From the NCBI RefSeq assembly GCF_900115105.1, contig NZ_FOYP01000001.1, forward strand, positions 1,762,097 to 1,826,096: a stretch of DNA of 64,000 nucleotides, given 5' to 3'. Numbering within the stretch: the first letter of the stretch is position 1; each line of letters begins with the position of its first letter. Below the pieces are notes generated by a model. The model did not search any database. It was not told where the DNA came from and saw only the letters and a program-made list of their open reading frames with translations. Shown here one piece after another: positions 1 to 64,000 of this stretch. Both the position numbers and the translations under genes were made by a program. This DNA is from Yoonia tamlensis. Its GTDB lineage: Bacteria; Pseudomonadota; Alphaproteobacteria; Rhodobacterales; Rhodobacteraceae.

Positions 1-116
1 TCAGCAGGGTCTTCCAAAGTGAGCGTTCATTCATGCGACCGCGAGCCTCAAGTTAGCTTGTTCGCAGTGGTGGTCAGGGATAGCTTCTTGGTCAGAGTTA
101 CTAGGAATAACCGCCC
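1..116. other. Intergenic, no gene seen
   Basis: No convincing coding region lies before the first gene. The stretch probably contains the leader of the hydrolase gene at 117. An AGGA at about 101-104 could be its weak SD, ten bases before the ATG. Confidence 0.5.
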
Positions 117-1091
117 ATGTCATGTGTATTCGATGAAACCCATTACCGCGTTTTTGTCACCCGCCCGACTGTCCCCAGCCGTGGCACAATAATCTACTAC
201 CAACTTGTCGGGCCGCGCGACCCCGATACAGGTTTTGCGCCCAAACGCGCGCCAAGCGACAAGAATTTTATCACCTCTGCGGGGTATACTGCTGTGATGG
301 TACAGCCAGCACGCCAAGACTGGTTTCAACACGAAAGCTTTGACGCGGCACTCGACGCGATCCGGCGCATCCCCGACTTGCCGCGGCCATGGCTCAGCTA
401 CGGGACAAGCATGGGCGGCTATGGTGCAATTGTTGGCGCCGCCGCGCTTGAGGCCGATTTTTTCCTGAGTGGCTCGCCCCAGGCGTCGATCAATGACGCT
501 TATATGCGCAAGATTAAGGACGGCCGCTGGCGTCCCGGGCGCGCATTCTATCGCGTCGATCCCATTCGAAATGGCGCTTGCGCAGGCACAAAGGGGGTCG
601 TTTTGTGTGATCCGCTCCATGCGGCCGACCAGAAACATGCTCTGACGATCCTGCGCAATACTGACTCACAGCAGATCAATTGCCCCGGGACCGCACATTT
701 TGGAATTGTCCGCATGATGCGCGACGTCGGGTTCGAAAATTTCACCGAACAGTTATTCGACGTCATGGCCGGCAAAGAAACGCTTGCCGCCTTTGTCAAT
801 CGCGCGCGCCAGACATTTGATGCCTCTATTCCAGGTGCCTTTTTCAAGGCGGATCCCGCGACGCAACAAGACATGGTTGCCACGCTGGGTGCAGATGCGA
901 TCTTGCAAAGCACCCACATTTCGGCGCTCGCGGATCATCTCAATAGAATGCCTTCTGTTGAATACGCGAAGCTACTGGTCGGACTTCTTCCGCATGTCGC
1001 CAAAGGTGGCGCAAGCAATTATGTAAAACGGGTCATCGGCGAAGCGGATATGGATTATCTGCTGGAAACTTCCGAAGCGGGTGCGGCCTAG
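117..1091 (+). CDS. Alpha/beta-hydrolase-like protein
   Basis: A 324-residue protein with a nucleophile-elbow motif GTSMGGYGA, placing the candidate nucleophile at Ser98. Downstream Asp165 (in VVLCDPLH) and His194 (in GTAHFG) could complete a hydrolase triad. The remaining C-terminal 120 residues have no domain I recognise. No signal peptide or membrane segment is evident, so it is probably cytoplasmic. Substrate is unknown. I have seen comparable proteins annotated as hypothetical or alpha/beta hydrolase near surface-polysaccharide genes in Rhodobacteraceae, but nothing here proves that role. It is followed by a roughly 250-bp gap before ctaD and is probably transcribed separately. The ATG at 117 is preceded by a weak AGGA. 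Confidence 0.6.
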   Translation: MSCVFDETHYRVFVTRPTVPSRGTIIYYQLVGPRDPDTGFAPKRAPSDKNFITSAGYTAVMVQPARQDWFQHESFDAALDAIRRIPDLPRPWLSYGTSMGGYGAIVGAAALEADFFLSGSPQASINDAYMRKIKDGRWRPGRAFYRVDPIRNGACAGTKGVVLCDPLHAADQKHALTILRNTDSQQINCPGTAHFGIVRMMRDVGFENFTEQLFDVMAGKETLAAFVNRARQTFDASIPGAFFKADPATQQDMVATLGADAILQSTHISALADHLNRMPSVEYAKLLVGLLPHVAKGGASNYVKRVIGEADMDYLLETSEAGAA

Positions 1092-1344
1092 CGACGGCCG
1101 GCGCGCCTTGCGGATTTACGGTGCTGCGCGTTTTGCGATGCGACCCATCGCCCTTGCGCCGCCCGTGATTTGCCGCATCAAAGGGCAAAACGGCGGAGAC
1201 AGTATGCACTGCGCCAATTTATCCCACGTAGAAACGCGTATCCTTTATTGCTCCTTTAGCCCCAAGGCATTAGAACCAGCCCAAAGCTGCGTCATTCTTC
1301 GGAATCGGCGCACCTGAAAGGTAGCCAACTTGAGGAGAGCCACA

Positions 1345-3018
1345 ATGGCAGATGCAGCCATCCACGGCGATGAACATCACGACGACCGGGGGTTCTTTAC
1401 CCGGTGGTTTATGTCGACAAATCATAAAGATATCGGGATCTTGTACCTGTTTGTAGCAGGGGCGCTGGGTTTCGTATCCGTCTTGTTCACCGTTTATATG
1501 CGGCTCGAACTGATGCACCCGGGTGTGCAATACATGTGTACCGAAGGTGCGCGTTTCATCGCCAATAGCGCTGAAACATGTACTCCCAACGGGCATCTGT
1601 GGAACGTGATGATCACCTATCACGGCGTTCTGATGATGTTCTTTGTGGTTATTCCGGCCCTTTTCGGTGGCTTTGGTAACTACCTGATGCCGCTACAAAT
1701 CGGCGCGCCAGACATGGCGTTCCCACGGCTGAACAACCTGTCATTCTGGATGTTTGTTGCGGGCGCCTCTATGGGCGTTGCATCATTGCTTTCACCAGGC
1801 GGCAACGGGCAGCTTGGCTCTGGTGTTGGCTGGGTACTTTACCCGCCGCTTTCAACCAATGAGGCCGGCATGTCGATGGATCTGGCGATCTTTGCGGTTC
1901 ACCTGTCTGGTGCCTCTTCGATCCTTGGTGCGATCAACATGATCACCACGTTCCTGAACATGCGCGCACCTGGTATGACGCTGCACAAGGTGCCGCTGTT
2001 TGCTTGGTCAATCTTTGTGACCGCTTGGTTGATCCTTTTGGCTCTGCCTGTTCTGGCTGGCGCGATCACAATGCTGCTGACTGACCGCAACTTTGGCACC
2101 ACGTTCTTCCAACCCGAAGGCGGCGGCGACCCGATCTTGTACCAGCACATCTTGTGGTTCTTTGGTCACCCAGAAGTTTACATCATCATCATCCCCGGTT
2201 TCGGGATCATCAGCCACATCATCGCGACATTCTCGCGCAAGCCGATCTTTGGCTACCTGCCGATGGTTTATGCGATGGTTGCGATTGGTGTTCTGGGCTT
2301 CGTCGTTTGGGCGCACCACATGTATACCGTTGGCATGTCGCTGACCCAGCAATCCTACTTTATGCTGGCGACGATGGTTATCGCGGTGCCGACAGGGGTT
2401 AAGATCTTTTCTTGGATCGCGACCATGTGGGGCGGCTCGATTGACATGAAAACCCCGATGTACTGGGCGTTCGGCTTCTTGTTCCTCTTCACCGTTGGTG
2501 GGGTTACAGGGATCGTTCTGTCGCAGGCTGGCGTCGACCGCGTTTATCACGACACCTACTATGTTGTGGCGCACTTCCACTATGTGATGTCGCTGGGCGC
2601 TGTGTTCTCGATCTTTGCGGGTATCTATTTCTACCTGCCAAAGTTCTCGGGCCGCATGGCACCTGAATGGGCTGGCAAGCTGCACTTCTGGATGATGTTC
2701 ATCGGTGCAAACCTGACTTTCTTCCCACAGCACTTCTTGGGTCGTCAGGGCATGCCACGTCGCTACATCGACTATCCGGATGCCTTTGCGACATGGAACC
2801 TTGTATCCAGCTGGGGCGCGTTCCTGTCGTTCGCTTCTTTCGTGTTCTTTATCGGCGTTCTGGTTTGGACACTGACCAAGGGCAAGCGCGTCACAGAAAA
2901 CAACCCATGGAACGAATATGCAGATACGCTGGAGTGGACATTGCCTTGCCCACCACCAGAGCACACATTCGAGACCCTGCCAAAGCAGGAAGACTGGGAC
3001 AAATCTCCGGCGCATTAG
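1345..3018 (+). CDS. ctaD: Cytochrome c oxidase subunit I (aa3 type)
   Basis: Catalytic subunit of the terminal oxidase that moves electrons from cytochrome c to O2 and pumps protons across the inner membrane. The 557-residue product has about twelve hydrophobic helices. Diagnostic motifs are [11 protein letters not shown] (low-spin heme a ligand), WFFGHPEVY (CuB ligands with the His-Tyr crosslink), AHHMYTVG and [10 protein letters not shown] (heme ligands). The length is normal for the family. The ATG at 1345 is preceded by GAGGAG at about 1332-1337; an in-frame TTG at 1330 lies on that SD and is rejected. Subunits II and III are not adjacent, so the gene stands alone, closed by a strong terminator at 3038. 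Confidence 0.97.
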
Positions 3019-3037
3019 GCACCGGGTAACCGTTAAC

Positions 3038-3068
3038 AAAAGGCCCCGCAGTTTTGTGGGGCCTTTTT
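3038..3068 (+). terminator. Rho-independent terminator after ctaD
   Basis: AAAGGCCCCGCA and TGTGGGGCCTTT form a GC-rich stem around a short T-rich loop, followed by further T residues. It begins about 20 bases after the ctaD stop. Confidence 0.85.
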
Positions 3069-3127
3069 CGTTTGATGCCGGTCATTGCGACGGGATCAAA
3101 AAATCCGATACGCATTTTGGTGAAGCA

Positions 3128-3607
3128 ATGCCTTACGAATGGTCCCCTGCCCCACATGCACAAAACTGGCGTCTGTCGCTTTGGGCGTACAGGTCGCTGC
3201 TGCGCCGCGATTTTGTGATTTTTATGGGCGGCACTGCGTTGCTGGTGCTGCTGCCGTTGCTAGCGGTTATCGGCACCGGCGCGCTGTGGTTCATCCTGCC
3301 GTTTGCGGCAGTGATGTTTGCCGGTCTTTGGGGCGCGCTGCATGTTTCTTACCGCCGCGGAGAGGTGCTTGAAGAACTCATCGCCGATTCGACCCATCTG
3401 CGCCTGATCCGGCACAATCCGGATGGGCAAACCCTGCACTGGCAGGCCAACCGATATTGGGTGCGGGTAGAAATGCACCCCAATGCAGGCGGGGTCGAAA
3501 ATTACATCACCCTGAGCGGGGGCGACCGTAAAGTAGAGCTGGGCGCATTTCTGGACGCCACCGAACGCGCCGCCCTATACGCCCAATTGCAGCAAAGGCT
3601 GCGCTAG
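3128..3607 (+). CDS. DUF2244 family membrane protein
   Basis: A 159-residue inner-membrane protein of the DUF2244 family. Residues about 20-65 form two closely spaced hydrophobic helices (starting FVIFMGGTALLVLLPLL). They are followed by a soluble domain with the pattern typical of the family: HVSYRRGEVLEELIADSTHL, a conserved NRYWVRVE segment, and a closing LGAFLDATERAAL helix. The function of DUF2244 proteins is not established. They often occur near cytochrome oxidase or nth genes in alphaproteobacteria, which fits its place behind ctaD. The start at 3128 is the ATG that begins MPYEWSPAP; the upstream frame overlaps the terminator and ctaD. Confidence 0.8.
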   Translation: MPYEWSPAPHAQNWRLSLWAYRSLLRRDFVIFMGGTALLVLLPLLAVIGTGALWFILPFAAVMFAGLWGALHVSYRRGEVLEELIADSTHLRLIRHNPDGQTLHWQANRYWVRVEMHPNAGGVENYITLSGGDRKVELGAFLDATERAALYAQLQQRLR

Positions 3608-3610
3608 GTT

Positions 3611-4072
3611 TTAGCCGAGCCGTGCCTTAACTGCAGGGCCTGCTTTGCCAAAATCCATGCGGCCAGTGTATTTGTCTTTCAGCGCCGCCATGACCTTGCC
3701 CATGTCGCGGATGCTTTGGGCGCCTGCGTCCTTGATGGCGGCATCTACGGCTTCTTCAACTTCTTCTTCTGACAGCTGGCGCGGCAGGAAATCTTCGATC
3801 ACCTTGATTTCAGACAGTTCTTTCTCTGCCAGTTCAAGCCGCCCACCTTCTTCATAGGCGCGCGCGCTTTCCTGGCGCTGCTTGACCATCCGGCCCAGAA
3901 TGCCCAGAATATCGTCGTCACTGACCCCGCCTTCTTCGTCGGCAGTGCCCCGCAAAGCGATATCCTTGTCTTTGATCGCTGCATTGATCAGCCGCAAGGT
4001 CGACAGGCGGTCTGCCTCTTTCGATCTCATAGCATCCTTGAGGGCCGTGCTGACCCGGTCGCGCATGTTCAT
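3611..4072 (-). CDS. yqeY: GatB/YqeY domain protein
   Basis: A 153-residue cytoplasmic protein matching the stand-alone YqeY family over its full length. It has the N-terminal DRVSTALKDAMRSKEADRL segment, the charged middle AIKDKDIAL, and the C-terminal GRMDFGKAGPAVKARLG end. The domain is related to the tail domain of GatB, which contacts tRNA in the amidotransferase. The precise role of stand-alone YqeY is not settled, although a tRNA-linked role is inferred. It converges with the DUF2244 gene three bases away and is divergent from carA. The pairing with carA is a common alphaproteobacterial arrangement. gatB itself is in this window at 34653. Confidence 0.88.
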   Translation of the reverse strand: MNMRDRVSTALKDAMRSKEADRLSTLRLINAAIKDKDIALRGTADEEGGVSDDDILGILGRMVKQRQESARAYEEGGRLELAEKELSEIKVIEDFLPRQLSEEEVEEAVDAAIKDAGAQSIRDMGKVMAALKDKYTGRMDFGKAGPAVKARLG

Positions 4073-4246
4073 GAATTTTCCCGATCACGAAGCTGTAAAA
4101 CGAACGCGCACCATACTGCGCCTGTTAGCGCATGACAAGCCATCAAGGCGCAACGTCACCCCTTGTTTCAAAGGGTGCGATACGGCCTTGACCCGGCCTG
4201 TCCGGCCTCGTAAACCCTGCACAATTTGACTGATCGGAGACATGAG

Positions 4247-5386
4247 ATGACGCTCAAACCAACAGCCTGTTTGGCACTCGCGGATGGCACGATCTTTTAC
4301 GGGGTTGGATTCGGGGCTGCTGGTGAAACGGTCGCCGAGCTTTGCTTTAACACCGCGATGACGGGTTATCAGGAAATCATGACCGATCCTTCTTATGCGG
4401 GGCAGGTCGTGACATTCACCTTCCCGCATATCGGCAATACGGGCGTCACACCCGAAGATGATGAACACGCCGACCCGATCGCCCAAGGGATGGTCGTCAA
4501 ATGGGACCCGACCACGCCGTCAAACTGGCGGATGACCCAAGACTTGACCACTTGGCTGGCCGCGCGCGGCCGTATCGGCATGGGCGGCGTTGATACCCGC
4601 CGGCTGACCCGTGCAATCCGCCAGCAAGGCGCGCCGCATGTCGCACTTGCCTATGATCCCGAAGGTAATTTTGATATCGCCGCATTGGTCCAGAAAGCCC
4701 GCAATTTTGCAGGGCTTGAGGGCCTCGATCTGGCCAAAGACGTGACCTGTGCGCAATCATATCGCTGGAACGAGACGCGTTGGGAATGGCCCGACGGGTT
4801 TGGCACGCAAGACGCCCCGCGTCACAAGGTTGTCGCGGTCGATTTCGGCGCAAAACGTAATATCCTGCGCTGCCTTGCCTCGGCGGGCTGCGATGTGACG
4901 GTTCTGCCCGCCACGGCAACCGCGCAAGAGGTTCTCGCGCTGAACCCCGACGGCGTATTTCTGTCCAACGGTCCCGGTGATCCGGCGGCAACTGGTATCT
5001 ATGCTGTGCCGATGATCAAAGGCGTTTTGGATGCGGATATCCCCGTTTTCGGGATTTGTCTGGGCCACCAGATGCTGGCACTCGCGCTTGGGGCCAAGAC
5101 CATCAAGATGAACCACGGCCATCATGGCGCGAACCATCCGGTCAAGGATAATGAAACCGGAAAGGTTGAAATTACCTCTATGAACCATGGGTTTACCGTC
5201 GATGCGCAGACCCTGCCCGCAGGTGTGGTTGAAACGCATGTGTCGCTATTTGATGGTAGCAACTGCGGGATCAAGGTCACTGGCCGCCCTGTGTTCAGCG
5301 TGCAATACCACCCCGAAGCCAGCCCCGGCCCGCAAGACAGCTATTATCTGTTTGAACGGTTTGCCGCCGCGATGGCCGATGCATAA
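4247..5386 (+). CDS. carA: Carbamoyl phosphate synthase small subunit
   Basis: Glutaminase subunit of carbamoyl phosphate synthetase. It hydrolyses glutamine and channels ammonia to CarB for arginine and pyrimidine synthesis. The 379-residue product carries an N-terminal CPSase small-chain domain (GVGFGAAGETVAELCFNTAM; MTGYQEIMTDPSYAGQ) and a C-terminal class-I amidotransferase domain. In the latter, the nucleophile is the Cys of FGICLGHQML and the His/Glu pair lies in VQYHPEASPGP. The ATG at 4247 has a CGGAGA SD seven bases upstream, preferred over a TTG at 4226. carB is not adjacent. The gene is followed by a CtrA box that belongs to the next gene. Confidence 0.96.
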   Translation: MTLKPTACLALADGTIFYGVGFGAAGETVAELCFNTAMTGYQEIMTDPSYAGQVVTFTFPHIGNTGVTPEDDEHADPIAQGMVVKWDPTTPSNWRMTQDLTTWLAARGRIGMGGVDTRRLTRAIRQQGAPHVALAYDPEGNFDIAALVQKARNFAGLEGLDLAKDVTCAQSYRWNETRWEWPDGFGTQDAPRHKVVAVDFGAKRNILRCLASAGCDVTVLPATATAQEVLALNPDGVFLSNGPGDPAATGIYAVPMIKGVLDADIPVFGICLGHQMLALALGAKTIKMNHGHHGANHPVKDNETGKVEITSMNHGFTVDAQTLPAGVVETHVSLFDGSNCGIKVTGRPVFSVQYHPEASPGPQDSYYLFERFAAAMADA

Positions 5387-5398
5387 GCCGCGACGTTC

Positions 5399-5414
5399 TT
5401 AACGGCGTATTAAC
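5399..5414 (+). promoter_or_regulatory. Consensus CtrA binding box
   Basis: TTAACGGCGTATTAAC matches the full CtrA consensus TTAA-N7-TTAAC with a seven-base spacer. It starts 13 bases after the carA stop and lies 45-61 bases before the ATG at 5460. If it overlaps a -35 region, as in CtrA-activated promoters, transcription would start near 5430-5440. That supports the ATG at 5460 over the one at 5427. CtrA occupancy is inferred. Confidence 0.65.
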
Positions 5415-5423
5415 CATGCAACC

Positions 5424-5464
5424 TGCATGATCGCTTGGGTCAACAGCCAAGAAGCGATCATGCA
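5424..5464. repeat. 13-bp perfect inverted repeat at gene start
   Basis: TGCATGATCGCTT (5424-5436) and AAGCGATCATGCA (5452-5464) are perfect reverse complements around a 15-base spacer. The left arm contains an ATG at 5427 and the right arm the preferred ATG at 5460, in the same frame. Inner GG/CC pairs could extend the stem in an alternative register. A hairpin here would bury the start codon; as DNA it could be a dimeric operator. Confidence 0.7.
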
Positions 5465-7355
5465 AGAACGTAACCACCAGACCCCGCGCACGCCTGCGCC
5501 AGACCGCGATTTTCTGTGTCAGGAACTGGTCTATCGCGGGCATGTGACAGCCGATATCGCGGATCGCGCGGCGGAAATTGCGCGGCTGCGCCGCATCCCG
5601 GTGGCGCAGGTTTTTACGCGCGGGTTTGGCGTGTCGCAATATGCTGTCGCACAGGCCCAAGCCACTGCATTGGGCGCACAATATATCAATCCCGTGACCG
5701 AAGCCCCCGACACTTCGTTGATCGCGCGGATAGGTGCACCCCAATGCATCAAAACGGGGCTGATGCCGTGGCGGCAGTTCGGGGGCGAAACGATTGTCCT
5801 GACATCGCGCCCCGAACAATTTCGCGACGAGACCCCCGCGCTAGTTGCAATATTCGGCCCCGTCCGCCTAGCCATCACAACCGAAGACCACCTGAACCGC
5901 GCGCTTAGCAGGCTGTGCAAACCTGCGCTGGTTGCCCAGGCGGAATGCAAAACCGCCCCGCGTGAAAGCTGCCGCAACTGGGCCCCGCGCCGCGCTGCGC
6001 TTATCGGTGGGTTTGTCGGAATTTGTGCTTTGGTTTGCGTGGTTTATGCGCCGGAATTGTTGCTGGCAGCGCTGACATTCTGGGCGGTTGCGACGCTTTT
6101 TCTGAGCACTGCGCTCAAGGCGGCGGCGGCTTTTATCGGCTGGCGCGATGCCCCCGATGGCGCGCAAAACGTGATCCCCGTGCAGTTGCCGGCCATCACC
6201 ATGCTGGTGCCGCTTTACAATGAAACGGCGATTGCAAACCATCTTTTGGCGCGGCTATCGGGTTTGGATTATCCACGTACCCTGCTCGATATCTGTCTGG
6301 TGCTTGAAGAGGATGACAAGACAACGCGCGCCACCTTGGGCCGGACCACCCTGCCGCAGGGTATCCGCGCAATTACTGTCCCCAAAGGCAGGATCAAGAC
6401 CAAGCCAAGGGCGCTCAATTACGCGCTGGATTTTGCGCGCGGCGATATCATAGGGATTTGGGACGCCGAAGACGCGCCTGCCGCCGATCAATTGCACCGC
6501 GTTGCGGTCGGTTTTGCCAATGCGCCGCCAGATGTGGTCTGCCTGCAAGGCAAGCTTGACTATTACAACGCGGCATCCAACTGGCTGACGCGCTGTTTTA
6601 CGATTGAATATGCCGGCTGGTTTCGGGTGATCCTGCCGGGTTTGCAACGGCTTGGGCTGGCAGTGCCGCTAGGTGGCACAACATTGTTTTTCAAAAAGGA
6701 TGCGCTGCACGCTTTGGGCGGTTGGGATGCGCATAATGTCACCGAAGACGCAGATCTGGGCATCCGGCTGGCGCGGCACGGCTACCGCACATGGCTGATC
6801 GACACAGTCACCGAAGAAGAAGCGAACGGCCGCGCATGGCCTTGGGTGAAACAGCGGTCGCGCTGGCTCAAGGGCTATGCGATCACATACGGGGTGCACA
6901 TGCGCAACCCTGTGCAGCTTTGGCGCGATCTGGGCGCTTGGCGGTTTTTCGGGGTGCAACTGCTGTTTCTTGGCACGCTGTCGCAATTTGTGCTCGCGCC
7001 GCTTTTGTGGACATTCTGGCTGCCGGTGTTTGGCGTGACCCACCCTTTGGCTGCGGTCATGCCCGCTTGGGCGTTCTGGACACTTGCGGGCCTGTTCATC
7101 GGTTCCGAGATCATTGGCTGGTTGGTTGCCTATGTTGCGTTAAAAAAGGCGGGCAAACGCTGGCTGTTCAAATGGGCGTTCAGCCTGACGCTCTATTTTC
7201 CGCTTGGCGCGTTAGCGGCGTATAAAGGGTTGTTCGAGCTGCTAACAAAACCGTTTTATTGGGATAAAACCGCGCATGGGATTTTACTGTCAAAGGAGTG
7301 GCGGACCGCTACTCCGCCGCCTCAACCGCCTTTGCATCCAGCCTTAGACGGGTGA
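5460..7355 (+). CDS. Membrane glycosyltransferase with MshEN-like N-domain
   Basis: A 631-residue inner-membrane family-2 glycosyltransferase. Residues about 15-80 (CQELVYRGHVTADIADRA...VAQAQATALGAQYINP) resemble the MshEN/GspE N-terminal fold, which in some relatives binds cyclic di-GMP. A hydrophobic stretch spans 178-222. The GT2 domain follows with LVPLYNE, EEDD at 283-286, DAEDA at 336-340, TED at 428-430 and QRSRW at 465-469. Several more helices lie at 491-590. The motifs suggest processive polymerisation of an exopolysaccharide from a nucleotide sugar. Only a weak AAGAAG precedes the ATG at 5460; an in-frame ATG at 5427 has no SD and sits too close to the CtrA box. The 3' end overlaps the convergent GntR gene by 47 bases. 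No export or co-polymerase genes are adjacent. Confidence 0.82.
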   Translation: MQERNHQTPRTPAPDRDFLCQELVYRGHVTADIADRAAEIARLRRIPVAQVFTRGFGVSQYAVAQAQATALGAQYINPVTEAPDTSLIARIGAPQCIKTGLMPWRQFGGETIVLTSRPEQFRDETPALVAIFGPVRLAITTEDHLNRALSRLCKPALVAQAECKTAPRESCRNWAPRRAALIGGFVGICALVCVVYAPELLLAALTFWAVATLFLSTALKAAAAFIGWRDAPDGAQNVIPVQLPAITMLVPLYNETAIANHLLARLSGLDYPRTLLDICLVLEEDDKTTRATLGRTTLPQGIRAITVPKGRIKTKPRALNYALDFARGDIIGIWDAEDAPAADQLHRVAVGFANAPPDVVCLQGKLDYYNAASNWLTRCFTIEYAGWFRVILPGLQRLGLAVPLGGTTLFFKKDALHALGGWDAHNVTEDADLGIRLARHGYRTWLIDTVTEEEANGRAWPWVKQRSRWLKGYAITYGVHMRNPVQLWRDLGAWRFFGVQLLFLGTLSQFVLAPLLWTFWLPVFGVTHPLAAVMPAWAFWTLAGLFIGSEIIGWLVAYVALKKAGKRWLFKWAFSLTLYFPLGALAAYKGLFELLTKPFYWDKTAHGILLSKEWRTATPPPQPPLHPALDG

Positions 7356-7962
7356 CAAAAGCTTCTGAAATATGATCGCGCAACGCGCGGTAGGCGGCAT
7401 CGCCGTCGCCTGCCTCGATTGCGGCGACAATTTCAGCGTGCTCGTCTAGCGTCTTTGCGCCGCGCCCTTCGGCGGCCAGCGATGTGGTCGCCAAAAGCGC
7501 CATTGAACGGTGCACAAGATCAAGCTGACGCACCAGAAAGCGGTTATGCGACGCAAGGTGGATCTGCTTGTGAAACCGCCGGTTTGCGCGGCTTAATGCC
7601 TGCGGATCATTGACCAGCCGCTTGTCATCCTCAAGCATATTGCGCAGCACACGAATTTCTTCGGGGGCCGCGTGACGGGCGGCAAGCCTTGCTGCCAGCC
7701 CCTCCAGCTCTCCGCGCACCACGTATAGCTCTGCCAGTTGCGTGTGATCCAGCGACGCCACAATCAGCGACCGCCCGTCACGCGCAAGCAACGACTGGGT
7801 CTCAAGCCGTTGCAAAGCCTCGCGGATCGGGGTGCGCGAGACACCGAACCTTTCGGCAAGTTCGCTTTCGACCAGCCGGTCGCCTGGCTTGTAGATATGG
7901 CTGTCGATCGCCTCGAGGATCAGGGCGTATGCATCTTTTTGGGTCGCGCGCGGGTCTTGCAT
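7309..7962 (-). CDS. GntR family regulator (FadR/FCD type)
   Basis: A 217-residue DNA-binding regulator. The N-terminal winged helix includes YKPGDRLVESELAERFGVSR and TPIREALQRLETQSLL, the classic GntR recognition region. The C-terminal helical FCD ligand domain (residues about 80-210) has the metal or acid-binding pattern FHKQIHLASHN...EHAEIVAAIEAGD. FCD regulators usually respond to small organic acids and repress nearby catabolic or transport genes. No obvious target operon is adjacent, since the next gene is a divergent nucleotidase about 100 bases away. Its coding end overlaps the glycosyltransferase end on the opposite strand. Confidence 0.92.
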   Translation of the reverse strand: MQDPRATQKDAYALILEAIDSHIYKPGDRLVESELAERFGVSRTPIREALQRLETQSLLARDGRSLIVASLDHTQLAELYVVRGELEGLAARLAARHAAPEEIRVLRNMLEDDKRLVNDPQALSRANRRFHKQIHLASHNRFLVRQLDLVHRSMALLATTSLAAEGRGAKTLDEHAEIVAAIEAGDGDAAYRALRDHISEAFVTRLRLDAKAVEAAE

Positions 7963-8064
7963 GGGCGAAAGCCTTCTGTTGGTTCGCAGACCCTACCCCC
8001 GCACCGCCCCCGCAATCAACCCAAACCGATTGCACCGGTCAAATCAGGCGCATATTGTCCCGAC

Positions 8065-8712
8065 ATGGTTGCGCAGCATTTTGAACATATCGATACGTGG
8101 GTCTTTGATCTTGATAACACGCTATATCATCCTTCGGCCGACCTGTTCGGGCTGATGGACCCGAAATTTGCCGCCTATGTGATGCGCGTCACCGGTTTTG
8201 ACGCGGCGCGGGCCGCGCAGCTGGCGATTGATTACTGGCATTCCCACGGATCAACGATGGCCGGCCTGATGGAAGAACATAACGTCGATCCGCATCATTT
8301 TCTGGCCGAAGTCCACGATATCGACATTTCGCACCTGACAACCGATCCGGCACTGGCCGAAGCCATCGGAACCCTGCCCGGTCGCAAGATTGTCTATACA
8401 AACGGGTCCAACCACCACGCCGCGCGGGTTCTGAATGCGCGCGGGCTGACCCATGCGTTCGACGCGGTTTTCGGCATTGAAGAGGCGGCACTAACCCCCA
8501 AACCCCACGCGCAAAGCTTTGCCACCGTCTTTGGGCGCGCGGGCGTGACCCCGACAACTGCCGCAATGTTCGAAGACGAGGCGCGCAATCTGGTGGTGCC
8601 GCATGATCTGGGGATGCGCACTGTGCATGTGCATGAAACCCCGCTGGACGCCGCCCATGTGCATCACGGCACCGATAATTTGACGGCCTTCTTGTCGCAG
8701 GTATTGCGCTAG
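8065..8712 (+). CDS. HAD pyrimidine 5'-nucleotidase
   Basis: A 215-residue HAD-superfamily phosphatase of the pyrimidine 5'-nucleotidase type (YjjG/SDT1-like). Motif I is FDLDNTLY near the N terminus, with the two catalytic aspartates. Motif II is IVYTNGSN, motif III the Lys in TPKPHAQSF, and motif IV FEDEARNLVVP. The helical cap lies between motifs I and II. Such enzymes dephosphorylate pyrimidine mononucleotides or phosphorylated small molecules in the cytoplasm; substrate cannot be told from sequence. The ATG at 8065 is chosen because the conserved HAD core begins a few residues later. The gene is 38 bases upstream of the UbiH-like gene and may be co-transcribed with it. Confidence 0.88.
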   Translation: MVAQHFEHIDTWVFDLDNTLYHPSADLFGLMDPKFAAYVMRVTGFDAARAAQLAIDYWHSHGSTMAGLMEEHNVDPHHFLAEVHDIDISHLTTDPALAEAIGTLPGRKIVYTNGSNHHAARVLNARGLTHAFDAVFGIEEAALTPKPHAQSFATVFGRAGVTPTTAAMFEDEARNLVVPHDLGMRTVHVHETPLDAAHVHHGTDNLTAFLSQVLR

Positions 8713-8750
8713 GCCTTTTCGTGCGGCGCGCATCGGCCTATGTCTAAGCC

Positions 8751-9944
8751 ATGAAACGCAAATCAACCGATATTTTCATTGCAGGTGGCGGTGTCGCGGG
8801 GCTTACCGCGGCGGCCGCCTTTGGCGCGGCGGGTTTTGACGTTGTGGTCGTTGACCCGATGCCGCCCGTGACCACGCAAAACGCCAAAGACGCCGATCTG
8901 CGCACCACGGCATTTTTGCAGCCCGCGCAGCAGCTATTGGCTGCCGCAGGGCTTTGGGAACGGCTGGCCCCTTTTGCGGCCCCGTTGCAAATCATGCGCA
9001 TTGTGGATGCCGCACATGATCCGCATATCACCCGCGATTTTGATGCATCCGACATTTCCGACAAACCCTTTGGCTGGAACCTGCCCAATTGGCTTTTGCG
9101 TCGGGAAATGGTGGCGCGATTAGACGAATTGCCAAATGTTGATTTCCGCCCTGGCACAGGGTTCAAATCCATGCTCGCGCGCGACAAATCGGCGATTGTA
9201 ACCCTGACGGACGGTAGCCAGCTAGACGCACGCCTTGTGATCGGCGCAGACGGGCGCGGATCGGCTGTGCGCAATGCGGCGGGCATTGGCGTCAAAACAA
9301 GACGCTACGGGCAAAAGGCGGTGGTGTTTGCGGTCACGCATGACGCGCCGCACGACAATGTATCAACCGAAGTGCACCGCGCTGGTGGCCCGTTTACATT
9401 GGTGCCCCTGCCCGATTTTGACGGGCGGCCCTGCTCGGCCGTGGTCTGGATGGAAAGCGGGCCAGAGGCGCTGCGGCTCAGTCAATTGAATGCCGCGGAA
9501 TTTGAAGCCGCGGCATTCGACCGCTCTGCGGGAATTTACGGGCCGCTCAAACTGGCCTCACCGCGCGGGGTCTGGCCGATAATCAGCCAGATCGCGGATG
9601 AAATTACCGGCCCACGCATGGCGCTTGTCGCCGAGGCCGCGCATGTCATGCCGCCGATTGGGGCGCAGGGGCTAAACATGTCGCTGCGCGATATGGCCAG
9701 CCTTTTAGACCTCGCGACGGCATCGCCCGACACATTGGGCGACCGCACCATGCTGGACCGTTACGCACGCGCGCGCCACGGCGATATTAAATTGCGGATC
9801 GCGGGAATTGATGCGCTGAACCGCGCGTCCATTGCAGGCGGACCACTGGCGCAGGAACTTCGCGCGCAAGGCATCAAACTGCTTTACGGGCTGTCACCGG
9901 TGCGGCGCAAGCTGATGGAACTTGGGCTTGGTGCCGGCCGCTAA
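8751..9944 (+). CDS. UbiH/UbiF/VisC-type FAD monooxygenase
   Basis: A 397-residue flavoprotein hydroxylase of the ubiquinone-biosynthesis type. It has the N-terminal FAD-binding GGGVAGLTAAAAFG fold, the central GADGRGSAVR motif, and the C-terminal FAD site LVAEAAHVMPPIGAQGLNMS, in which the usual Gly-Asp or Gly-Asn is Ala-Glu. The family hydroxylates the benzoquinone ring of ubiquinone precursors at the inner face of the membrane. UbiH, UbiF, UbiI and UbiL cannot be told apart by eye. The 3' end overlaps the convergent Lrp gene by four bases. Confidence 0.88.
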   Translation: MKRKSTDIFIAGGGVAGLTAAAAFGAAGFDVVVVDPMPPVTTQNAKDADLRTTAFLQPAQQLLAAAGLWERLAPFAAPLQIMRIVDAAHDPHITRDFDASDISDKPFGWNLPNWLLRREMVARLDELPNVDFRPGTGFKSMLARDKSAIVTLTDGSQLDARLVIGADGRGSAVRNAAGIGVKTRRYGQKAVVFAVTHDAPHDNVSTEVHRAGGPFTLVPLPDFDGRPCSAVVWMESGPEALRLSQLNAAEFEAAAFDRSAGIYGPLKLASPRGVWPIISQIADEITGPRMALVAEAAHVMPPIGAQGLNMSLRDMASLLDLATASPDTLGDRTMLDRYARARHGDIKLRIAGIDALNRASIAGGPLAQELRAQGIKLLYGLSPVRRKLMELGLGAGR

Positions 9945-10389
9945 AGCGGGCCTGCCAATCGTTCTTCGGAAAGCAACACATTCGCCTCGACATTGCCGAC
10001 GCCGGGAAGTGTCATGATCCGGCGGCGCAAAACCCGTTCAAAATCCGCCAGATCGCGGGCAACCACACGCAGCCGGTAATCATAAAGCCCCAGCACATGT
10101 TCAACCGATTGCACCTCTGCAATCCCTGAAACGGCGCGCTCGAAATCCTCGAGACTGACGCGGCCCTTGGTGGCCAGCTTAATACCCAAAAACACCGTCA
10201 CGCCAAAGCCGACCTTTTGCGCGTCCAGCATCAGACGCCGCCCTGCGATCACGCCCGCATCTTGCAAGCGGCGCAGCCTGCGCCAAGTCGCAGGTTGGCT
10301 CAGGCCCAGCTTTTGGCCCAGCTGCGTTGTCGACTGATCGGCATCCGCCGCCACAGCCCGCAAAAGCGCGCGATCAATATCGTCCAGCG

Positions 10390-10393
<4 letters not shown>
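9941..10393 (-). CDS. Lrp/AsnC family regulator, second of pair
   Basis: A 150-residue Lrp/AsnC protein. The N-terminal helix-turn-helix reads DDIDRALLRAVAADAD...LGQKLGLSQPATWRRLRRLQ. The C-terminal RAM/AsnC ligand domain includes VQSVEHVLGLYDYRLRVVARD and the closing LPGVGNVEANVLL. Lrp family proteins assemble into octamers and respond to amino acids. It overlaps the upstream Lrp gene by four bases (ATGA), so the two are translationally coupled and probably made together. Their position divergent from ilvC suggests branched-chain amino-acid control, which is inference. Confidence 0.93.
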
Positions 10394-12001
<1,608 letters not shown>

Positions 12002-12020
12002 TCCGGTTCAGACTGGATTT

Positions 12021-12050
12021 AAGGGGCTGGCGGAAACGCTGGCCCCTTTT
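12021..12050 (+). terminator. Terminator after ilvC
   Basis: AAGGGGCTGGCG and CGCTGGCCCCTT pair (two G-T wobbles) around a GAAA tetraloop and are followed by T residues. Because A residues precede the stem, it could also stop the convergent aldehyde dehydrogenase transcript, whose stop codon is at 12054. Confidence 0.85.
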
Positions 12051-12053
12051 GCA

Positions 12054-13433
12054 TTACCGCCGCACAAACCGAACCACAAACTTCACCAATTTTTCGACAG
12101 TCGCCGTATAGGGCGGGAATATCAGGGGTAGCGGGATGAAGCGATTGCGCAGCAATGGGCGCATATGGCTGAATGCGTCGAACCCGTGTTTTCCATGCGC
12201 GGCCCCCATCCCTGAATTCCCGATGCCCCCAAAGGGCAGGTTTGGATGGATAAAGGGCAGGATTGTCAGGTTGACCCCAACAGACCCCGAGGTGGTCGCG
12301 GCTGTGACCTGATCGGCAAGGGATTTCCCGCCAAACACATACAGCGCCAGCGGATGCGGCGCGTCGTTGATCTGCCCCAGCACGCTGTCCAAATCATCGT
12401 AGCTGAGGATAGGTAACACAGGCCCAAAAATTTCTTCTTTCATGATCTCCATATCAGGGGCCGCACCCGTCACGATGGTTGGCATGATCCGCCGCGATTC
12501 ACGGTCGGTATCGCCGATCACCGTTGCACCCTTGGCCTTGGCATCCTCGATCAGCGCTGTGATCCTGTCCCAATGGCGGGCGTTGATGATCTTGGCCAAT
12601 GCCGCGTTGCCTGCGTACATTTTGGCGATCTGCGCGTATAGTGCTGCGACAAATTCATCATGCACATCCGCATGCACATAGGCATGGTCGGGCGCGACGC
12701 AGGTCTGCCCCGCATTGAAAAACCGCCCCCATACGATCCATTTGGCAGCCTTGGCGATATCGGCATCCGGCCCCACGATAACGGGCGATTTTCCCCCAAG
12801 CTCGAGCGTCACACTGGCCAGCGTTTTCGCGGCTGCGGCCATGACAATTTTGCCAACCGCGGGGCTGCCAGTGAAAAAGATGTGGTCGAATGGCTGCGCC
12901 AGCAATGCATTCGCGACATCCGGCCCGCCTTGCACCACAGCCACCAGTTCAGGATCGAAATTGTCGGCAATCATTTCCGCGATCAGCGTCGATGTCGCAG
13001 GCGTCATCTCGGATGGTTTGACAATCGCAGAACAGCCCGCGGCAAGCGCCGAAACCAGCGGGCCAAGCGCGAGATTAAACGGAAAATTCCACGGCGCAAT
13101 GACCAGCGCCACCCCTTTGGGCGTCGGGCGCAACCGTGCCGAAGTGCCGATCATTGTCAGGCCAGGCATGACCCGCTTGGGCCGCATCCAGCGGCTCAGA
13201 TGGCGCAGGGCATGGTTAATCTCTTGATAGACAGGCAGAATTTCTGTCAGCCGGACTTCGGCGGGATGTTTCCCAAAATCAGCCGCAAGCGCCGCGATGA
13301 TCGCATCTTCGCGCGTATGTACCGCATGCTTCAAACGGCGCAGGGTATCACGCCGCGCTGCAAGGTCAAAATGCACCCTGCGGTGGGCGACGCAAGTTTT
13401 GTGGCGTGCAAAAAGGTTTTCGATGTCAGTCAT
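12054..13433 (-). CDS. Aldehyde dehydrogenase, ALDH3/coniferyl type
   Basis: A 459-residue NAD(P)-dependent aldehyde dehydrogenase. Recognisable are APWNFPFNLALGPLVSALAAG (cofactor fold), KPSEMTP, FFTGSPAVGKIVM, the general-base Glu in VTLELGGKSP, and the catalytic Cys in FFNAGQTCVAPD. The short length and the C-terminal FPPYTATVEKLVKFVVRFVRR hydrophobic/basic tail resemble ALDH3-class fatty or coniferyl aldehyde dehydrogenases, which can associate with membranes. The aldehyde substrate is not determinable. It is divergent from the EamA gene by about 95 bases. Confidence 0.9.
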   Translation of the reverse strand: MTDIENLFARHKTCVAHRRVHFDLAARRDTLRRLKHAVHTREDAIIAALAADFGKHPAEVRLTEILPVYQEINHALRHLSRWMRPKRVMPGLTMIGTSARLRPTPKGVALVIAPWNFPFNLALGPLVSALAAGCSAIVKPSEMTPATSTLIAEMIADNFDPELVAVVQGGPDVANALLAQPFDHIFFTGSPAVGKIVMAAAAKTLASVTLELGGKSPVIVGPDADIAKAAKWIVWGRFFNAGQTCVAPDHAYVHADVHDEFVAALYAQIAKMYAGNAALAKIINARHWDRITALIEDAKAKGATVIGDTDRESRRIMPTIVTGAAPDMEIMKEEIFGPVLPILSYDDLDSVLGQINDAPHPLALYVFGGKSLADQVTAATTSGSVGVNLTILPFIHPNLPFGGIGNSGMGAAHGKHGFDAFSHMRPLLRNRFIPLPLIFPPYTATVEKLVKFVVRFVRR

Positions 13434-13527
13434 TGGTTCAGATTGTCAAAGCATGCTAAGGACGCAAGCAGAACGCCGCGTCACGCGGCGCGCACCGAGC
13501 ACCAACCATTTTTTCGCGGACACCCCT

Positions 13528-14427
13528 ATGACCACCCAGCCCAGCCTGTCAAACTGGCTTTCCATTCTTGCGCTTGGCCTGATTTGGGGCGGCACGTTTA
13601 TGGTCGTATCTATCGCCTTGCGCGGATACGGTCCGTTAACTGTCGCCTGCGCGCGCACGACATTGGGGGCCGTGGCGCTTTTGACATTGATGGGGGCGAT
13701 GCGCCGACCGCTGCCCGCATTCACCCCGAGGATGATCAAATATCTGGTCGTAATCGGGCTGCTGAACACGGCTATTCCCTTTGCCTTGCTCAGTTGGGGG
13801 CAACAATATGTGCCTTCTGCATTTGCGGGCATTTCAATGGCCGCTTTGCCACTTTTTGTGCTGCCGCTGTCACATGCGTTTACCGATGAAAAGATGGACC
13901 TGCGCAATAGTCTTGGCGTGGTGCTTGGGTTTATCGGGGCAGCGGTACTGATCGGCCCGGGGGTCTTGCGGATTGGCACCGGACTGGAACCGCTGGGGCA
14001 GATTGCCTGCGTGCTTGCGTCGTTTTCCTATGCGGTGTCCAGCATCATGACCCGCCGCTGCCCGCCCATTGACCCGATCACGCTGGCCGCACTTTTGCTG
14101 GTGGTCGGCGCCTGCGCGCTGATCCCGGCGATGTTGATCGTCGAAGGGGTGCCGCAAGTGGCGGATATGACAACGACGTTTGCGATCATTTTCCTTGGCT
14201 TCGTGCCAACAGCGCTGGCCGCATTGATCCGGGTCACGGTGATCCGGTCGGCAGGCAGCATATTCATGACGCTGGTAAACTACCAAGTTCCGGTATGGTC
14301 GATGATTTTCGGCGCGCTGATCCTAAGCGAAACCCTGCCGCTGCGATTCTTTGCGGCGCTCGGGTTAATCATGTGCGGGCTTGTAATCAGCCAGTGGAAC
14401 AGCCTGCGCAAATTGCGCAGGGCCTAG
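13528..14427 (+). CDS. EamA/DMT-family exporter
   Basis: A 299-residue inner-membrane protein with ten predicted helices arranged as two EamA repeats: the first starting [17 protein letters not shown], the second starting [19 protein letters not shown]. Members of the drug/metabolite transporter superfamily usually export amino acids, metabolites or drugs. The pattern [23 protein letters not shown] is typical of the first repeat. Substrate is unknown. The ATG at 13528 is chosen because the first membrane helix begins a few residues later; its SD is weak. The stop overlaps glmM on the other strand by four bases. Confidence 0.88.
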
Positions 14428-15767
14428 ATCACGGCGGCGACCTCGGCGCAGATGCCGTCAACGACCTGCACCAGAAGCGCGTCATCTTCGCATTCTGCCA
14501 TCACGCGGATCAAGGGTTCCGTGCCGGATTTGCGGATCAACAAGCGACCCTTGCCTTGCAATGACGCCTCTGCCGCTGCAATCGCATCGCGCACGGATTG
14601 CGCCGCAAGCGGGTCCTGCCCTGCGCCATAGCGCACGTTCTTAAGCATCTGCGGCACGGTTTCAAAGCTTTTGCTGAGCGCGCTGGCCTTTTTGCCTGTC
14701 TCGATCATCGCGGCCAGATATTGCAGCCCCGCAAGCAGCCCGTCACCCGTGGTTGCATAATCGGTCATCACGATATGACCTGATTGTTCGCCGCCAAGAT
14801 TCCAGCCGTTCGCGCGCATTGCTTCGACCACATAGCGGTCACCAACGGCGGTGCGCGCAAGGTGTAACCCGCGCCCTTCAAGGTGGCGTTCAAGCCCGAG
14901 GTTCGACATCACTGTGGCCACCAATGTGCCACCGTTCAACCGCCCCTGATCCGCCCAACGCCCCGCCAAAAGCGCCATCAGCTGATCGCCATCCGCAACC
15001 TTGCCAGTTTCGTCGATCATCATCACGCGGTCGGCGTCACCATCCAGACAAATGCCGACATCTGCACCGGTTTCCAAGATCTTGGCAGCGGCCGCCTGCG
15101 GGCTGGTTGACCCGCAATTTTCGTTGATATTCAGACCATTGGGGGCAACCCCGACAGGGATCACCTCGGCGCCCAATTCCCACAACACTTCGGGGGCAAC
15201 GCGGTGCGCAGCCCCGTTGGCGCAGTCAATCACCACTTTTAGGCCGTCCAGACGCATCCCGCTTGGGAAGGTGGATTTGACCCGTTCCGCATAGCGGAAA
15301 CGCCCGTCATCAACACGTTTTGCGCGCCCGATATTTTCAGCCTTAGCGGGGATGATTTCGCTTTCGATGAGCGCTTCGATCTCGGCCTCGGCTGTATCGG
15401 ACAGTTTGAACCCGTCGGGGCCAAAGAATTTGATGCCATTGTCGTGGTGCGGGTTGTGGCTGGCGGAAATCATGATGCCCAGATCGGCGCGCATAGACGT
15501 GGTCAACAACCCCACGGCTGGCGTCGGCACTGGCCCCAGCAACAGCACGTTCATGCCCGTACTGGTCAGCCCTGCAGTCAGCGCGTTTTCGAACATATAG
15601 CCCGACAGCCGCGTGTCTTTGCCAATTACAACGCGGTGCCCGTTGGACCCGTCATTGCGGAAATAACGGCCCGCCGCCGCACCGATTTTCAACGCCATAT
15701 CCGCCGTCATCGGATAGATGTTTGCCTTGCCGCGCACGCCATCCGTGCCAAAGAATTTACGTGCCAT
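14424..15767 (-). CDS. glmM: Phosphoglucosamine mutase
   Basis: A 447-residue cytoplasmic mutase converting glucosamine-6-phosphate to glucosamine-1-phosphate, on the route to UDP-GlcNAc for peptidoglycan and lipid A. It starts [13 protein letters not shown]. The phosphorylated active-site Ser is Ser103 in [13 protein letters not shown], the metal-binding loop is [11 protein letters not shown], the sugar-binding region GGEQSGH, and the phosphate-binding end [12 protein letters not shown]. Full length. It is the last gene of the folB-folP-glmM run, three bases downstream of folP, an arrangement common in alphaproteobacteria. Confidence 0.97.
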
Positions 15768-15770
15768 GAT

Positions 15771-16775
15771 CTAACTGCCTTGGTTAATTGCCCATTCCAG
15801 GTCAAGCGCCTGTTTGGTTGCACTTATATCGTGAACCCGCAGCAGTTGCACCCCTTGGCGTGCGCCGTGCAGCGCCACCGCGACCGACCCCGAAGTGCGA
15901 TCCGCTGACAGATCGCCGCCAATCGTGCCGATGAATTTCTTGCGCGACGCCCCCAGCAAAATCGGGCATCCCAGCGCATGAAACAGCGACAGACCGCGCA
16001 AAAGCGCCAGATTGTGGTCCAGCGTTTTGCCAAATCCGATACCGGGATCAATCACGATCCGGTCGCGCGCGATCCCTGCGGCGGTTGCATGGGCAATGCG
16101 CTGTTCCAGATAATCATAAACATCCAGCAGCACGTCGTCATAGGCCGGATTTTGCTGCATGGTCGCGGGGTCACCTTGGGCATGCATCAGGCAAACGGGG
16201 GTGCCCGCCGTTGCGGCGACCTGCGCGGTGCCGGCGTCATAGCCAAGCGCGGAGACGTCATTCACCAGATCGGCGCCCGCCGTGATGGCGGCCTGTGCTA
16301 CGGGGGCTTTGCGCGTGTCGATCGAAATCGGGATCGGGCTTTGCGCACGAATGGCAGTGATCACCGGTAGAACGCGGGCGATTTCATCGGCAATGGGGAC
16401 AGTCTTGGCGCCGGGGCGCGTGCTTTCGCCGCCGATATCAATGATCGCGGCACCCGCCTGCACCATGGCAAGCGCATGGGCCACGGCAGCCTTTGTGGCT
16501 GCGAACTGCCCGCCATCCGAAAAACTATCGGGCGTGACATTCAAAATGCCCATCAGCTGCGGGCGATCCATCGCCATGCCCGCAATCGGGGCCCGCGGGC
16601 GCGTGAGCCGGTCCAGCACATCAGCTGGAACTGCATCCGCCGTGATCCAGCGATCCACCTGCCCCCGTGCGCGCAAGGTGACACGATCAAACCAACAGAA
16701 ACCACCCGCAAGCGGGTAAGCCCCCGCAGGCCGATCCGCGCCCCAACGCACCGCCGGCTGGTAGTAGCGGCTCAC
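15771..16775 (-). CDS. folP: Dihydropteroate synthase
   Basis: A 334-residue enzyme joining p-aminobenzoate to 6-hydroxymethyl-dihydropterin diphosphate in folate synthesis, the sulfonamide target. All family signatures are present: MGILNVTPDSFSDGG, DIGGESTRPGA, NDVSALGYD, CLMHAQGDPATMQ, IDPGIGFGKT and LGASRKKFIG. About 70 residues precede the first signature, so the N-terminal region is longer than in enteric FolP (about 280 residues); this extra part (YYQPAVRWGADRPAGAYPLAG) has no recognised function. The start overlaps the folB stop by four bases, indicating translational coupling. Confidence 0.96.
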   Translation of the reverse strand: MSRYYQPAVRWGADRPAGAYPLAGGFCWFDRVTLRARGQVDRWITADAVPADVLDRLTRPRAPIAGMAMDRPQLMGILNVTPDSFSDGGQFAATKAAVAHALAMVQAGAAIIDIGGESTRPGAKTVPIADEIARVLPVITAIRAQSPIPISIDTRKAPVAQAAITAGADLVNDVSALGYDAGTAQVAATAGTPVCLMHAQGDPATMQQNPAYDDVLLDVYDYLEQRIAHATAAGIARDRIVIDPGIGFGKTLDHNLALLRGLSLFHALGCPILLGASRKKFIGTIGGDLSADRTSGSVAVALHGARQGVQLLRVHDISATKQALDLEWAINQGS

Positions 16776-17689
16776 AACAATACCTTTGACTGCCCGTCGC
16801 TCATGCGGGTGGGCAGATCGGAATCAGGGGCTGGCGCGCCAATGACCAACAGTTCCTTTGCGGTGATTTCCTGCGCGAACCACGCAGCAAGCCGCGCGGC
16901 ATCACGGGGGCTGACCGATGGGCTTTCGACCGCATCAAGCACAATTTTTGACGGTGCCCAGATACAAATCTGGCCGTTTTTCATTGCCCAATCCAGTTCC
17001 GTGCGGGTGCCAACGACCATGCAGCGGCTGTCACGGCTGGCCAGCGCCCAAGCATTTTGTTCGATGGCGAGCAGATCAATACGGCGCTGTGCAAGCGCGT
17101 TTTGCGACTGCGGCGCAGGCACATCAGCGGGACCGACGCAGATAATCAGGGGCGCAGCGCGATCGACAAGTTGGTCGATCCACGCGCTAAAATGCGGTGA
17201 TTGCATCGTATCATTTGACAGGTAGACAACACGCGGATGCGGGGTTTCGACATGGGTCTGCCCCGCGCGCGCCACACCTTCGCGCGCACGCATGATTTCG
17301 ACACCAAGCGAAAACGGCCCGCGATCCAGCTTTTCAATGCGCACAAAGACCCGTTCGGCTTGGGGCTCCAGCAAAATCCGTTCTGCAACACGCGCGGCAA
17401 GCGTTTCAAGCAGATTGATCCGCTCTGCCTCTAGCTCGATCCCGATGGCTTCGGTGACTTTATCGTATGAAAGGATGCGGTCGACATCATCGTCAATCAC
17501 GCCCAAAGGCGAGACTTCGACGACCACGTTAAAGCGCACCCGCTGCAAATGCCCGCGTTCTTGCTGGAACGCGCCGATTTCGACCTGCACAACATAGTCA
17601 CGCAGGGAAATACGGTCACAAGGGGTTTGGCTGCTGGCCTCTGCGCGTTCGCTGGGGTGTGCAAACGCAAGCCGGATTTCATCAGTCAT
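16772..17689 (-). CDS. folB: Dihydroneopterin aldolase with C-terminal extension
   Basis: The N-terminal part (about residues 30-145) is a FolB domain: ISLRDYVVQVEIGAFQQERG, a strand pair, DRILSYDKVTEAI, and LLETLAARVAERILL with the conserved catalytic region. FolB cleaves dihydroneopterin to the hydroxymethyl pterin. A further 160 residues follow (VVYLSNDTMQSPHFSAW ... KELLVIGAPAPDSDLP) that are absent from the usual 120-residue enzyme. They do not show the folK HPPK motifs. ATG codons at 17716 and 17689 are both possible; the latter leaves a leader after the candidate -10 at 17730. It couples to folP. Confidence 0.85.
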   Translation of the reverse strand: MTDEIRLAFAHPSERAEASSQTPCDRISLRDYVVQVEIGAFQQERGHLQRVRFNVVVEVSPLGVIDDDVDRILSYDKVTEAIGIELEAERINLLETLAARVAERILLEPQAERVFVRIEKLDRGPFSLGVEIMRAREGVARAGQTHVETPHPRVVYLSNDTMQSPHFSAWIDQLVDRAAPLIICVGPADVPAPQSQNALAQRRIDLLAIEQNAWALASRDSRCMVVGTRTELDWAMKNGQICIWAPSKIVLDAVESPSVSPRDAARLAAWFAQEITAKELLVIGAPAPDSDLPTRMSDGQSKVLL

Positions 17690-17729
17690 TTGCGCGCGCG
17701 TCCCGTCTATCAGCATGTGTTGCGGATCA

Positions 17730-17756
17730 ATTATAGATCAAACGCCGTGCCGACAA
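17730..17756 (-). promoter_or_regulatory. Candidate promoter for folB-folP-glmM
   Basis: On the minus strand a perfect TATAAT (17730-17735) lies about 41 bases before the folB ATG at 17689. A poor -35, TTGTCG (17751-17756), is separated by a short 15-base spacer. The -10 match is strong but the spacing is not ideal. Confidence 0.35.
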
Positions 17757-17792
17757 CCGTTAGCCACGACACGCGCCGTGACAATGGCGACG

Positions 17793-18461
17793 TTATTTCG
17801 ACGCTGTACGCACAGGCTGGCGATAGAAATAATGCGACCCGATAGATGCAGTCCGCGGGAAACGCTGCGCCCAAGAAGGGTTAACCGCCTTTGTGTGGTA
17901 ATGCGTTGCACCGCCGGTCAATACGCGCGGCGCGCCGTCGATCAATATCCGTGCGACCTTGCCAACGCGTTCCCATGCGCGCGGTTCATTGATGACCTCG
18001 GCGCGGCCATCACAGGTATAGGTAAACTGGCAGGCGTATTGACGCCCCGTGCCTTGGTTAATCACACCGCACAGCGTGGCCGGATAATCACTGCTATCGA
18101 CGCGGTTCAAAATCACTTCTCCGACGGCAAACAAACCTTCAACAGTTTCGCCGCGCGCCTCGAAGTAGAGCGCCTCGGCGAGGCATTGCCATTGGTCGCC
18201 GCCCTGTGCTTCGGCTTGTGCGGCAAGATATTCCGCGCTGTAAATTTCGTCGGTAAGGGTTGGCACGCCACGTTCATCAGCTGGGGGCAGGCTCGTCAAC
18301 AGGCTCAGACGTGTATCGGGCACAATCGATAGCGCATCGCGCTCTTGTCCCAAAATCGCACCCAGGCGGCTTGCCAATACTTCGTCCGCAAACGCCGCAG
18401 GTGCGCCAAAGGATACAGATGCCGCAATAACCGCGGCCCAAACTGATTTCGAAAACGTCAT
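17793..18461 (-). CDS. SleB/CwlJ-type cell wall hydrolase
   Basis: A 222-residue exported protein. Residues 1-25 form a signal peptide (SVWAAVIAASVSFGAPAAFA, cleavage near ADE). The C-terminal half is the Hydrolase_2 domain, with the conserved glutamate in LAEALYFEARGE, then VGEVILNRVDS, the GTGRQYACQFTYTCDG segment and GATHYHTKAVNPSW. The family cleaves peptidoglycan (spore cortex lytic enzymes in Bacillus); in Rhodobacteraceae it is presumed to remodel the periplasmic wall. It sits between folB and the dikinase gene with gaps on both sides, so it is probably transcribed alone. Confidence 0.9.
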   Translation of the reverse strand: MTFSKSVWAAVIAASVSFGAPAAFADEVLASRLGAILGQERDALSIVPDTRLSLLTSLPPADERGVPTLTDEIYSAEYLAAQAEAQGGDQWQCLAEALYFEARGETVEGLFAVGEVILNRVDSSDYPATLCGVINQGTGRQYACQFTYTCDGRAEVINEPRAWERVGKVARILIDGAPRVLTGGATHYHTKAVNPSWAQRFPRTASIGSHYFYRQPVRTASK

Positions 18462-18638
18462 GGTGATCCATCAAAGCGACTACGCAGAAAAGCCCCACGC
18501 CAGCGTCGGTTTCTTTAGGGGAAAGAATGCAATCCGTCTACCCCTGGGTCAGGGCGCGCGCGAAAAGACGCCGCGGAAAAGCAACATTTGCCTTGATGGA
18601 CGTAATAATTGAACTATTTCAACGGGATTGCAACAACA

Positions 18639-21200
18639 TTATGTGTCAGTTTTGTTGTTAACGCGCGCAGCAAGCGCCAGTTGTGCGGCAGTTAGTCGCG
18701 CAACGGGCACACGAAAAGGTGAACAGGACACATAGTCGAACTTGTGTTCGCGGCAAAACGCGATCGCCGTCCGGCTGCCCGCGTGTTCCCCGCAAATCGA
18801 CAGGGTCACATCCTTGCGCCCCTTACGCCCGCGCTCGGCCCCCATGGCCACCAGTTCACCGACACCTTCGACATCCAGCGTGTGAAACGGATCTTCGGCA
18901 TAGACGCCCTGCTGCACATAGGCCGACATGAACCGCCCAGCATCATCGCGCGACAAACCATAGGTCATTTGGGTCAAATCATTGGTACCAAAAGATAAAA
19001 ATGATGCGTGTTCCGCAATATCTTCGGCACGCAAGGCCGCGCGCGGTGTTTCCACCATCACCCCGAGCCGGTAATCGAGCGCCGATTTGCTTTTGCTAAG
19101 CACGGTATTGGCAACCGCATCGACGCGGGCCTTAACCAGTTCGACCTCGCGCATCGCGCTAACGAGCGGGATCATGATTTCGGCGGAAATGGCAACACCC
19201 GCTTCGCCGACGGCGACCATCGCTTCAAAGATGGCCTGCGCCTGCATGTCGTAAATCTCGGGGATCGCGATCCCCAGCCGTACGCCACGCATCCCCAGCA
19301 TCGGGTTATATTCAGACAGCGCATGCACGCGATCCGTCACATCCGACAGCGGCAGCGCAAGCTGCTCGGCCAGATCACGCAGCCCCGCCTTGTCCGAAGG
19401 CAAGAATTCATGCAGCGGCGGGTCAAACAGGCGCACGCAAACGCTTTTGCCGGCCATGATGGTAAAGAGCGATATAAAATCGTCACGCTGCATCGGCAAC
19501 AGCCGCTCAAGCACCGCGCGCCGGTCGTCAGAGCTTTCGGCAAAAATCATTTCCCGCATCACGCCCAAACGATCGCCGTCAAAGAACATATGTTCCGTGC
19601 GGCAAAGTCCGATACCTTCGGCGGCAAAATTCTGGGCCGCTTGGGCATCGGCGGGGGTATCCGCATTTGCGCGCACCCCGATATCACGAAACTCGTCCGC
19701 CCATTCCAGCAGGGTTTGAAACGCGCCATCAAGTGCGGCCTCGAGCATCGCGGGCGCGCCTGCCAGCACCTGACCGGTCGTGCCGTCCACCGTAATCACA
19801 TCGCCCACGGCAAATTTGCGCCCGTCCGGCCCGCTGATTTCGGATTTCTTGCGATCAATTGTCAGATCAAACGCCCCCACGACACAGGGCAGACCCAAGC
19901 CCCGCCCGATCACCGCGGCATGGCTGGTGACACCGCCGCGCATGGTTAATACGGCTTGGGCGGCATGCATACCGCGAATATCTTCGGGGGTGGTTTCACG
20001 GCGCACAAGCACACAAGGCTCTCCGCGCGCGGCACTTGCCTGCGCTTCGGCGGCGGTCAGCACAATACGGCCCGACGCAGCACCGGGGCTAGCGGCAATA
20101 CCGCGCACGATAAGATCGCGTTTGGCCTTCGGGTCCACCTGACGGTGCAGCAATTCGGACAGGGCCGCAGGTTCGACCCGCATCACGGCTTCTTCGCGCG
20201 GAATGATCCCGTCATTAGCCAAAGCCACGGCAATCCGGACCGTTGCACGCGATGACCGCTGCACGCGAATACCGTCAAGAATATGCAAGACACCGCTTTC
20301 CATGGTGAATTTGATCTGCATTTCCTCGCGCAACTTACGCCGGATCAGCGCGCCATATTCGATCAGCTCGGCAAAGGCTTCTGGGCATTGTTCCTCGAAC
20401 GAAGGACCACGATCATCGCGCGTCAAATAGATCGCACCGGCGACATCCTGAATACGTTCGCGCCCTTGGCTTTGGTTCACGTAGCGGCCGACAATTTTGG
20501 GCAGTCCGGAATTGGCGTCAACAAATTCGATCACGCCGGTGCCACAATCGCCCTGCCCCACGCCCAGCGCCATACGCTGCACAACGAGCCCAAGCCCCGC
20601 GTCAACCGGCGCGCCTTTGGCCTGCCGCAAAAGCCGCGCAGTGGTGCCATCCCATGCCCGCGCCATGGACCGCAAAACTTCGCCCAACTGCACTTTGGCC
20701 TGTTGGGGAAAGGGTTCGTCTGTCTCGAATTCATAGGTTGCCAGCATTGCGTGCAGGCTTTCTACGGTGGCCACATCGGGCAGATAGAATTCATCCGGAT
20801 CCAGACGCGCAACATGGATCGCATAGGATTGCACAAACCGCATGTAAATTGCGGTTGCCGCCGTGACGCCGATGTCTTTGCATAACTGCGCATAACGCGC
20901 GTCATTCATGCCAACATTCAGTACCGCACTAGGCCCGCCCCAATCGGGGTTCAGGCTGGACGGGCGCACCGACAAGAGCGGCTGATCCCCGAACGGGGCC
21001 ATCAGCGCCTCCATATCGGGCATTTGCCCGTGGGCAATTCCGTTCACCGCCCCGAACGACAGCGCCACGGTCGTGGGCACCGGCATTTCCAGACGGATCA
21101 GCCGTTGCAGGCATTTCGCGCGCCCCCCATGCACACCTGCCGACATCGGTGCCGTCGGCGTGATCAGGGTGAGTGGCTGTATATCCGTCATTTGCTGCAC
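18639..21200 (-). CDS. ppdK: Pyruvate phosphate dikinase, divergent
   Basis: An 853-residue three-domain enzyme of the PPDK type, interconverting pyruvate, ATP and phosphate with PEP, AMP and diphosphate. The phosphohistidine domain has RGGVTSHAAVIGRGLGLPCVVG. The PEP/pyruvate barrel has GLCRTEHMFFD, LGMRGVRLGI, LSFGTNDLTQMTYG, CGEHAGSR and YVSCSPFRVPVARL. The ATP-grasp end is unusual: the family GGKG is GGRA (residues 25-28), and the usual SVRSGA...MPGMMDT element reads SVRPSSLNPDWGGP. The GTG at 21200 is chosen because GGAGG (21210-21214) lies nine bases away; the in-frame ATG at 21191 is too far. Whether it is a true PPDK or a PEP-utilising relative needs biochemistry. Confidence 0.85.
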   Translation of the reverse strand: MQQMTDIQPLTLITPTAPMSAGVHGGRAKCLQRLIRLEMPVPTTVALSFGAVNGIAHGQMPDMEALMAPFGDQPLLSVRPSSLNPDWGGPSAVLNVGMNDARYAQLCKDIGVTAATAIYMRFVQSYAIHVARLDPDEFYLPDVATVESLHAMLATYEFETDEPFPQQAKVQLGEVLRSMARAWDGTTARLLRQAKGAPVDAGLGLVVQRMALGVGQGDCGTGVIEFVDANSGLPKIVGRYVNQSQGRERIQDVAGAIYLTRDDRGPSFEEQCPEAFAELIEYGALIRRKLREEMQIKFTMESGVLHILDGIRVQRSSRATVRIAVALANDGIIPREEAVMRVEPAALSELLHRQVDPKAKRDLIVRGIAASPGAASGRIVLTAAEAQASAARGEPCVLVRRETTPEDIRGMHAAQAVLTMRGGVTSHAAVIGRGLGLPCVVGAFDLTIDRKKSEISGPDGRKFAVGDVITVDGTTGQVLAGAPAMLEAALDGAFQTLLEWADEFRDIGVRANADTPADAQAAQNFAAEGIGLCRTEHMFFDGDRLGVMREMIFAESSDDRRAVLERLLPMQRDDFISLFTIMAGKSVCVRLFDPPLHEFLPSDKAGLRDLAEQLALPLSDVTDRVHALSEYNPMLGMRGVRLGIAIPEIYDMQAQAIFEAMVAVGEAGVAISAEIMIPLVSAMREVELVKARVDAVANTVLSKSKSALDYRLGVMVETPRAALRAEDIAEHASFLSFGTNDLTQMTYGLSRDDAGRFMSAYVQQGVYAEDPFHTLDVEGVGELVAMGAERGRKGRKDVTLSICGEHAGSRTAIAFCREHKFDYVSCSPFRVPVARLTAAQLALAARVNNKTDT

Positions 21201-21279
21201 TGCGGCGCACCTCCATACTGTGGATGCAGCATAGAGGGTTGCCTACCGATTAAGCAAAGGAAACTTAAACGTTTTGTAA

Positions 21280-23397
21280 CTAACCTTCGATCTTGGTCAG
21301 ATCGGCAACCGAAAGACATAGATTGCGGATGCGCGACAAGAGGTTAAGCCGGTTGCGGCGCAGCACTTGGCTATCCGCATTGACCTGCACATCGGTAAAG
21401 AATGCATCAACAGCGGGCCGGATTGCCGCCATCGCGGCCATGGCAGTGCTGAAATCTTCAGCAGCCATCGCAGGGGCGATTTTTGCATCTGCGGCATCAA
21501 GGGCAGCAAACAGCGCCTTTTCGGCGTCGTCTTCGGCGAATTTGATGTCAGCGCCATAGGAATATTCAACACCGTCTTTTTCTTCGGCCTGCGTCAGAAT
21601 GTTATTGGCGCGCTTGAACCCTTGAATAAGGTTTTCACCATCATCCGTGGCCAGTGTTTCCGCCAAAGCCTCTGCCCGTTTAACCAACAACGTCAGATCA
21701 TCATTGCCCGGCATCGCAATGCAAGCGTCGATGATGTCGTGACGAATGCCTTTGTCTTTGAGGAAGACTTTCAGGCGGTCATGGAAGAACGAGAGGAGGT
21801 CAAAAGCGTTCGCAGAAATTGTTTCAGTCAGCGATCGATCTTTGTGTAAAGGGATTCCGACCATACTAAAGCGTTGCTGGCCGTGCCCGTCAATCGCAGC
21901 AGTTAAAGGAACTTTATTGCCATTTTCCAAAACCAATCGAATAACACCAAGCGCAGCCCTACGCAGCGCAAACGGGTCTTTTGACCCTGTCGGCTTTTCA
22001 TCAATCGCCCAGAACCCGGTCAGCGTGTCGACCTTATCGGCGAGCGCCACGGCCACGGATAAAGGTGCCGTTGGCACATCATCTGATGGACCAAGCGGGG
22101 AATAATGTTCTTGGCAAGCGGCGGCGACGGATGCGTCCAGCCCTGCTTCGGTTGCGTAGTAGCGGCCCATCAACCCTTGCAGTTCAGGGAATTCATAGAC
22201 CATTTCAGACGACAGATCGGCCTTGGCCACACGTGCGGCCTGTTCAGCCAAATCCGGGTCCGCGCCAACGGCTGGCGCGATTTCGCGCGCAAGTGCCGCG
22301 ATGCGCTCAATCCGGTCTTTCTGGCTGCCCAGTTTGTTGTGGAATGTGACGTTTGATAGGCCTTCCAGCCAAGGCTCCATCCCCGCCTTAGCCACGCGCA
22401 GATCATTTTCCCAAAAGAATTTTGCATCCGCCAAGCGGGCGAACAGCACCTTTTGGTTACCTGCAAGAATGGTCGCGCCATTGTCCGCTGTGACCATATT
22501 GGCGACGGTCACGAACCGTTCAATCCGGCCCGTTTTCGGGTTGCGCACGGAAAAGAACTTTTGGTGTTCTTTCATGGATGTTTGCAGCACCTCGGGCGGC
22601 AGCCCAAGGAAATCATCGGCGATCTGCCCCAGCAGGACAACGGGCCATTCAACCAGTCCTGCAACCTCTGCCAACAATCCGCGATCTTCGACCACCTCAA
22701 GCCCCAGCGCAAAGGCTTGGTTTGTGGCGTCATGCCAAATGAGTTCGGCGCGTTCATCGGCGCGCAGGATCACATTGGCGCGCTTCAGCTTTGCCTCGTA
22801 ATCGTCAAACCCGTTGACCGAAAACGCATCGGGCGCAAGAAAGCGGTGCCCGCGCGTCGTATTGCCCGCACTGATGCCGTCAATATCCAGCGGCACAACC
22901 TGCGCGCCGCCTTCGTCCGATAGGATACAAATAATCGAATGCAGCGGGCGCACCCATTTCAGCGGAGCGTCGCCCCAGCGCATGGATTTCGGCCAAGGGA
23001 AATTGCGGATCGTGTTGTCCAGCACTTCGGCAATGATATCGGCCGCCAAACGCCCCGGTTTTTCGATCACGGCAAAGTACACCTGACCTTTTTTGTCGTC
23101 GCGGATTTCAAGCGCGTCGCGTGTCACCCCTGCCCCGCGCAAGAACCCTTCGATCGCTTTATCAGGCGCGCCGACCTTTGGGCCTTTGCGTTCTTCGCGG
23201 GTGGCTTTGCTTTCTGCTGATAACCCGTCAAGCGACAGCGCAAGACGGCGCGGTGTCGAAAACGCCGCGGCACCCGCATAGGTCAATCCGGCCTCGACCA
23301 GACCATCCGTGACCAGTTTTTTCAGATCATCCGCCGCGCGCGTTTGCATACGGGCGGGAATTTCTTCGGAGAAAAGTTCAATCAGCAGATCAGGCAT
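21280..23397 (-). CDS. glyS: Glycyl-tRNA synthetase beta subunit
   Basis: A 705-residue beta chain of the tetrameric (alpha2beta2) bacterial glycyl-tRNA synthetase, which contributes tRNA binding. Family landmarks are the N-terminal [90 protein letters not shown], and the anticodon-binding C terminus ([22 protein letters not shown]). Full length. The ATG shares one base with the stop of the preceding membrane-protein gene, so glyQ, that gene and glyS form one coupled operon. The dikinase gene downstream is separated by about 80 bases. Confidence 0.97.
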
Positions 23398-23921
23398 CAG
23401 TTCTGGCTTTCGGGTGGGCAGGTTTCGGGGGCTGGGTTTCCGTCAAAGACGACCTCGCCACATGCATTGATTTGGTGCCACGCATAGGCGCGGCCATCGG
23501 GGTAGACGGCAACAATGCGGTCGATCCCGTAGTGGATGTTTTCGGTTCCCAGAAACGCAATCGCATTTCCGGTTTCAAGGTCCGCGCCGATTTGTTCGGC
23601 GTCAAAGCAATCAAACCAATCGGGTGCGATGCGCGGCTCTGCTTCGTCGACAATGACATAGGTTTCGGTCAGCATGGCCTGGCTTAACACGGTGGTAAAA
23701 CAGGCGCGGTAGCGGATCGGGCTGCTGTCGGAATCGATGGCGTCAAAGCTGTCATAGATGATCGGCTCTGCCTCTCCGGTCACGACAGAGGTCAGTTCGA
23801 CCTGCGCGTCTGCCGCGTCAACTTCGACGTAATAAGCGTAAACCTGAAGGTAATAAAGCGCGGCACCTGCGATCAAAGCTGACATGACAATCCCCACAAT
23901 TGCGATACGGACCCCCGACAT
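23397..23921 (-). CDS. Small membrane-anchored protein within glyQS (DUF6446-like)
   Basis: A 174-residue protein with an N-terminal membrane segment ([20 protein letters not shown]) and a likely periplasmic domain of about 145 residues. Its four cysteines (in YRACFTT, WFDCFDA, INACGEV and PETCPPE) suggest disulfides. I associate the family with DUF6446 of Rhodobacterales, without certainty. Function is unknown. The ATG at 23921 overlaps the glyQ stop (ATGA) and its stop overlaps the glyS start, so all three are translationally coupled. Being between the two subunits of an essential enzyme implies co-expression, not a shared function. Confidence 0.75.
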
Positions 23922-24841
23922 CAGGCCGCGGCCCCGGCGGCACCGGTTTGCATAAACGCGTCGGCGCATTGTTTGGCCAGCGCGCGCACGCGTCCGATAT
24001 AGGCTTGGCGTTCGGTGACCGAAATCACGCCGCGCGCGTCAAGCAGGTTGAACAAATGGCTGGCCTTGATGCATTGGTCATAGGCGGGGTGCGCCATGAT
24101 GATGCGTTTGCCGGTTTTGGGGTCTTGGGCAGGTTGTTCAAGGATACGTTGGCATTCGGCTTCGGCGTCTTTGAAGTGCTGCAGCAGGATATCGGTGTCG
24201 GCCACGTCAAAATTCCAGCGCGCGTATTCTTCTTCGGTCTGTTTGAACACATCGCGGTAGGTCAGCGGGTTTGGCGCGTCGGGATCGTTGAACGGCATGT
24301 CCATCACATGATCCACGCCCAGAATATACATCGCCAGACGTTCCAGCCCGTAAGTCAATTCGCCGGACACAGGTTTGCAGTCATAGCCGCCAACCTGTTG
24401 GAAATAGGTGAATTGCGAGACTTCCATCCCATCGCACCAGACTTCCCAGCCGAGGCCCCACGCGCCCAATGTCGGGCTTTCCCAGTCGTCTTCGACAAAG
24501 CGGATGTCATGCAGGGATGCATCAACCCCAATCGCCTTGAGCGAGCCAAGATAGAGTTCCTGCAAATCCGGCGGGCTTGGTTTGATCAGGACCTGATATT
24601 GGTAATAATGCTGCAAACGGTTCGGGTTTTCGCCGTAACGCCCATCTGTCGGGCGCCGTGAAGGCTGCACATAGGCGGCGGCCCATGCTTTGGACCCAAG
24701 CGCACGCAGGGTTGTGGCCGGATGGAACGTGCCCGCGCCGACTTCCATGTCGTAGGGTTGCAAGATGGCACAGCCCTTGCTGGCCCAATAAGTCTGAAGC
24801 CGCAGGATAATGTCCTGAAAACTGCGTGGTTTGTCTGCCAT
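23921..24841 (-). CDS. glyQ: Glycyl-tRNA synthetase alpha subunit
   Basis: A 306-residue catalytic alpha chain of bacterial-type glycyl-tRNA synthetase. It begins [20 protein letters not shown] with the class-II motif regions [55 protein letters not shown] and [22 protein letters not shown]. The alpha subunit binds glycine, ATP and the acceptor end; GlyS supplies the rest of the tRNA contacts. First gene of the glyQ-membrane protein-glyS operon. A gap of about 180 bases separates it from the divergent gene at 25020. Confidence 0.97.
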
Positions 24842-25019
24842 GGTGCCCCTCGTCTACAATCATGCGTTCAATAGGCTGCTGCGCCCAAAGGGTCAATTGG
24901 GCAACGGGTTGCAAGAAAAAGTCATAATTGTGTAAAAACTGTGGCAACACGTCTTGCACCGAACATGATCCCACGCCAGTCATGGGGTATTGGTTCCAAA
25001 ATTTGCCTGCGGAGTAGAA

Positions 25020-26747
25020 ATGATCAAAGTAATTATTGCATTTGTGCTATTCAGCGTTTCAGCGGTTTCCGCGACAGCACAAGACAATTTTTGGGTTCAG
25101 GTCGAAGCCCAGACATCGTTGACCGGCGCGCAGGACCGCGCCCGCGATTATGCGGGCACGCTTGACAGTGTGCATGGATATTATCTGGGCAACGGCTTTT
25201 ATGGCATCTTTATCGGCCCCTATTCCGAAACCAATGCTGAAACCGCGCTGCAAACATTGCTCAGCCTTGGCGTGATTCCTTCAGACAGTTTTGTAAAAGA
25301 AGGAAGCCGGTTCCAACAGCAATTCTGGCCAATCGGCGGGCGCACGGTCCAGTCGGTGCAAACCACGGCTGACACGCAACCGACCCCAACGGATACGGCT
25401 GTTGCGATTGCCGCCCCTGCCGATGAAACCGTCGCCGAAGCCCGCGCGAGCGAGGCCGCACTTGACCGCCCCGCCAAGGAAGACTTGCAAATCGCGCTGC
25501 GCTGGGCGGGTCATTACGATGCGGCAATCGACGGTTCATTCGGGCGTGGTACCCGCGCGGCAATGGAAGCATGGCAAATTGCCAACGGCGAAGAACCGAC
25601 AGGTGTTTTAACCACGCGCCAGCGCGCCAGATTGCTTGAACAATATGACAGCATTCTCGAAGGAACCGATTTGCGTCTAGTGCGCGATGACGCCTCTGGC
25701 ATCCAGATGCAAATCCCGACAGGGCTTGTGGCATTTACCGAATATAAACCGCCTTTCGTGCGCTTTGACCCCAGTGCTGATGAACCGCATGCGCAAGTCT
25801 TGTTTATTTCGCAAACCGGCGACGCGGGCCGGCTTGTCGGGCTCTACGAGATCATGCAGGTGCTTGACATCGTGCCCACCGAAGGCCCGCGCAATCTGAC
25901 CAGCACAGGGTTTGAAATCGAAGGCATCGACACTGAGCGCCATTCTTACACATCGGTCACGCTGGAAGGTAACGATATCAAGGGGTTCACGCTTGTCTGG
26001 CCTGCGGGCGATGACGCGCGCCGCATCCGCGTTCTTGAGATCATGAAAGACAGCTTTGAACGGCTGGACGGCACGCTTGATCCGGCGATTGCCCCCCCGG
26101 GCGAAGACCAATCCATTGATCTGGTTTCAGGTCTGACCGTGCGCCAGCCCAAGCTTTCACGTTCGGGGTTCTATGTCTCTGACGACGGGGTAGTCGTCAC
26201 CACAGACGAGGCGGTCGCGCAATGCGCGCAGATCACCGTGGACCGCGATACCGATGCAGAACTGATTGCAATGGATGCCGACCTTGGCATCGCGCTGTTG
26301 CGCCCGACCTCGGCGATCACGCCACATGGCACCGCCGCGTTCCAAACCGGCACCCCGCGTCTGCAGGATCAGATTGTTGTCGGCGGCTACCCCTATAGCG
26401 GCGCACTTAGCGCGCCAACGCTCACCTTCGGGCAGGTCGTTGATATCCGCAGCCTGACCGGCGACGACCGCCTTGTGCGCCTGTCGATTTTGCCGCAACC
26501 CAGCGATGCTGGCGGTCCGGTGTTCGATAAATACGGCGCTGTCATTGGCATGCTCTTGCCACGGATCGACGGCAATTCGCAGGTGCTCCCGCCCGAGGTC
26601 AATTTTTCCGCAGATGCGGCGCAAATCATGGCACTGCTCGAGACCAACGCAGTTTCAGCGCAGGTCAGCACAGACCTGACCGAAGTCGGCCCCGTACAAA
26701 TGACCCGCCACGCGGCAGATATCACTGTTTTGGTCAGCTGCTGGTAA
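25020..26747 (+). CDS. Secreted SPOR-like/PG-binding pseudoprotease
   Basis: A 575-residue exported protein. Residues 1-21 are a signal peptide. About 22-100 look SPOR-like (NFWVQVEAQTSLTGAQDRA...GNGFYGIFIGPYS). About 150-210 form a PG_binding_1 domain (LQIALRWAGHYDAAIDGSFG). 211-360 is an unassigned domain. About 370-545 is a trypsin/HtrA-like fold. In that fold all three triad positions are replaced: Glu397 for His (VVVTTDEAVA), Gly423 for Asp (DADLGIALL) and Ala497 for Ser (PSDAGGPVF). It therefore probably binds peptidoglycan or a peptide in the periplasm without proteolysis. The ATG at 25020 follows GCGGAG. It converges directly on trkH with no gap. Confidence 0.82.
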   Translation: MIKVIIAFVLFSVSAVSATAQDNFWVQVEAQTSLTGAQDRARDYAGTLDSVHGYYLGNGFYGIFIGPYSETNAETALQTLLSLGVIPSDSFVKEGSRFQQQFWPIGGRTVQSVQTTADTQPTPTDTAVAIAAPADETVAEARASEAALDRPAKEDLQIALRWAGHYDAAIDGSFGRGTRAAMEAWQIANGEEPTGVLTTRQRARLLEQYDSILEGTDLRLVRDDASGIQMQIPTGLVAFTEYKPPFVRFDPSADEPHAQVLFISQTGDAGRLVGLYEIMQVLDIVPTEGPRNLTSTGFEIEGIDTERHSYTSVTLEGNDIKGFTLVWPAGDDARRIRVLEIMKDSFERLDGTLDPAIAPPGEDQSIDLVSGLTVRQPKLSRSGFYVSDDGVVVTTDEAVAQCAQITVDRDTDAELIAMDADLGIALLRPTSAITPHGTAAFQTGTPRLQDQIVVGGYPYSGALSAPTLTFGQVVDIRSLTGDDRLVRLSILPQPSDAGGPVFDKYGAVIGMLLPRIDGNSQVLPPEVNFSADAAQIMALLETNAVSAQVSTDLTEVGPVQMTRHAADITVLVSCW

Positions 26748-28196
26748 TCAGTTTTTCCAGAACTTGATCGAAAGAATGGTCAGCACGACCATAATCTCGA
26801 GCCGCCCCACAAACATCGCAATGGACAATATCCATTTTGCGCTGTCGTTGATGTGCACAAAATTGCCGGCGGGCCCGATTTCAGAGCCAAGCCCCGGACC
26901 GATATTTGCAATTGCCGTCGCGGCACCTGAAATCGACGTGATAAAATCAAGTCCAGTTAGCGCAAGCAGCGTGGCAGTAACCCCCAAAAGCAATACAAAA
27001 GCCACAAAAAACGCCATAACAGAGTTCATGACATCTTCGCTGATGGCGCGCCCTTCAAACCGCGGCGTGAATATGCCGTGCGGTGAATGGATCTGACGGA
27101 TATGAGATTTGATCGACGCAAAAAGGATCTGGTAGCGAAAAACCTTGACCGAACAGGCCGTCGACCCCGCGCAGCCGCCAATCAGGCCGACAAAAAAGAA
27201 TAGAACCACGGGAAAAGTGCCCCAAGTCATATAGTCCGCGCTTGAATAGCCGGTGCCGGACATCACCGAAACAACGTTGAACAGCGCTTCACGAAATGCG
27301 ATTTCGGTAAATGTGCCTTCGCGCCCCCAAACCCAAGCCGTTGTGAGCAGCACGCAAACGCTGATAACCGATAGAAAAGCACGTATCTGGCTATCGCGCA
27401 TCAGCGGCTGCGCAGTGCCTGCCATCAGTTGCACAAAGCGCACGAATGGCAGCGCCGCGAGGATCATGAACACGGTTGCAATATAGTGCGCTGCGGCACC
27501 AAAGCCACCGAACGAACTATCGTAGTTGGCCATCCCTCCTGTCGAAACAGTTGTCATCGCATGGACCATTGCATCAAACGGTTCCATTCCGGCGAACCCA
27601 TAAGCCAACCCGCACGCAACGGTTAACCCGATATAGATGACAGAAATACGGCTCGCAATTTCACCTGCGCGCGGCAAGATTTTCCCCATTGTATCAAAGG
27701 CTTCTGACCGGAAAATTTGCATACCCCCAACCCGCAGTTCGGGCAGGAATACCATTGCGACAACGATGATCCCGACACCGCCCAACCATTGTAGGATTCC
27801 GCGCCAAAGCTTGAGCCCGTCAGGCAACGCATCAAGCCCTTCAAAGGTTGTGGACCCTGTTGTCGTCAGCCCTGACATCGCCTCGAAAAACGCGTCTGTA
27901 AAGCTGGCTTCGGGCACGCCCAACATGAAGGGCAAAGCGCCAAAAATCGGCAAGGTCAACCAGACCAGCGATGTCAGCAAGAATGTCTGGCGCAGCGACA
28001 ACCCTTCCCCGACCCCGTTGGCACAGGCCATGGCCATCACGCCGCCGGTCAGGATTGTAATGATCGCGCATTCAAAAAACACCGACCAATGCCCGTTTTG
28101 CGCCACCAGATCCGCAGCTAGTGCAGCAAGCATGGTCACACCAAGTGCGGCAACCAGCAGCCCGACAACATATCCAATGGGTCGAAAATCAATCAT
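26748..28196 (-). CDS. trkH: Trk/Ktr potassium uptake membrane subunit
   Basis: A 482-residue inner-membrane protein of the TrkH family, the pore subunit that works with cytoplasmic TrkA. Four pore-loop repeats are visible: SGLTTTGSTTF, STGGMANYDSS, SGTGYSSADY and ATAIANIGPGLGSE, separated by paired helices. Each has the glycine of the potassium-selectivity loop, the first with Ser/Thr variation typical of the family. The ATG at 28196 (MIDFRPIGYVVG) is chosen because the first helix begins there. No trkA is adjacent. Its stop codon abuts the stop of the convergent pseudoprotease gene. Confidence 0.94.
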   Translation of the reverse strand: MIDFRPIGYVVGLLVAALGVTMLAALAADLVAQNGHWSVFFECAIITILTGGVMAMACANGVGEGLSLRQTFLLTSLVWLTLPIFGALPFMLGVPEASFTDAFFEAMSGLTTTGSTTFEGLDALPDGLKLWRGILQWLGGVGIIVVAMVFLPELRVGGMQIFRSEAFDTMGKILPRAGEIASRISVIYIGLTVACGLAYGFAGMEPFDAMVHAMTTVSTGGMANYDSSFGGFGAAAHYIATVFMILAALPFVRFVQLMAGTAQPLMRDSQIRAFLSVISVCVLLTTAWVWGREGTFTEIAFREALFNVVSVMSGTGYSSADYMTWGTFPVVLFFFVGLIGGCAGSTACSVKVFRYQILFASIKSHIRQIHSPHGIFTPRFEGRAISEDVMNSVMAFFVAFVLLLGVTATLLALTGLDFITSISGAATAIANIGPGLGSEIGPAGNFVHINDSAKWILSIAMFVGRLEIMVVLTILSIKFWKN

Positions 28197-28303
28197 AATG
28201 CAGCGTTGGACTGACGCGGCTTGCGTGTCAAGAATAGGTCGCAAAATGACAGGCAAACGCTGTCGCTTGGCCCGCGCAAGATGGGTTGACGCAACAGCTT
28301 TGC

Positions 28304-29068
28304 CTAAATTGCCATCGGCACCGGACGCGCGGCCCAATCACGACAGGCCGCGCCAAAGGCTTCGAACAAGGGGCGCGAAACCGGATCATCACCCGCATTC
28401 CATTCAGGATGCCATTGCACCGACAGGGTGAACCCAGGCGCATCGGCGATGTAGATCGCTTCGGGGGTGCCGTCGGGTGCATGCCCGTCGATAATCACGC
28501 GCGCACCGGGCTGCTTGATCCCCTGACCGTGCAGCGTATTTGTCATCACCTCTTGCGTACCCAGCAATGCGCGAAACGGGCCGTCGTGGGTGAATGCAAC
28601 CTTATGGCGGAGCGCAAATTTCTCCTCCAACGTCCCGTCTGGGGGCATGCGGTGATTATCGCGGCCCGGCAGATCGCGGATTTCGGGATAAAGTGTGCCG
28701 CCCATGGCAACGTTAACCTCTTGAAAGCCGCGACAAATTCCCATGATTGGCTGTCCGCGTTCAACACAGGCGCGGATCAAGGGCAAGGCGATCCCGTCGC
28801 GCGCACGGTCAAACAGCCCATGCGCGGGGGTTTCTGGTTCGCCGTATTCTTCGGGATGCACATTGGGCCGCCCGCCGGTAAACAAAAAACCGTCGCAACG
28901 CGCCATCAGTGCTTCAAGACAGACCATCCCCGCGCCCGCGGGTACGATCAAAGGCAACCCTTGCGCCACATCCGCGACAGCCCGCACATTCATTTCAGCG
29001 GCTGCATATGCAAGATATTCATCATTGATCATATGGCTGTTGCCGATAATTCCGATCACTGGTTTCAT
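28304..29068 (-). CDS. Gamma-glutamyl-GABA hydrolase-like peptidase C26
   Basis: A 254-residue class-I glutamine-amidotransferase-like hydrolase of the PuuD/peptidase C26 family. The nucleophile Cys is in PIMGICRGFQEVNVAMGGTL, and the His and Glu of the triad are in LSVQWHPEWN. The N terminus MKPVIGIIGNSHM is typical. Relatives hydrolyse gamma-glutamyl-GABA in putrescine breakdown or other gamma-glutamyl amides. No other puu genes are adjacent, so the substrate is open. It is upstream of trkH on the same strand with a gap of about 107 bases. The ATG at 29068 begins the conserved domain. Confidence 0.88.
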   Translation of the reverse strand: MKPVIGIIGNSHMINDEYLAYAAAEMNVRAVADVAQGLPLIVPAGAGMVCLEALMARCDGFLFTGGRPNVHPEEYGEPETPAHGLFDRARDGIALPLIRACVERGQPIMGICRGFQEVNVAMGGTLYPEIRDLPGRDNHRMPPDGTLEEKFALRHKVAFTHDGPFRALLGTQEVMTNTLHGQGIKQPGARVIIDGHAPDGTPEAIYIADAPGFTLSVQWHPEWNAGDDPVSRPLFEAFGAACRDWAARPVPMAI

Positions 29069-29193
29069 GACGCCTGCCCCTTCTTTCAGGGATTCAATAC
29101 CGCGCCCGTCAAAGCAACAAAAGAGGTTTGCGCGCACAACCGGCCCGTCCGAAATGCACAGCCAACCCTTTGGGCAGCCATCCGCAGAAATGC

Positions 29194-29228
29194 TAAAAGC
29201 CGCGCCTTTTTGCAAAAAGCGCGGCCTA
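29194..29228 (-). terminator. Terminator after glcB-glcG
   Basis: On the minus strand GCCGCGCTTTTT and AAAAAGGCGCGGC pair (one bulged base) around a GC loop and are followed by TTTTAG. It starts about 20 bases after the glcG stop and isolates the next gene. Confidence 0.75.
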
Positions 29229-29248
29229 TCTCGTGTGGTTCGGGTGGA

Positions 29249-29677
29249 TCAGGCTTCTCCGGTCAATCCGGCCCCTTCGAGCCCCGCCAGCCCTGCGATG
29301 ACATCATTGTCAGATGTATCACCGGTAACGCCGATCGCGCCAATCACAGCACCGCGTTTGTCGCGCACCAGAATACCACCCGGTACAGGCACAACCTGTC
29401 CGCCGTAAACACCGTTTACCGCTGCCATGAAATAGGGTTGCTGTTCGGCGCGCGCCATTTGGGCCGTGCCCGCCATGCCCAGCATCACAGCGCCATAAGC
29501 CTTGCCATGCGCGATGCCAAAACGCCCGGGCGCAGACCCATCCGCGCGTTCAAACGCCTTCACATGCCCGCCCGCATCCAGCACCACAATCGACAAGGGC
29601 TTAAGCCCCATTTCGTCACCCTTTGCCATTGTCTTGCGGATAATTGTGCGGGCTTTACTGGCTGAAATCTCTGCCAT
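29249..29677 (-). CDS. glcG: GlcG/HbpS-like heme-degrading family protein
   Basis: A 142-residue protein of the GlcG/PduO-C/HbpS family (DUF336). It shows the opening ISASKARTIIRKTMAKGDEMG, the core LSIVVLDAGGHVKAFERADGS, PVPGGILVRDKRGAVIGAIGVTGDTSDNDV and a C-terminal glycine-rich end. In E. coli, GlcG lies in the glycolate operon next to the malate synthase gene glcB, exactly as here, though its role is unclear; other family members bind heme or cobalamin. The ATG at 29677 is chosen because GAGGAGAG precedes it. It lies 38 bases downstream of glcB with a hairpin in between. Confidence 0.82.
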   Translation of the reverse strand: MAEISASKARTIIRKTMAKGDEMGLKPLSIVVLDAGGHVKAFERADGSAPGRFGIAHGKAYGAVMLGMAGTAQMARAEQQPYFMAAVNGVYGGQVVPVPGGILVRDKRGAVIGAIGVTGDTSDNDVIAGLAGLEGAGLTGEA

Positions 29678-29692
29678 TTCTCTCTCCTCGTA

Positions 29693-29712
29693 GGGTGGAT
29701 CTTGATCCACCC
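29693..29712. repeat. Intercistronic hairpin between glcB and glcG
   Basis: GGGTGGATCTTGATCCACCC is a perfect 9-bp stem with a 2-base loop. It begins four bases after the glcB stop codon and just before the glcG SD. There is no T-run, so it is more likely an RNA-stability or REP-like element than a terminator. Confidence 0.7.
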
Positions 29713-29715
29713 GCG

Positions 29716-31842
29716 TTAATGGTTGCGTTGCGCTTTCAGTTCAAGCCGACGTTGATGCAACACAGGTTCGGTATAGCCCGAGGGCTGGATGCGCCCTTTG
29801 AACACCAGATCACAGGCGGCTTGAAACGCGATCCCGTCAAAATTTGGCGCCATCGGACGATACGCCGCGTCCGCGACGTTTTGCCCGTCAACAACCACAG
29901 CCATTTTGCGCATGGCATCCATAACCTGCTCTTGGGTCACAACATCGTGGTGCAACCAATTGGCCAAAGCTTGGCTCGAAATCCGGCAGGTTGCGCGGTC
30001 TTCCATCAGCCCAACATCATGAATATCGGGCACTTTGGAACAGCCTACCCCCTGATCCACCCAGCGCACAACATAGCCCAAGATACCTTGGGCGTTGTTT
30101 TCAATCTCTTGGGTGATCACATCCTCCGGCCAATTGGCATCAGCCGCAAACGGAATAGTCAGAAGATCAGTCAATGTGCCACGCGCACCGCCTGCCTTGA
30201 TCTCGTCCTGGCGGGCGATCACGTCAATGGCGTGATAATGTGTAGCATGCAGTGTGGCCGCCGTGGGCGACGGCACCCACGCACAATTCGCGCCCGCATT
30301 CGGGTGGCCAACCTTGGCCACCAGCATATCCGCCATCAGATCAGGCATCGCCCACATGCCTTTGCCGATCTGCGCCTTGCCCTGCAAACCGCAGGCAAGC
30401 CCGATATCAACATTGCGATCCTCATAGGATTTGATCCATGCGCTGTTTTTCATCTCGCCTTTGGGCACCATTGGACCGGCTTCCATACTGGTGTGGATTT
30501 CGTCACCCGTGCGATCAAGGAACCCTGTGTTGATAAAGGCGACCCGTGATTTCGCCGCGCGAATGCATTCTTTCAGGTTCACCGATGTGCGGCGCTCTTC
30601 GTCCATGATCCCGAGCTTGACGGTATTGGCAGGCAGGCCCAACGTGGCCTCTACACGGTCAAAAATTTCGCAGGCAAATGCGACCTCTTCGGGGCCATGC
30701 ATTTTAGGTTTCACCACATAGACCGATCCATGCAATGAATTGCCACCATCGCGCTGCAAATCATGCATCGCAATCAGGGTTGTGCACATGGCGTCCATCA
30801 GGCCTTCGCCGACCTCATGCCCGTCAGCGTCCAGAATGGCGGGGTTGGTCATCAGATGGCCCACGTTGCGCACCAACATGAGCGAACGGCCCTTATGTGT
30901 CTGTGCGCTGCCGTCGGGGGCCGTATAGGTCACATCGGGGTTCAGCTTGCGGGTAAATGTCTTGCCGCCCTTGCTGACCTCTTCCTCAAGATCGCCGCGC
31001 ATCAGCCCCAGCCAGTTGCCATAGGCTGCGACCTTGTCTTCGGCATCCACAGCCGCAACGGAATCCTCGCAATCCATGATCGTGGACAGCGCCGATTCCA
31101 GCACGATATCAGAAATCCCTGCCCCGTCCGCGCTACCAATCGGGCTGGTCGGGTCAACGACAATCTTGATTAGCAGGCCGTTGGCGCGCAGGAAAATTTC
31201 CGCATCGGCGTTATGGCCCGCAAATTGGGTCACGTCCTTTAGCGCAGGCGTCAATGCGCCACCCGCAACCGACAGGCCGCTGATATCGGCCCAAGACCCG
31301 TTTGCCAGCGGCGCAACCTTATCCAGATGCGCACGCCCCCAAGCAATCACACGCGCGCCGCGCGCGGCGTCATAGCCTTTGCCGCTTGGCAAATCGCCCA
31401 GCGCATCTGTGCCATATAGCGCATCATAAAGACTGCCCCAGCGCGCATTGGCGGCATTCAGCGCAAACCGCGCATTGGTAATCGGCACCACAAGCTGCGG
31501 CCCCGGCAATGTTGCGATTTCAGGATCGACATTGACGGTTTCAATTGCAAAATCAGGGCCTTCGGGAACCAGATATCCACTGGTTTCCAAAAATGCCTGA
31601 TATGCAGCCGCATCATGGGGTTTGCCCCGATGCGCCACATGCCAGTCATCAAGTGCGGCCTGCATATCTTCGCGTTTTTGCAGCAGATCGCGCCCGCGCG
31701 GCCCCATTTCGGCGACAAGTCCGGCAAAACCCTGCCAGAACGCATCCGCGCTGACGCCTGTCCCGACAAGCGCCCTTCCATCGATAAACTGCGCAAGTTC
31801 GGCTGCAACCTGCAACCCATGCTTTTCAATCCGGTCTGTCAT
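29716..31842 (-). CDS. glcB: Malate synthase G
   Basis: A 708-residue G-type malate synthase condensing glyoxylate and acetyl-CoA to malate in the glyoxylate shunt or glycolate use. The large monomeric form is recognised by [40 protein letters not shown], the Mg2+-binding [55 protein letters not shown] and the C-terminal [20 protein letters not shown]. Full length. It is followed by the glcG-like gene and is divergent from pepN over about 195 bases. No isocitrate lyase or glycolate oxidase genes are adjacent. Confidence 0.96.
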
Positions 31843-32037
31843 GGTGTTCCCCCGTTTTGCGGCGCGCGCAGGCTTTTTGCGCGCTTTCCCAACGAAGTAG
31901 AACAGATATCGCGCAAGAACAACAAGCCCGCAATTGCTGCAGCACTTATCGCTAAGGCCGATAAATCATTTCTGCGGTGGGTTCTTGCGGGCAATGGTGC
32001 GCGCACATATCGTCTGCGCAAAGAATAAGGAAACCAG

Positions 32038-34590
32038 ATGCAAAACGCCGCGCCACAAACGATTTATCTCAAAGATTATACGCCGCCCGCCTATCTTGTG
32101 GACTCCGTGCATCTGACGTTCAAGCTCGCGCCGACAACAACGCGGGTCATCGCGCGGATCGCGTTCCGGCCTAACCCGCAGGCGCAATCGCGTGAATTCT
32201 TTTTGCACGGCGAACAGCTGCGGCTGATTTCGGCGGCGATTGACGGGCAGCCGGTCACCCCTGATGTGACGCCGACAGGATTGACCTGCGCGGTGCCAAA
32301 CACGCCATTCATTTTTGAATCCGAGGTCGAAATCAGCCCGCAGACCAACACCGCGCTTGAGGGGCTATATATGTCCAACGGCATGTATTGCACCCAATGC
32401 GAGGCCGAAGGGTTCCGCAAGATCACCTATTATCCCGACCGCCCCGATGTGATGGCCGTATTTACCGTGCGGATTGAAGGCGACCTGCCGGTCCTTTTGT
32501 CAAATGGCAATCCGGTGGCAAAGGGCGAAGGTTGGGCCGAATGGCACGACCCTTGGCCGAAACCGGCCTATCTGTTTGCGCTTGTCGGTGGCAATCTGGT
32601 GAACCACGCGGACAGTTTTACCACGATGGAAGGGCGCGACGTTGCGCTCAATATCTGGGTCCGGCCAGGTGACGACGAACATAAATGCGCCTTTGGCATG
32701 GGCGCGCTCAAAGCATCGATGAAATGGGACGAAGATGTTTACGGGCGCGCCTATGATTTGGATATTTTCAACATCGTCGCCGTTGATGATTTCAATATGG
32801 GCGCGATGGAAAACAAGGGTTTGAATATTTTCAACTCTTCCGCCGTATTGGCCAGCGCCGAAACCGCGACCGATGCGAATTTCGAACGGATCGAAGCGAT
32901 CATCGCACACGAATATTTCCACAATTGGACCGGCAACCGGATTACCTGCCGCGACTGGTTCCAGCTATGCCTCAAAGAAGGGCTGACCGTGTTTCGCGAC
33001 CAGCAGTTTACCGGCGATATGCGCGGCCATGCCGCAAAACGGATTGATGATGCCGTCGTTTTGCGCGCGCATCAGTTCCGCGAGGATGGCGGCCCGCTGG
33101 CCCACCCTGTACGCCCCGCCAGTTTCGTTGAGATTAACAATTTCTACACCGTCACCGTCTATGAAAAAGGCGCCGAGATTATCGGGATGCTGAAACGATT
33201 GGTGGGGGATGACGGATATAAAAAGGCGCTTGATCTCTATTTTGACCGCCACGACGGCGATGCCGCCACAATCGAAGATTGGTTGCGCGTTTTTGAGGAT
33301 GCAACAGGCCGCGACCTGACCCAATTTGCACTGTGGTACGCCCAAGCAGGCACGCCGCGTGTCACGGTGACGGATGCATTTGACAATGGCAATTATCAGC
33401 TGACACTGACCCAAATGACACCCCCGACCCCGGGGCAGCCTGAAAAGGCGGCGATGCATATTCCGGTCGCGGTCGGACTGTTGGATAATGCAGGCAAGGA
33501 AATCGTTCCAACACGGATTTTGGAACTGACCGAACCCGTGCAGACCTTTACCTTTGAAGGGCTGGCCGGCAAGCCTGTCGCGTCGATCTTGCGCGGGTTT
33601 TCTGCCCCTGTGATCTTGGACCACACACAAACCAATGCGCAGCGCGCGTTCTTGCTTGCCCATGATACCGATCCGTTCAACCGCTGGGACGCGGGGCGCG
33701 CGCTGGCACAGGATGTGCTGCATGACATGGTGCGCGACGACAAGGTTCCGGATGCCGCGTTTTTTGACGGGCTTGCGGCGGTGCTGCGCGACGACCGGCT
33801 TGATCCGGCGTTCCGTGCGCTAGTTCTTGGCCTTCCGTCACAAGATGACACCGCGCAGGCATTGGTTGATGCAGGTCAAACCCCTGATCCCACAGCTATT
33901 TTCCAAGCACACGAAGCTCTCGGGTTGCAGATCGCACAGCATTTGCAAGACACATTGCCGCGCATCTATGCCCAAATGGCGGTCACCGGCCCCTATACGC
34001 CCGACGCGAAGAGCGCGGGCAAACGCGCGCTTGGCAATCGGGTTCTGGCGCTCATGTCAAAAATTGACGGCGGAAGGCAGGCAGCGGCGCAATATGCGGA
34101 GGCCGACAACATGACCCAACAGCTTGCGGCGCTTGGCGCGCTGCTAAATATCGGCAAAGGGTTGGATGAACTGACCGCGTTTGAAACGCAATGGCAGCAT
34201 GACCGTCTGGTTATGGACAAATGGTTCGGGCTTCAGGTCACCTGTGCAGGCCCCGAAAATACGGCCAATGTGGCAGCAAGGCTGACAGCACACCCCGCAT
34301 TTACCATGAAAAACCCCAACCGGTTCCGCGCGGTTTTTGGCGCGCTCAAAGCCAATGCAGCAGGGTTCCACGACCCGTCGGGCGCGTCCTATGACCTGCT
34401 GGCCGACTGGCTGATCAAACTCGACGCGCTTAACCCGCAAACCACTGCGCGGATGGTCACATCTTTTGACACATGGAAACGCTATGACACTAACCGCCAA
34501 GACAAAATGCGCGCTGCACTGGGCCGGATCGCGGGCACGCCAAGCCTTTCACGCGATACCACCGAAATGGTGACCCGGATCTTGGGCTGA
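32038..34590 (+). CDS. pepN: Aminopeptidase N
   Basis: An 850-residue M1-family zinc aminopeptidase that removes N-terminal residues from peptides in the cytoplasm. The substrate motif is MGAMENKGLNIFNSSAVLA. The zinc site is IIAHEYFHNWTGNRI (HEYFH), with the third ligand Glu in CLKEGLTVFRDQQF. The C-terminal repeats region (residues 450-850) matches the bacterial PepN subclass with DUF3458. The ATG at 32038 follows AAGGAAACC. The gene is divergent from glcB and about 60 bases before gatB, with which it may share a transcript. Confidence 0.96.
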   Translation: MQNAAPQTIYLKDYTPPAYLVDSVHLTFKLAPTTTRVIARIAFRPNPQAQSREFFLHGEQLRLISAAIDGQPVTPDVTPTGLTCAVPNTPFIFESEVEISPQTNTALEGLYMSNGMYCTQCEAEGFRKITYYPDRPDVMAVFTVRIEGDLPVLLSNGNPVAKGEGWAEWHDPWPKPAYLFALVGGNLVNHADSFTTMEGRDVALNIWVRPGDDEHKCAFGMGALKASMKWDEDVYGRAYDLDIFNIVAVDDFNMGAMENKGLNIFNSSAVLASAETATDANFERIEAIIAHEYFHNWTGNRITCRDWFQLCLKEGLTVFRDQQFTGDMRGHAAKRIDDAVVLRAHQFREDGGPLAHPVRPASFVEINNFYTVTVYEKGAEIIGMLKRLVGDDGYKKALDLYFDRHDGDAATIEDWLRVFEDATGRDLTQFALWYAQAGTPRVTVTDAFDNGNYQLTLTQMTPPTPGQPEKAAMHIPVAVGLLDNAGKEIVPTRILELTEPVQTFTFEGLAGKPVASILRGFSAPVILDHTQTNAQRAFLLAHDTDPFNRWDAGRALAQDVLHDMVRDDKVPDAAFFDGLAAVLRDDRLDPAFRALVLGLPSQDDTAQALVDAGQTPDPTAIFQAHEALGLQIAQHLQDTLPRIYAQMAVTGPYTPDAKSAGKRALGNRVLALMSKIDGGRQAAAQYAEADNMTQQLAALGALLNIGKGLDELTAFETQWQHDRLVMDKWFGLQVTCAGPENTANVAARLTAHPAFTMKNPNRFRAVFGALKANAAGFHDPSGASYDLLADWLIKLDALNPQTTARMVTSFDTWKRYDTNRQDKMRAALGRIAGTPSLSRDTTEMVTRILG

Positions 34591-34652
34591 TTCACTTGAA
34601 GCCCGGCCAAGGTTCTTTTAGACAACTGTGAAACTTGCCAAAGGATGCGCAG

Positions 34653-36167
34653 ATGCTCGACCTGACATATGAAACGCCGACCCCAAAAGTAATTGCAGGT
34701 GCCAAGCACGACTGGGAGCTTGTAATCGGTCTGGAAGTCCACGCGCAGGTCGCGACCAAAGCGAAATTGTTTTCAGGCGCATCCACCCTGTTTGGTGCCG
34801 AACCCAACAGCAACGTGGCCTTTGTGGACGCAGGCATGCCCGGTATGCTGCCTGTCATCAACGAGGCATGCGTCGCCCAAGCGGTGCGCACGGGGCTGGG
34901 GCTAAAGGCCGAAATCAACCTTGTGTCCGCCTTTGACCGCAAAAACTATTTCTACCCCGATCTGCCGCAAGGCTACCAGATTTCGCAGCTTTACCACCCG
35001 ATTGTGGGCGAAGGCGAAGTGCTGGTTGAAATGGGCGATGGCACCGCGCGCAACGTGCGCATCGAACGCATCCACCTTGAACAGGACGCGGGCAAATCGA
35101 TCCACGATATGGACCCGAACATGTCATTCGTGGACCTGAACCGGACTGGCGTGGCGCTGATGGAAATCGTCAGCCGCCCCGATATTCGCGGCCCAGAAGA
35201 AGCCGCCGCCTATGTGCTGAAACTGCGCCAGATCCTGCGCTATCTGGGCACTTGCGACGGCAACATGCAAAACGGCAACATGCGCGCGGATGTGAACGTG
35301 TCGATCTGCCGCCCAGGCGATTACGAAAAATATCAAGCAAGCCAAGACTTTAGCCATCTTGGCACACGTTGTGAGATCAAGAACATGAACTCGACGCGGT
35401 TTATCCAAGCCGCGATCGAGGTCGAGGCACGCCGTCAGATTGCCCTGCTTGAGGACGGCAAAGCAGTGGTACAGGAAACCCGTCTTTACGATCCTGACAA
35501 AAACGAAACGCGGTCCATGCGGTCAAAAGAAGAAGCGCATGATTATCGCTACTTCCCCGATCCTGATCTGCTGCCGCTCGAGATCGAACAGGCATGGGTT
35601 GATGATATCGCGGCGGCGCTTCCCGAATTGCCCGACGCCAAAAAGGCACGGTTTATCGCGGATTTCGGCCTGTCCGACTATGACGCATCCGTGCTGACAG
35701 CCGAAGTCACCAATGCCGCCTATTTTGAGCAGGTCGCCGCAGGACGTGACGGGAAACTGGCCGCGAACTGGGTGATCAACGAATTGTTCGGCCGCCTGAA
35801 AAAAGACGGTGACAAAGACATCGCCGACAGCCCCGTGAGCGCGGCACAGCTTGGCCAGATTATCACGCTGATCAAATCTGACGTTATTTCCGGCAAAATC
35901 GCCAAGGACGTTTTCGAAATTTGTTACACAACCGGCCGCGACCCCGAAGAAATCGTCGAGACCGAAGGCATGAAACAGGTCACCGACACCGGTGCGATCG
36001 AAGCGGCGGTCGATGAAATCATCGCAGCCAATCCCGCACAGGTCGAAAAGGCGAAAGCCAACCCCAAACTTGCGGGCTGGTTCGTGGGTCAGGTGATGAA
36101 AGCCACAGGCGGCAAGGCCAATCCGGCGGTCGTAAACCAATTGGTTGCGGCCAAGCTGGGGTCATAG
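34653..36167 (+). CDS. gatB: Asp/Glu-tRNA(Asn/Gln) amidotransferase subunit B
   Basis: A 504-residue GatB subunit, which with GatA and GatC converts misacylated Glu-tRNA(Gln) and Asp-tRNA(Asn) to the amides. The kinase-like cradle is visible as [54 protein letters not shown] and ADVNVSI. The C-terminal helical tail, related to YqeY, includes [20 protein letters not shown] and [15 protein letters not shown]. The ATG at 34653 is preceded by AAGGA with a seven-base gap, preferred over TTG at 34635. gatA and gatC are not in this window. Confidence 0.96.
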
Positions 36168-36248
36168 ACCTGTGATAAGGTCGGTGCGTGCTTGGCAATG
36201 CGCACCGTTCGCGTTAACAATCCGGGTCTGATTAATTGAGGTGACGCA

Positions 36249-36617
36249 ATGTCATACGAATACATGGTTGTGCCGGCGCCAACGCGCGGGATCAAAGCCA
36301 AAGGTGCCAAAACCGCCCAAGAACGGTTCGCCATTGCGCTTGAGACAAAGATGAACACGATGGCCAATAACGGCTGGGACTACGTGCGCACGGATACGCT
36401 GCCGTCCGAGCAGCGCGAAGGCCTGATGAGCAAGACCACCGTTTACCAAAACATGATGGTCTTTCGCCGCGCGAAAAAGGCGCCGCGTAAGGTTGCGCCT
36501 ACGCCGGCACCCGTCGTTGCGGCACCCCCTGCCCCGCCGCGCCCTGCGCCATCGGTGCGCCCCGCAAGCGAGCCACCAAAGGTCACGGCCAAATCAGAGG
36601 ATGACGCGGAAGCGTAA
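36249..36617 (+). CDS. DUF4177 domain protein
   Basis: A 122-residue protein. Residues 1-75 match the short DUF4177 pattern: an opening MSYEYMVVPAP strand, the helix AQERFAIALETKMNTMANNGWDYVRTD, and a strand ending MVFRRAKK. The remaining 45 residues are a low-complexity Pro/Ala/Lys tail ending in acidic residues. DUF4177 has no assigned function. It follows gatB by about 80 bases and converges with bolA, whose stop directly abuts its own. The tail looks disordered. Confidence 0.75.
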   Translation: MSYEYMVVPAPTRGIKAKGAKTAQERFAIALETKMNTMANNGWDYVRTDTLPSEQREGLMSKTTVYQNMMVFRRAKKAPRKVAPTPAPVVAAPPAPPRPAPSVRPASEPPKVTAKSEDDAEA

Positions 36618-36869
36618 CTATCTGATATCAATCGCAAGCGCATGAATGCGGTTGATAATATCAGGGCCCAATGCCGCATGAATGGCGCGGTGGCGGGCGA
36701 TCCGCGACATGTTTTCCAACTGCGCTGCCTTGATCACGATACGCCAATGGCTTTCGCCGGACCCGTCGTCACCGGCATGGCCCGCGTGTTGCGCACTTTC
36801 GTTGATCACGGTGACCTCTGACGGTGAAAGTGTCGCCAAAGCTTCGTAAATTTCTGCCTGAATTGCCAT
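36618..36869 (-). CDS. bolA: BolA family protein
   Basis: An 83-residue BolA protein with the family fold. It has a polar segment VTVINESAQHAGHAG, the strand SHWRIVIKAAQLEN, the motif SRIARHRAIHAALG and the closing INRIHALAIDIR. The conserved C-terminal His (RIHAL) is the usual ligand used when BolA shares a [2Fe-2S] cluster with a monothiol glutaredoxin. No glutaredoxin gene is adjacent. It is divergent from the J-domain gene by about 78 bases, an arrangement I recognise from other Rhodobacteraceae. Confidence 0.92.
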   Translation of the reverse strand: MAIQAEIYEALATLSPSEVTVINESAQHAGHAGDDGSGESHWRIVIKAAQLENMSRIARHRAIHAALGPDIINRIHALAIDIR

Positions 36870-36947
36870 TATTTTTCTTCTACCCTCTTCAATCTCTCGC
36901 TGTGGGGTTTAAAGTCTGTTGTCCGAGTCGGAAAGGTGAGACGCACC

Positions 36948-37583
36948 ATGAAAAAGAATGACCCCTTTGGTTTTGACATGTCCGTGTCGAGTTCAAAGAA
37001 GAAAAATCCGCGTGGGCGGCGTGGCCTGTCGGGGGCTTCGGAAACCGCGCAGCGCGTGTGTTGCCAGGACGGCTGCGAAGAAGAAGCGAAATTCCGCGCG
37101 CCGAAATCACCCGATATTCTGGACGACTACTATTGGTTCTGCCAGCAGCATGTGCGTGAATACAATCTCAAGTGGAATTTCTTCGAAACCACGACAGAGG
37201 CAGAGCTTGCCGCGCAGATGACCAGCGACCGCGTGTGGGAACGGCCGACAAAGCCCATGAAACGTAGTGTCGAGGAGCGCGCATGGGCGCGCTTGGGCAT
37301 TGAAGACCCGCATCAGGTGTTGGGTGAAAACGCGACCCGCAATCCCGGCCGTGGCGCGCCAACCGGCCGCAAACTGCCCCCAACCGAACGCCGCGCGATC
37401 GAGGTGCTGGATGCCAAGGATTCATGGTCAAAACCGCAAATCCGCAAGGCCTATAAGGCGCTGATCAAGGTGCTGCACCCCGATATGAACGGCGGCGACC
37501 GCAGCCAGGAAGAACAGCTTTCCGAAGTTGTCTGGGCTTGGGACCAGATCAAAGCCAGCAAACATTTCCGCGAAAAAGACTAA
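36948..37583 (+). CDS. J-domain protein
   Basis: A 211-residue protein whose C-terminal 65 residues form a J domain. The helix II lysines and the HPD triad are in KAYKALIKVLHPDMNGGD, followed by LSEVVWAWDQIKASKHF. The first 140 residues include a cysteine-containing segment (VCCQDGCEEEAKF and WFCQQHVREYN), which may bind a metal. It would stimulate a DnaK-type ATPase with clients unknown. The ATG at 36948 follows GAAAGGTGAG. In related genomes this J-domain gene precedes cobS directly; here an accessory block of minus-strand genes separates them. A strong terminator follows. Confidence 0.88.
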   Translation: MKKNDPFGFDMSVSSSKKKNPRGRRGLSGASETAQRVCCQDGCEEEAKFRAPKSPDILDDYYWFCQQHVREYNLKWNFFETTTEAELAAQMTSDRVWERPTKPMKRSVEERAWARLGIEDPHQVLGENATRNPGRGAPTGRKLPPTERRAIEVLDAKDSWSKPQIRKAYKALIKVLHPDMNGGDRSQEEQLSEVVWAWDQIKASKHFREKD

Positions 37584-37609
37584 AAAAGGGGCCTTCTGGC
37601 CCCTTTTTT
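37582..37609 (+). terminator. Terminator after the J-domain gene
   Basis: AAAAAAGGGGCC and GGCCCCTTTTTT form a perfect 12-bp stem with a TTCT loop. It overlaps the end of the stop codon. The symmetric A and T runs make it able to work in both directions, so it may also stop the convergent gene at 37629. Confidence 0.9.
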
Positions 37610-37628
37610 CACGCTAACAGAATAATCG

Positions 37629-38180
37629 TTAATGTAAGTGATTGCGTTTGCGGTAGAACTGCGCCTGCGACAGGGCGCTTAGCTGGCTCACCGCAGCGAT
37701 ATCGGCCAATTGTGTCATCCGGCGCATATCATTGGCCCGCCGCACCAAAAGCACATGCACCATCAGCACAACCAGCCCCCATGCAACCGCAAGCCAGGGT
37801 TTCATCCCGAAAGCCGCGATCACCATGATTGGCGCAAAGAATGTCCCTGAAAGCGGTGCAATCAATGTGCCCGCGATCATGGCCGCAACAAGCGCCATCA
37901 CGCAGCCGCCGAAAATGGCACGCGCGCCACCAACCCAGCCTGACAGGCCCAACCAACGGCGGGAAATATGCAACGCGATAATACCGCTAAGCCCGCCAAC
38001 CATCACAAGCCCGGCGTCGGTCCCGAACAGCGAACGCGCAAGCACATCCACATTACCGCCGTGTGAGGTCAATAAATATGTCATCCCCGCAGAGGTTGCG
38101 CCAATCGCGGCATAGGCGGTTGCCAGTGCTTTTGCGCTGCGCGAAGGATTGAAAACCTGTCCGAATATTTTTGTCATCAT
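37629..38180 (-). CDS. Hypothetical multi-pass membrane protein
   Basis: A 183-residue inner-membrane protein of unknown family. Hydrophobic helices lie near residues 18-38, 55-72, 82-105 and 112-145, the last including MVIAAFGMKPWLAVAWGL. The C terminus is basic and cytoplasmic-looking (ADIAAVSQLSALSQAQFYRKRN). The start is either of two consecutive ATG codons. It is the first gene of the minus-strand accessory block and has an AT-rich upstream region with a palindrome at 38206. I recognise no family. Confidence 0.65.
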   Translation of the reverse strand: MMTKIFGQVFNPSRSAKALATAYAAIGATSAGMTYLLTSHGGNVDVLARSLFGTDAGLVMVGGLSGIIALHISRRWLGLSGWVGGARAIFGGCVMALVAAMIAGTLIAPLSGTFFAPIMVIAAFGMKPWLAVAWGLVVLMVHVLLVRRANDMRRMTQLADIAAVSQLSALSQAQFYRKRNHLH

Positions 38181-38200
38181 AAGCCCTCTAACACTCGTAA

Positions 38201-38216
38201 TTAAAGGTAACTTACC
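38201..38216. promoter_or_regulatory. Palindrome and CtrA-like half-match
   Basis: TTAAAGGTAACTTAC (38201-38215) resembles TTAA-N7-TTAA with one change, and contains the palindrome GGTAACTTACC (38206-38216). It lies 21-36 bases before the start of the membrane protein at 38180, an operator-like position. The CtrA reading is weak. Confidence 0.25.
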
Positions 38217-38472
38217 CTCGGGATGGTCAATGATCCGTGTCGCACAACACAGATAAATAAATTACCTGCCTTTTTTGTGCCATATTTGGCCCGATTTTTC
38301 AATAATTAAAGCCGTGTCTGCGATTTCGCAAAAACAGCTAAAAACATAAGCAAGGTCAATTCCCTAGCCTGCGCACCGAAAACCGGTCGAAAAAAATCTT
38401 TATCAGTACACAATAGTACACCGTATTTTCGCCACATTCTGCCCGAATATTTGCAACCCCGCGCGCCCGTCG
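38217..38472. other. AT-rich intergenic gap
   Basis: No gene is seen. The stretch is AT-rich. It contains a direct repeat GTACAC at 38406-38411 and 38416-38421. It lies upstream of the membrane-protein gene and downstream of msrB. Confidence 0.4.
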
Positions 38473-38934
38473 TCAGGCAGCCCCGAACACCAGACTTACC
38501 CCGTTCAGGCAATGCCGCTTTCCAGTGGGCTGCGGCCCGTCATCAAAGATGTGACCAAGATGGCTGCCGCAACGCCGGCAATGGCATTCGGTACGCACTG
38601 AAAACAGTTTGCGGTCTTCCATTGTGCCAATTGCATTGGGCAGGCTTTCAAAAAAGCTTGGCCAGCCGGTGCCGCTGTCATATTTGGCTTCGGATGCGTA
38701 AAGCGGCAGATCACAGCCGCGGCAAAAATAGGTGCCAGCCGCATAATTCTTGTCCAAGGGCGATGATCCGGGGCGCTCGGTCGCTTCCTCGCGCATCACC
38801 TGATATTCCAGTTCGGTCAGCATCGCGCGCCACTCAGCCTCTGTGCGGGTGACTTCAAACGCGGCCTGCGCCTGGGCTGTGCGCGCAAGCAGTAAGCTGG
38901 CAAATGTTGTGGCGATAAATTCTCGGCGGTGCAT
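38473..38934 (-). CDS. msrB: Exported methionine-(R)-sulfoxide reductase
   Basis: A 153-residue MsrB with an export signal. The N terminus HRREFIATTFASLLLARTAQA has the twin-arginine pattern RREFI followed by a hydrophobic core and an AQA cleavage site. The structural zinc cysteines are Cys71/Cys74 (FCRGCDLPLY) and Cys119/Cys122 (CRRCGSH). The catalytic Cys is Cys142 in RHCLNGVSLVF, and GTGWPSFF and SHLGHIFDDGP are the family core. Cys117 could act in resolution. It would repair R-sulfoxides of methionine in periplasmic proteins, consistent with neighbouring envelope genes. Folding before Tat export fits a zinc enzyme. Confidence 0.9.
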   Translation of the reverse strand: MHRREFIATTFASLLLARTAQAQAAFEVTRTEAEWRAMLTELEYQVMREEATERPGSSPLDKNYAAGTYFCRGCDLPLYASEAKYDSGTGWPSFFESLPNAIGTMEDRKLFSVRTECHCRRCGSHLGHIFDDGPQPTGKRHCLNGVSLVFGAA

Positions 38935-39059
38935 GGGTTATCCTTTCAGCGTTTAGGTGGATTGTAATGCACCGCCATGTTTCAGGCGATGCACTTTGCA
39001 GTGAGGACGGCGTCAACCTATGCGTTGATACCAACCAAAAATCCGTCTTTCACAACCTC

Positions 39060-39629
39060 TTAACCTGCAACAGCAGGCAGCATGACAGTGTCGATCACAT
39101 GGATCACACCATTTGATTGTTTTACGTCCGCAACGGTGACAGTGGCGATCTGGCCCTGCTCGTCCTCGAGCATGATTTCACCGTTGCTATATGTCGCTTG
39201 CAATGTGCAACCGCCCAAGGTTGGGACGGGGTGACGGCCGTTGTCATCCGCGATCATACCCTGAATGGCGTCAGACATCGCGTTTGCAGCCACCACATGG
39301 CAGGTCAGGATTTGCACCAGACGGTCCATGTTTTCCGGCTTTAGCAGTTCTTCGACCGACCCGGCTGGCAGTTTTGCAAAGGCGTCGTCAGTTGGGGCGA
39401 ATACGGTGAACGGGCCTTCGCCAGATAGCGTTTCGGCCAATTCAGCTTGCACGACAGCGGCGACCAATGTCGTGTGGATCGGGCTGTTGACCGCGTTTTC
39501 AACGATATTCATGGTCGCGAGCATCTCCGCACCGCCAACGGTGGGGTTCATTGCGTGGCTTTCGGCAAATGATGTGCCTGCAATAAATGTCATGGCGACG
39601 GACGCTGCGATTGTCTTTGTAAAAGTCAT
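39060..39629 (-). CDS. Secreted fasciclin-domain protein
   Basis: A 189-residue exported protein: signal peptide 1-22 (TIAASVAMTFIAGTSFA), then one fasciclin (FAS1) domain. The FAS1 signatures are TTLVAAVVQAELAETLSGEGPFTVFAP, the conserved TDDAFAKLP, LTCHVV and the closing NGVIHVIDTVMLP. Two cysteines within the domain could form a disulfide. FAS1 proteins mediate adhesion or act in envelope physiology. In mycobacteria the fasciclin proteins MPT70/MPT83 are controlled by SigK-RskA; the same gene classes lie nearby here. The SD AGGAGAG precedes the ATG. Confidence 0.92.
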   Translation of the reverse strand: MTFTKTIAASVAMTFIAGTSFAESHAMNPTVGGAEMLATMNIVENAVNSPIHTTLVAAVVQAELAETLSGEGPFTVFAPTDDAFAKLPAGSVEELLKPENMDRLVQILTCHVVAANAMSDAIQGMIADDNGRHPVPTLGGCTLQATYSNGEIMLEDEQGQIATVTVADVKQSNGVIHVIDTVMLPAVAG

Positions 39630-39976
39630 TGTGGTCTCTCCTGGTTAAATCCGTGGCGTGTTTGCCGCGGTCGAGAGAAGCCACGCAGAAAGCGTCTTAA
39701 GAGTTTCAAACTTTTATAGTTTTTCTCAAATTATTATTTAAACAACTGAATACAAACAAAAAGTATCCTGTATTTTTACGCTGGCCGCCTTTAAGCCTAT
39801 CACTTCAATCGGTGTTTTAGAATGTCAGTCGGCTTTGACCTTTACATCATCAACCGCACTAAATTCAGAAAAACCAGCGAAGCTGCCTATCGTTCAAGCC
39901 GCAGTGAATGGCAGGAACGAGCCGCGAGCTACCGATGCCGCAGGGGTCATAGATGTCGGCTTTTGCACGCGTATCT
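39630..39976. other. Fasciclin upstream region and TetR downstream gap
   Basis: No supportable gene lies in these 347 bases. The part next to the fasciclin start (39700-39775) is AT-rich and is the likely promoter region. The part nearer the TetR gene includes a short open frame (39835-40068) that overlaps the TetR end and looks like degenerate sequence, not a gene. Confidence 0.5.
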
Positions 39977-40528
39977 CTAAGTCAACAACTGTGCAGCAAT
40001 CGCTTTTGCGCGGGCATAACCCGCCTTGTCGCCCAAAGACATATGAGTCACCGTTGCGCCCTCGATAAGTAAGAACAGCGAGCGGGGTAGGTTATCTGGC
40101 TGTGCCAGACCGAGCGGCAAACAAAGAGAGTACAGGCGATCCAAGAAACGCTTTTTGTATTGCCGTGCGATTTCGCCGATTTCATCCTGAGAATCACCAT
40201 ATTCCGTAAGAGCGCTTACGAAATAACATCCATTGAAATCTGATCTTTCAGCCCAGTCTTGCATCCCGTCAAAGCAGCTTAGAATTTGATCTACCGTTCT
40301 AGGGCCTGCGGCAGCAACATATGTTTCAAGATGTGTTGCCAACCGATCGCCGCGTCTTCGTAACGTTTCGCAAATTAGTTCGTGCTTCCCTTTGAAACCC
40401 TTATACAGCGTCATTTTCGCGACACCGGCTTCCGCCAGCACACGATCAACAGAAACCCCTTTGAAACCTTCTTTCGAAAAGACGGCTTCGGCAGTCTGCA
40501 GTAAAAGTTCACGCTTTGGGGCAGGCAT
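39977..40528 (-). CDS. TetR family repressor
   Basis: A 183-residue TetR regulator. The N-terminal helix-turn-helix reads LLQTAEAVFSKEGFKGVSVDRVLAEAGV followed by AKMTLYKGFKGKHELI. The all-helical C-terminal ligand domain includes CFDGMQDWAERSDFNGCYFV, typical of the TetR group with a C-terminal domain that senses small reactive compounds. The ATG at 40528 gives the normal length. It is divergent from the hydrolase, and the gap of about 100 bases contains two operator-like boxes. It probably represses both genes. The local base composition is lower in GC than the surroundings, suggesting transfer. Confidence 0.92.
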   Translation of the reverse strand: MPAPKRELLLQTAEAVFSKEGFKGVSVDRVLAEAGVAKMTLYKGFKGKHELICETLRRRGDRLATHLETYVAAAGPRTVDQILSCFDGMQDWAERSDFNGCYFVSALTEYGDSQDEIGEIARQYKKRFLDRLYSLCLPLGLAQPDNLPRSLFLLIEGATVTHMSLGDKAGYARAKAIAAQLLT

Positions 40529-40555
40529 GGGCAAGGCTCCGAACAAGATGCTTGC

Positions 40556-40614
40556 AAAGGGTAGACTATTTCGTCTACTCAATGCAAGCAAGTGGACGAA
40601 ATAGTCTACCCTTT
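40556..40614. promoter_or_regulatory. Paired TetR operator in 20-bp inverted repeat
   Basis: Two perfect 20-bp arms (40556-40575 and 40595-40614) are reverse complements around a 19-base spacer. Each arm overlaps an inner dyad of the form TAGAC-N6-GTCTA: TAGACTATTTCGTCTA (40562-40577) and TGGACGAAATAGTCTA (40593-40608). Box centres are 31 bases apart, about three helix turns. The TAGAC...GTCTA form resembles NemR-type operators. Confidence 0.8.
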
Positions 40615-40634
40615 TGTTTGCTGAGGAGATGACG

Positions 40635-41564
40635 GTGAAACGATTTTGGACAAAGGCCCTTGGGACAGTTCTCGCGCTGGTATTAGGTATAGTTGGCGCT
40701 TCGGAAATTTGGCCCGAGCGTGCGGCTAAACTACTACTGGCTGGCCTGAATTTGTCAGCAGGCTTGCAAAGCGAAACGGTGGAAACATCCTTTGGTGAAG
40801 TGCACTATTTGGAAGGTGGCAAAGGCCAGACAATCGTATTTCTTCATGGCATATATGCTTTGAAAGAACATTGGATCGACACGTCTCGCTACATTTCCGG
40901 CGACTACCGTTTGATATTGCTTGATCTACCAGGGTTTGGCCAAAATCAACGGCTTGATCCTGAGCAATACGACTACCAGCGTCAGGCGCATAATGTGCTT
41001 GAAACGCTGGATGCCATCGGTGTTGAACAGTTTCATATTGCCGCGAACTCGATGGGGGCACAAATCGCTGGTCAACTTGCTGTGTCGATCCCCGAGCGTG
41101 TACAATCGGTTGCTTTTATCGGTAGCCCTGTCGGTGTTAGTTCCCCCACCCCAAGTGACATGGAGCTTGCGATCGAAGCCGGTCATAAGCCATTGGTTGT
41201 TACTTCTTATGATGAATATGAAGCCCGTATGTCTTGGTTGTTTCCCAAAGAGCCTTTCATACCGCGGCCAATAGCGCGTTTCTGGGCCTCAAACGAAGTG
41301 TCTAACGCGGAAAGCAATGCGGAAATTTGGAACGCAGTTGCCTCAAGTAACGTTCCCAAGCTTGAGGAATTGGCGACAGGCATTGTTCAACCCACACTCG
41401 TGCTTTGGTGTGACGAAGACAGAATTTTTCATCCTTCCGGTGCTGCAGTTCTTGCGGAAGCTCTACCAAACGCAACACTTGTCAACGTCTCCGGCTGTGG
41501 GCATTTGCCTATGTTGGATAAGCCTGCAGAAACTGCGCGCATCTTAAGTGGTTTTCTAAATTGA
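40635..41564 (+). CDS. Alpha/beta hydrolase under TetR control
   Basis: A 309-residue hydrolase. The N terminus is hydrophobic (LGTVLALVLGIVGASEI), a signal anchor or signal peptide, so it may face the periplasm. The fold starts at TIVFLHGIYALKEHW with the oxyanion HG. The nucleophile Ser is in AANSMGAQIAG, the acid Asp in WCDEDRIFHP and the His in GCGHLPMLDKP. The GTG at 40635 lies six bases after GGAG (40625-40628). The ATG at 40629 directly abuts that SD and is a poorer choice. Its nearest analogues are haloalkane/ester hydrolase-like enzymes; substrate unknown. GC is low (about 42% in 40801-40860 by hand count). Confidence 0.8.
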   Translation: MKRFWTKALGTVLALVLGIVGASEIWPERAAKLLLAGLNLSAGLQSETVETSFGEVHYLEGGKGQTIVFLHGIYALKEHWIDTSRYISGDYRLILLDLPGFGQNQRLDPEQYDYQRQAHNVLETLDAIGVEQFHIAANSMGAQIAGQLAVSIPERVQSVAFIGSPVGVSSPTPSDMELAIEAGHKPLVVTSYDEYEARMSWLFPKEPFIPRPIARFWASNEVSNAESNAEIWNAVASSNVPKLEELATGIVQPTLVLWCDEDRIFHPSGAAVLAEALPNATLVNVSGCGHLPMLDKPAETARILSGFLN

Positions 41565-41762
41565 TGTTTGAAACCAGACCGAGGCGAAACCGCAGCGAAA
41601 TCCCGCCTTGTCCCGCTCACCTGACCTTGGCCTAGCTCGCGGTGGTCATCCGGTCTGGATCGAAAACGTCTGACGATTAGGTCAACATGCGTGACGCGGC
41701 GCGTTCATAGGAATCAGAAAATCCACCGTCTCGAGGCAAATCTGCAAGACATTCCGCAGATA

Positions 41763-42437
41763 TTAGCCGTTTGCAAACGGGGCAACAGCAACCACTGGGC
41801 CAGTTGCGACCCCAGTTGGCGACCCTCCGGGGGGCTCGTCACTTAGCGCAATAATGCCACCATCAACCAGAACGGCGAGTTCCGCAGTCAGCTGGACCTG
41901 TCCGGTTTTTGCTTCTGGCAATAGGCCCAAAGAAATCGGTGCGGCCTCTCCGGCAATGAGCCATATCTCAAACACGCGCCCTTCTGCGGGAGCGCCTGTA
42001 ACACGGTCAAAAAGTAGCGTGTTGGTGTCAGGATCAAATGTCGCATCAACGCGCAGGCCGATATCGGCTCCAACCAGACCTGCAACCAGATCATTGCTTG
42101 TCGGGTTTGGCACGGGAATCACCACAATCATCACCGCCGCCACCACGATGGCCGCACTGGCGGCCCCCGCAAGCCATCCAAACCAGTTGCGGCGCGGTTT
42201 GGGCGCATCAAACAAGCGGGATGTAATCGCGTCAAATGTCGCTTTGGGTGGGGCCACCGGGGCGATGTCATCGGTCAGCGTAACAAGATGCTCTTGCCAA
42301 TGCGCCAGTTCGGCTCGCAATGACAGGTCACTATTCATCTCGGCCTCAAACGCGCGCGCCTGTGCCGGGGTCAATAGGCCCAGCGCATATTCGGCAGCAG
42401 CCGAAAGGGGGGCATCATCTGTGACGTCATCGGTCAT
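41763..42437 (-). CDS. RskA-like anti-sigma factor
   Basis: A 224-residue protein with an N-terminal cytoplasmic anti-sigma region (residues 1-80, AAAEYALGLLTPAQARAFEAEM), one membrane helix near 86-108 (LAGAASAAIVVAAVMIVVIP) and a periplasmic C-terminal domain of about 110 residues of the RskA type (GRVFEIWLIAGEAAPISLGLL). It has no HxxxCxxC zinc motif, so it is the non-zinc class. It would hold the adjacent sigma factor at the membrane until a periplasmic signal triggers proteolysis. It overlaps the sigma gene by four bases (ATGA), as such pairs usually do. Confidence 0.87.
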   Translation of the reverse strand: MTDDVTDDAPLSAAAEYALGLLTPAQARAFEAEMNSDLSLRAELAHWQEHLVTLTDDIAPVAPPKATFDAITSRLFDAPKPRRNWFGWLAGAASAAIVVAAVMIVVIPVPNPTSNDLVAGLVGADIGLRVDATFDPDTNTLLFDRVTGAPAEGRVFEIWLIAGEAAPISLGLLPEAKTGQVQLTAELAVLVDGGIIALSDEPPGGSPTGVATGPVVAVAPFANG

Positions 42438-42976
42438 TGCGACAGACAGTCCTTTAGTTTGATCAGGCTACGGCGCAGCCAGGTTCGCATTGTATTCAGC
42501 GGAACCTGCATCGCGTCCGCAAGATCCTGATAGGTGTCACCATCGAGATAGGCGCGGCGCACCGCTTCGGCGCGGTCCGCTGGCAGCGCGTCCAGACAGT
42601 TATTTATTTGCGCACGCGCCGAAGACGCGATTGCTTGTTGTTCGGGGCCGGGTGCCTGATCCGCCAGCTCGGCGACCTCATCCAGACCTGTTTGGCCTTT
42701 TTTGCGGGTCCGCAGCCGGTCAATGGCATGGTTGCGTGCGATAGTGATCAGCCATGTCATCGGGCTAAGCCCGTTGGATTGATAACGGTCAGCGGCCCGC
42801 CAAACCTTGATATAAACCTCTTGTAATGCGTCGTCAGCTTCGGCGCGGTTATTTAACACACGCAAAGTCACGCCAAATAGTTTCGCCGATGTTGCATTAT
42901 ATAATGCAGCAAAGGCCACGCGGTCGCCCAAGGCGACGCGGTCGATATAGGTTTCGATCTCTTCGCGTGTTGCCAA
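42434..42976 (-). CDS. ECF sigma factor, SigK-like
   Basis: A 180-residue extracytoplasmic-function sigma factor. Region 2 is [60 protein letters not shown]. Region 4 is [26 protein letters not shown] and [18 protein letters not shown]. The best start is the TTG at 42976, because GGAGA lies about six bases upstream and the conserved [14 protein letters not shown] follows; no ATG occurs nearby. The class resembles SigK, which works with RskA. It leads the block with the anti-sigma gene. Promoter elements could not be pinned down. It is divergent from cobS. Confidence 0.86.
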
Positions 42977-43128
42977 GGGGGTCTCCGACTTTGGGCAACC
43001 AGAACACACATTACGAGCCCCGCCAATCGAAAACGACAAACATACGCGTGACCTCTGGCACTTGCAGTGCAGCGCGATATGTTGCATCCGGTAGCACAAC
43101 ATTCGACGAAAGATGCAAAGGCACGCAC

Positions 43129-44115
43129 ATGGCTGACGGTACACTGGATATGAACGCGAAACCGACCGAAGATATTTCGGTACGCGAGGTCTTTGGCATC
43201 GACAGCGATATGAAAATCAAAGGCTTTGCCGATCGCACCGACCGCGTGCCTGATATCGACAGCACCTACAAATTCGATCCTGATACCACGCTCGCGATTC
43301 TGGCAGGTTTTGGCTATAACCGCCGTGTGATGATCCAAGGCTACCACGGCACCGGAAAATCATCGCATATCGAACAGGTTGCCGCCCGCCTCAACTGGCC
43401 AGCGGTGCGTGTGAACCTTGATAGCCATATCAGCCGGATCGACCTGATCGGCAAGGATGCGATCAAACTGCGCGACGGCGTGCAAGTCACCGAATTCCAC
43501 GAAGGCATCCTGCCTTGGGCACTGCGTAACCCTGTTGCGATTGTATTTGACGAATATGACGCCGGCCGCGCCGATGTGATGTTTGTGATCCAGCGTGTGC
43601 TCGAAGCGGACGGCAAGCTGACCCTGATGGATCAAAACGAGATCATCACACCAAATAAATTCTTCCGCCTGTTCGCGACGGCCAACACCGTTGGTTTGGG
43701 CGACACAACCGGCCTGTACCACGGCACGCAGCAAATCAACCAAGCCCAGATGGACCGCTGGTCATTGGTGGCGACGCTGAACTATCTGTCCCATGACGCC
43801 GAAGCCGCGATTGTTCTAGCCAAGTCGCCCCATTATAACTCCGACAAAGGCCGCAAAATCGTGTCGCAAATGGTAACCGTGGCCGATCTGACCCGCACGG
43901 CATTCATGAACGGCGATCTGTCCACGGTGATGTCACCGCGCACCGTTCTGGCATGGGCCGAAAACGCACGTATTTTCCAAAACGTGGGCTATGCGTTCCG
44001 CCTGTCATTCCTGAACAAATGCGACGAGCTGGAACGCCAGACGGTTGCCGAATTCTATCAGCGCTGTTTTGACGAAGAACTGCCCGAAAGCGCGGCAAGC
44101 CTGAGCCTGGGATAA
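43129..44115 (+). CDS. cobS: Aerobic cobaltochelatase subunit CobS
   Basis: A 328-residue AAA+ ATPase subunit of the aerobic cobaltochelatase (CobN/CobS/CobT), which inserts cobalt into hydrogenobyrinic acid a,c-diamide during cobalamin synthesis. Walker A is [10 protein letters not shown], Walker [11 protein letters not shown], and sensor region [19 protein letters not shown] is typical. The ATG at 43129 is used, since the conserved start [19 protein letters not shown] follows it. It is the first gene of cobS-orf-cobT. The large subunit cobN is not in the window. Its upstream neighbour in most relatives is the J-domain gene now 5.5 kb away. Confidence 0.95.
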
Positions 44116-44207
44116 ACGCGCCGCGACGCGAAACTGCCGCGCGCGCGTCACATTCCGGTCTGCTTTGTACGCATTATATCATCCACGAGACTAACCGGGA
44201 GCAGACC

Positions 44208-44570
44208 ATGAAAATGAAAATTGGCACCGCGTTGCCCGCAGATTACGTCGTCAGCCACGAAGACCTGACCGATGCGGCAACCACATTGATCGCACAGACA
44301 TTGTTGCCCCTTTTCGCCGAAAGCATGAGCGAAGAAGTCGCGCGCGCCAATGTCCAAGGCATCGTGACCGAACTTGCCTATCTGTTTGACGAAGGTGCCA
44401 TTGAAATCGGCGGCAAATCTTACATGCCCCGTCTGGCCTTTGTGGACGAACAAGGTGCTATCTTGCCCGGTGTTGCCGCGCTGACCACTATGCATGAATG
44501 CGTCGAGGATCTGTTTGATATCGACCCTGCGGCTCAGATCACCTTTGAAGAACCCGAATACGACGAATAA
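44208..44570 (+). CDS. Hypothetical protein between cobS and cobT
   Basis: A 120-residue acidic cytoplasmic protein of unknown family (starts KMKIGTALPADYVVSHEDLTDAA, ends ITFEEPEYDE). It has no membrane segment or recognised motif. The ATG at 44208 is preceded by GGGAGC about seven bases upstream. Position between the two AAA+/MIDAS subunits suggests co-expression with the chelatase; there is a gap of about 90 bases to cobS and about 80 to cobT, so promoters of its own are possible. I have no basis for assigning a function. Confidence 0.7.
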   Translation: MKMKIGTALPADYVVSHEDLTDAATTLIAQTLLPLFAESMSEEVARANVQGIVTELAYLFDEGAIEIGGKSYMPRLAFVDEQGAILPGVAALTTMHECVEDLFDIDPAAQITFEEPEYDE

Positions 44571-44651
44571 GGGCTGATCATTTTGACGGTCTTGGCTCTG
44601 GTCATTGCGCGGTTGCCTCATTAGTTTGCGCCTTAACAAAGGACGCAGCGC

Positions 44652-46532
44652 ATGAAGAACCCGACCGACAACCCCGCCGATCCGTTTAAAAAAGCGCTGG
44701 CCGAAGCGACCAAGGTTCTGGCCGACGATAGTGAACTGTCGGTCACCTATTCCGTTGATCCGGCTGGACAAACCGCCGATAGCATCCGCCTGCCCCAAGT
44801 CACGCGGCGCATGACCCGCGACGAGGTGCTGCTTGCGCGCGGGACTGCAGATGCATTTGCGCTGCGCCATAAGTTCCACGACGCGAATGTTGCGGCCCGC
44901 TATATGCCCCAAGGGCAGATGGCGCGTGACCTGTATGAGGCGATGGAAACCGCGCGGATCGAAGCCGTCGGCGCACGCCATATGCCCGGCACGGCGGGCA
45001 ATATCGACGCGAAAATCGCAAACGAAGCTATGCGCAAGGGTTATGACCAGATTTCGAACGCCTCTGACGCGCCATTGGCCGTGGCGGCGGGCTATATGAT
45101 CCGGCAAATGGCGACCGGGCGCGCGCTGCCCAAAGGCGCGGATAATGTGCTCGAACTATGGCGCGGCTTCATCGAGGAACAATGCGATGGCACGCTTGAA
45201 GGATTGGGCGATGTGCTGGCCGATCAAAAAGCCTTTGCCAAACTGGCGCGCCAGCTGATCAGCGATCTGGGCTATGGCGACCAGCTGGGTGATGACCCTG
45301 ACAGTCTTGATGATGATCAGGACGACACCGCCGAAGATGGCGGCGAAGAAGAACAAGAACCAGATAGCAACGGCGATGATGACGAAAGCGAAGGCGAAGA
45401 AGCCGACGCATCGCCCGAGCAATCCCAAGACGAACAGCAAGACGCCAATCAGGCGCAGGTCAGCATGGATGATCAGGCTGATCAGGAAATGGGCGAAGAG
45501 GCAGAAATGCCCGAAGGCGAAGCCCCGCTTGACCCGCCCGCGCCGCAACCCGTATCGGACGCGGACCCTGACTATACCGTTTATAGCACTGAATTTGATG
45601 AAGAAATCGGCGCCGAAGATCTGGCGGAACCGGCTGAACTGGAACGGCTGCGCGCCTATCTGGATCAGCAGCTTGAACCGCTCAAGGGCGCAGTTAGCCG
45701 CTTGGCGAATAAATTGCAGCGCCGCCTGCAGGCCCAGCAAAACCGGTCGTGGGAATTTGACCGCGAAGAAGGCATTCTGGATGCCGGACGGCTTGCGCGG
45801 GTGGTGGCATCGCCGACCACGCCCTTGTCGTTCAAGGTCGAAAAAGACACCGAATTTCGCGACACTGTCGTGACATTGCTGCTTGATAACTCGGGGTCCA
45901 TGCGGGGTCGCCCGATTTCTATCGCGGCAATCTGTGCCGATGTCATGGCGCGCACGCTGGAACGCTGCGACGTCAAGGTCGAGATCCTTGGCTTTACCAC
46001 CAAGGCGTGGAAAGGCGGCATGTCGCGCGAAAAATGGCTGGGTGACGGGCGTGCCGCAAAACCCGGACGGCTGAACGATCTGCGCCATATCATCTATAAA
46101 TCCGCCGATGCGCCATGGCGGCGGACACGGCCCAATCTGGGTCTGATGATGAAAGAAGGGCTGCTGAAAGAAAACATCGACGGCGAGGCGCTTGAATGGG
46201 CGCACCGGCGCACTGTGAACCGGCCAGAGGCGCGCAAAATCCTGATGGTCATCTCGGACGGGGCACCGGTGGATGATTCTACACTTTCCGTGAACCCCGC
46301 CAATTATCTGGAAAAACACCTGCGCGACGTGATTGCGATGGTCGAAAAGCGCAAGGCGGTGGAACTGGTCGCAATCGGGATCGGCCATGATGTGACCCGC
46401 TATTATGACCGCGCCGTTACGATTACAGATGTTGAACAGCTTGCCGGTGCGATGACCGAACAGCTTGCCAGCCTGTTTGACAGTGATCCGCGCAAACGGG
46501 CGCGGGTGCTAGGCATGCGCAAGGCAGGCTAG
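44652..46532 (+). CDS. cobT: Aerobic cobaltochelatase subunit CobT
   Basis: A 626-residue CobT. The N-terminal 200 residues are helical; residues about 215-330 are very acidic (starting [20 protein letters not shown]), typical of this subunit. The C-terminal third is a von Willebrand-type MIDAS domain with [14 protein letters not shown] (DxSxS) and a later [13 protein letters not shown]. CobT works with the CobS AAA+ ring in ATP-driven cobalt insertion. Full length. It is 80 bases after the hypothetical gene. A perfect palindrome lies just after the stop. Confidence 0.95.
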
Positions 46533-46538
46533 CGGCAT

Positions 46539-46558
46539 TCAAATTTCGCGAAATTTGA
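46539..46558. repeat. Perfect 20-bp palindrome after cobT
   Basis: TCAAATTTCGCGAAATTTGA is its own reverse complement. It starts six bases after the cobT stop and 49 bases before pepP. With no loop it folds poorly as RNA and has only a short T-run after it, so a DNA-binding or repeat role is as likely as termination. Confidence 0.75.
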
Positions 46559-46606
46559 TTTACGTCCTGCGCCGCGTCTTTGGCTGCATAACAAATAGGG
46601 TAGATA

Positions 46607-48391
46607 ATGTTCCAAACTTTTGCTGCACAAACGACCCCTGACCAAGGCCCGCCAAGGCTGGCAGCCCTACGCGCGCTGATGCGCGACCGGAGCATTGATG
46701 CGTTTATCGTGCCGCGTGCCGATGCGCATCAGGGCGAATATGTCGCCCCGCGCGACGCACGGCTTGCGTGGCTGACGGGGTTTTCAGGCTCGGCAGGGTT
46801 TTGTGTGGTGCTGCGCGATATCGCGGGTGTCTTTATCGACGGGCGTTACCGCGTGCAGGTCCGCGCAGAGGTTGCGGATGTGTTCACCCCTGTGCATTGG
46901 CCGGAAACGCAACTGGCCGATTGGGTCTTGGATCATCTGCCCAAAGGTGCGGTTATCGGCTTTGACCCTTGGCTGCACAGCGCGGCTGAGATTGCCCAGC
47001 TTGCAGATAAGCTAGAGGGTTATGAACTGCGCGCCACCGATAATCTGGTCGATGCAATCTGGCCCGATCAGCCACTTGCCCCCGCAGCACCATTCACGGT
47101 GCAAGCGCTTGAATTTGCAGGCGAACCCCATGCCGATAAACGCGCGCGGCTGGCGAATGCGCTAACAGCGGATGCCGCGGTGCTGACCCAGCCCGATAGC
47201 ATTGCGTGGCTGTTGAACATTCGCGGCAGCGATATTGAGCGCAATCCTGTCCCGCAAAGTTTTGCGATCCTTTATGCATCTGGCAAGGTTGATCTTTTTG
47301 CAGGTGCTGGCAAAGCGGAGAGCATCCGCGATCATCTTGGGACTGATATCGGGCTGCACGCGATTGACCAGTTTGAAACGGCGCTTGGGCAGATCTCGGG
47401 TATGGTGCAAATCGACCCGAAATCCTGCCCCGAACACATTGCGACGACGCTGCAGAACGCGGGTGCAAGCGTCAAACATGCGCCCGACCCCTGTTTGCTG
47501 CCCAAAGCGATCAAGAACCCGACCGAAATCGCAGGCGCCAAAGCCGCCCACCACCGCGACGGGCTTGCGATGGTGCGGTTTCTGGCGTGGCTGGATGCCC
47601 AAGCCCCCAAGGGCCATCTGACCGAAATCGATGTTGTGACAGCGCTTGAAGGGTTTCGCGCGCAGACAAACGCGCTGCGCGATATCAGCTTTGAAACCAT
47701 TTGCGGCGCGGGGCCAAACGGGGCCATCGTGCATTACAGGGTCAGCGCGGACACCAACCGCGCGGTGAAATCCGGTGAATTGCTGCTTGTCGATAGTGGC
47801 GGCCAATATATCGACGGCACCACCGATATCACCCGCACCGTGATCATAGGCACCCCAACCGAAGACCACCGCCAATGCTATACCCGTGTGCTGCAAGGGG
47901 TGATTGCAATCAGCCGCATCCGGTTCCCCAAAGGCGTCGGCGGGCAGCATCTGGATGCGCTTGCACGCGCGCCGCTTTGGCTGGCGGGGCAGGATTATGA
48001 CCACGGCACCGGCCACGGCGTCGGCAGCTACCTGAGCGTCCACGAAGGCCCGCAAGGGATATCGCGGCGTTCGGATGTGGCGCTCGCGGCGGGTATGATC
48101 CTGTCGAACGAGCCGGGCTATTACCGCGAGGGGGCCTTTGGCATCCGCATCGAAAACCTGATCGTGACGGTCCCTGCCCCCGCATTGGCGGGCGCGGATG
48201 CGCGTGACATGCTGGCCTTTGACACGCTGACCTATGTGCCCTTTGACCGGCGGTTGATTGATGTGGCGCTTTTGTCGGATGCAGAACGGGACTGGATCGA
48301 CCAATATCACAGGCAAACGATTGGGCTGTTGGCGTCGGACCTTGACGAAGCAACGCGCAGTTGGTTGACTGCGGCCTGCGCGCCGCTTTGA
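46607..48391 (+). CDS. pepP: Xaa-Pro aminopeptidase
   Basis: A 594-residue M24B metalloenzyme that removes N-terminal residues before proline. The N-terminal half has two creatinase-like domains (LMRDRSIDAFIVPRADAHQG; IAWLLNIRGSDIERNPV). The C-terminal pita-bread domain has metal ligands Asp/Asp in VDSGGQYIDGTTDITRTV, His in GTGHGVGSYLSVHEG, Glu in NEPGYY and Glu in IRIENL. The size is that of the long APP1-type enzyme, larger than E. coli PepP (about 440). It follows cobT by about 75 bases. Confidence 0.93.
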   Translation: MFQTFAAQTTPDQGPPRLAALRALMRDRSIDAFIVPRADAHQGEYVAPRDARLAWLTGFSGSAGFCVVLRDIAGVFIDGRYRVQVRAEVADVFTPVHWPETQLADWVLDHLPKGAVIGFDPWLHSAAEIAQLADKLEGYELRATDNLVDAIWPDQPLAPAAPFTVQALEFAGEPHADKRARLANALTADAAVLTQPDSIAWLLNIRGSDIERNPVPQSFAILYASGKVDLFAGAGKAESIRDHLGTDIGLHAIDQFETALGQISGMVQIDPKSCPEHIATTLQNAGASVKHAPDPCLLPKAIKNPTEIAGAKAAHHRDGLAMVRFLAWLDAQAPKGHLTEIDVVTALEGFRAQTNALRDISFETICGAGPNGAIVHYRVSADTNRAVKSGELLLVDSGGQYIDGTTDITRTVIIGTPTEDHRQCYTRVLQGVIAISRIRFPKGVGGQHLDALARAPLWLAGQDYDHGTGHGVGSYLSVHEGPQGISRRSDVALAAGMILSNEPGYYREGAFGIRIENLIVTVPAPALAGADARDMLAFDTLTYVPFDRRLIDVALLSDAERDWIDQYHRQTIGLLASDLDEATRSWLTAACAPL

Positions 48392-48422
48392 CATCATCCT
48401 GTCACATCGCCCAACAACTCTC

Positions 48423-48442
48423 TGGCGGCAAACCTGCCGCCA
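48423..48442 (+). repeat. Hairpin before the DUF427 gene
   Basis: TGGCGGCA and TGCCGCCA form a perfect 8-bp stem with an AACC loop. It ends five bases before the AAAGGA SD at 48448-48453 and 18 bases before the ATG at 48461. No T-run follows, so a terminator of pepP is unlikely. Confidence 0.5.
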
Positions 48443-48460
48443 CCACCAAAGGAATCGTCC

Positions 48461-48802
48461 ATGGCTGATCACATTCAAATTCGTCCGGCAACGGGAACAT
48501 GGGTTGTCCGCGCCGGCGGGGCGGTTCTGGGCGAAAGCCAGGACGCGCTTGAATTGACCGAAGGCGACAATGCGCCCGTGATCTATTTCCCGCGCAGCGA
48601 TATCGCCATGGCCTTTCTAGAGCCATCACAGACCACAACCCAATGCCCGTACAAAGGCACCGCATCCTATTTTTCAATCGTCGCGAAAAGCGGGCCGATA
48701 GCTGACGCCGTCTGGTCCTATGAAAACCCGAACCCGCAGGTCGCGCAAATCAAGGACTACCTTGCCTTCTATGCCGAAAAAGTAGCGGTCGAGCAGGTCT
48801 AA
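48461..48802 (+). CDS. DUF427 family protein
   Basis: A 113-residue cytoplasmic protein matching DUF427 along its length: IRPATGTWVVRAGGAVLGES, the conserved PVIYFPRSDIAMAFLEPS, CPYKGTASYFSIVAKSG and WSYENPNPQVAQIKDYLAFY. Structures of the family show a small beta-tent fold; its function is not established. The ATG at 48461 follows AAAGGA. It converges on the chloride transporter with a four-base overlap of the coding ends (48799-48802). Confidence 0.9.
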   Translation: MADHIQIRPATGTWVVRAGGAVLGESQDALELTEGDNAPVIYFPRSDIAMAFLEPSQTTTQCPYKGTASYFSIVAKSGPIADAVWSYENPNPQVAQIKDYLAFYAEKVAVEQV

Positions 48803-50499
48803 GAATGTTCCTCGGCGGCTGTTTCAGATAGCGCGCGGTTCATCGCTTTTAGTGCATCCACCTGAAACAGCGCGCCCCACAGCGCGGGCGGGCTATCTTC
48901 GCCACCCAATGTGACAACAGGGATAAATGTCTGACCAGCCTGGTCAAACATCGGCATCGCCTGTTCCAGCGTGGCATTGCCATCAATATAGACCCCGTCG
49001 CGGATCAGATCCCAGCAGATTTCCTCTGGAGCGGCGCGCGGCGTATCCGTGGGGCGCATGATAGTGGACACTTTGAACGTCGCCAAAAGATAGGCTTGCG
49101 GCCCTGCCGCCAAATGCACATTGCGCCGTTCGAGCTGCGTAAGGAAAAACGACCGGTCCACCAGCCGCGACGACAGTGCCGTTGACAGTGACACAGCCAC
49201 CATAACCGCAAGCCCTGTCTGCCAGTCCCCAGTCAGTTCAAACACAATCAATGTGGTCGATATCGGCGCGCCCAGTACGGCGGCGGCAACCGCCCCCATC
49301 CCCGCCAGCGCATAAAGCGTGCCTTCGCCAGAAACGGTTGGAAAAATTGCCGTGGCAATTGCGCCAAAAGCCAAACCTGTCAGCGCCCCCACCATCAACG
49401 AGGGCGAAAACACACCGCCGCCCATGCGGCCGCCCATGGTAATCGCCACCGCCACGACTTTGAGAATGCCAAATGTGATCGCCTCATGCAGCAGCAACTG
49501 CCCCTTGAGCGCGGCTGACGTGGTTTCATAGCCCACCCCGATCACATGCGGCCACCAGATTGCGAGCATCCCCACAAGCCCACCCGCAATGGCCGGGCGC
49601 AAGAATCGCGGCAGCCCAATTTCACGCTGCACATAGGTGCCAAAATCATCGGCCCAAAAAATGGCCTTCATCAAGATGACGGCCACGAGGCCACAAACCA
49701 TGCCAAGAATCAAGAAAGCGGGCAGTTCGACATAAAAAGCAAGCGCCTGCTGCGTGGGCAGCACAAATTCCGTCACATCGCCAAACGCCAGCCGGTTAAT
49801 CACCGTGCCCGCCACCGATGCAATGACAATCGGGGCAAAGGCATGCACTGCAAAATGGCGCAACACGACCTCGAGCGCAAAAAGCGCCCCTGCGATTGGT
49901 GCGTTGAAACTGGCCGAAACCGCCGCCGCCACCGCACAGCCCAACAGGTCGCGCCCCGTAATCCCGTTGGCATTGATCCAGCGGCAAACCACGGTCGATA
50001 TCACCGCTGCCAGATGCACCACGGGGCCTTCGCGCCCTGTCGATCCACCCGATGACAAGGTAATGAGCGAGGCCAGCGCCGAGGCAATCCCCCTGCGCGC
50101 TTCGACCCGCCCTTCGAAAAGCGCGGCAGACTCGATGACATCCCCGACCGAACGCGCCCGCCCGTCATCGGTAAACCTGTCCAGAATGATCCCGACGATC
50201 AGCCCGCCAATCACCGGAATCGCGACGATCTGATACCAAGCAAGCCCCGCTACAAAACTATGCAGGTTGCGCACATCATCGGTGCCATAAAGGCTCGACT
50301 GAATAAATGTAATGCCAAGACGGAACAGCAGCGCAGCCAGCCCGGCACCAATGCCAATCGCCAGCGCAATAAACCAAAACTGAACTTGCGTAGGGCCGCG
50401 GGTCTTGATCACGCGCGCCGCGTCGAAACAGGCTGTCTTAGCCTCATCGACCCCTTGCCGTATCAGTTTCTTGATCGGCTCGCCCATGCCGCTGATCAT
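48799..50499 (-). CDS. CLC-family chloride channel/antiporter with CBS domains
   Basis: A CLC protein of about 566 residues: membrane part to roughly residue 430, then two C-terminal CBS domains (STIMRPTDTPRAAPEEICWD and AMPMFDQAGQTFIPVV). The gating glutamate is Glu157 in GREGP. The internal proton glutamate of CLC antiporters is replaced by Val211 in APIAGALFALEVVLRHF, as in eukaryotic channels, and the first selectivity loop reads ARSVGD instead of GxGxP. The start is uncertain: ATG codons at 50499 and 50487 and a TTG at 50565 are in frame. It lies alone, with no partner genes. Confidence 0.85.
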   Translation of the reverse strand: MISGMGEPIKKLIRQGVDEAKTACFDAARVIKTRGPTQVQFWFIALAIGIGAGLAALLFRLGITFIQSSLYGTDDVRNLHSFVAGLAWYQIVAIPVIGGLIVGIILDRFTDDGRARSVGDVIESAALFEGRVEARRGIASALASLITLSSGGSTGREGPVVHLAAVISTVVCRWINANGITGRDLLGCAVAAAVSASFNAPIAGALFALEVVLRHFAVHAFAPIVIASVAGTVINRLAFGDVTEFVLPTQQALAFYVELPAFLILGMVCGLVAVILMKAIFWADDFGTYVQREIGLPRFLRPAIAGGLVGMLAIWWPHVIGVGYETTSAALKGQLLLHEAITFGILKVVAVAITMGGRMGGGVFSPSLMVGALTGLAFGAIATAIFPTVSGEGTLYALAGMGAVAAAVLGAPISTTLIVFELTGDWQTGLAVMVAVSLSTALSSRLVDRSFFLTQLERRNVHLAAGPQAYLLATFKVSTIMRPTDTPRAAPEEICWDLIRDGVYIDGNATLEQAMPMFDQAGQTFIPVVTLGGEDSPPALWGALFQVDALKAMNRALSETAAEEHS

Positions 50500-51126
50500 C
50501 CCAAATCGCCCATCGGCGCGCTGCGCCTTAATCTTTGGTGTATGCGATCCGTAGCGCTTGTCCAAGCGCGAAGGCGCGCGCTGCAGTTTTCATTGCATTT
50601 GCACAAAACCGAATCAGTTTTGGCAAATTTTGAATCATCGCACCCGCAGTGGATGTACACAAATATCGACGTCAGCACTGGGCGCAAATTCGTTAGCGCA
50701 AGCACAGAACCCTCATAGATTGTATTTTGCCGTCTTCCGCACTATGATGGACATTTCAGCAAATCATCTTTTTTGCATTACTATCAATACATAATGTATC
50801 TGAAATCGATTACGTAAAATTTCCGCAAAAATGCAAGAATTTCGGACCACTCCGCAGGGTTGCGGCGATTGCTTTGCAATTTAGGTCAGAATTAGTGACA
50901 TACTTTGGTACAGGTTGATCCACCCCTTCTCGCTCTGGTAGATTGATATTCAGAGGCTATTTGTCCTCGTGTTTTTGCCAGTAAAAAAAGATCATTTGTG
51001 TGTTTGTTAACGATCATCGCGCTGAGTGTGAGATCAGTTTTGTCTCGATCAGCGATTGTGTGAGATACGCATCTTTGACGTGAGTGGAAAAGATGCGGTG
51101 TAGTGAGTGGGTCGGGTAACAATTTC
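50500..51126. other. Long non-coding region with stem-loops
   Basis: No believable gene is seen in over 600 bases. The 5' third covers the leader of the chloride transporter; the rest is relatively AT-rich. Short open frames at 50558-50794 and 50892-51122 lack homology signs. Notable are GCATCTTT (51069-51076) with AAAGATGC (51089-51096), an 8-bp stem, and repeated GATCAG words around 51030-51055. It could hold a small RNA. Confidence 0.4.
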
Positions 51127-51156
51127 TAGGGGTGGAATGTTTGCATTCCGCCCCTA
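51127..51156 (-). terminator. Hairpin terminator after recN
   Basis: TAGGGGTGGAATG and CATTCCGCCCCTA pair (one G-T wobble) around a TTTG loop, directly after the recN stop at 51159. T-rich sequence is better on the plus-strand side, so direction is not certain. Confidence 0.6.
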
Positions 51157-51158
51157 TC

Positions 51159-52814
51159 TTATTTCTGGCCCGCGATAAGCGCTTGCGCCGCAGCACGGGC
51201 GGCATCGGTCACACGGTCCCCCGAAATCATGCGCGCGATTTCATCCACCCGCGCCGCCGCATCAAGTGCCACAACCGTTGATGTTGTTGCCGTATCATTC
51301 TGCCGTTTTTCAACCCGCCAATGATGCCCGCCCAATGCGGCCACCTGCGGCGAATGGGTCACGACCAAAACCTGCCCGCCATCCGCCAGCTCCGCCAGCC
51401 TGCGCCCGACGGCATCCGCAGTGGCACCGCCAACGCCGCGGTCGATCTCGTCAAAGATCATGGTAAGCCCGGCATCGGCTTGGGTAAGGCAGACCTTCAA
51501 AGCAAGCAAAAACCGGCTGAGTTCCCCGCCCGATGCGATTTTGTTGAGCGGCCCCGCAGGTGCGCCGGGGTTCGTGGCCACGGTAAAGGCCACCGCGTCC
51601 TGCCCTGTCGGGCCGGGATCGGCGGTATTGATATCGGTAGCAAAAACCGCGCGCTCCATCTTCAGCGGTGCCAGTTCTGCCGCCATCGCCTGATCAAGCG
51701 CTTTGGCCGCATTCTGCCGCTTTTGGGTCAGCTGTGCGGCGGCTTCTGCATAGATCGCCTGCGCCGTCTGCAAATTTCCGTTCAGCACCTTAAGATCACG
51801 CGCACCATCATCAAGCACCGCAAGCCGCGCGCGCAGATCATCGGCAAAGCCGCGCAGATCATCGGCCAGCACCCCGTGCTTGCGCGCAAGCCCGCGAATG
51901 GCAAACAGCCGTTCTTCGACGTTCTCAAGGTCGGTCGTGTCGAACGACAGCGCGTCCAAACAGCGTGCAACGCCGTTTTGCGCATCATCCAGCGCCAGTT
52001 GTGCGCGCTCAATGGCGGCCAGCGGTTCATCAAGCTGCCCTTCGGCCTTGCCTGCCACGCCGATCAGCCAGCGCGAGGCATCGCTAACCATGCCTTCGGC
52101 ACCGTTGAGCCCCAAGGCCTCGCCTGCTTTGCTGATGTCTACACGGATCTTTTCGGCGGCTTGCATCATGCGGCGCTGCGTATCAAGCGCGGCTTCCTCG
52201 CCTGCTTCGGGCGATAGCGCATCAAGCTCGGCTACCGCGTGGCGCAAATATTCTTCTTCGGCTTGGGCGGCGGCAATGCGCGCCTGCGCCGCAGCAAGCG
52301 CCTTTTGCGTCTCGGCCAGTTGCCGCCATGCCGCGCGGGTCTTGTCCAGATCAGGCGCAAGACCTGCATAGGTATCCAGCATATCCTGATGCCCGCGCGG
52401 GTTCAGCAGCCCGCGATCATCGTGCTGTCCGTGCAGTTCGACCAAAGTTTCCGACAGGTTGCGCAAAACCTCACCGCTGACGCGGCGGTCGTTGATCCAT
52501 GCAGTTTTGCGCCCGTCGCGGGTATTGACGCGGCGCAAGATCAATTCATCCTCGGCACTGATCCCCGCATCGGCAAGAACGGCAAAGGCAGGGTGCCCAG
52601 CGGGCAGGTCGAACCATGCTGTGACCTCGCCCTGATCGGCACCTTGGCGCACCAATTCGGCGCGCCCGCGCCAGCCCAGGACAAAACCAAGCGAATCAAG
52701 CAAGATAGATTTCCCGGCGCCGGTTTCGCCGGTCAGCACATTCAGCCCCGGTTGAAACGCAAGTTCCAGCCGGTCAATGATCAGCATATCCCGGATATCA
52801 AGACCGCGCAGCAT
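51159..52814 (-). CDS. recN: DNA repair protein RecN
   Basis: A 551-residue SMC-like ATPase for double-strand-break repair. Walker A is LTGETGAGKSILLDSL; the long central coiled coil (Ala/Arg/Glu-rich, roughly residues 150-370) is interrupted by the typical KAEGQLDEPLAAIERAQLAL region. The ABC signature is ASGGELSRFLLALKV, Walker B LTMIFDEIDRGVGG, and the H-loop VVTHSPQVAA. Full length. It is the last gene of a minus-strand run after bamD and lpxC, the common alphaproteobacterial order. A hairpin terminator follows. Confidence 0.96.
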   Translation of the reverse strand: MLRGLDIRDMLIIDRLELAFQPGLNVLTGETGAGKSILLDSLGFVLGWRGRAELVRQGADQGEVTAWFDLPAGHPAFAVLADAGISAEDELILRRVNTRDGRKTAWINDRRVSGEVLRNLSETLVELHGQHDDRGLLNPRGHQDMLDTYAGLAPDLDKTRAAWRQLAETQKALAAAQARIAAAQAEEEYLRHAVAELDALSPEAGEEAALDTQRRMMQAAEKIRVDISKAGEALGLNGAEGMVSDASRWLIGVAGKAEGQLDEPLAAIERAQLALDDAQNGVARCLDALSFDTTDLENVEERLFAIRGLARKHGVLADDLRGFADDLRARLAVLDDGARDLKVLNGNLQTAQAIYAEAAAQLTQKRQNAAKALDQAMAAELAPLKMERAVFATDINTADPGPTGQDAVAFTVATNPGAPAGPLNKIASGGELSRFLLALKVCLTQADAGLTMIFDEIDRGVGGATADAVGRRLAELADGGQVLVVTHSPQVAALGGHHWRVEKRQNDTATTSTVVALDAAARVDEIARMISGDRVTDAARAAAQALIAGQK

Positions 52815-52838
52815 ATCAGCCCCCGAGCCTCGCGGTGA

Positions 52839-53687
52839 TTACAGCCATTCGCCGCGCAAAACCTGCCGGTAAATCGACGCCAGCCAATTGTCTCCGGACA
52901 CATCCGCTGCCAGCCCTTGACCCGTCAACAGCGCATAGCTGGATTCGTACCATTCGGTTGACCGGTAGTTGTGGCCCAGAATCGCGCCTGCGCTTTGGGC
53001 TTCGGCGGTCAGACCAAGCGACAGGTAGGATTCGACCAGCCTGTGCAAGGCCTCGGGCGTATGTACGGTAGTCTGGAAGTCTTCGACCACGGTGCGGAAA
53101 CGGTTGGCGGCAGCCGCATAATGGCCCCGCTTAAGGTAATAGCGACCGATCTCCATTTCCTTGGCGGCCAGATGATCAAAGGCCAGATCGAATTTTAGCA
53201 CGGCCGAACGTGCATATTCACTATCGGGATACCGCTCGATCACGGTGCGCAAGGCTTGCAACGCCTGAAAGGTCAGCCCCTGATCGCGGCCGATGTCGTC
53301 AATCTGGTCATAATAGGACAGCGCCAACAGATAGGCCGCATAGGGCGCATCCTGTTCGGCCGGATAGAAATCCAGAAAACGCTGCGCCGAGGCGCGGCTG
53401 TTTTCATAGTCTTCGTCGCGGTGGTAGGCATAGGCCTGCATGACCAGCGCTCGCTGGGCAAATTCCGAATAAGGGTACAAACGCTCGATTTCGCCAAAGG
53501 TAAAGGCGGCATCATCTTGCCTGCCGCTTGCCAGTTGCTGTTCGGCGCGGGCGAAAATCTGGTCAGCGGTCATATCGTCCAAAGGGGCAGTTGCGTTACC
53601 GGCCCCACATGCGGACAAAACCACAAGCGCCAGAGCGGCACCCATCTGTGTTGTCCGAAAACGGAGTGTGTCCAAGCTGACTGACAT
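52839..53687 (-). CDS. bamD: Outer membrane assembly lipoprotein BamD
   Basis: A 282-residue lipoprotein with a signal ending in a lipobox (LVVLSACGAG), so the Cys is the lipidated residue. Tetratricopeptide-like repeats follow, with ARAEQQLASGRQDDAAFTFGE and ERLYPYSEFAQRALVMQAYAY. BamD is the essential partner of BamA in beta-barrel insertion into the outer membrane. It lies between recN and lpxC, all minus strand, with gaps of about 25 and 125 bases. The C terminus is normal. Confidence 0.95.
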   Translation of the reverse strand: MSVSLDTLRFRTTQMGAALALVVLSACGAGNATAPLDDMTADQIFARAEQQLASGRQDDAAFTFGEIERLYPYSEFAQRALVMQAYAYHRDEDYENSRASAQRFLDFYPAEQDAPYAAYLLALSYYDQIDDIGRDQGLTFQALQALRTVIERYPDSEYARSAVLKFDLAFDHLAAKEMEIGRYYLKRGHYAAAANRFRTVVEDFQTTVHTPEALHRLVESYLSLGLTAEAQSAGAILGHNYRSTEWYESSYALLTGQGLAADVSGDNWLASIYRQVLRGEWL

Positions 53688-53812
53688 GAAGCGACCTCAT
53701 TACTAGACGGCGCGCGCAGGGCAGGCACCAATTGTTAGGCATTGGTCTAGCATAGAAAAATCTGGTGCAAAATGCCTTTTGAGCGACCAGTGATCAACTG
53801 TGTGATGTGCGC

Positions 53813-54730
53813 CTAGGCAACTGCGTGCAGATCGGCCGCACTTACCCCGACACCAGGCAGGCGCGCCGCAATTTTTGCGTCGCAATTGACCCAGCGCCAA
53901 GCAGAAGAATCGGCAAAAAGCGCGTGCAGCAGCCGATTGGTCAGCGCATGCCCCGCGCGATTACCCGTATAGCGCCCCAAGATCGGACCGCCTGCGGTAT
54001 AAAGATCGCCCAATGCATCCAGCATCTTGTGACGCACGGCCTCGTCTGTGTGGCGCAGACCGCCGGGGGTCAGCACCTGTGCGCCATCAACAACCACTGC
54101 GTTTTCCATCGACCCGCCAAGCGCCAGACCATTGGCATGCATCGCATCCACATCCGCAGAGCGGCAAAATGTCCGGCTGTCGCAAAGTTCGCGCACAAAT
54201 GTGCCATTGGCCATATTTAGCGTCTTATGCTGCTTGCCAATCGCCGCATCGGCAAAATCAATTGCAAAATCGATTTGCAAAGAGGTCGCGGGCGAAAGCT
54301 GCGCAAAGGACGGACCTTCGGAAACTGAAATCTCCTTGAGAATTTCGATCGCTCGCAAAGGTGCGGATAGACGGGTCAGCCCCGTCTTTACAATGCCCCG
54401 CACAAAGGTTGCAGCGCTGCCGTCAAGAATAGGCACTTCGGGCCCATCAATATCGATCAGTACGTTATGCACGCCACAGCCGGAAAGTGCGGCCATCAGG
54501 TGTTCGATCGTCGAAACGATCACCCCGTCCGCATTCTCGAGCCGCGTGTTCAAAGGCGACACAATCACCCCGTCCCATTTTGCAGCCAGACGCGGCATAT
54601 CGGGCAAATCAACCCGCCGGAACACAATACCGGCATTTGCCGGCGCCGGATGCAATACGACTGAAACAGGCGCACCCGAATGCAGACCCGTGCCATCAAA
54701 GGCAACTTTGGTTTTCAGTGTCGTTTGCAC
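53813..54730 (-). CDS. lpxC: UDP-3-O-acyl-N-acetylglucosamine deacetylase
   Basis: A zinc deacetylase performing the committed step of lipid A synthesis. Landmarks are TTLKTKVAFDGTGLHSGAPV, the first zinc His in STIEHLMAALSGCGV, GPEVPILDGSAA, and the HTDEAVRHKMLDALGDLY segment holding further zinc ligands. The catalytic His is near the C terminus (GNRAGHALTNRLL). The start is GTG at 54730, giving the usual length of 305; no ATG begins at the conserved position. It lies between ftsZ and bamD, with a terminator-bounded gap from ftsZ, so it may have its own promoter. Confidence 0.94.
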   Translation of the reverse strand: MQTTLKTKVAFDGTGLHSGAPVSVVLHPAPANAGIVFRRVDLPDMPRLAAKWDGVIVSPLNTRLENADGVIVSTIEHLMAALSGCGVHNVLIDIDGPEVPILDGSAATFVRGIVKTGLTRLSAPLRAIEILKEISVSEGPSFAQLSPATSLQIDFAIDFADAAIGKQHKTLNMANGTFVRELCDSRTFCRSADVDAMHANGLALGGSMENAVVVDGAQVLTPGGLRHTDEAVRHKMLDALGDLYTAGGPILGRYTGNRAGHALTNRLLHALFADSSAWRWVNCDAKIAARLPGVGVSAADLHAVA

Positions 54731-54873
54731 GGTTGTGTGGCGCCTTTGGTGATTCCTGTGGTTAACAATAGACCTAAGGCCAAGGGCTGTGCGGCTCAAC
54801 TCACTCTTTGTAACGGGTTGAAACATCACATGGCAATTCTGTGGCACCCCAACTAACCCATTACTATTAAACG

Positions 54874-54899
54874 AAAAAGGCCGCCCGAGGGCGACCTTT
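54874..54899 (-). terminator. Terminator after ftsZ
   Basis: On the minus strand AAAGGTCGCCC and GGCGGCCTTT (one G-U wobble) form a stem with a TCG loop, followed by TTTTTCGTTT. It begins about 32 bases after the ftsZ stop, separating the dcw genes from lpxC. Confidence 0.85.
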
Positions 54900-54930
54900 C
54901 CAATTCACTAACGCAACGTCACGGCGGCTC

Positions 54931-56508
54931 TTAATTGGCCTGACGACGCAAGAAAGCAGGGATTTCGATGCGATCTTGATCTTCGTTCGCTTCGGGTTCC
55001 TGGTGCAGCGGTGTGACCTGCGGCTGGGCGCGTACGGGTTGGCCGGCTGCGGCTTCTGCATGTGCGCCAGTCATCCGGTTGATCAGGGAATTGATCCCAA
55101 AGCGCGGCTTTTCAGCCTCTTCGCGTGCGGTCGCGACCTGTGCTTCGGCCTGTTGTGGCTTGGGCGCGCGGTTCACGGCGGCTTGCAAGCGGGCAAGCGC
55201 CTCTGGCGATGGGGTGCCAGGCGCACGGGGTGCCACAAATCTGTCGGCTTCGGTCACGGTTGGTTCCGCGCGCGGCGTATAGGCAGGCGGTGGCAGATCA
55301 TCCGCTGCTGCGGCCTGCTGTGCGGGCCGCGCTGGCGTGGCGGGCATGTCCAGATCCTGGAACAATGTCCGTTCTTCGACTTGTTGCTGCGGTGCAGGTG
55401 CAGGTGCGGCCACTTGCGCGGCAGTTTCCTGTACAGGTGCCGGTGCGGGCGCAGGCACAGGCGCAGGCATTTCCGCTGCGGCTGGTTGCGCCAATGGTGA
55501 CGCCATGCTGCGGCGTGGCAATGGTGCGTCGGCGCTGCCTTTCGCGGCATCGATCCCTGTGGCAACCACAGAAACGCGCATCCGGCCTTCCATGCTGGTA
55601 TCAAGCGTAGAGCCGACAATGATGTTTGCTTCTGGGTCGACTTTTTCGCGGATCTTGTTGGCCGCTTCGTCCAGTTCGAACAGGGTCAGATCGTGTGAAC
55701 CGGTGATGTTGATCAACACGCCCTTCGCGCCTTCGAGGCTGATTTCATCCAGCAGCGGATTCGCGATCGCTTTTTCAGCGGCTTGAATTGCGCGGTTTTC
55801 GCCTTCGGCTTCGCCTGTGCCCATCATCGCCTTGCCCATTTCGTCCATCACGGCGCGCACATCGGCAAAATCAAGGTTGATCAGGCCCGGACGGACCATC
55901 AGATCGGTCACGCCTTTGACACCCTGATACAGAACGTCATCTGCAAGTGCGAAGGCTTCGGTGAACGTGGTGTTTTCATTGGCCAGACGGAACAGGTTCT
56001 GGTTCGGAATGATGATCAGCGTATCAACAACCTTTTGCAGGGCTTCGATACCTGCATCGGCTTGCTTCATACGCTTTGCGCCTTCGAACTGGAACGGTTT
56101 GGTGACGACACCAACAGTCAGAACACCCAGTTCACGGGCTGCTTGTGCAATGATCGGGGCCGCACCGGTGCCGGTGCCGCCACCCATACCTGCGGTGATG
56201 AAACACATATGTGCGCCCGCAAGGTGATCAACGATTTGTTCAATGCTTTCTTCGGCAGCGGCCGCACCGACGGTTGCGCGCGCGCCAGCACCCAGACCTT
56301 CGGTCACTTTCAGACCCATCTGGATTTTTTGTTCAGAGCGCGACTGCTGCAATGCCTGCGCATCCGTGTTGGCCACGACGAATTCAACACCCTCAAGCGC
56401 TTTTTCGATCATGTTGTTTACAGCGTTGCCGCCAGCGCCACCCACACCAAATACAGTGATACGTGGTTTCAGTTCGTCATGCCCTGGAAGGGAGAGGTTC
56501 AATGTCAT
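54931..56508 (-). CDS. ftsZ: Cell division protein FtsZ
   Basis: A 525-residue tubulin homologue that forms the division ring. The N terminus [20 protein letters not shown] is nucleotide-binding, the tubulin signature is [16 protein letters not shown], and the T7 synergy loop is [12 protein letters not shown]. The core ends near residue 320. A long Pro/Ala/Gln-rich linker of about 180 residues follows and ends in the conserved tail [13 protein letters not shown], which binds FtsA and other partners. Long linkers are typical of alphaproteobacteria. It is downstream of ftsA with a 174-base gap that probably contains a promoter. A terminator follows. Confidence 0.97.
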
Positions 56509-56682
56509 TGCTCAATCCGCCTGTTTTTATGAGCCCGTCCCACCGGGCGCTGACTGCTTATTCCCCCTATCCTATCGGGGTGATGCCGAAAGGTCACGGG
56601 AAAAACACAAAATCGCCACCAAATATGGACAAAAATTGACAGATAACCGCTTGATTTCGGCCTGTCGGCAAAATGTTGCGCA

Positions 56683-58017
56683 TTACCAGTTATCCTTGAA
56701 CCATTTTACAGCACGTTTAAGAGACCGCGCAGGGTAGCGATCGGCCGGAATTTCGAAATCCCACCATTCGTCTTGCGGGTTCGACGCAAATAGCGACAGC
56801 CCGACGGCGCTTGAAAACGCAGGGCCAATCGCGGCTTGCGGCAAGCCTTGCACCCGCAACGGGCGTCCCAGTCGCACTTGCTGGCCAAGAATTTTGCTGG
56901 CCAACCCGTCAAGACCCGGGATCTGGCTACCGCCGCCTGTCAGCACAATCTGCTGGCCTGCAAGATGTTCAAAACCGGCAGCATCCAGCCGCGCGCGGAC
57001 CTCTTCAAGGATTTCTTCGACGCGCGGACGCATGATGCCGATCAGTTCGGCGCGGCTTACAGTGCGCCGGTCATGTTCCCAATCACCCGTCTCACCGCCG
57101 GTTTCGATCATTTCGCGGTCATCCATGCCTGTGGCAACAACCCCGCCATAAAATGTCTTGATCCGTTCGGCGGTCGCCGTCGGGATCTGCAAACCCATCG
57201 AAATATCCGAGGTAATATGATCCCCGCCCATCCGCACAGAATCCGCATAGATCATGTGCTTTTTCATGAATACCGAAATGCCGGTCGATCCGCCGCCCAG
57301 ATCAATGCAGGCTGCGCCCAGTTCCTGTTCGTCCTCGACAAGCGAAGACATCCCCGAAACATAGGCCGAAGATGCCAGCCCCGCGAGTTCAAGATCGCAG
57401 CGTTTGATACAGTAAAACAGGTTTTGCAGCGTCGCTGTATCGACCGTCAGCATATGCATGTCCGTGGTCAGCCGGTGGCCGATTTGGCCGCGCGGATCCG
57501 CCAGACCAGAACGCTGGTCGAGCGCAAAATTGACCGGCTGCGCGTGCAGCACTTCGCGGTCCGCACCGTAATCGGGCACTTCGCAATTGGCCATTACCTG
57601 ACTGATATCTTGTTCAGTGACCGCGCCACCGGACACATCAAGCGCCCCTGCTAGCCCGTAAGAACGTGGATGCCCGCCCGAAAGCGATGCAATCACGTGA
57701 TCCACGCGCACTTTGGCCATTTTCTGGGCGGCCTGCACAACCGTGCGCACGGCGCGTTCGGTTTCTTGCATTGCGTCAATTTCGCCAAAACGCACGCCGC
57801 GCGACCGTGTGGTCGCAGCACCGATCACGCGAAATTGCGACTGACCGGCCATCGAGCCGACACCATCCACATTGCGGAACCGTTCCGGCCCGTCAAAACG
57901 CAGGACCAAACAGGCGATTTTCGAGGTGCCCACGTCGAGAATGGCCACAACACCGCGCTGCATCGCCGCTTTGCGCATTTGGCGCATCGCGCGCTGATTG
58001 TCGTAGAGATCGCCCAT
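56683..58017 (-). CDS. ftsA: Cell division protein FtsA
   Basis: A 444-residue actin-like protein anchoring FtsZ to the membrane. Phosphate-1 motif ILDVGTSKIACLVLRF, the SHS2 insertion (IASLSGGHPRSYGLAG region), phosphate-2 CIDLGGGSTGISVF, adenosine motif IVLTGGGSQIPGLDGLA. The C-terminal amphipathic helix is RSLKRAVKWFKDNW, the membrane-binding end. The ATG shares one base with the ftsQ stop, so the two are coupled. A 174-base gap separates it from ftsZ. Confidence 0.96.
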   Translation of the reverse strand: MGDLYDNQRAMRQMRKAAMQRGVVAILDVGTSKIACLVLRFDGPERFRNVDGVGSMAGQSQFRVIGAATTRSRGVRFGEIDAMQETERAVRTVVQAAQKMAKVRVDHVIASLSGGHPRSYGLAGALDVSGGAVTEQDISQVMANCEVPDYGADREVLHAQPVNFALDQRSGLADPRGQIGHRLTTDMHMLTVDTATLQNLFYCIKRCDLELAGLASSAYVSGMSSLVEDEQELGAACIDLGGGSTGISVFMKKHMIYADSVRMGGDHITSDISMGLQIPTATAERIKTFYGGVVATGMDDREMIETGGETGDWEHDRRTVSRAELIGIMRPRVEEILEEVRARLDAAGFEHLAGQQIVLTGGGSQIPGLDGLASKILGQQVRLGRPLRVQGLPQAAIGPAFSSAVGLSLFASNPQDEWWDFEIPADRYPARSLKRAVKWFKDNW

Positions 58018-58913
58018 TAGTTCCCTGCCCCGTGTGTCGCTACTGTTTCATTGGTGCGGCGCATCGCTGCGACGGCTTCATCATTCATGCGCAATGTGGG
58101 TCGGTCAGCATTGCGCATATCCACAACCGTCACATCGCGATCCAACATGTCTTGGGCCGCATTCAACGCGACCACACGGTCAAGCGCGGCGACCGCCCCT
58201 TCGCTGGGCAGGAAAATGCGCTGCCCGCGATCCAATACGATATCCCAACGCCGTTCGCCCATGCGCACAAGGCCGCGCACACGCGGACCCAATGGTCCGG
58301 CTGCGGCAAACAGCGCAAGCGCCTCTGCGATATGCTGTTCGGCCCCGTCGCCCGCGATCAATGGCAAATCAAGCCTTTCCGAGCGCGCGGCAACAACGCC
58401 CGAAACGACGCCTTCATCATCGATCAGCCGCAAAACCGCACCGTCGCGCCATAGCGCCGATGGCACGCGCGGCACCAGCCGCACCTCAAGCGTGCCGGCA
58501 GCGCCCACGCGGACACTTGCCGATTTAATGGGATCAAGCGCCTCGATCGTGCGGCGCGTCTGTTCAAGATCAAGATCAAAAGACGACACCGGATAATCGC
58601 TGGGCAACAGACCGATAACCGCCGTCATCGTGGCCTGATCTGCGCCTGTGATTGTCATGGCTTTGACCATGAATTGCGGGCGGTCCTGAAACTGCTGTTT
58701 GACAGATTCAATTTGCGCGACAACCGCGGCGCGGTTTTCCGGTTTGGAAAAGTATGTGCCTGCAATAATGGCGATAAGCGCTAAGGGCACACCGATGCGC
58801 ATGGTCGCCCGAAATCCTGGCGTCAAAAGCAGACGCTGCCAGCGATAGCCCAGCTTTGAAGGTGCCGGATCATGCGGCGCAACATATGCCGGACGCCGGA
58901 TCAGGCGTCGCAT
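58017..58913 (-). CDS. ftsQ: Cell division protein FtsQ
   Basis: A 298-residue bitopic division protein. It has a basic cytoplasmic N terminus, one membrane helix near residues 36-55 (MRIGVPLALIAIIAGTYF) and a periplasmic POTRA domain with the family segment VKAMTITGADQATMTAVIG. A conserved beta domain follows (GAEQHIAEALALFAAAGPL and RRWDIVLDRGQRIFLPSEG). FtsQ links the early and late division proteins. Its stop overlaps ftsA. The start overlaps the small ORF upstream by 13 bases. Confidence 0.94.
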   Translation of the reverse strand: MRRLIRRPAYVAPHDPAPSKLGYRWQRLLLTPGFRATMRIGVPLALIAIIAGTYFSKPENRAAVVAQIESVKQQFQDRPQFMVKAMTITGADQATMTAVIGLLPSDYPVSSFDLDLEQTRRTIEALDPIKSASVRVGAAGTLEVRLVPRVPSALWRDGAVLRLIDDEGVVSGVVAARSERLDLPLIAGDGAEQHIAEALALFAAAGPLGPRVRGLVRMGERRWDIVLDRGQRIFLPSEGAVAALDRVVALNAAQDMLDRDVTVVDMRNADRPTLRMNDEAVAAMRRTNETVATHGAGN

Positions 58914-59098
58914 TTTACGACCTCGGCAACCCAGACGCCTGACGACGCCGCCAATTGACCTTCGCCGGTGACGATCACTTCACATTGTTTGCCCCGAAAA
59001 TTCGCCCCCGAATCCATGCCCGCCGCAGCAACGCCTGCCTGCGCTGCCATCGGCTGTTCAAAAATTCTCGCGCTTTCCGGGTTTGCCCTGCTCGACAT
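58901..59098 (-). CDS. Candidate small protein in the ddl position
   Basis: A 65-residue open frame between murB and ftsQ, where ddl is normally found. It starts at ATG 59098 with a strong AAGGTGG SD (59105-59111) six bases upstream, and ends inside ftsQ, overlapping its start by 13 bases, as in coupled dcw genes. The sequence (SSRANPESARIFEQPMAAQA, then GKQCEVIVTGEGQLAASSGV) has no membrane segment and two cysteines. It does not resemble Ddl. It could instead be unused sequence with a chance SD; comparison with relatives would settle that. Confidence 0.5.
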   Translation of the reverse strand: MSSRANPESARIFEQPMAAQAGVAAAGMDSGANFRGKQCEVIVTGEGQLAASSGVWVAEVVKCDA

Positions 59099-59174
59099 AC
59101 CCAACCACCTTATTGCGGATCTTGGTGACCCGTCATTTTGTGACCCGTTGCGGGCCTAGCCATTATTTGGCCGA

Positions 59175-60113
59175 TTATTTTGCGGGATCATTGCCTGTGC
59201 GTTCGCCGACCCGCATAATTTCCCACTCTAGTCTAATTGCTTGCGAATCGTAAACCTTTTTCCGCACCAGCTCGCCCAAATCTTCGAGGTCGGCGGCCGT
59301 TGCCCCGCCCGCATTGGTCAAAAAGTTGGAATGTTTCATATTCATCACAGCGCCGCCAAGCGTGGCCCCGCGCATACCTGCATCATCAATGACCTTCCAC
59401 GCCTTCAGGTCATGCACATCATCGGCGCGGCCGGTGGATGAAAACCCCGCGGGGTTGCGAAAGGTCGATCCGGCGGTGCGGTCTTTGGTCGGCTGGGTTT
59501 CATCGCGTTTGGCAAGCTGTTCGGCCATGCGCTGCGCAAGTGTTTCAGGATCGCCTTGCGGCGCGGCAAATGTGGCGCTCACGATAATCGCACCGTCCGG
59601 CAGGTTGCTTTGGCGATAGGCCAGTTGCAGATCGCTGGCAGGCAGATCCACCACAGCACCATTGCGCATCACCACGGTCACAGAAATCAGGACATCAGCA
59701 ACATAGAACCCGTAGCAGCCCGCATTCATCCGCACAGCGCCACCGATGGTTCCCGGGATTGTGCGCAAGAATGTCAGATCAAATCCGGCGTCTGCAGCTT
59801 TGCGCGCCACATGCGCATCCAAAGCCGCAGCGCCTGCGACCACATGTTCGCCGCTGGTATCAATACTGTTGAACCCGCGCCCCAACCGGATCACGACACC
59901 GCGAATACCGCCGTCGCGCACGATCAGGTTGCTACCGACGCCCATCGCAAAAACGGGGACATCAGCAGGCAGCGCCGCCAGAAAATCCGCCAGATCATCC
60001 AGATCGGCCGGTTGAAACAACAGATCAGCAGGCCCGCCCACGCGCATCCATGTCAAATCCGCCAAAGCACGGTTTGCGGTCAGGGTGCCGCGCACCTGTG
60101 GAAGATCATGCAT
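59175..60113 (-). CDS. murB: UDP-N-acetylenolpyruvoylglucosamine reductase
   Basis: A 312-residue FAD reductase making UDP-MurNAc from UDP-GlcNAc-enolpyruvate with NADPH. FAD-binding sites: [33 protein letters not shown], and [15 protein letters not shown] with the catalytic region. The acid Ser is in [15 protein letters not shown] and the conserved end [17 protein letters not shown]. The ATG at 60113 is preferred over the GTG at 60116, as AAAGGA is better spaced. It overlaps the DUF2484 stop by one base. Confidence 0.95.
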
Positions 60114-60370
60114 CACAAATCCTTTCGCCCGCGCAATTTAGCGCCCAGCCAGAGATAAAGATAGTAAAGCGGCCAGCGAAACACGGACGCGCCCAAAACA
60201 AGGACCGCCAAGCCAATCCAGATGCCATGGACAAAAAACGCCCAGATCAGGATCGGCGCACCAAGCGCCATCAGCACATAGGCCCGCCGCCAGTGATTGT
60301 CGTCAGACGGGATCGATTGCAGCACAAAGGCCAGAACGGCCCAAAGCGCTGCAGCAACAAGCGGCATCAT
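60113..60370 (-). CDS. DUF2484 family small membrane protein
   Basis: An 85-residue protein with three hydrophobic stretches ([50 protein letters not shown]) and a basic end [11 protein letters not shown]. It matches DUF2484, which is found between murC and murB in Rhodobacterales. Function is unknown. Its ATG at 60370 overlaps the murC stop (ATGA) and its stop overlaps the murB start, so it is translated with the peptidoglycan genes. The conserved place suggests a role in envelope synthesis, not proven. Confidence 0.85.
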
Positions 60371-61770
60371 TTTGCCAAAAGCCGCGCAGGCAGCCGGTTG
60401 GCCCAAGTACTGATCGTCCCCGCCCCCAGACAGACAACCATATCACCCGGTTTGGTGGTTTCACGCACCAGCTTTTCCAGATCATCTTCGCAGGTGACGC
60501 TGCGCGCATCGCGGTGCCCGTGGCGTTTGAGCCCCGCAACCAGATCATCGCGCCCTGCACCCGGGATCGGGTCTTCGCCAGCCGAGAAGATATCGGAAAT
60601 GCCGACAACATCCGCGTCATTAAAGCAGGCACAAAAATCGTCAAAGTGATGGGACAGGCGGCTAAAGCGGTGCGGTTGATGCACGGCAATCACGCGCCCT
60701 TGGGTGGCTTGACGGGCCGCTTTCAGAACAGCCGCAATTTCAACCGGATGGTGACCATAGTCGTCAATGATGGTCACGCCATCCACTTCGCCAACTTTGG
60801 TAAAGCGGCGGTTCACGCCTTTGAACCCTTTCAGGGCGGCGCGGATTTCATCGCGTTTCATCCCCAGATGCCGCGCCACAGCAACGGCAGACAGCGCGTT
60901 GGACACGTTGTGATCACCGGGCATGGGCAGTTCGCAGCCGTCGATTGTGGTGCCTTCGTCCTGAAGCGCGATGTCAAAATGCGCAACGCCCGCGATATAT
61001 TTCAGGTTGATCGCGCGCACATCGGCCTGTGCATTGAACCCGAATGTGGTGACGCGCCGGTCGGTGATCCGGCCAACCAGAGCCTGCACAGCCGGATGAT
61101 CGGTGCAACAAACGGCCAGCCCGTAAAACGGAATATTGGACACAAAATCGTCAAAGCCTTTGTGCAGCGCTTCTTCGGTGCGCCAGTGTTCCATATGCTC
61201 TGGGTCGATATTGGTTACAATCGCAATGGTCGCAGGCAACCGGTTAAAAGTACCGTCGCTTTCATCTGCTTCAACCACCATCCATTCGCCCTGCCCCATG
61301 CGCGCATTAGACCCGTAAGCATGGATGATCCCGCCGTTGATCACGGTCGGATCAATACCGCCTTCGTCCAGCAGGGCCGCAACCATCGTTGTGGTCGTGG
61401 TTTTGCCGTGGGTGCCAGCAACGGCGATATTGGATTTCAGGCGCATCAGTTCAGCCAGCATTTCCGCGCGGCGCACCACCGGCAGCCCGCGCGCGCGCGC
61501 GGCATCAAGTTCCGGATTACCTGGCTTGATCGCCGATGAAATCACGACCACCGCAGCATCATCAAGATTTTCGGCGCGCTGACCTTCAAAAACCGTCGCG
61601 CCAAGCGATTGCAGGCGGTCGGTGATTTTCGAAGTCTTCAGGTCGGATCCCTGCACCGTATAACCGTGATCCATCAGCACTTCGGCAATGCCGGACATGC
61701 CGATGCCGCCAATCCCGACAAAGTGGATCGGGCCAATATCAAGCGGCAGTTTTGTTGCAGCAGCGTTCAT
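60367..61770 (-). CDS. murC: UDP-N-acetylmuramate--L-alanine ligase
   Basis: A 467-residue ATP-dependent ligase adding L-Ala to UDP-MurNAc. It starts with the Rossmann-like [20 protein letters not shown], has the P-loop [20 protein letters not shown], the ligase motif [23 protein letters not shown], the middle [16 protein letters not shown] and the C-terminal [14 protein letters not shown]. Full length. It follows murG by 15 bases and is coupled to DUF2484 by ATGA overlap. Confidence 0.97.
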
Positions 61771-61785
61771 CGCGTCAGTTCCATT

Positions 61786-62886
61786 TTATTTTTGGGCCGG
61801 ATTGGCCAGTTCTTCGACAAGTGCGACCAAACGGTCGGTCGCGTCCGGCACGCTACAGGCAATTGCAGCCTGCGACATTTGCAGCGCGCCAGCCTCATCG
61901 GTCAGCAGTTTTTCAAGCATCGCCGTCAAAGGCGCCACATCAAATTCGGCTTCGGTCATCATTACGCTCGCGCCGCTTTCGACAAGCTGACGGGCGTTTG
62001 CGGTCTGCTCGTCGCGGATGGCGCCGGCATAGGGCACCCAAATTGCGGGGCGGCCAATGATGCTGACATCGGCAACAGTGGACGCGCCCGAGCGCGAAAT
62101 CACCAGCTGCGCTTGGGCCATGCGGTCAGGTACATCTGCAAAAAACGTCTGCACATCGGCGCTGATAACCTCATCCGCGTAATATTTCGTAACCCGGTCA
62201 AGATCTTCGGGACGGGCCTGATGGCTGACGCGCACATTGCGGCGGATATGTTCGGGCAGTGCCGAAATCGCTGGCGGCACACAATCGGACATGATCCGCG
62301 CGCCCTGACTGCCGCCCAGCACGACAACCGACATCGGGTAATCGCCCGGCGGGATATAGGGCGCGCCTGCGCGTTCCAGCACGGCCGCACGCACGGGGTT
62401 GCCGGTGTGTTCGCCTGTCACGCCCTTGGGCAGGGCCGTGGGCCAGGTACCGCAAGCGACCTTGTTCACCCTCTTGGCAAACAACTGGTTCACGCGGCCC
62501 AAAACGCCATTTTGTTCATGGATCATCCGCGGCACGCGCAAGGCCCATGCCGCCGCCATCGCCGGAATCGCAGGGTAGCCGCCAAAGCCCACAACCACCG
62601 CAGGCCTATCAAACAGCATCCGCCATTTTGCAGCGGCAATGCCCCCCAGAATGCGAAACGGCACGGCAAGCTTTGCCAGAATGCCGCCGCGCGCGAATGT
62701 GGCGCTGCCGACAACGTTGACTTCGACCGCGTCAGGAAATCCGCCCGCGTATCGTGCGCCGCGCGCGTCCGTGGACAGGCGCACGCGCCAGCCCTTTTGC
62801 AACATTGCCTCGGCCAGCGCCTGTGCGGGAAACATATGTCCGCCCGTGCCGCCCGCCGCAATAATCATCAGTGGAGATGCTGTCAT
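61786..62886 (-). CDS. murG: Lipid II glycosyltransferase MurG
   Basis: A 366-residue GT28 enzyme that adds GlcNAc to lipid I on the inner face of the membrane. The N-terminal GlyGly motif is [20 protein letters not shown], followed by [13 protein letters not shown] and [16 protein letters not shown]. The C-terminal donor-binding region is [12 protein letters not shown] and [21 protein letters not shown]. The start overlaps the ftsW stop by four bases (ATGA). Full length. Confidence 0.97.
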
Positions 62887-64000
62887 CTATCTGCCCTACG
62901 CCGCAAAATATCTTCCATCTCGCCTTGCGGGCGCGCGCGGGTAAATGCAAGCAACATTCCGACCGTAATCCCCCCCGCAATCAGCGATGATCCGCCATAA
63001 GATACAAACGGCAGGGTCATGCCCTTGGCTGGCAGCAACCGCACGGCCACGCCCATGTTGATCATCGCCTGCACACCGAACACGCAGGCCAGACCCGTAC
63101 CGGCAAGCCGGATAAACGGGTCGCGTTCTTTCATCAGGCGCAAAAGCGACCGCACGACGATGATGCTATAAAGCGCGATAATCACAAGCACGCAGATCAG
63201 CCCGTATTCTTCGGCGGCCACGGCAATAATGAAATCCGTATGGGCATCGGGGAGCGACCATTTCACTTGGCCCTCGCCAACGCCGACGCCAAAAAACCCG
63301 CCTTCGCGGATGGCATTGGTGGCATAGCCAAGCTGTGTTGTCGGGTCCAGGTCAGCCGACAGAAAACCGTCAATGCGGCGGGCAAAATGTTCCGAACCGT
63401 TATAGGCGACCATCCCCCCAAGGATCACCAATCCGGCCAGCATCAACAGCAACAGCATCGGCGCCCCAGCCACAAAATACATCACCCCCCATGAAAACAG
63501 GATCAGGCAGGCCTGACCAAAGTCGGGCTGCATCGCCAGCAAAAGGACAATGACAATCGTCAGGACAAAAGAATACAGCTTGCCCGGCGGTGCGCCCAAC
63601 TGCTGCGACGCGGCCAGCAGCCACGCGGACATGACGATAAAGCCGGGTTTGAGAAATTCGGAAGGTTGCACCGACACAAAGCCAAGCGAAAACCAGCGGG
63701 TCGCGCCTTTGCCAAAATCCGTCCCGAAGACAGGCAGCATAACCAATGCCGCAAATGCGCCCATAAACCCGAGAACCGCCAAACGACGCGCCATTGTCGG
63801 TGACATCATCGACACGACAAACATGACAAACATCGCCGCGCCGCCAAATATCGCCTGACGGGTGACATAATGGAACGGGTCAAGCCCGTTTTTGGCAGCC
63901 AATGGCGGCGAAGACGCAAGGCCGAGCAGCAATCCGATCCCGAACAGCACCAGAATGCAAGACAAGGTCCACTTGTCAATTGTCCGCCACCACCGTGGGA
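62883..64000 (-). CDS. ftsW: Lipid II polymerase FtsW (5' end off window)
   Basis: SEDS-family septal peptidoglycan polymerase, partner of a class-B PBP. The visible 370 codons lack the true start, as the frame runs past 64000 (the first residues read [17 protein letters not shown]). Family features are several helices, [20 protein letters not shown] with the periplasmic loop, [38 protein letters not shown], and the end [20 protein letters not shown]. The conserved Asp of the catalytic site is in QPDFGQA or HTDFI. Overlaps murG. Confidence 0.95.

Follow-up and report, generated by a model that had tools for sequence, protein, structure and literature searches.

Closest described systems

MamO, an HtrA-like pseudoprotease of the magnetosome, promotes proteolysis that depends on MamE, and two of its histidines bind metal (PMC4794232). 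Bacterial trypsin-fold pseudoproteases of known role are few, and in the literature searched MamO was the sole clear case with an HtrA fold. In this study, a gene lying in a 64,000-nucleotide stretch of Yoonia tamlensis DNA (the window) was compared with MamO and related systems. Its product and MamO are alike in that an alphaproteobacterial HtrA fold, descended from active trypsin-2 proteases, has a degenerate active site and appears to have been kept for non-catalytic work. However, MamO has a di-histidine metal site, whereas no column of the corresponding domain here contained more than 22% His among 134 orthologues. MamO also has a C-terminal transporter domain, whereas here the HtrA-fold domain itself closes the chain, at residue 575, and is accompanied by PG_binding_1, SPOR-like and PsbP-like modules. 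MamO is the closest known analogue; the Yoonia protein resembles it at most in its way of working and should not be classed as a MamO.

The DegP, DegS and HtrA proteins share with the protein the HtrA fold and, as we infer for the present case, export to the envelope. They differ in the catalytic triad, which is absent here, and in the PDZ domain: none was found among the Pfam matches of the pseudoprotease to E 1, and its chain stops after the trypsin-like domain. In Mycobacterium tuberculosis, MarP (Rv3671c) is an active membrane-bound protease with a triad that is not known to carry wall-binding modules. MarP has a trypsin-like fold and gave the best NCBIfam match, at 25.7 of 250 bits, which is far under the cut-off. 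No paper on a Rhodobacteraceae pseudoprotease of this kind was found in the literature searched, and within that literature the family is undescribed so far. The SPOR protein Dshi_0924, known from vesicles of Dinoroseobacter, may or may not be an orthologue.

Gene and protein layout

The host genome is 3.19 Mb in size and belongs to the Rhodobacteraceae; the named relatives at about 74-80% identity were Yoonia and Loktanella. The gene and its features are as follows (positions in the window).

23921 to 24841, minus strand: glyQ, divergently oriented neighbour by which the orthologous locus is recognised (context)
25011 to 25014, plus strand: GGAG, ribosome-binding-like, 5 nt before the ATG at 25020 (sequence)
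25020 to 26747, plus strand: pseudoprotease gene, 575 amino acids, four modules; open reading frame confirmed, ATG at 25020, stop at 26747
25020 to 25079, plus strand: putative signal peptide, residues 1-20; hydrophobic N-terminus ending ATA-QDN, judged by eye; modelled helix 2-22
25080 to 25301, plus strand: SPOR-like region, residues 21-94; Pfam score under the cut-off, modelled order beta-alpha-beta-beta-alpha-beta
25332 to 25427, plus strand: disordered linker, about residues 105-136; pLDDT below 50 at 106-132, fastest-evolving part
25479 to 25634, plus strand: PG_binding_1, residues 154-205 (Pfam, over the cut-off)
25653 to 26087, plus strand: PsbP/Mog1-like domain, residues 212-356 (AF2 model and fold comparison)
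26145 to 26744, plus strand: HtrA/trypsin-fold pseudoprotease domain, residues 376-575 (Pfam Trypsin_2 and DegS fold match)
26208 to 26210, plus strand: Glu397, catalytic His position (column alignment)
26223 to 26225, plus strand: Cys402, nearly invariant (column alignment)
26286 to 26288, plus strand: Gly423, catalytic Asp position (column alignment)
26508 to 26510, plus strand: Ala497, catalytic Ser position (column alignment)
26739 to 26741, plus strand: Cys574, conserved C-terminal Cys within the SCW end (column alignment)

A promoter and a terminator of the gene were looked for, and nothing of weight was found. The Pfam search detected Trypsin_2 (PF13365) at residues 382-511 (E 7e-16, 59.6 bits against a cut-off of 27.6) and PG_binding_1 at residues 154-205 (36.7 bits against 23), and both were matched in all 20 members of the family alignment. 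The PG_binding_1 domain of the original prediction was thereby confirmed. The SPOR-like region that it had named stays putative: SPOR was matched at E ≤ 0.01 in 9 of the 20 members, and the Yoonia tamlensis protein itself scored 16.1 bits at residues 21-81, under the cut-off of 21. Secretion by a signal peptide had also been proposed; the hydrophobic N-terminus agrees with it, and the peptide is putative, as judged by eye.

Replacement of the catalytic triad

Glu397, Gly423 and Ala497 had been predicted to stand at the positions of the catalytic His, Asp and Ser, with the fold motifs VVVTT, IALLRP and GGPVFD retained around them. All three motifs were present. When the family HMM was aligned to PDB chains, the E, G and A coincided with the catalytic His, Asp and Ser residues of the Deg/HtrA chains. 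Furthermore, 127 proteins of the glyQ locus were aligned jointly with 32 active alphaproteobacterial relatives obtained from a class-wide search, and the relatives were without exception H, D and S at these positions (32/32 each). Both comparisons agreed with the predicted assignment.

The same columns were then read in 134 orthologues, mostly divergent from glyQ. The His column contained no His, and Glu or Asp was found there in 104 of them; the Asp column was Gly in 122 and Asp in 4, and the Ser column was Ala in 98 and Ser in 4. At most one triad residue occurred in any orthologue. Cys402 was present in 133 of the 134 orthologues and in all 32 active relatives, and Cys574 in 133 and 29, respectively, the remaining three relatives being unaligned there. 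Since the active relatives show an intact triad at these positions and share both cysteines, the alignment is not shifted; the triad residues of the PDB HtrA chains occupy the same columns, which rules out a shift as the explanation. A mutation of one genome or a sequencing error was likewise ruled out by the 134 orthologues without the triad. A serine-protease annotation taken from the Trypsin_2 match would mislead for this gene.

We also considered whether the domain has acquired a new catalysis through a different set of residues. The acidic residue at the His position (104/134) and Asp496, found in 121 of 134 orthologues, would suit such a reading. However, the domain contains no substitute His (the highest His frequency of any column among the 134 orthologues being the 22% given above) and, in the same orthologues, no conserved Lys or plausible new Ser nucleophile, so that a substitute triad was ruled out. 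A Cys nucleophile was also ruled out: both cysteines are invariant in the relatives with an intact triad as well, and they are therefore structural. New catalysis is accordingly very improbable. Cys402 and Cys574 probably form a disulfide. The cysteine pair had escaped the original prediction, as had the PsbP/Mog1-like domain at residues 212-356.

Compared with the active relatives, several residues are newly fixed in the clade of glyQ-locus proteins, among them R487 (Q in the active proteins), D496 (N), R381 (G) and G423 (D). Conversely, positions 493, 495 (the oxyanion Gly), 526 and 528, near the cleft and nucleophile, are conserved in the active proteins and relaxed in this clade.

Predicted folds

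An AlphaFold2 model computed on 20 orthologues had a mean pLDDT of 82. Its C-terminal domain resembled DegS and HtrA1, the best match being DegS with a DALI-scale Z of 19.1 over 162 residues (rmsd 2.5); the trypsin-like fold proposed earlier was thus recovered as an HtrA fold. No Pfam match to E 1 was obtained for residues 212-356. When this part was modelled alone (AF2, 40 orthologues), the pLDDT was 95.3, and the model matched cyanobacterial PsbP (Z 12.0, 131 residues), Mog1p (Z 10.2) and DcrB (Z 8.6). On the basis of the model, residues 212-356 are a predicted PsbP/Mog1-like domain. It shares the fold of PsbP, Mog1 and DcrB; in contrast to them, it lacks a sequence-family match and is fused to a pseudoprotease. 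A profile comparison of this domain with the mid domain of the active relatives was collinear and at most suggestive, with a probability of 51%.

Distribution and ancestry

An orthologue was found in 33 of 36 genomes of the same genus, and matches at E ≤ 1e-10 came from 267 of the 297 Rhodobacteraceae genomes sampled, a count that includes a few weak matches or matches to other members. The neighbours of the pseudoprotease gene are glyQ, DUF6446 and trkH. Among 140 loci of the glyQ type, some of them near-duplicates, glyQ adjoined the orthologue on the opposite strand in 138. About one-tenth of the sampled family genomes lacked the gene, and in several of these glyQ stood directly beside trkH, which would fit either a clean loss or an empty site. 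Its absence from three genomes of the genus and about one-tenth of those of the family indicates that the gene is dispensable. The adjacency of trkH and glyQ, with no gene between them, was seen in L195, L197 and L198 of the same genus.

In a tree of the trypsin-like domain, the glyQ-locus proteins formed one clade (SH-aLRT 100) on a long stem of 1.72 changes per column, beside the active relatives. The triad is absent from the whole of one Rhodobacteraceae clade, which is fixed at the glyQ locus, and this agrees with a single loss at the base of the clade.

Active relatives and the decoy reading

Active Trypsin_2 proteins such as L182, L183, L226 and L236 have the same C-terminal domain with the equivalents of C402 and C574. 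Several of these active relatives also contain PG_binding, and SPOR-like and mid domains were recognised in them by profile or by eye. Unlike the pseudoprotease, the active relatives have an intact His-Asp-Ser triad, and those examined sit away from the glyQ locus. The combination of SPOR-like, PG_binding and mid regions was detected by profile in L182 and L219, and partly by profile and partly by eye in L226, L235 and L236. Because active relatives have a like module make-up, it is plausible that an ancestor combined these modules with a working protease; the order of events is conjectural. L226, L235, L236 and L182 are encoded at other loci and have their modules in a similar order, and the genomes of L226, L235 and L236 match the pseudoprotease too.

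Using a profile of the active relatives, we found an active close relative in 31 or more of the 297 family genomes, counting as strong a match of E 1.4e-47 or better; below this there was a gap to 1.7e-40, where the glyQ-locus proteins start. Among the 20 best matches to this profile, the triad was intact wherever it was legible. In L229 the triad seemed to have been lost a second time, but this was a domain-slicing artefact: the sequence reads TNNHV, DLAL and GNSGGP. Strict mutual exclusion of active relative and pseudoprotease, suggested by a biased genome set, was rejected in the full sample, where 23 of the 31 genomes hold both, leaving a weak association (Fisher p 0.04, relatedness ignored). 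The other PF13365 proteins of the Yoonia tamlensis genome are a DegP-like protease (497-codon frame, intact triad) and a 287-codon trypsin-like frame; no close active paralogue of the pseudoprotease was found among them.

These results bear on the earlier suggestion that the protein regulates or competes with an active protease. As a decoy, the dead domain would trap and shield the substrates of an active envelope protease, a reading favoured by the intact DegP-like protease of this genome and by the genomes (31 or more) with an active close relative, 23 of which also have the pseudoprotease. However, about 90% of the sampled family genomes, that of Yoonia tamlensis included, are without a clear close active relative, so that a dedicated active partner is not the general rule, and the substrate cleft, with its oxyanion Gly, is relaxed in the clade. 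The competitor part of the suggestion is weakened by both observations, and we consider a decoy unlikely.

Selection on the dead domain

The dN/dS of the dead domain was 0.045-0.20 in same-genus pairs, and that of the linker reached 0.4; the domain is therefore maintained by selection. Purifying selection is evidence of function and is silent on which function it is. The pair L007/L010 was set aside from this calculation, as its domain dS of 0.03 points to recombination. In this pair, a dS of 0.03 in the trypsin-like part stands against at least 0.7 in the upstream domains, which suggests recombination within the gene.

If only the wall-binding and PsbP-like modules mattered, the trypsin-like domain would be an inert structural remnant. 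L184 and L186 have lost it while retaining the N-terminal modules, and the dead domain is therefore not always needed. Nevertheless, it was kept in 128 of 130 aligned glyQ-locus orthologues, with a dN/dS well below 1 and invariant cysteines, which makes an inert remnant improbable. The two domain-less orthologues are at L186:4565-5728 (minus strand) and L184:4246-5886 (minus strand); the latter apparently has two SPOR-like repeats, as judged by eye.

Proposed function

We propose that the protein is a secreted, peptidoglycan-tethered and non-catalytic scaffold or regulator. The SPOR-like and PG_binding_1 modules at the N-terminal side would hold the exported protein on the cell wall, perhaps at septal sites or on denuded glycan. 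The PsbP-like and the dead HtrA-fold domains would serve as non-catalytic modules that bind a protein or a ligand, and the whole would act in the envelope as a scaffold or regulator and not as an enzyme. We infer binding to the cell wall from the PG_binding_1 domain. A septal preference is suggested by the sub-threshold SPOR match together with the known behaviour of SPOR domains, which bind denuded glycan (PMC6895207). We estimate the probability of this reading, with the septal or denuded-glycan site and the binding-module roles included, at roughly 0.6. The dead domain had been predicted to be a binding module at the wall; triad loss across the family, fold, selection and PG_binding_1 all favour a dead domain kept as a module of a wall-targeted protein, and binding by the domain itself is presumed.

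A narrower role, similar to that of MamO (PMC4794232), would be to activate a different enzyme of the envelope allosterically, or to act in its assembly; a protease, an amidase or a lytic transglycosylase would be such an enzyme. Besides the MamO precedent, the residues newly fixed in the clade agree with this role, and the wall-binding modules would be expected to put the protein near peptidoglycan enzymes. However, no candidate partner was found, and the neighbours glyQ, DUF6446 and trkH suggest none; we regard the activator as possible, at rather low odds. The relaxed cleft positions and the newly fixed R487, D496 and R381 are more in keeping with a new interaction than with a decoy for substrates. 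Returning to the wall-tethered scaffold or regulator, it may further be speculated that a wall-bound HtrA-fold protease was converted, at one locus and in most of the family, into a catalytically dead receptor or activator by which septal peptidoglycan is sensed or organised, and hence into a clade-defining envelope regulator; this extension is tentative and rather doubtful. With a dead copy across most of a large, well-cultured family and active relatives of like architecture, a role of the HtrA fold without catalysis is testable.

The DUF6446 neighbour

The DUF6446 gene lies at 23397-23969 of the window (minus strand), between glyQ and glyS, and is a conserved gene of unknown function in a tRNA-synthetase cluster. 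By tblastn, it was found beside the orthologue in 120 of 145 tabulated loci, some of which are too short to reach it.
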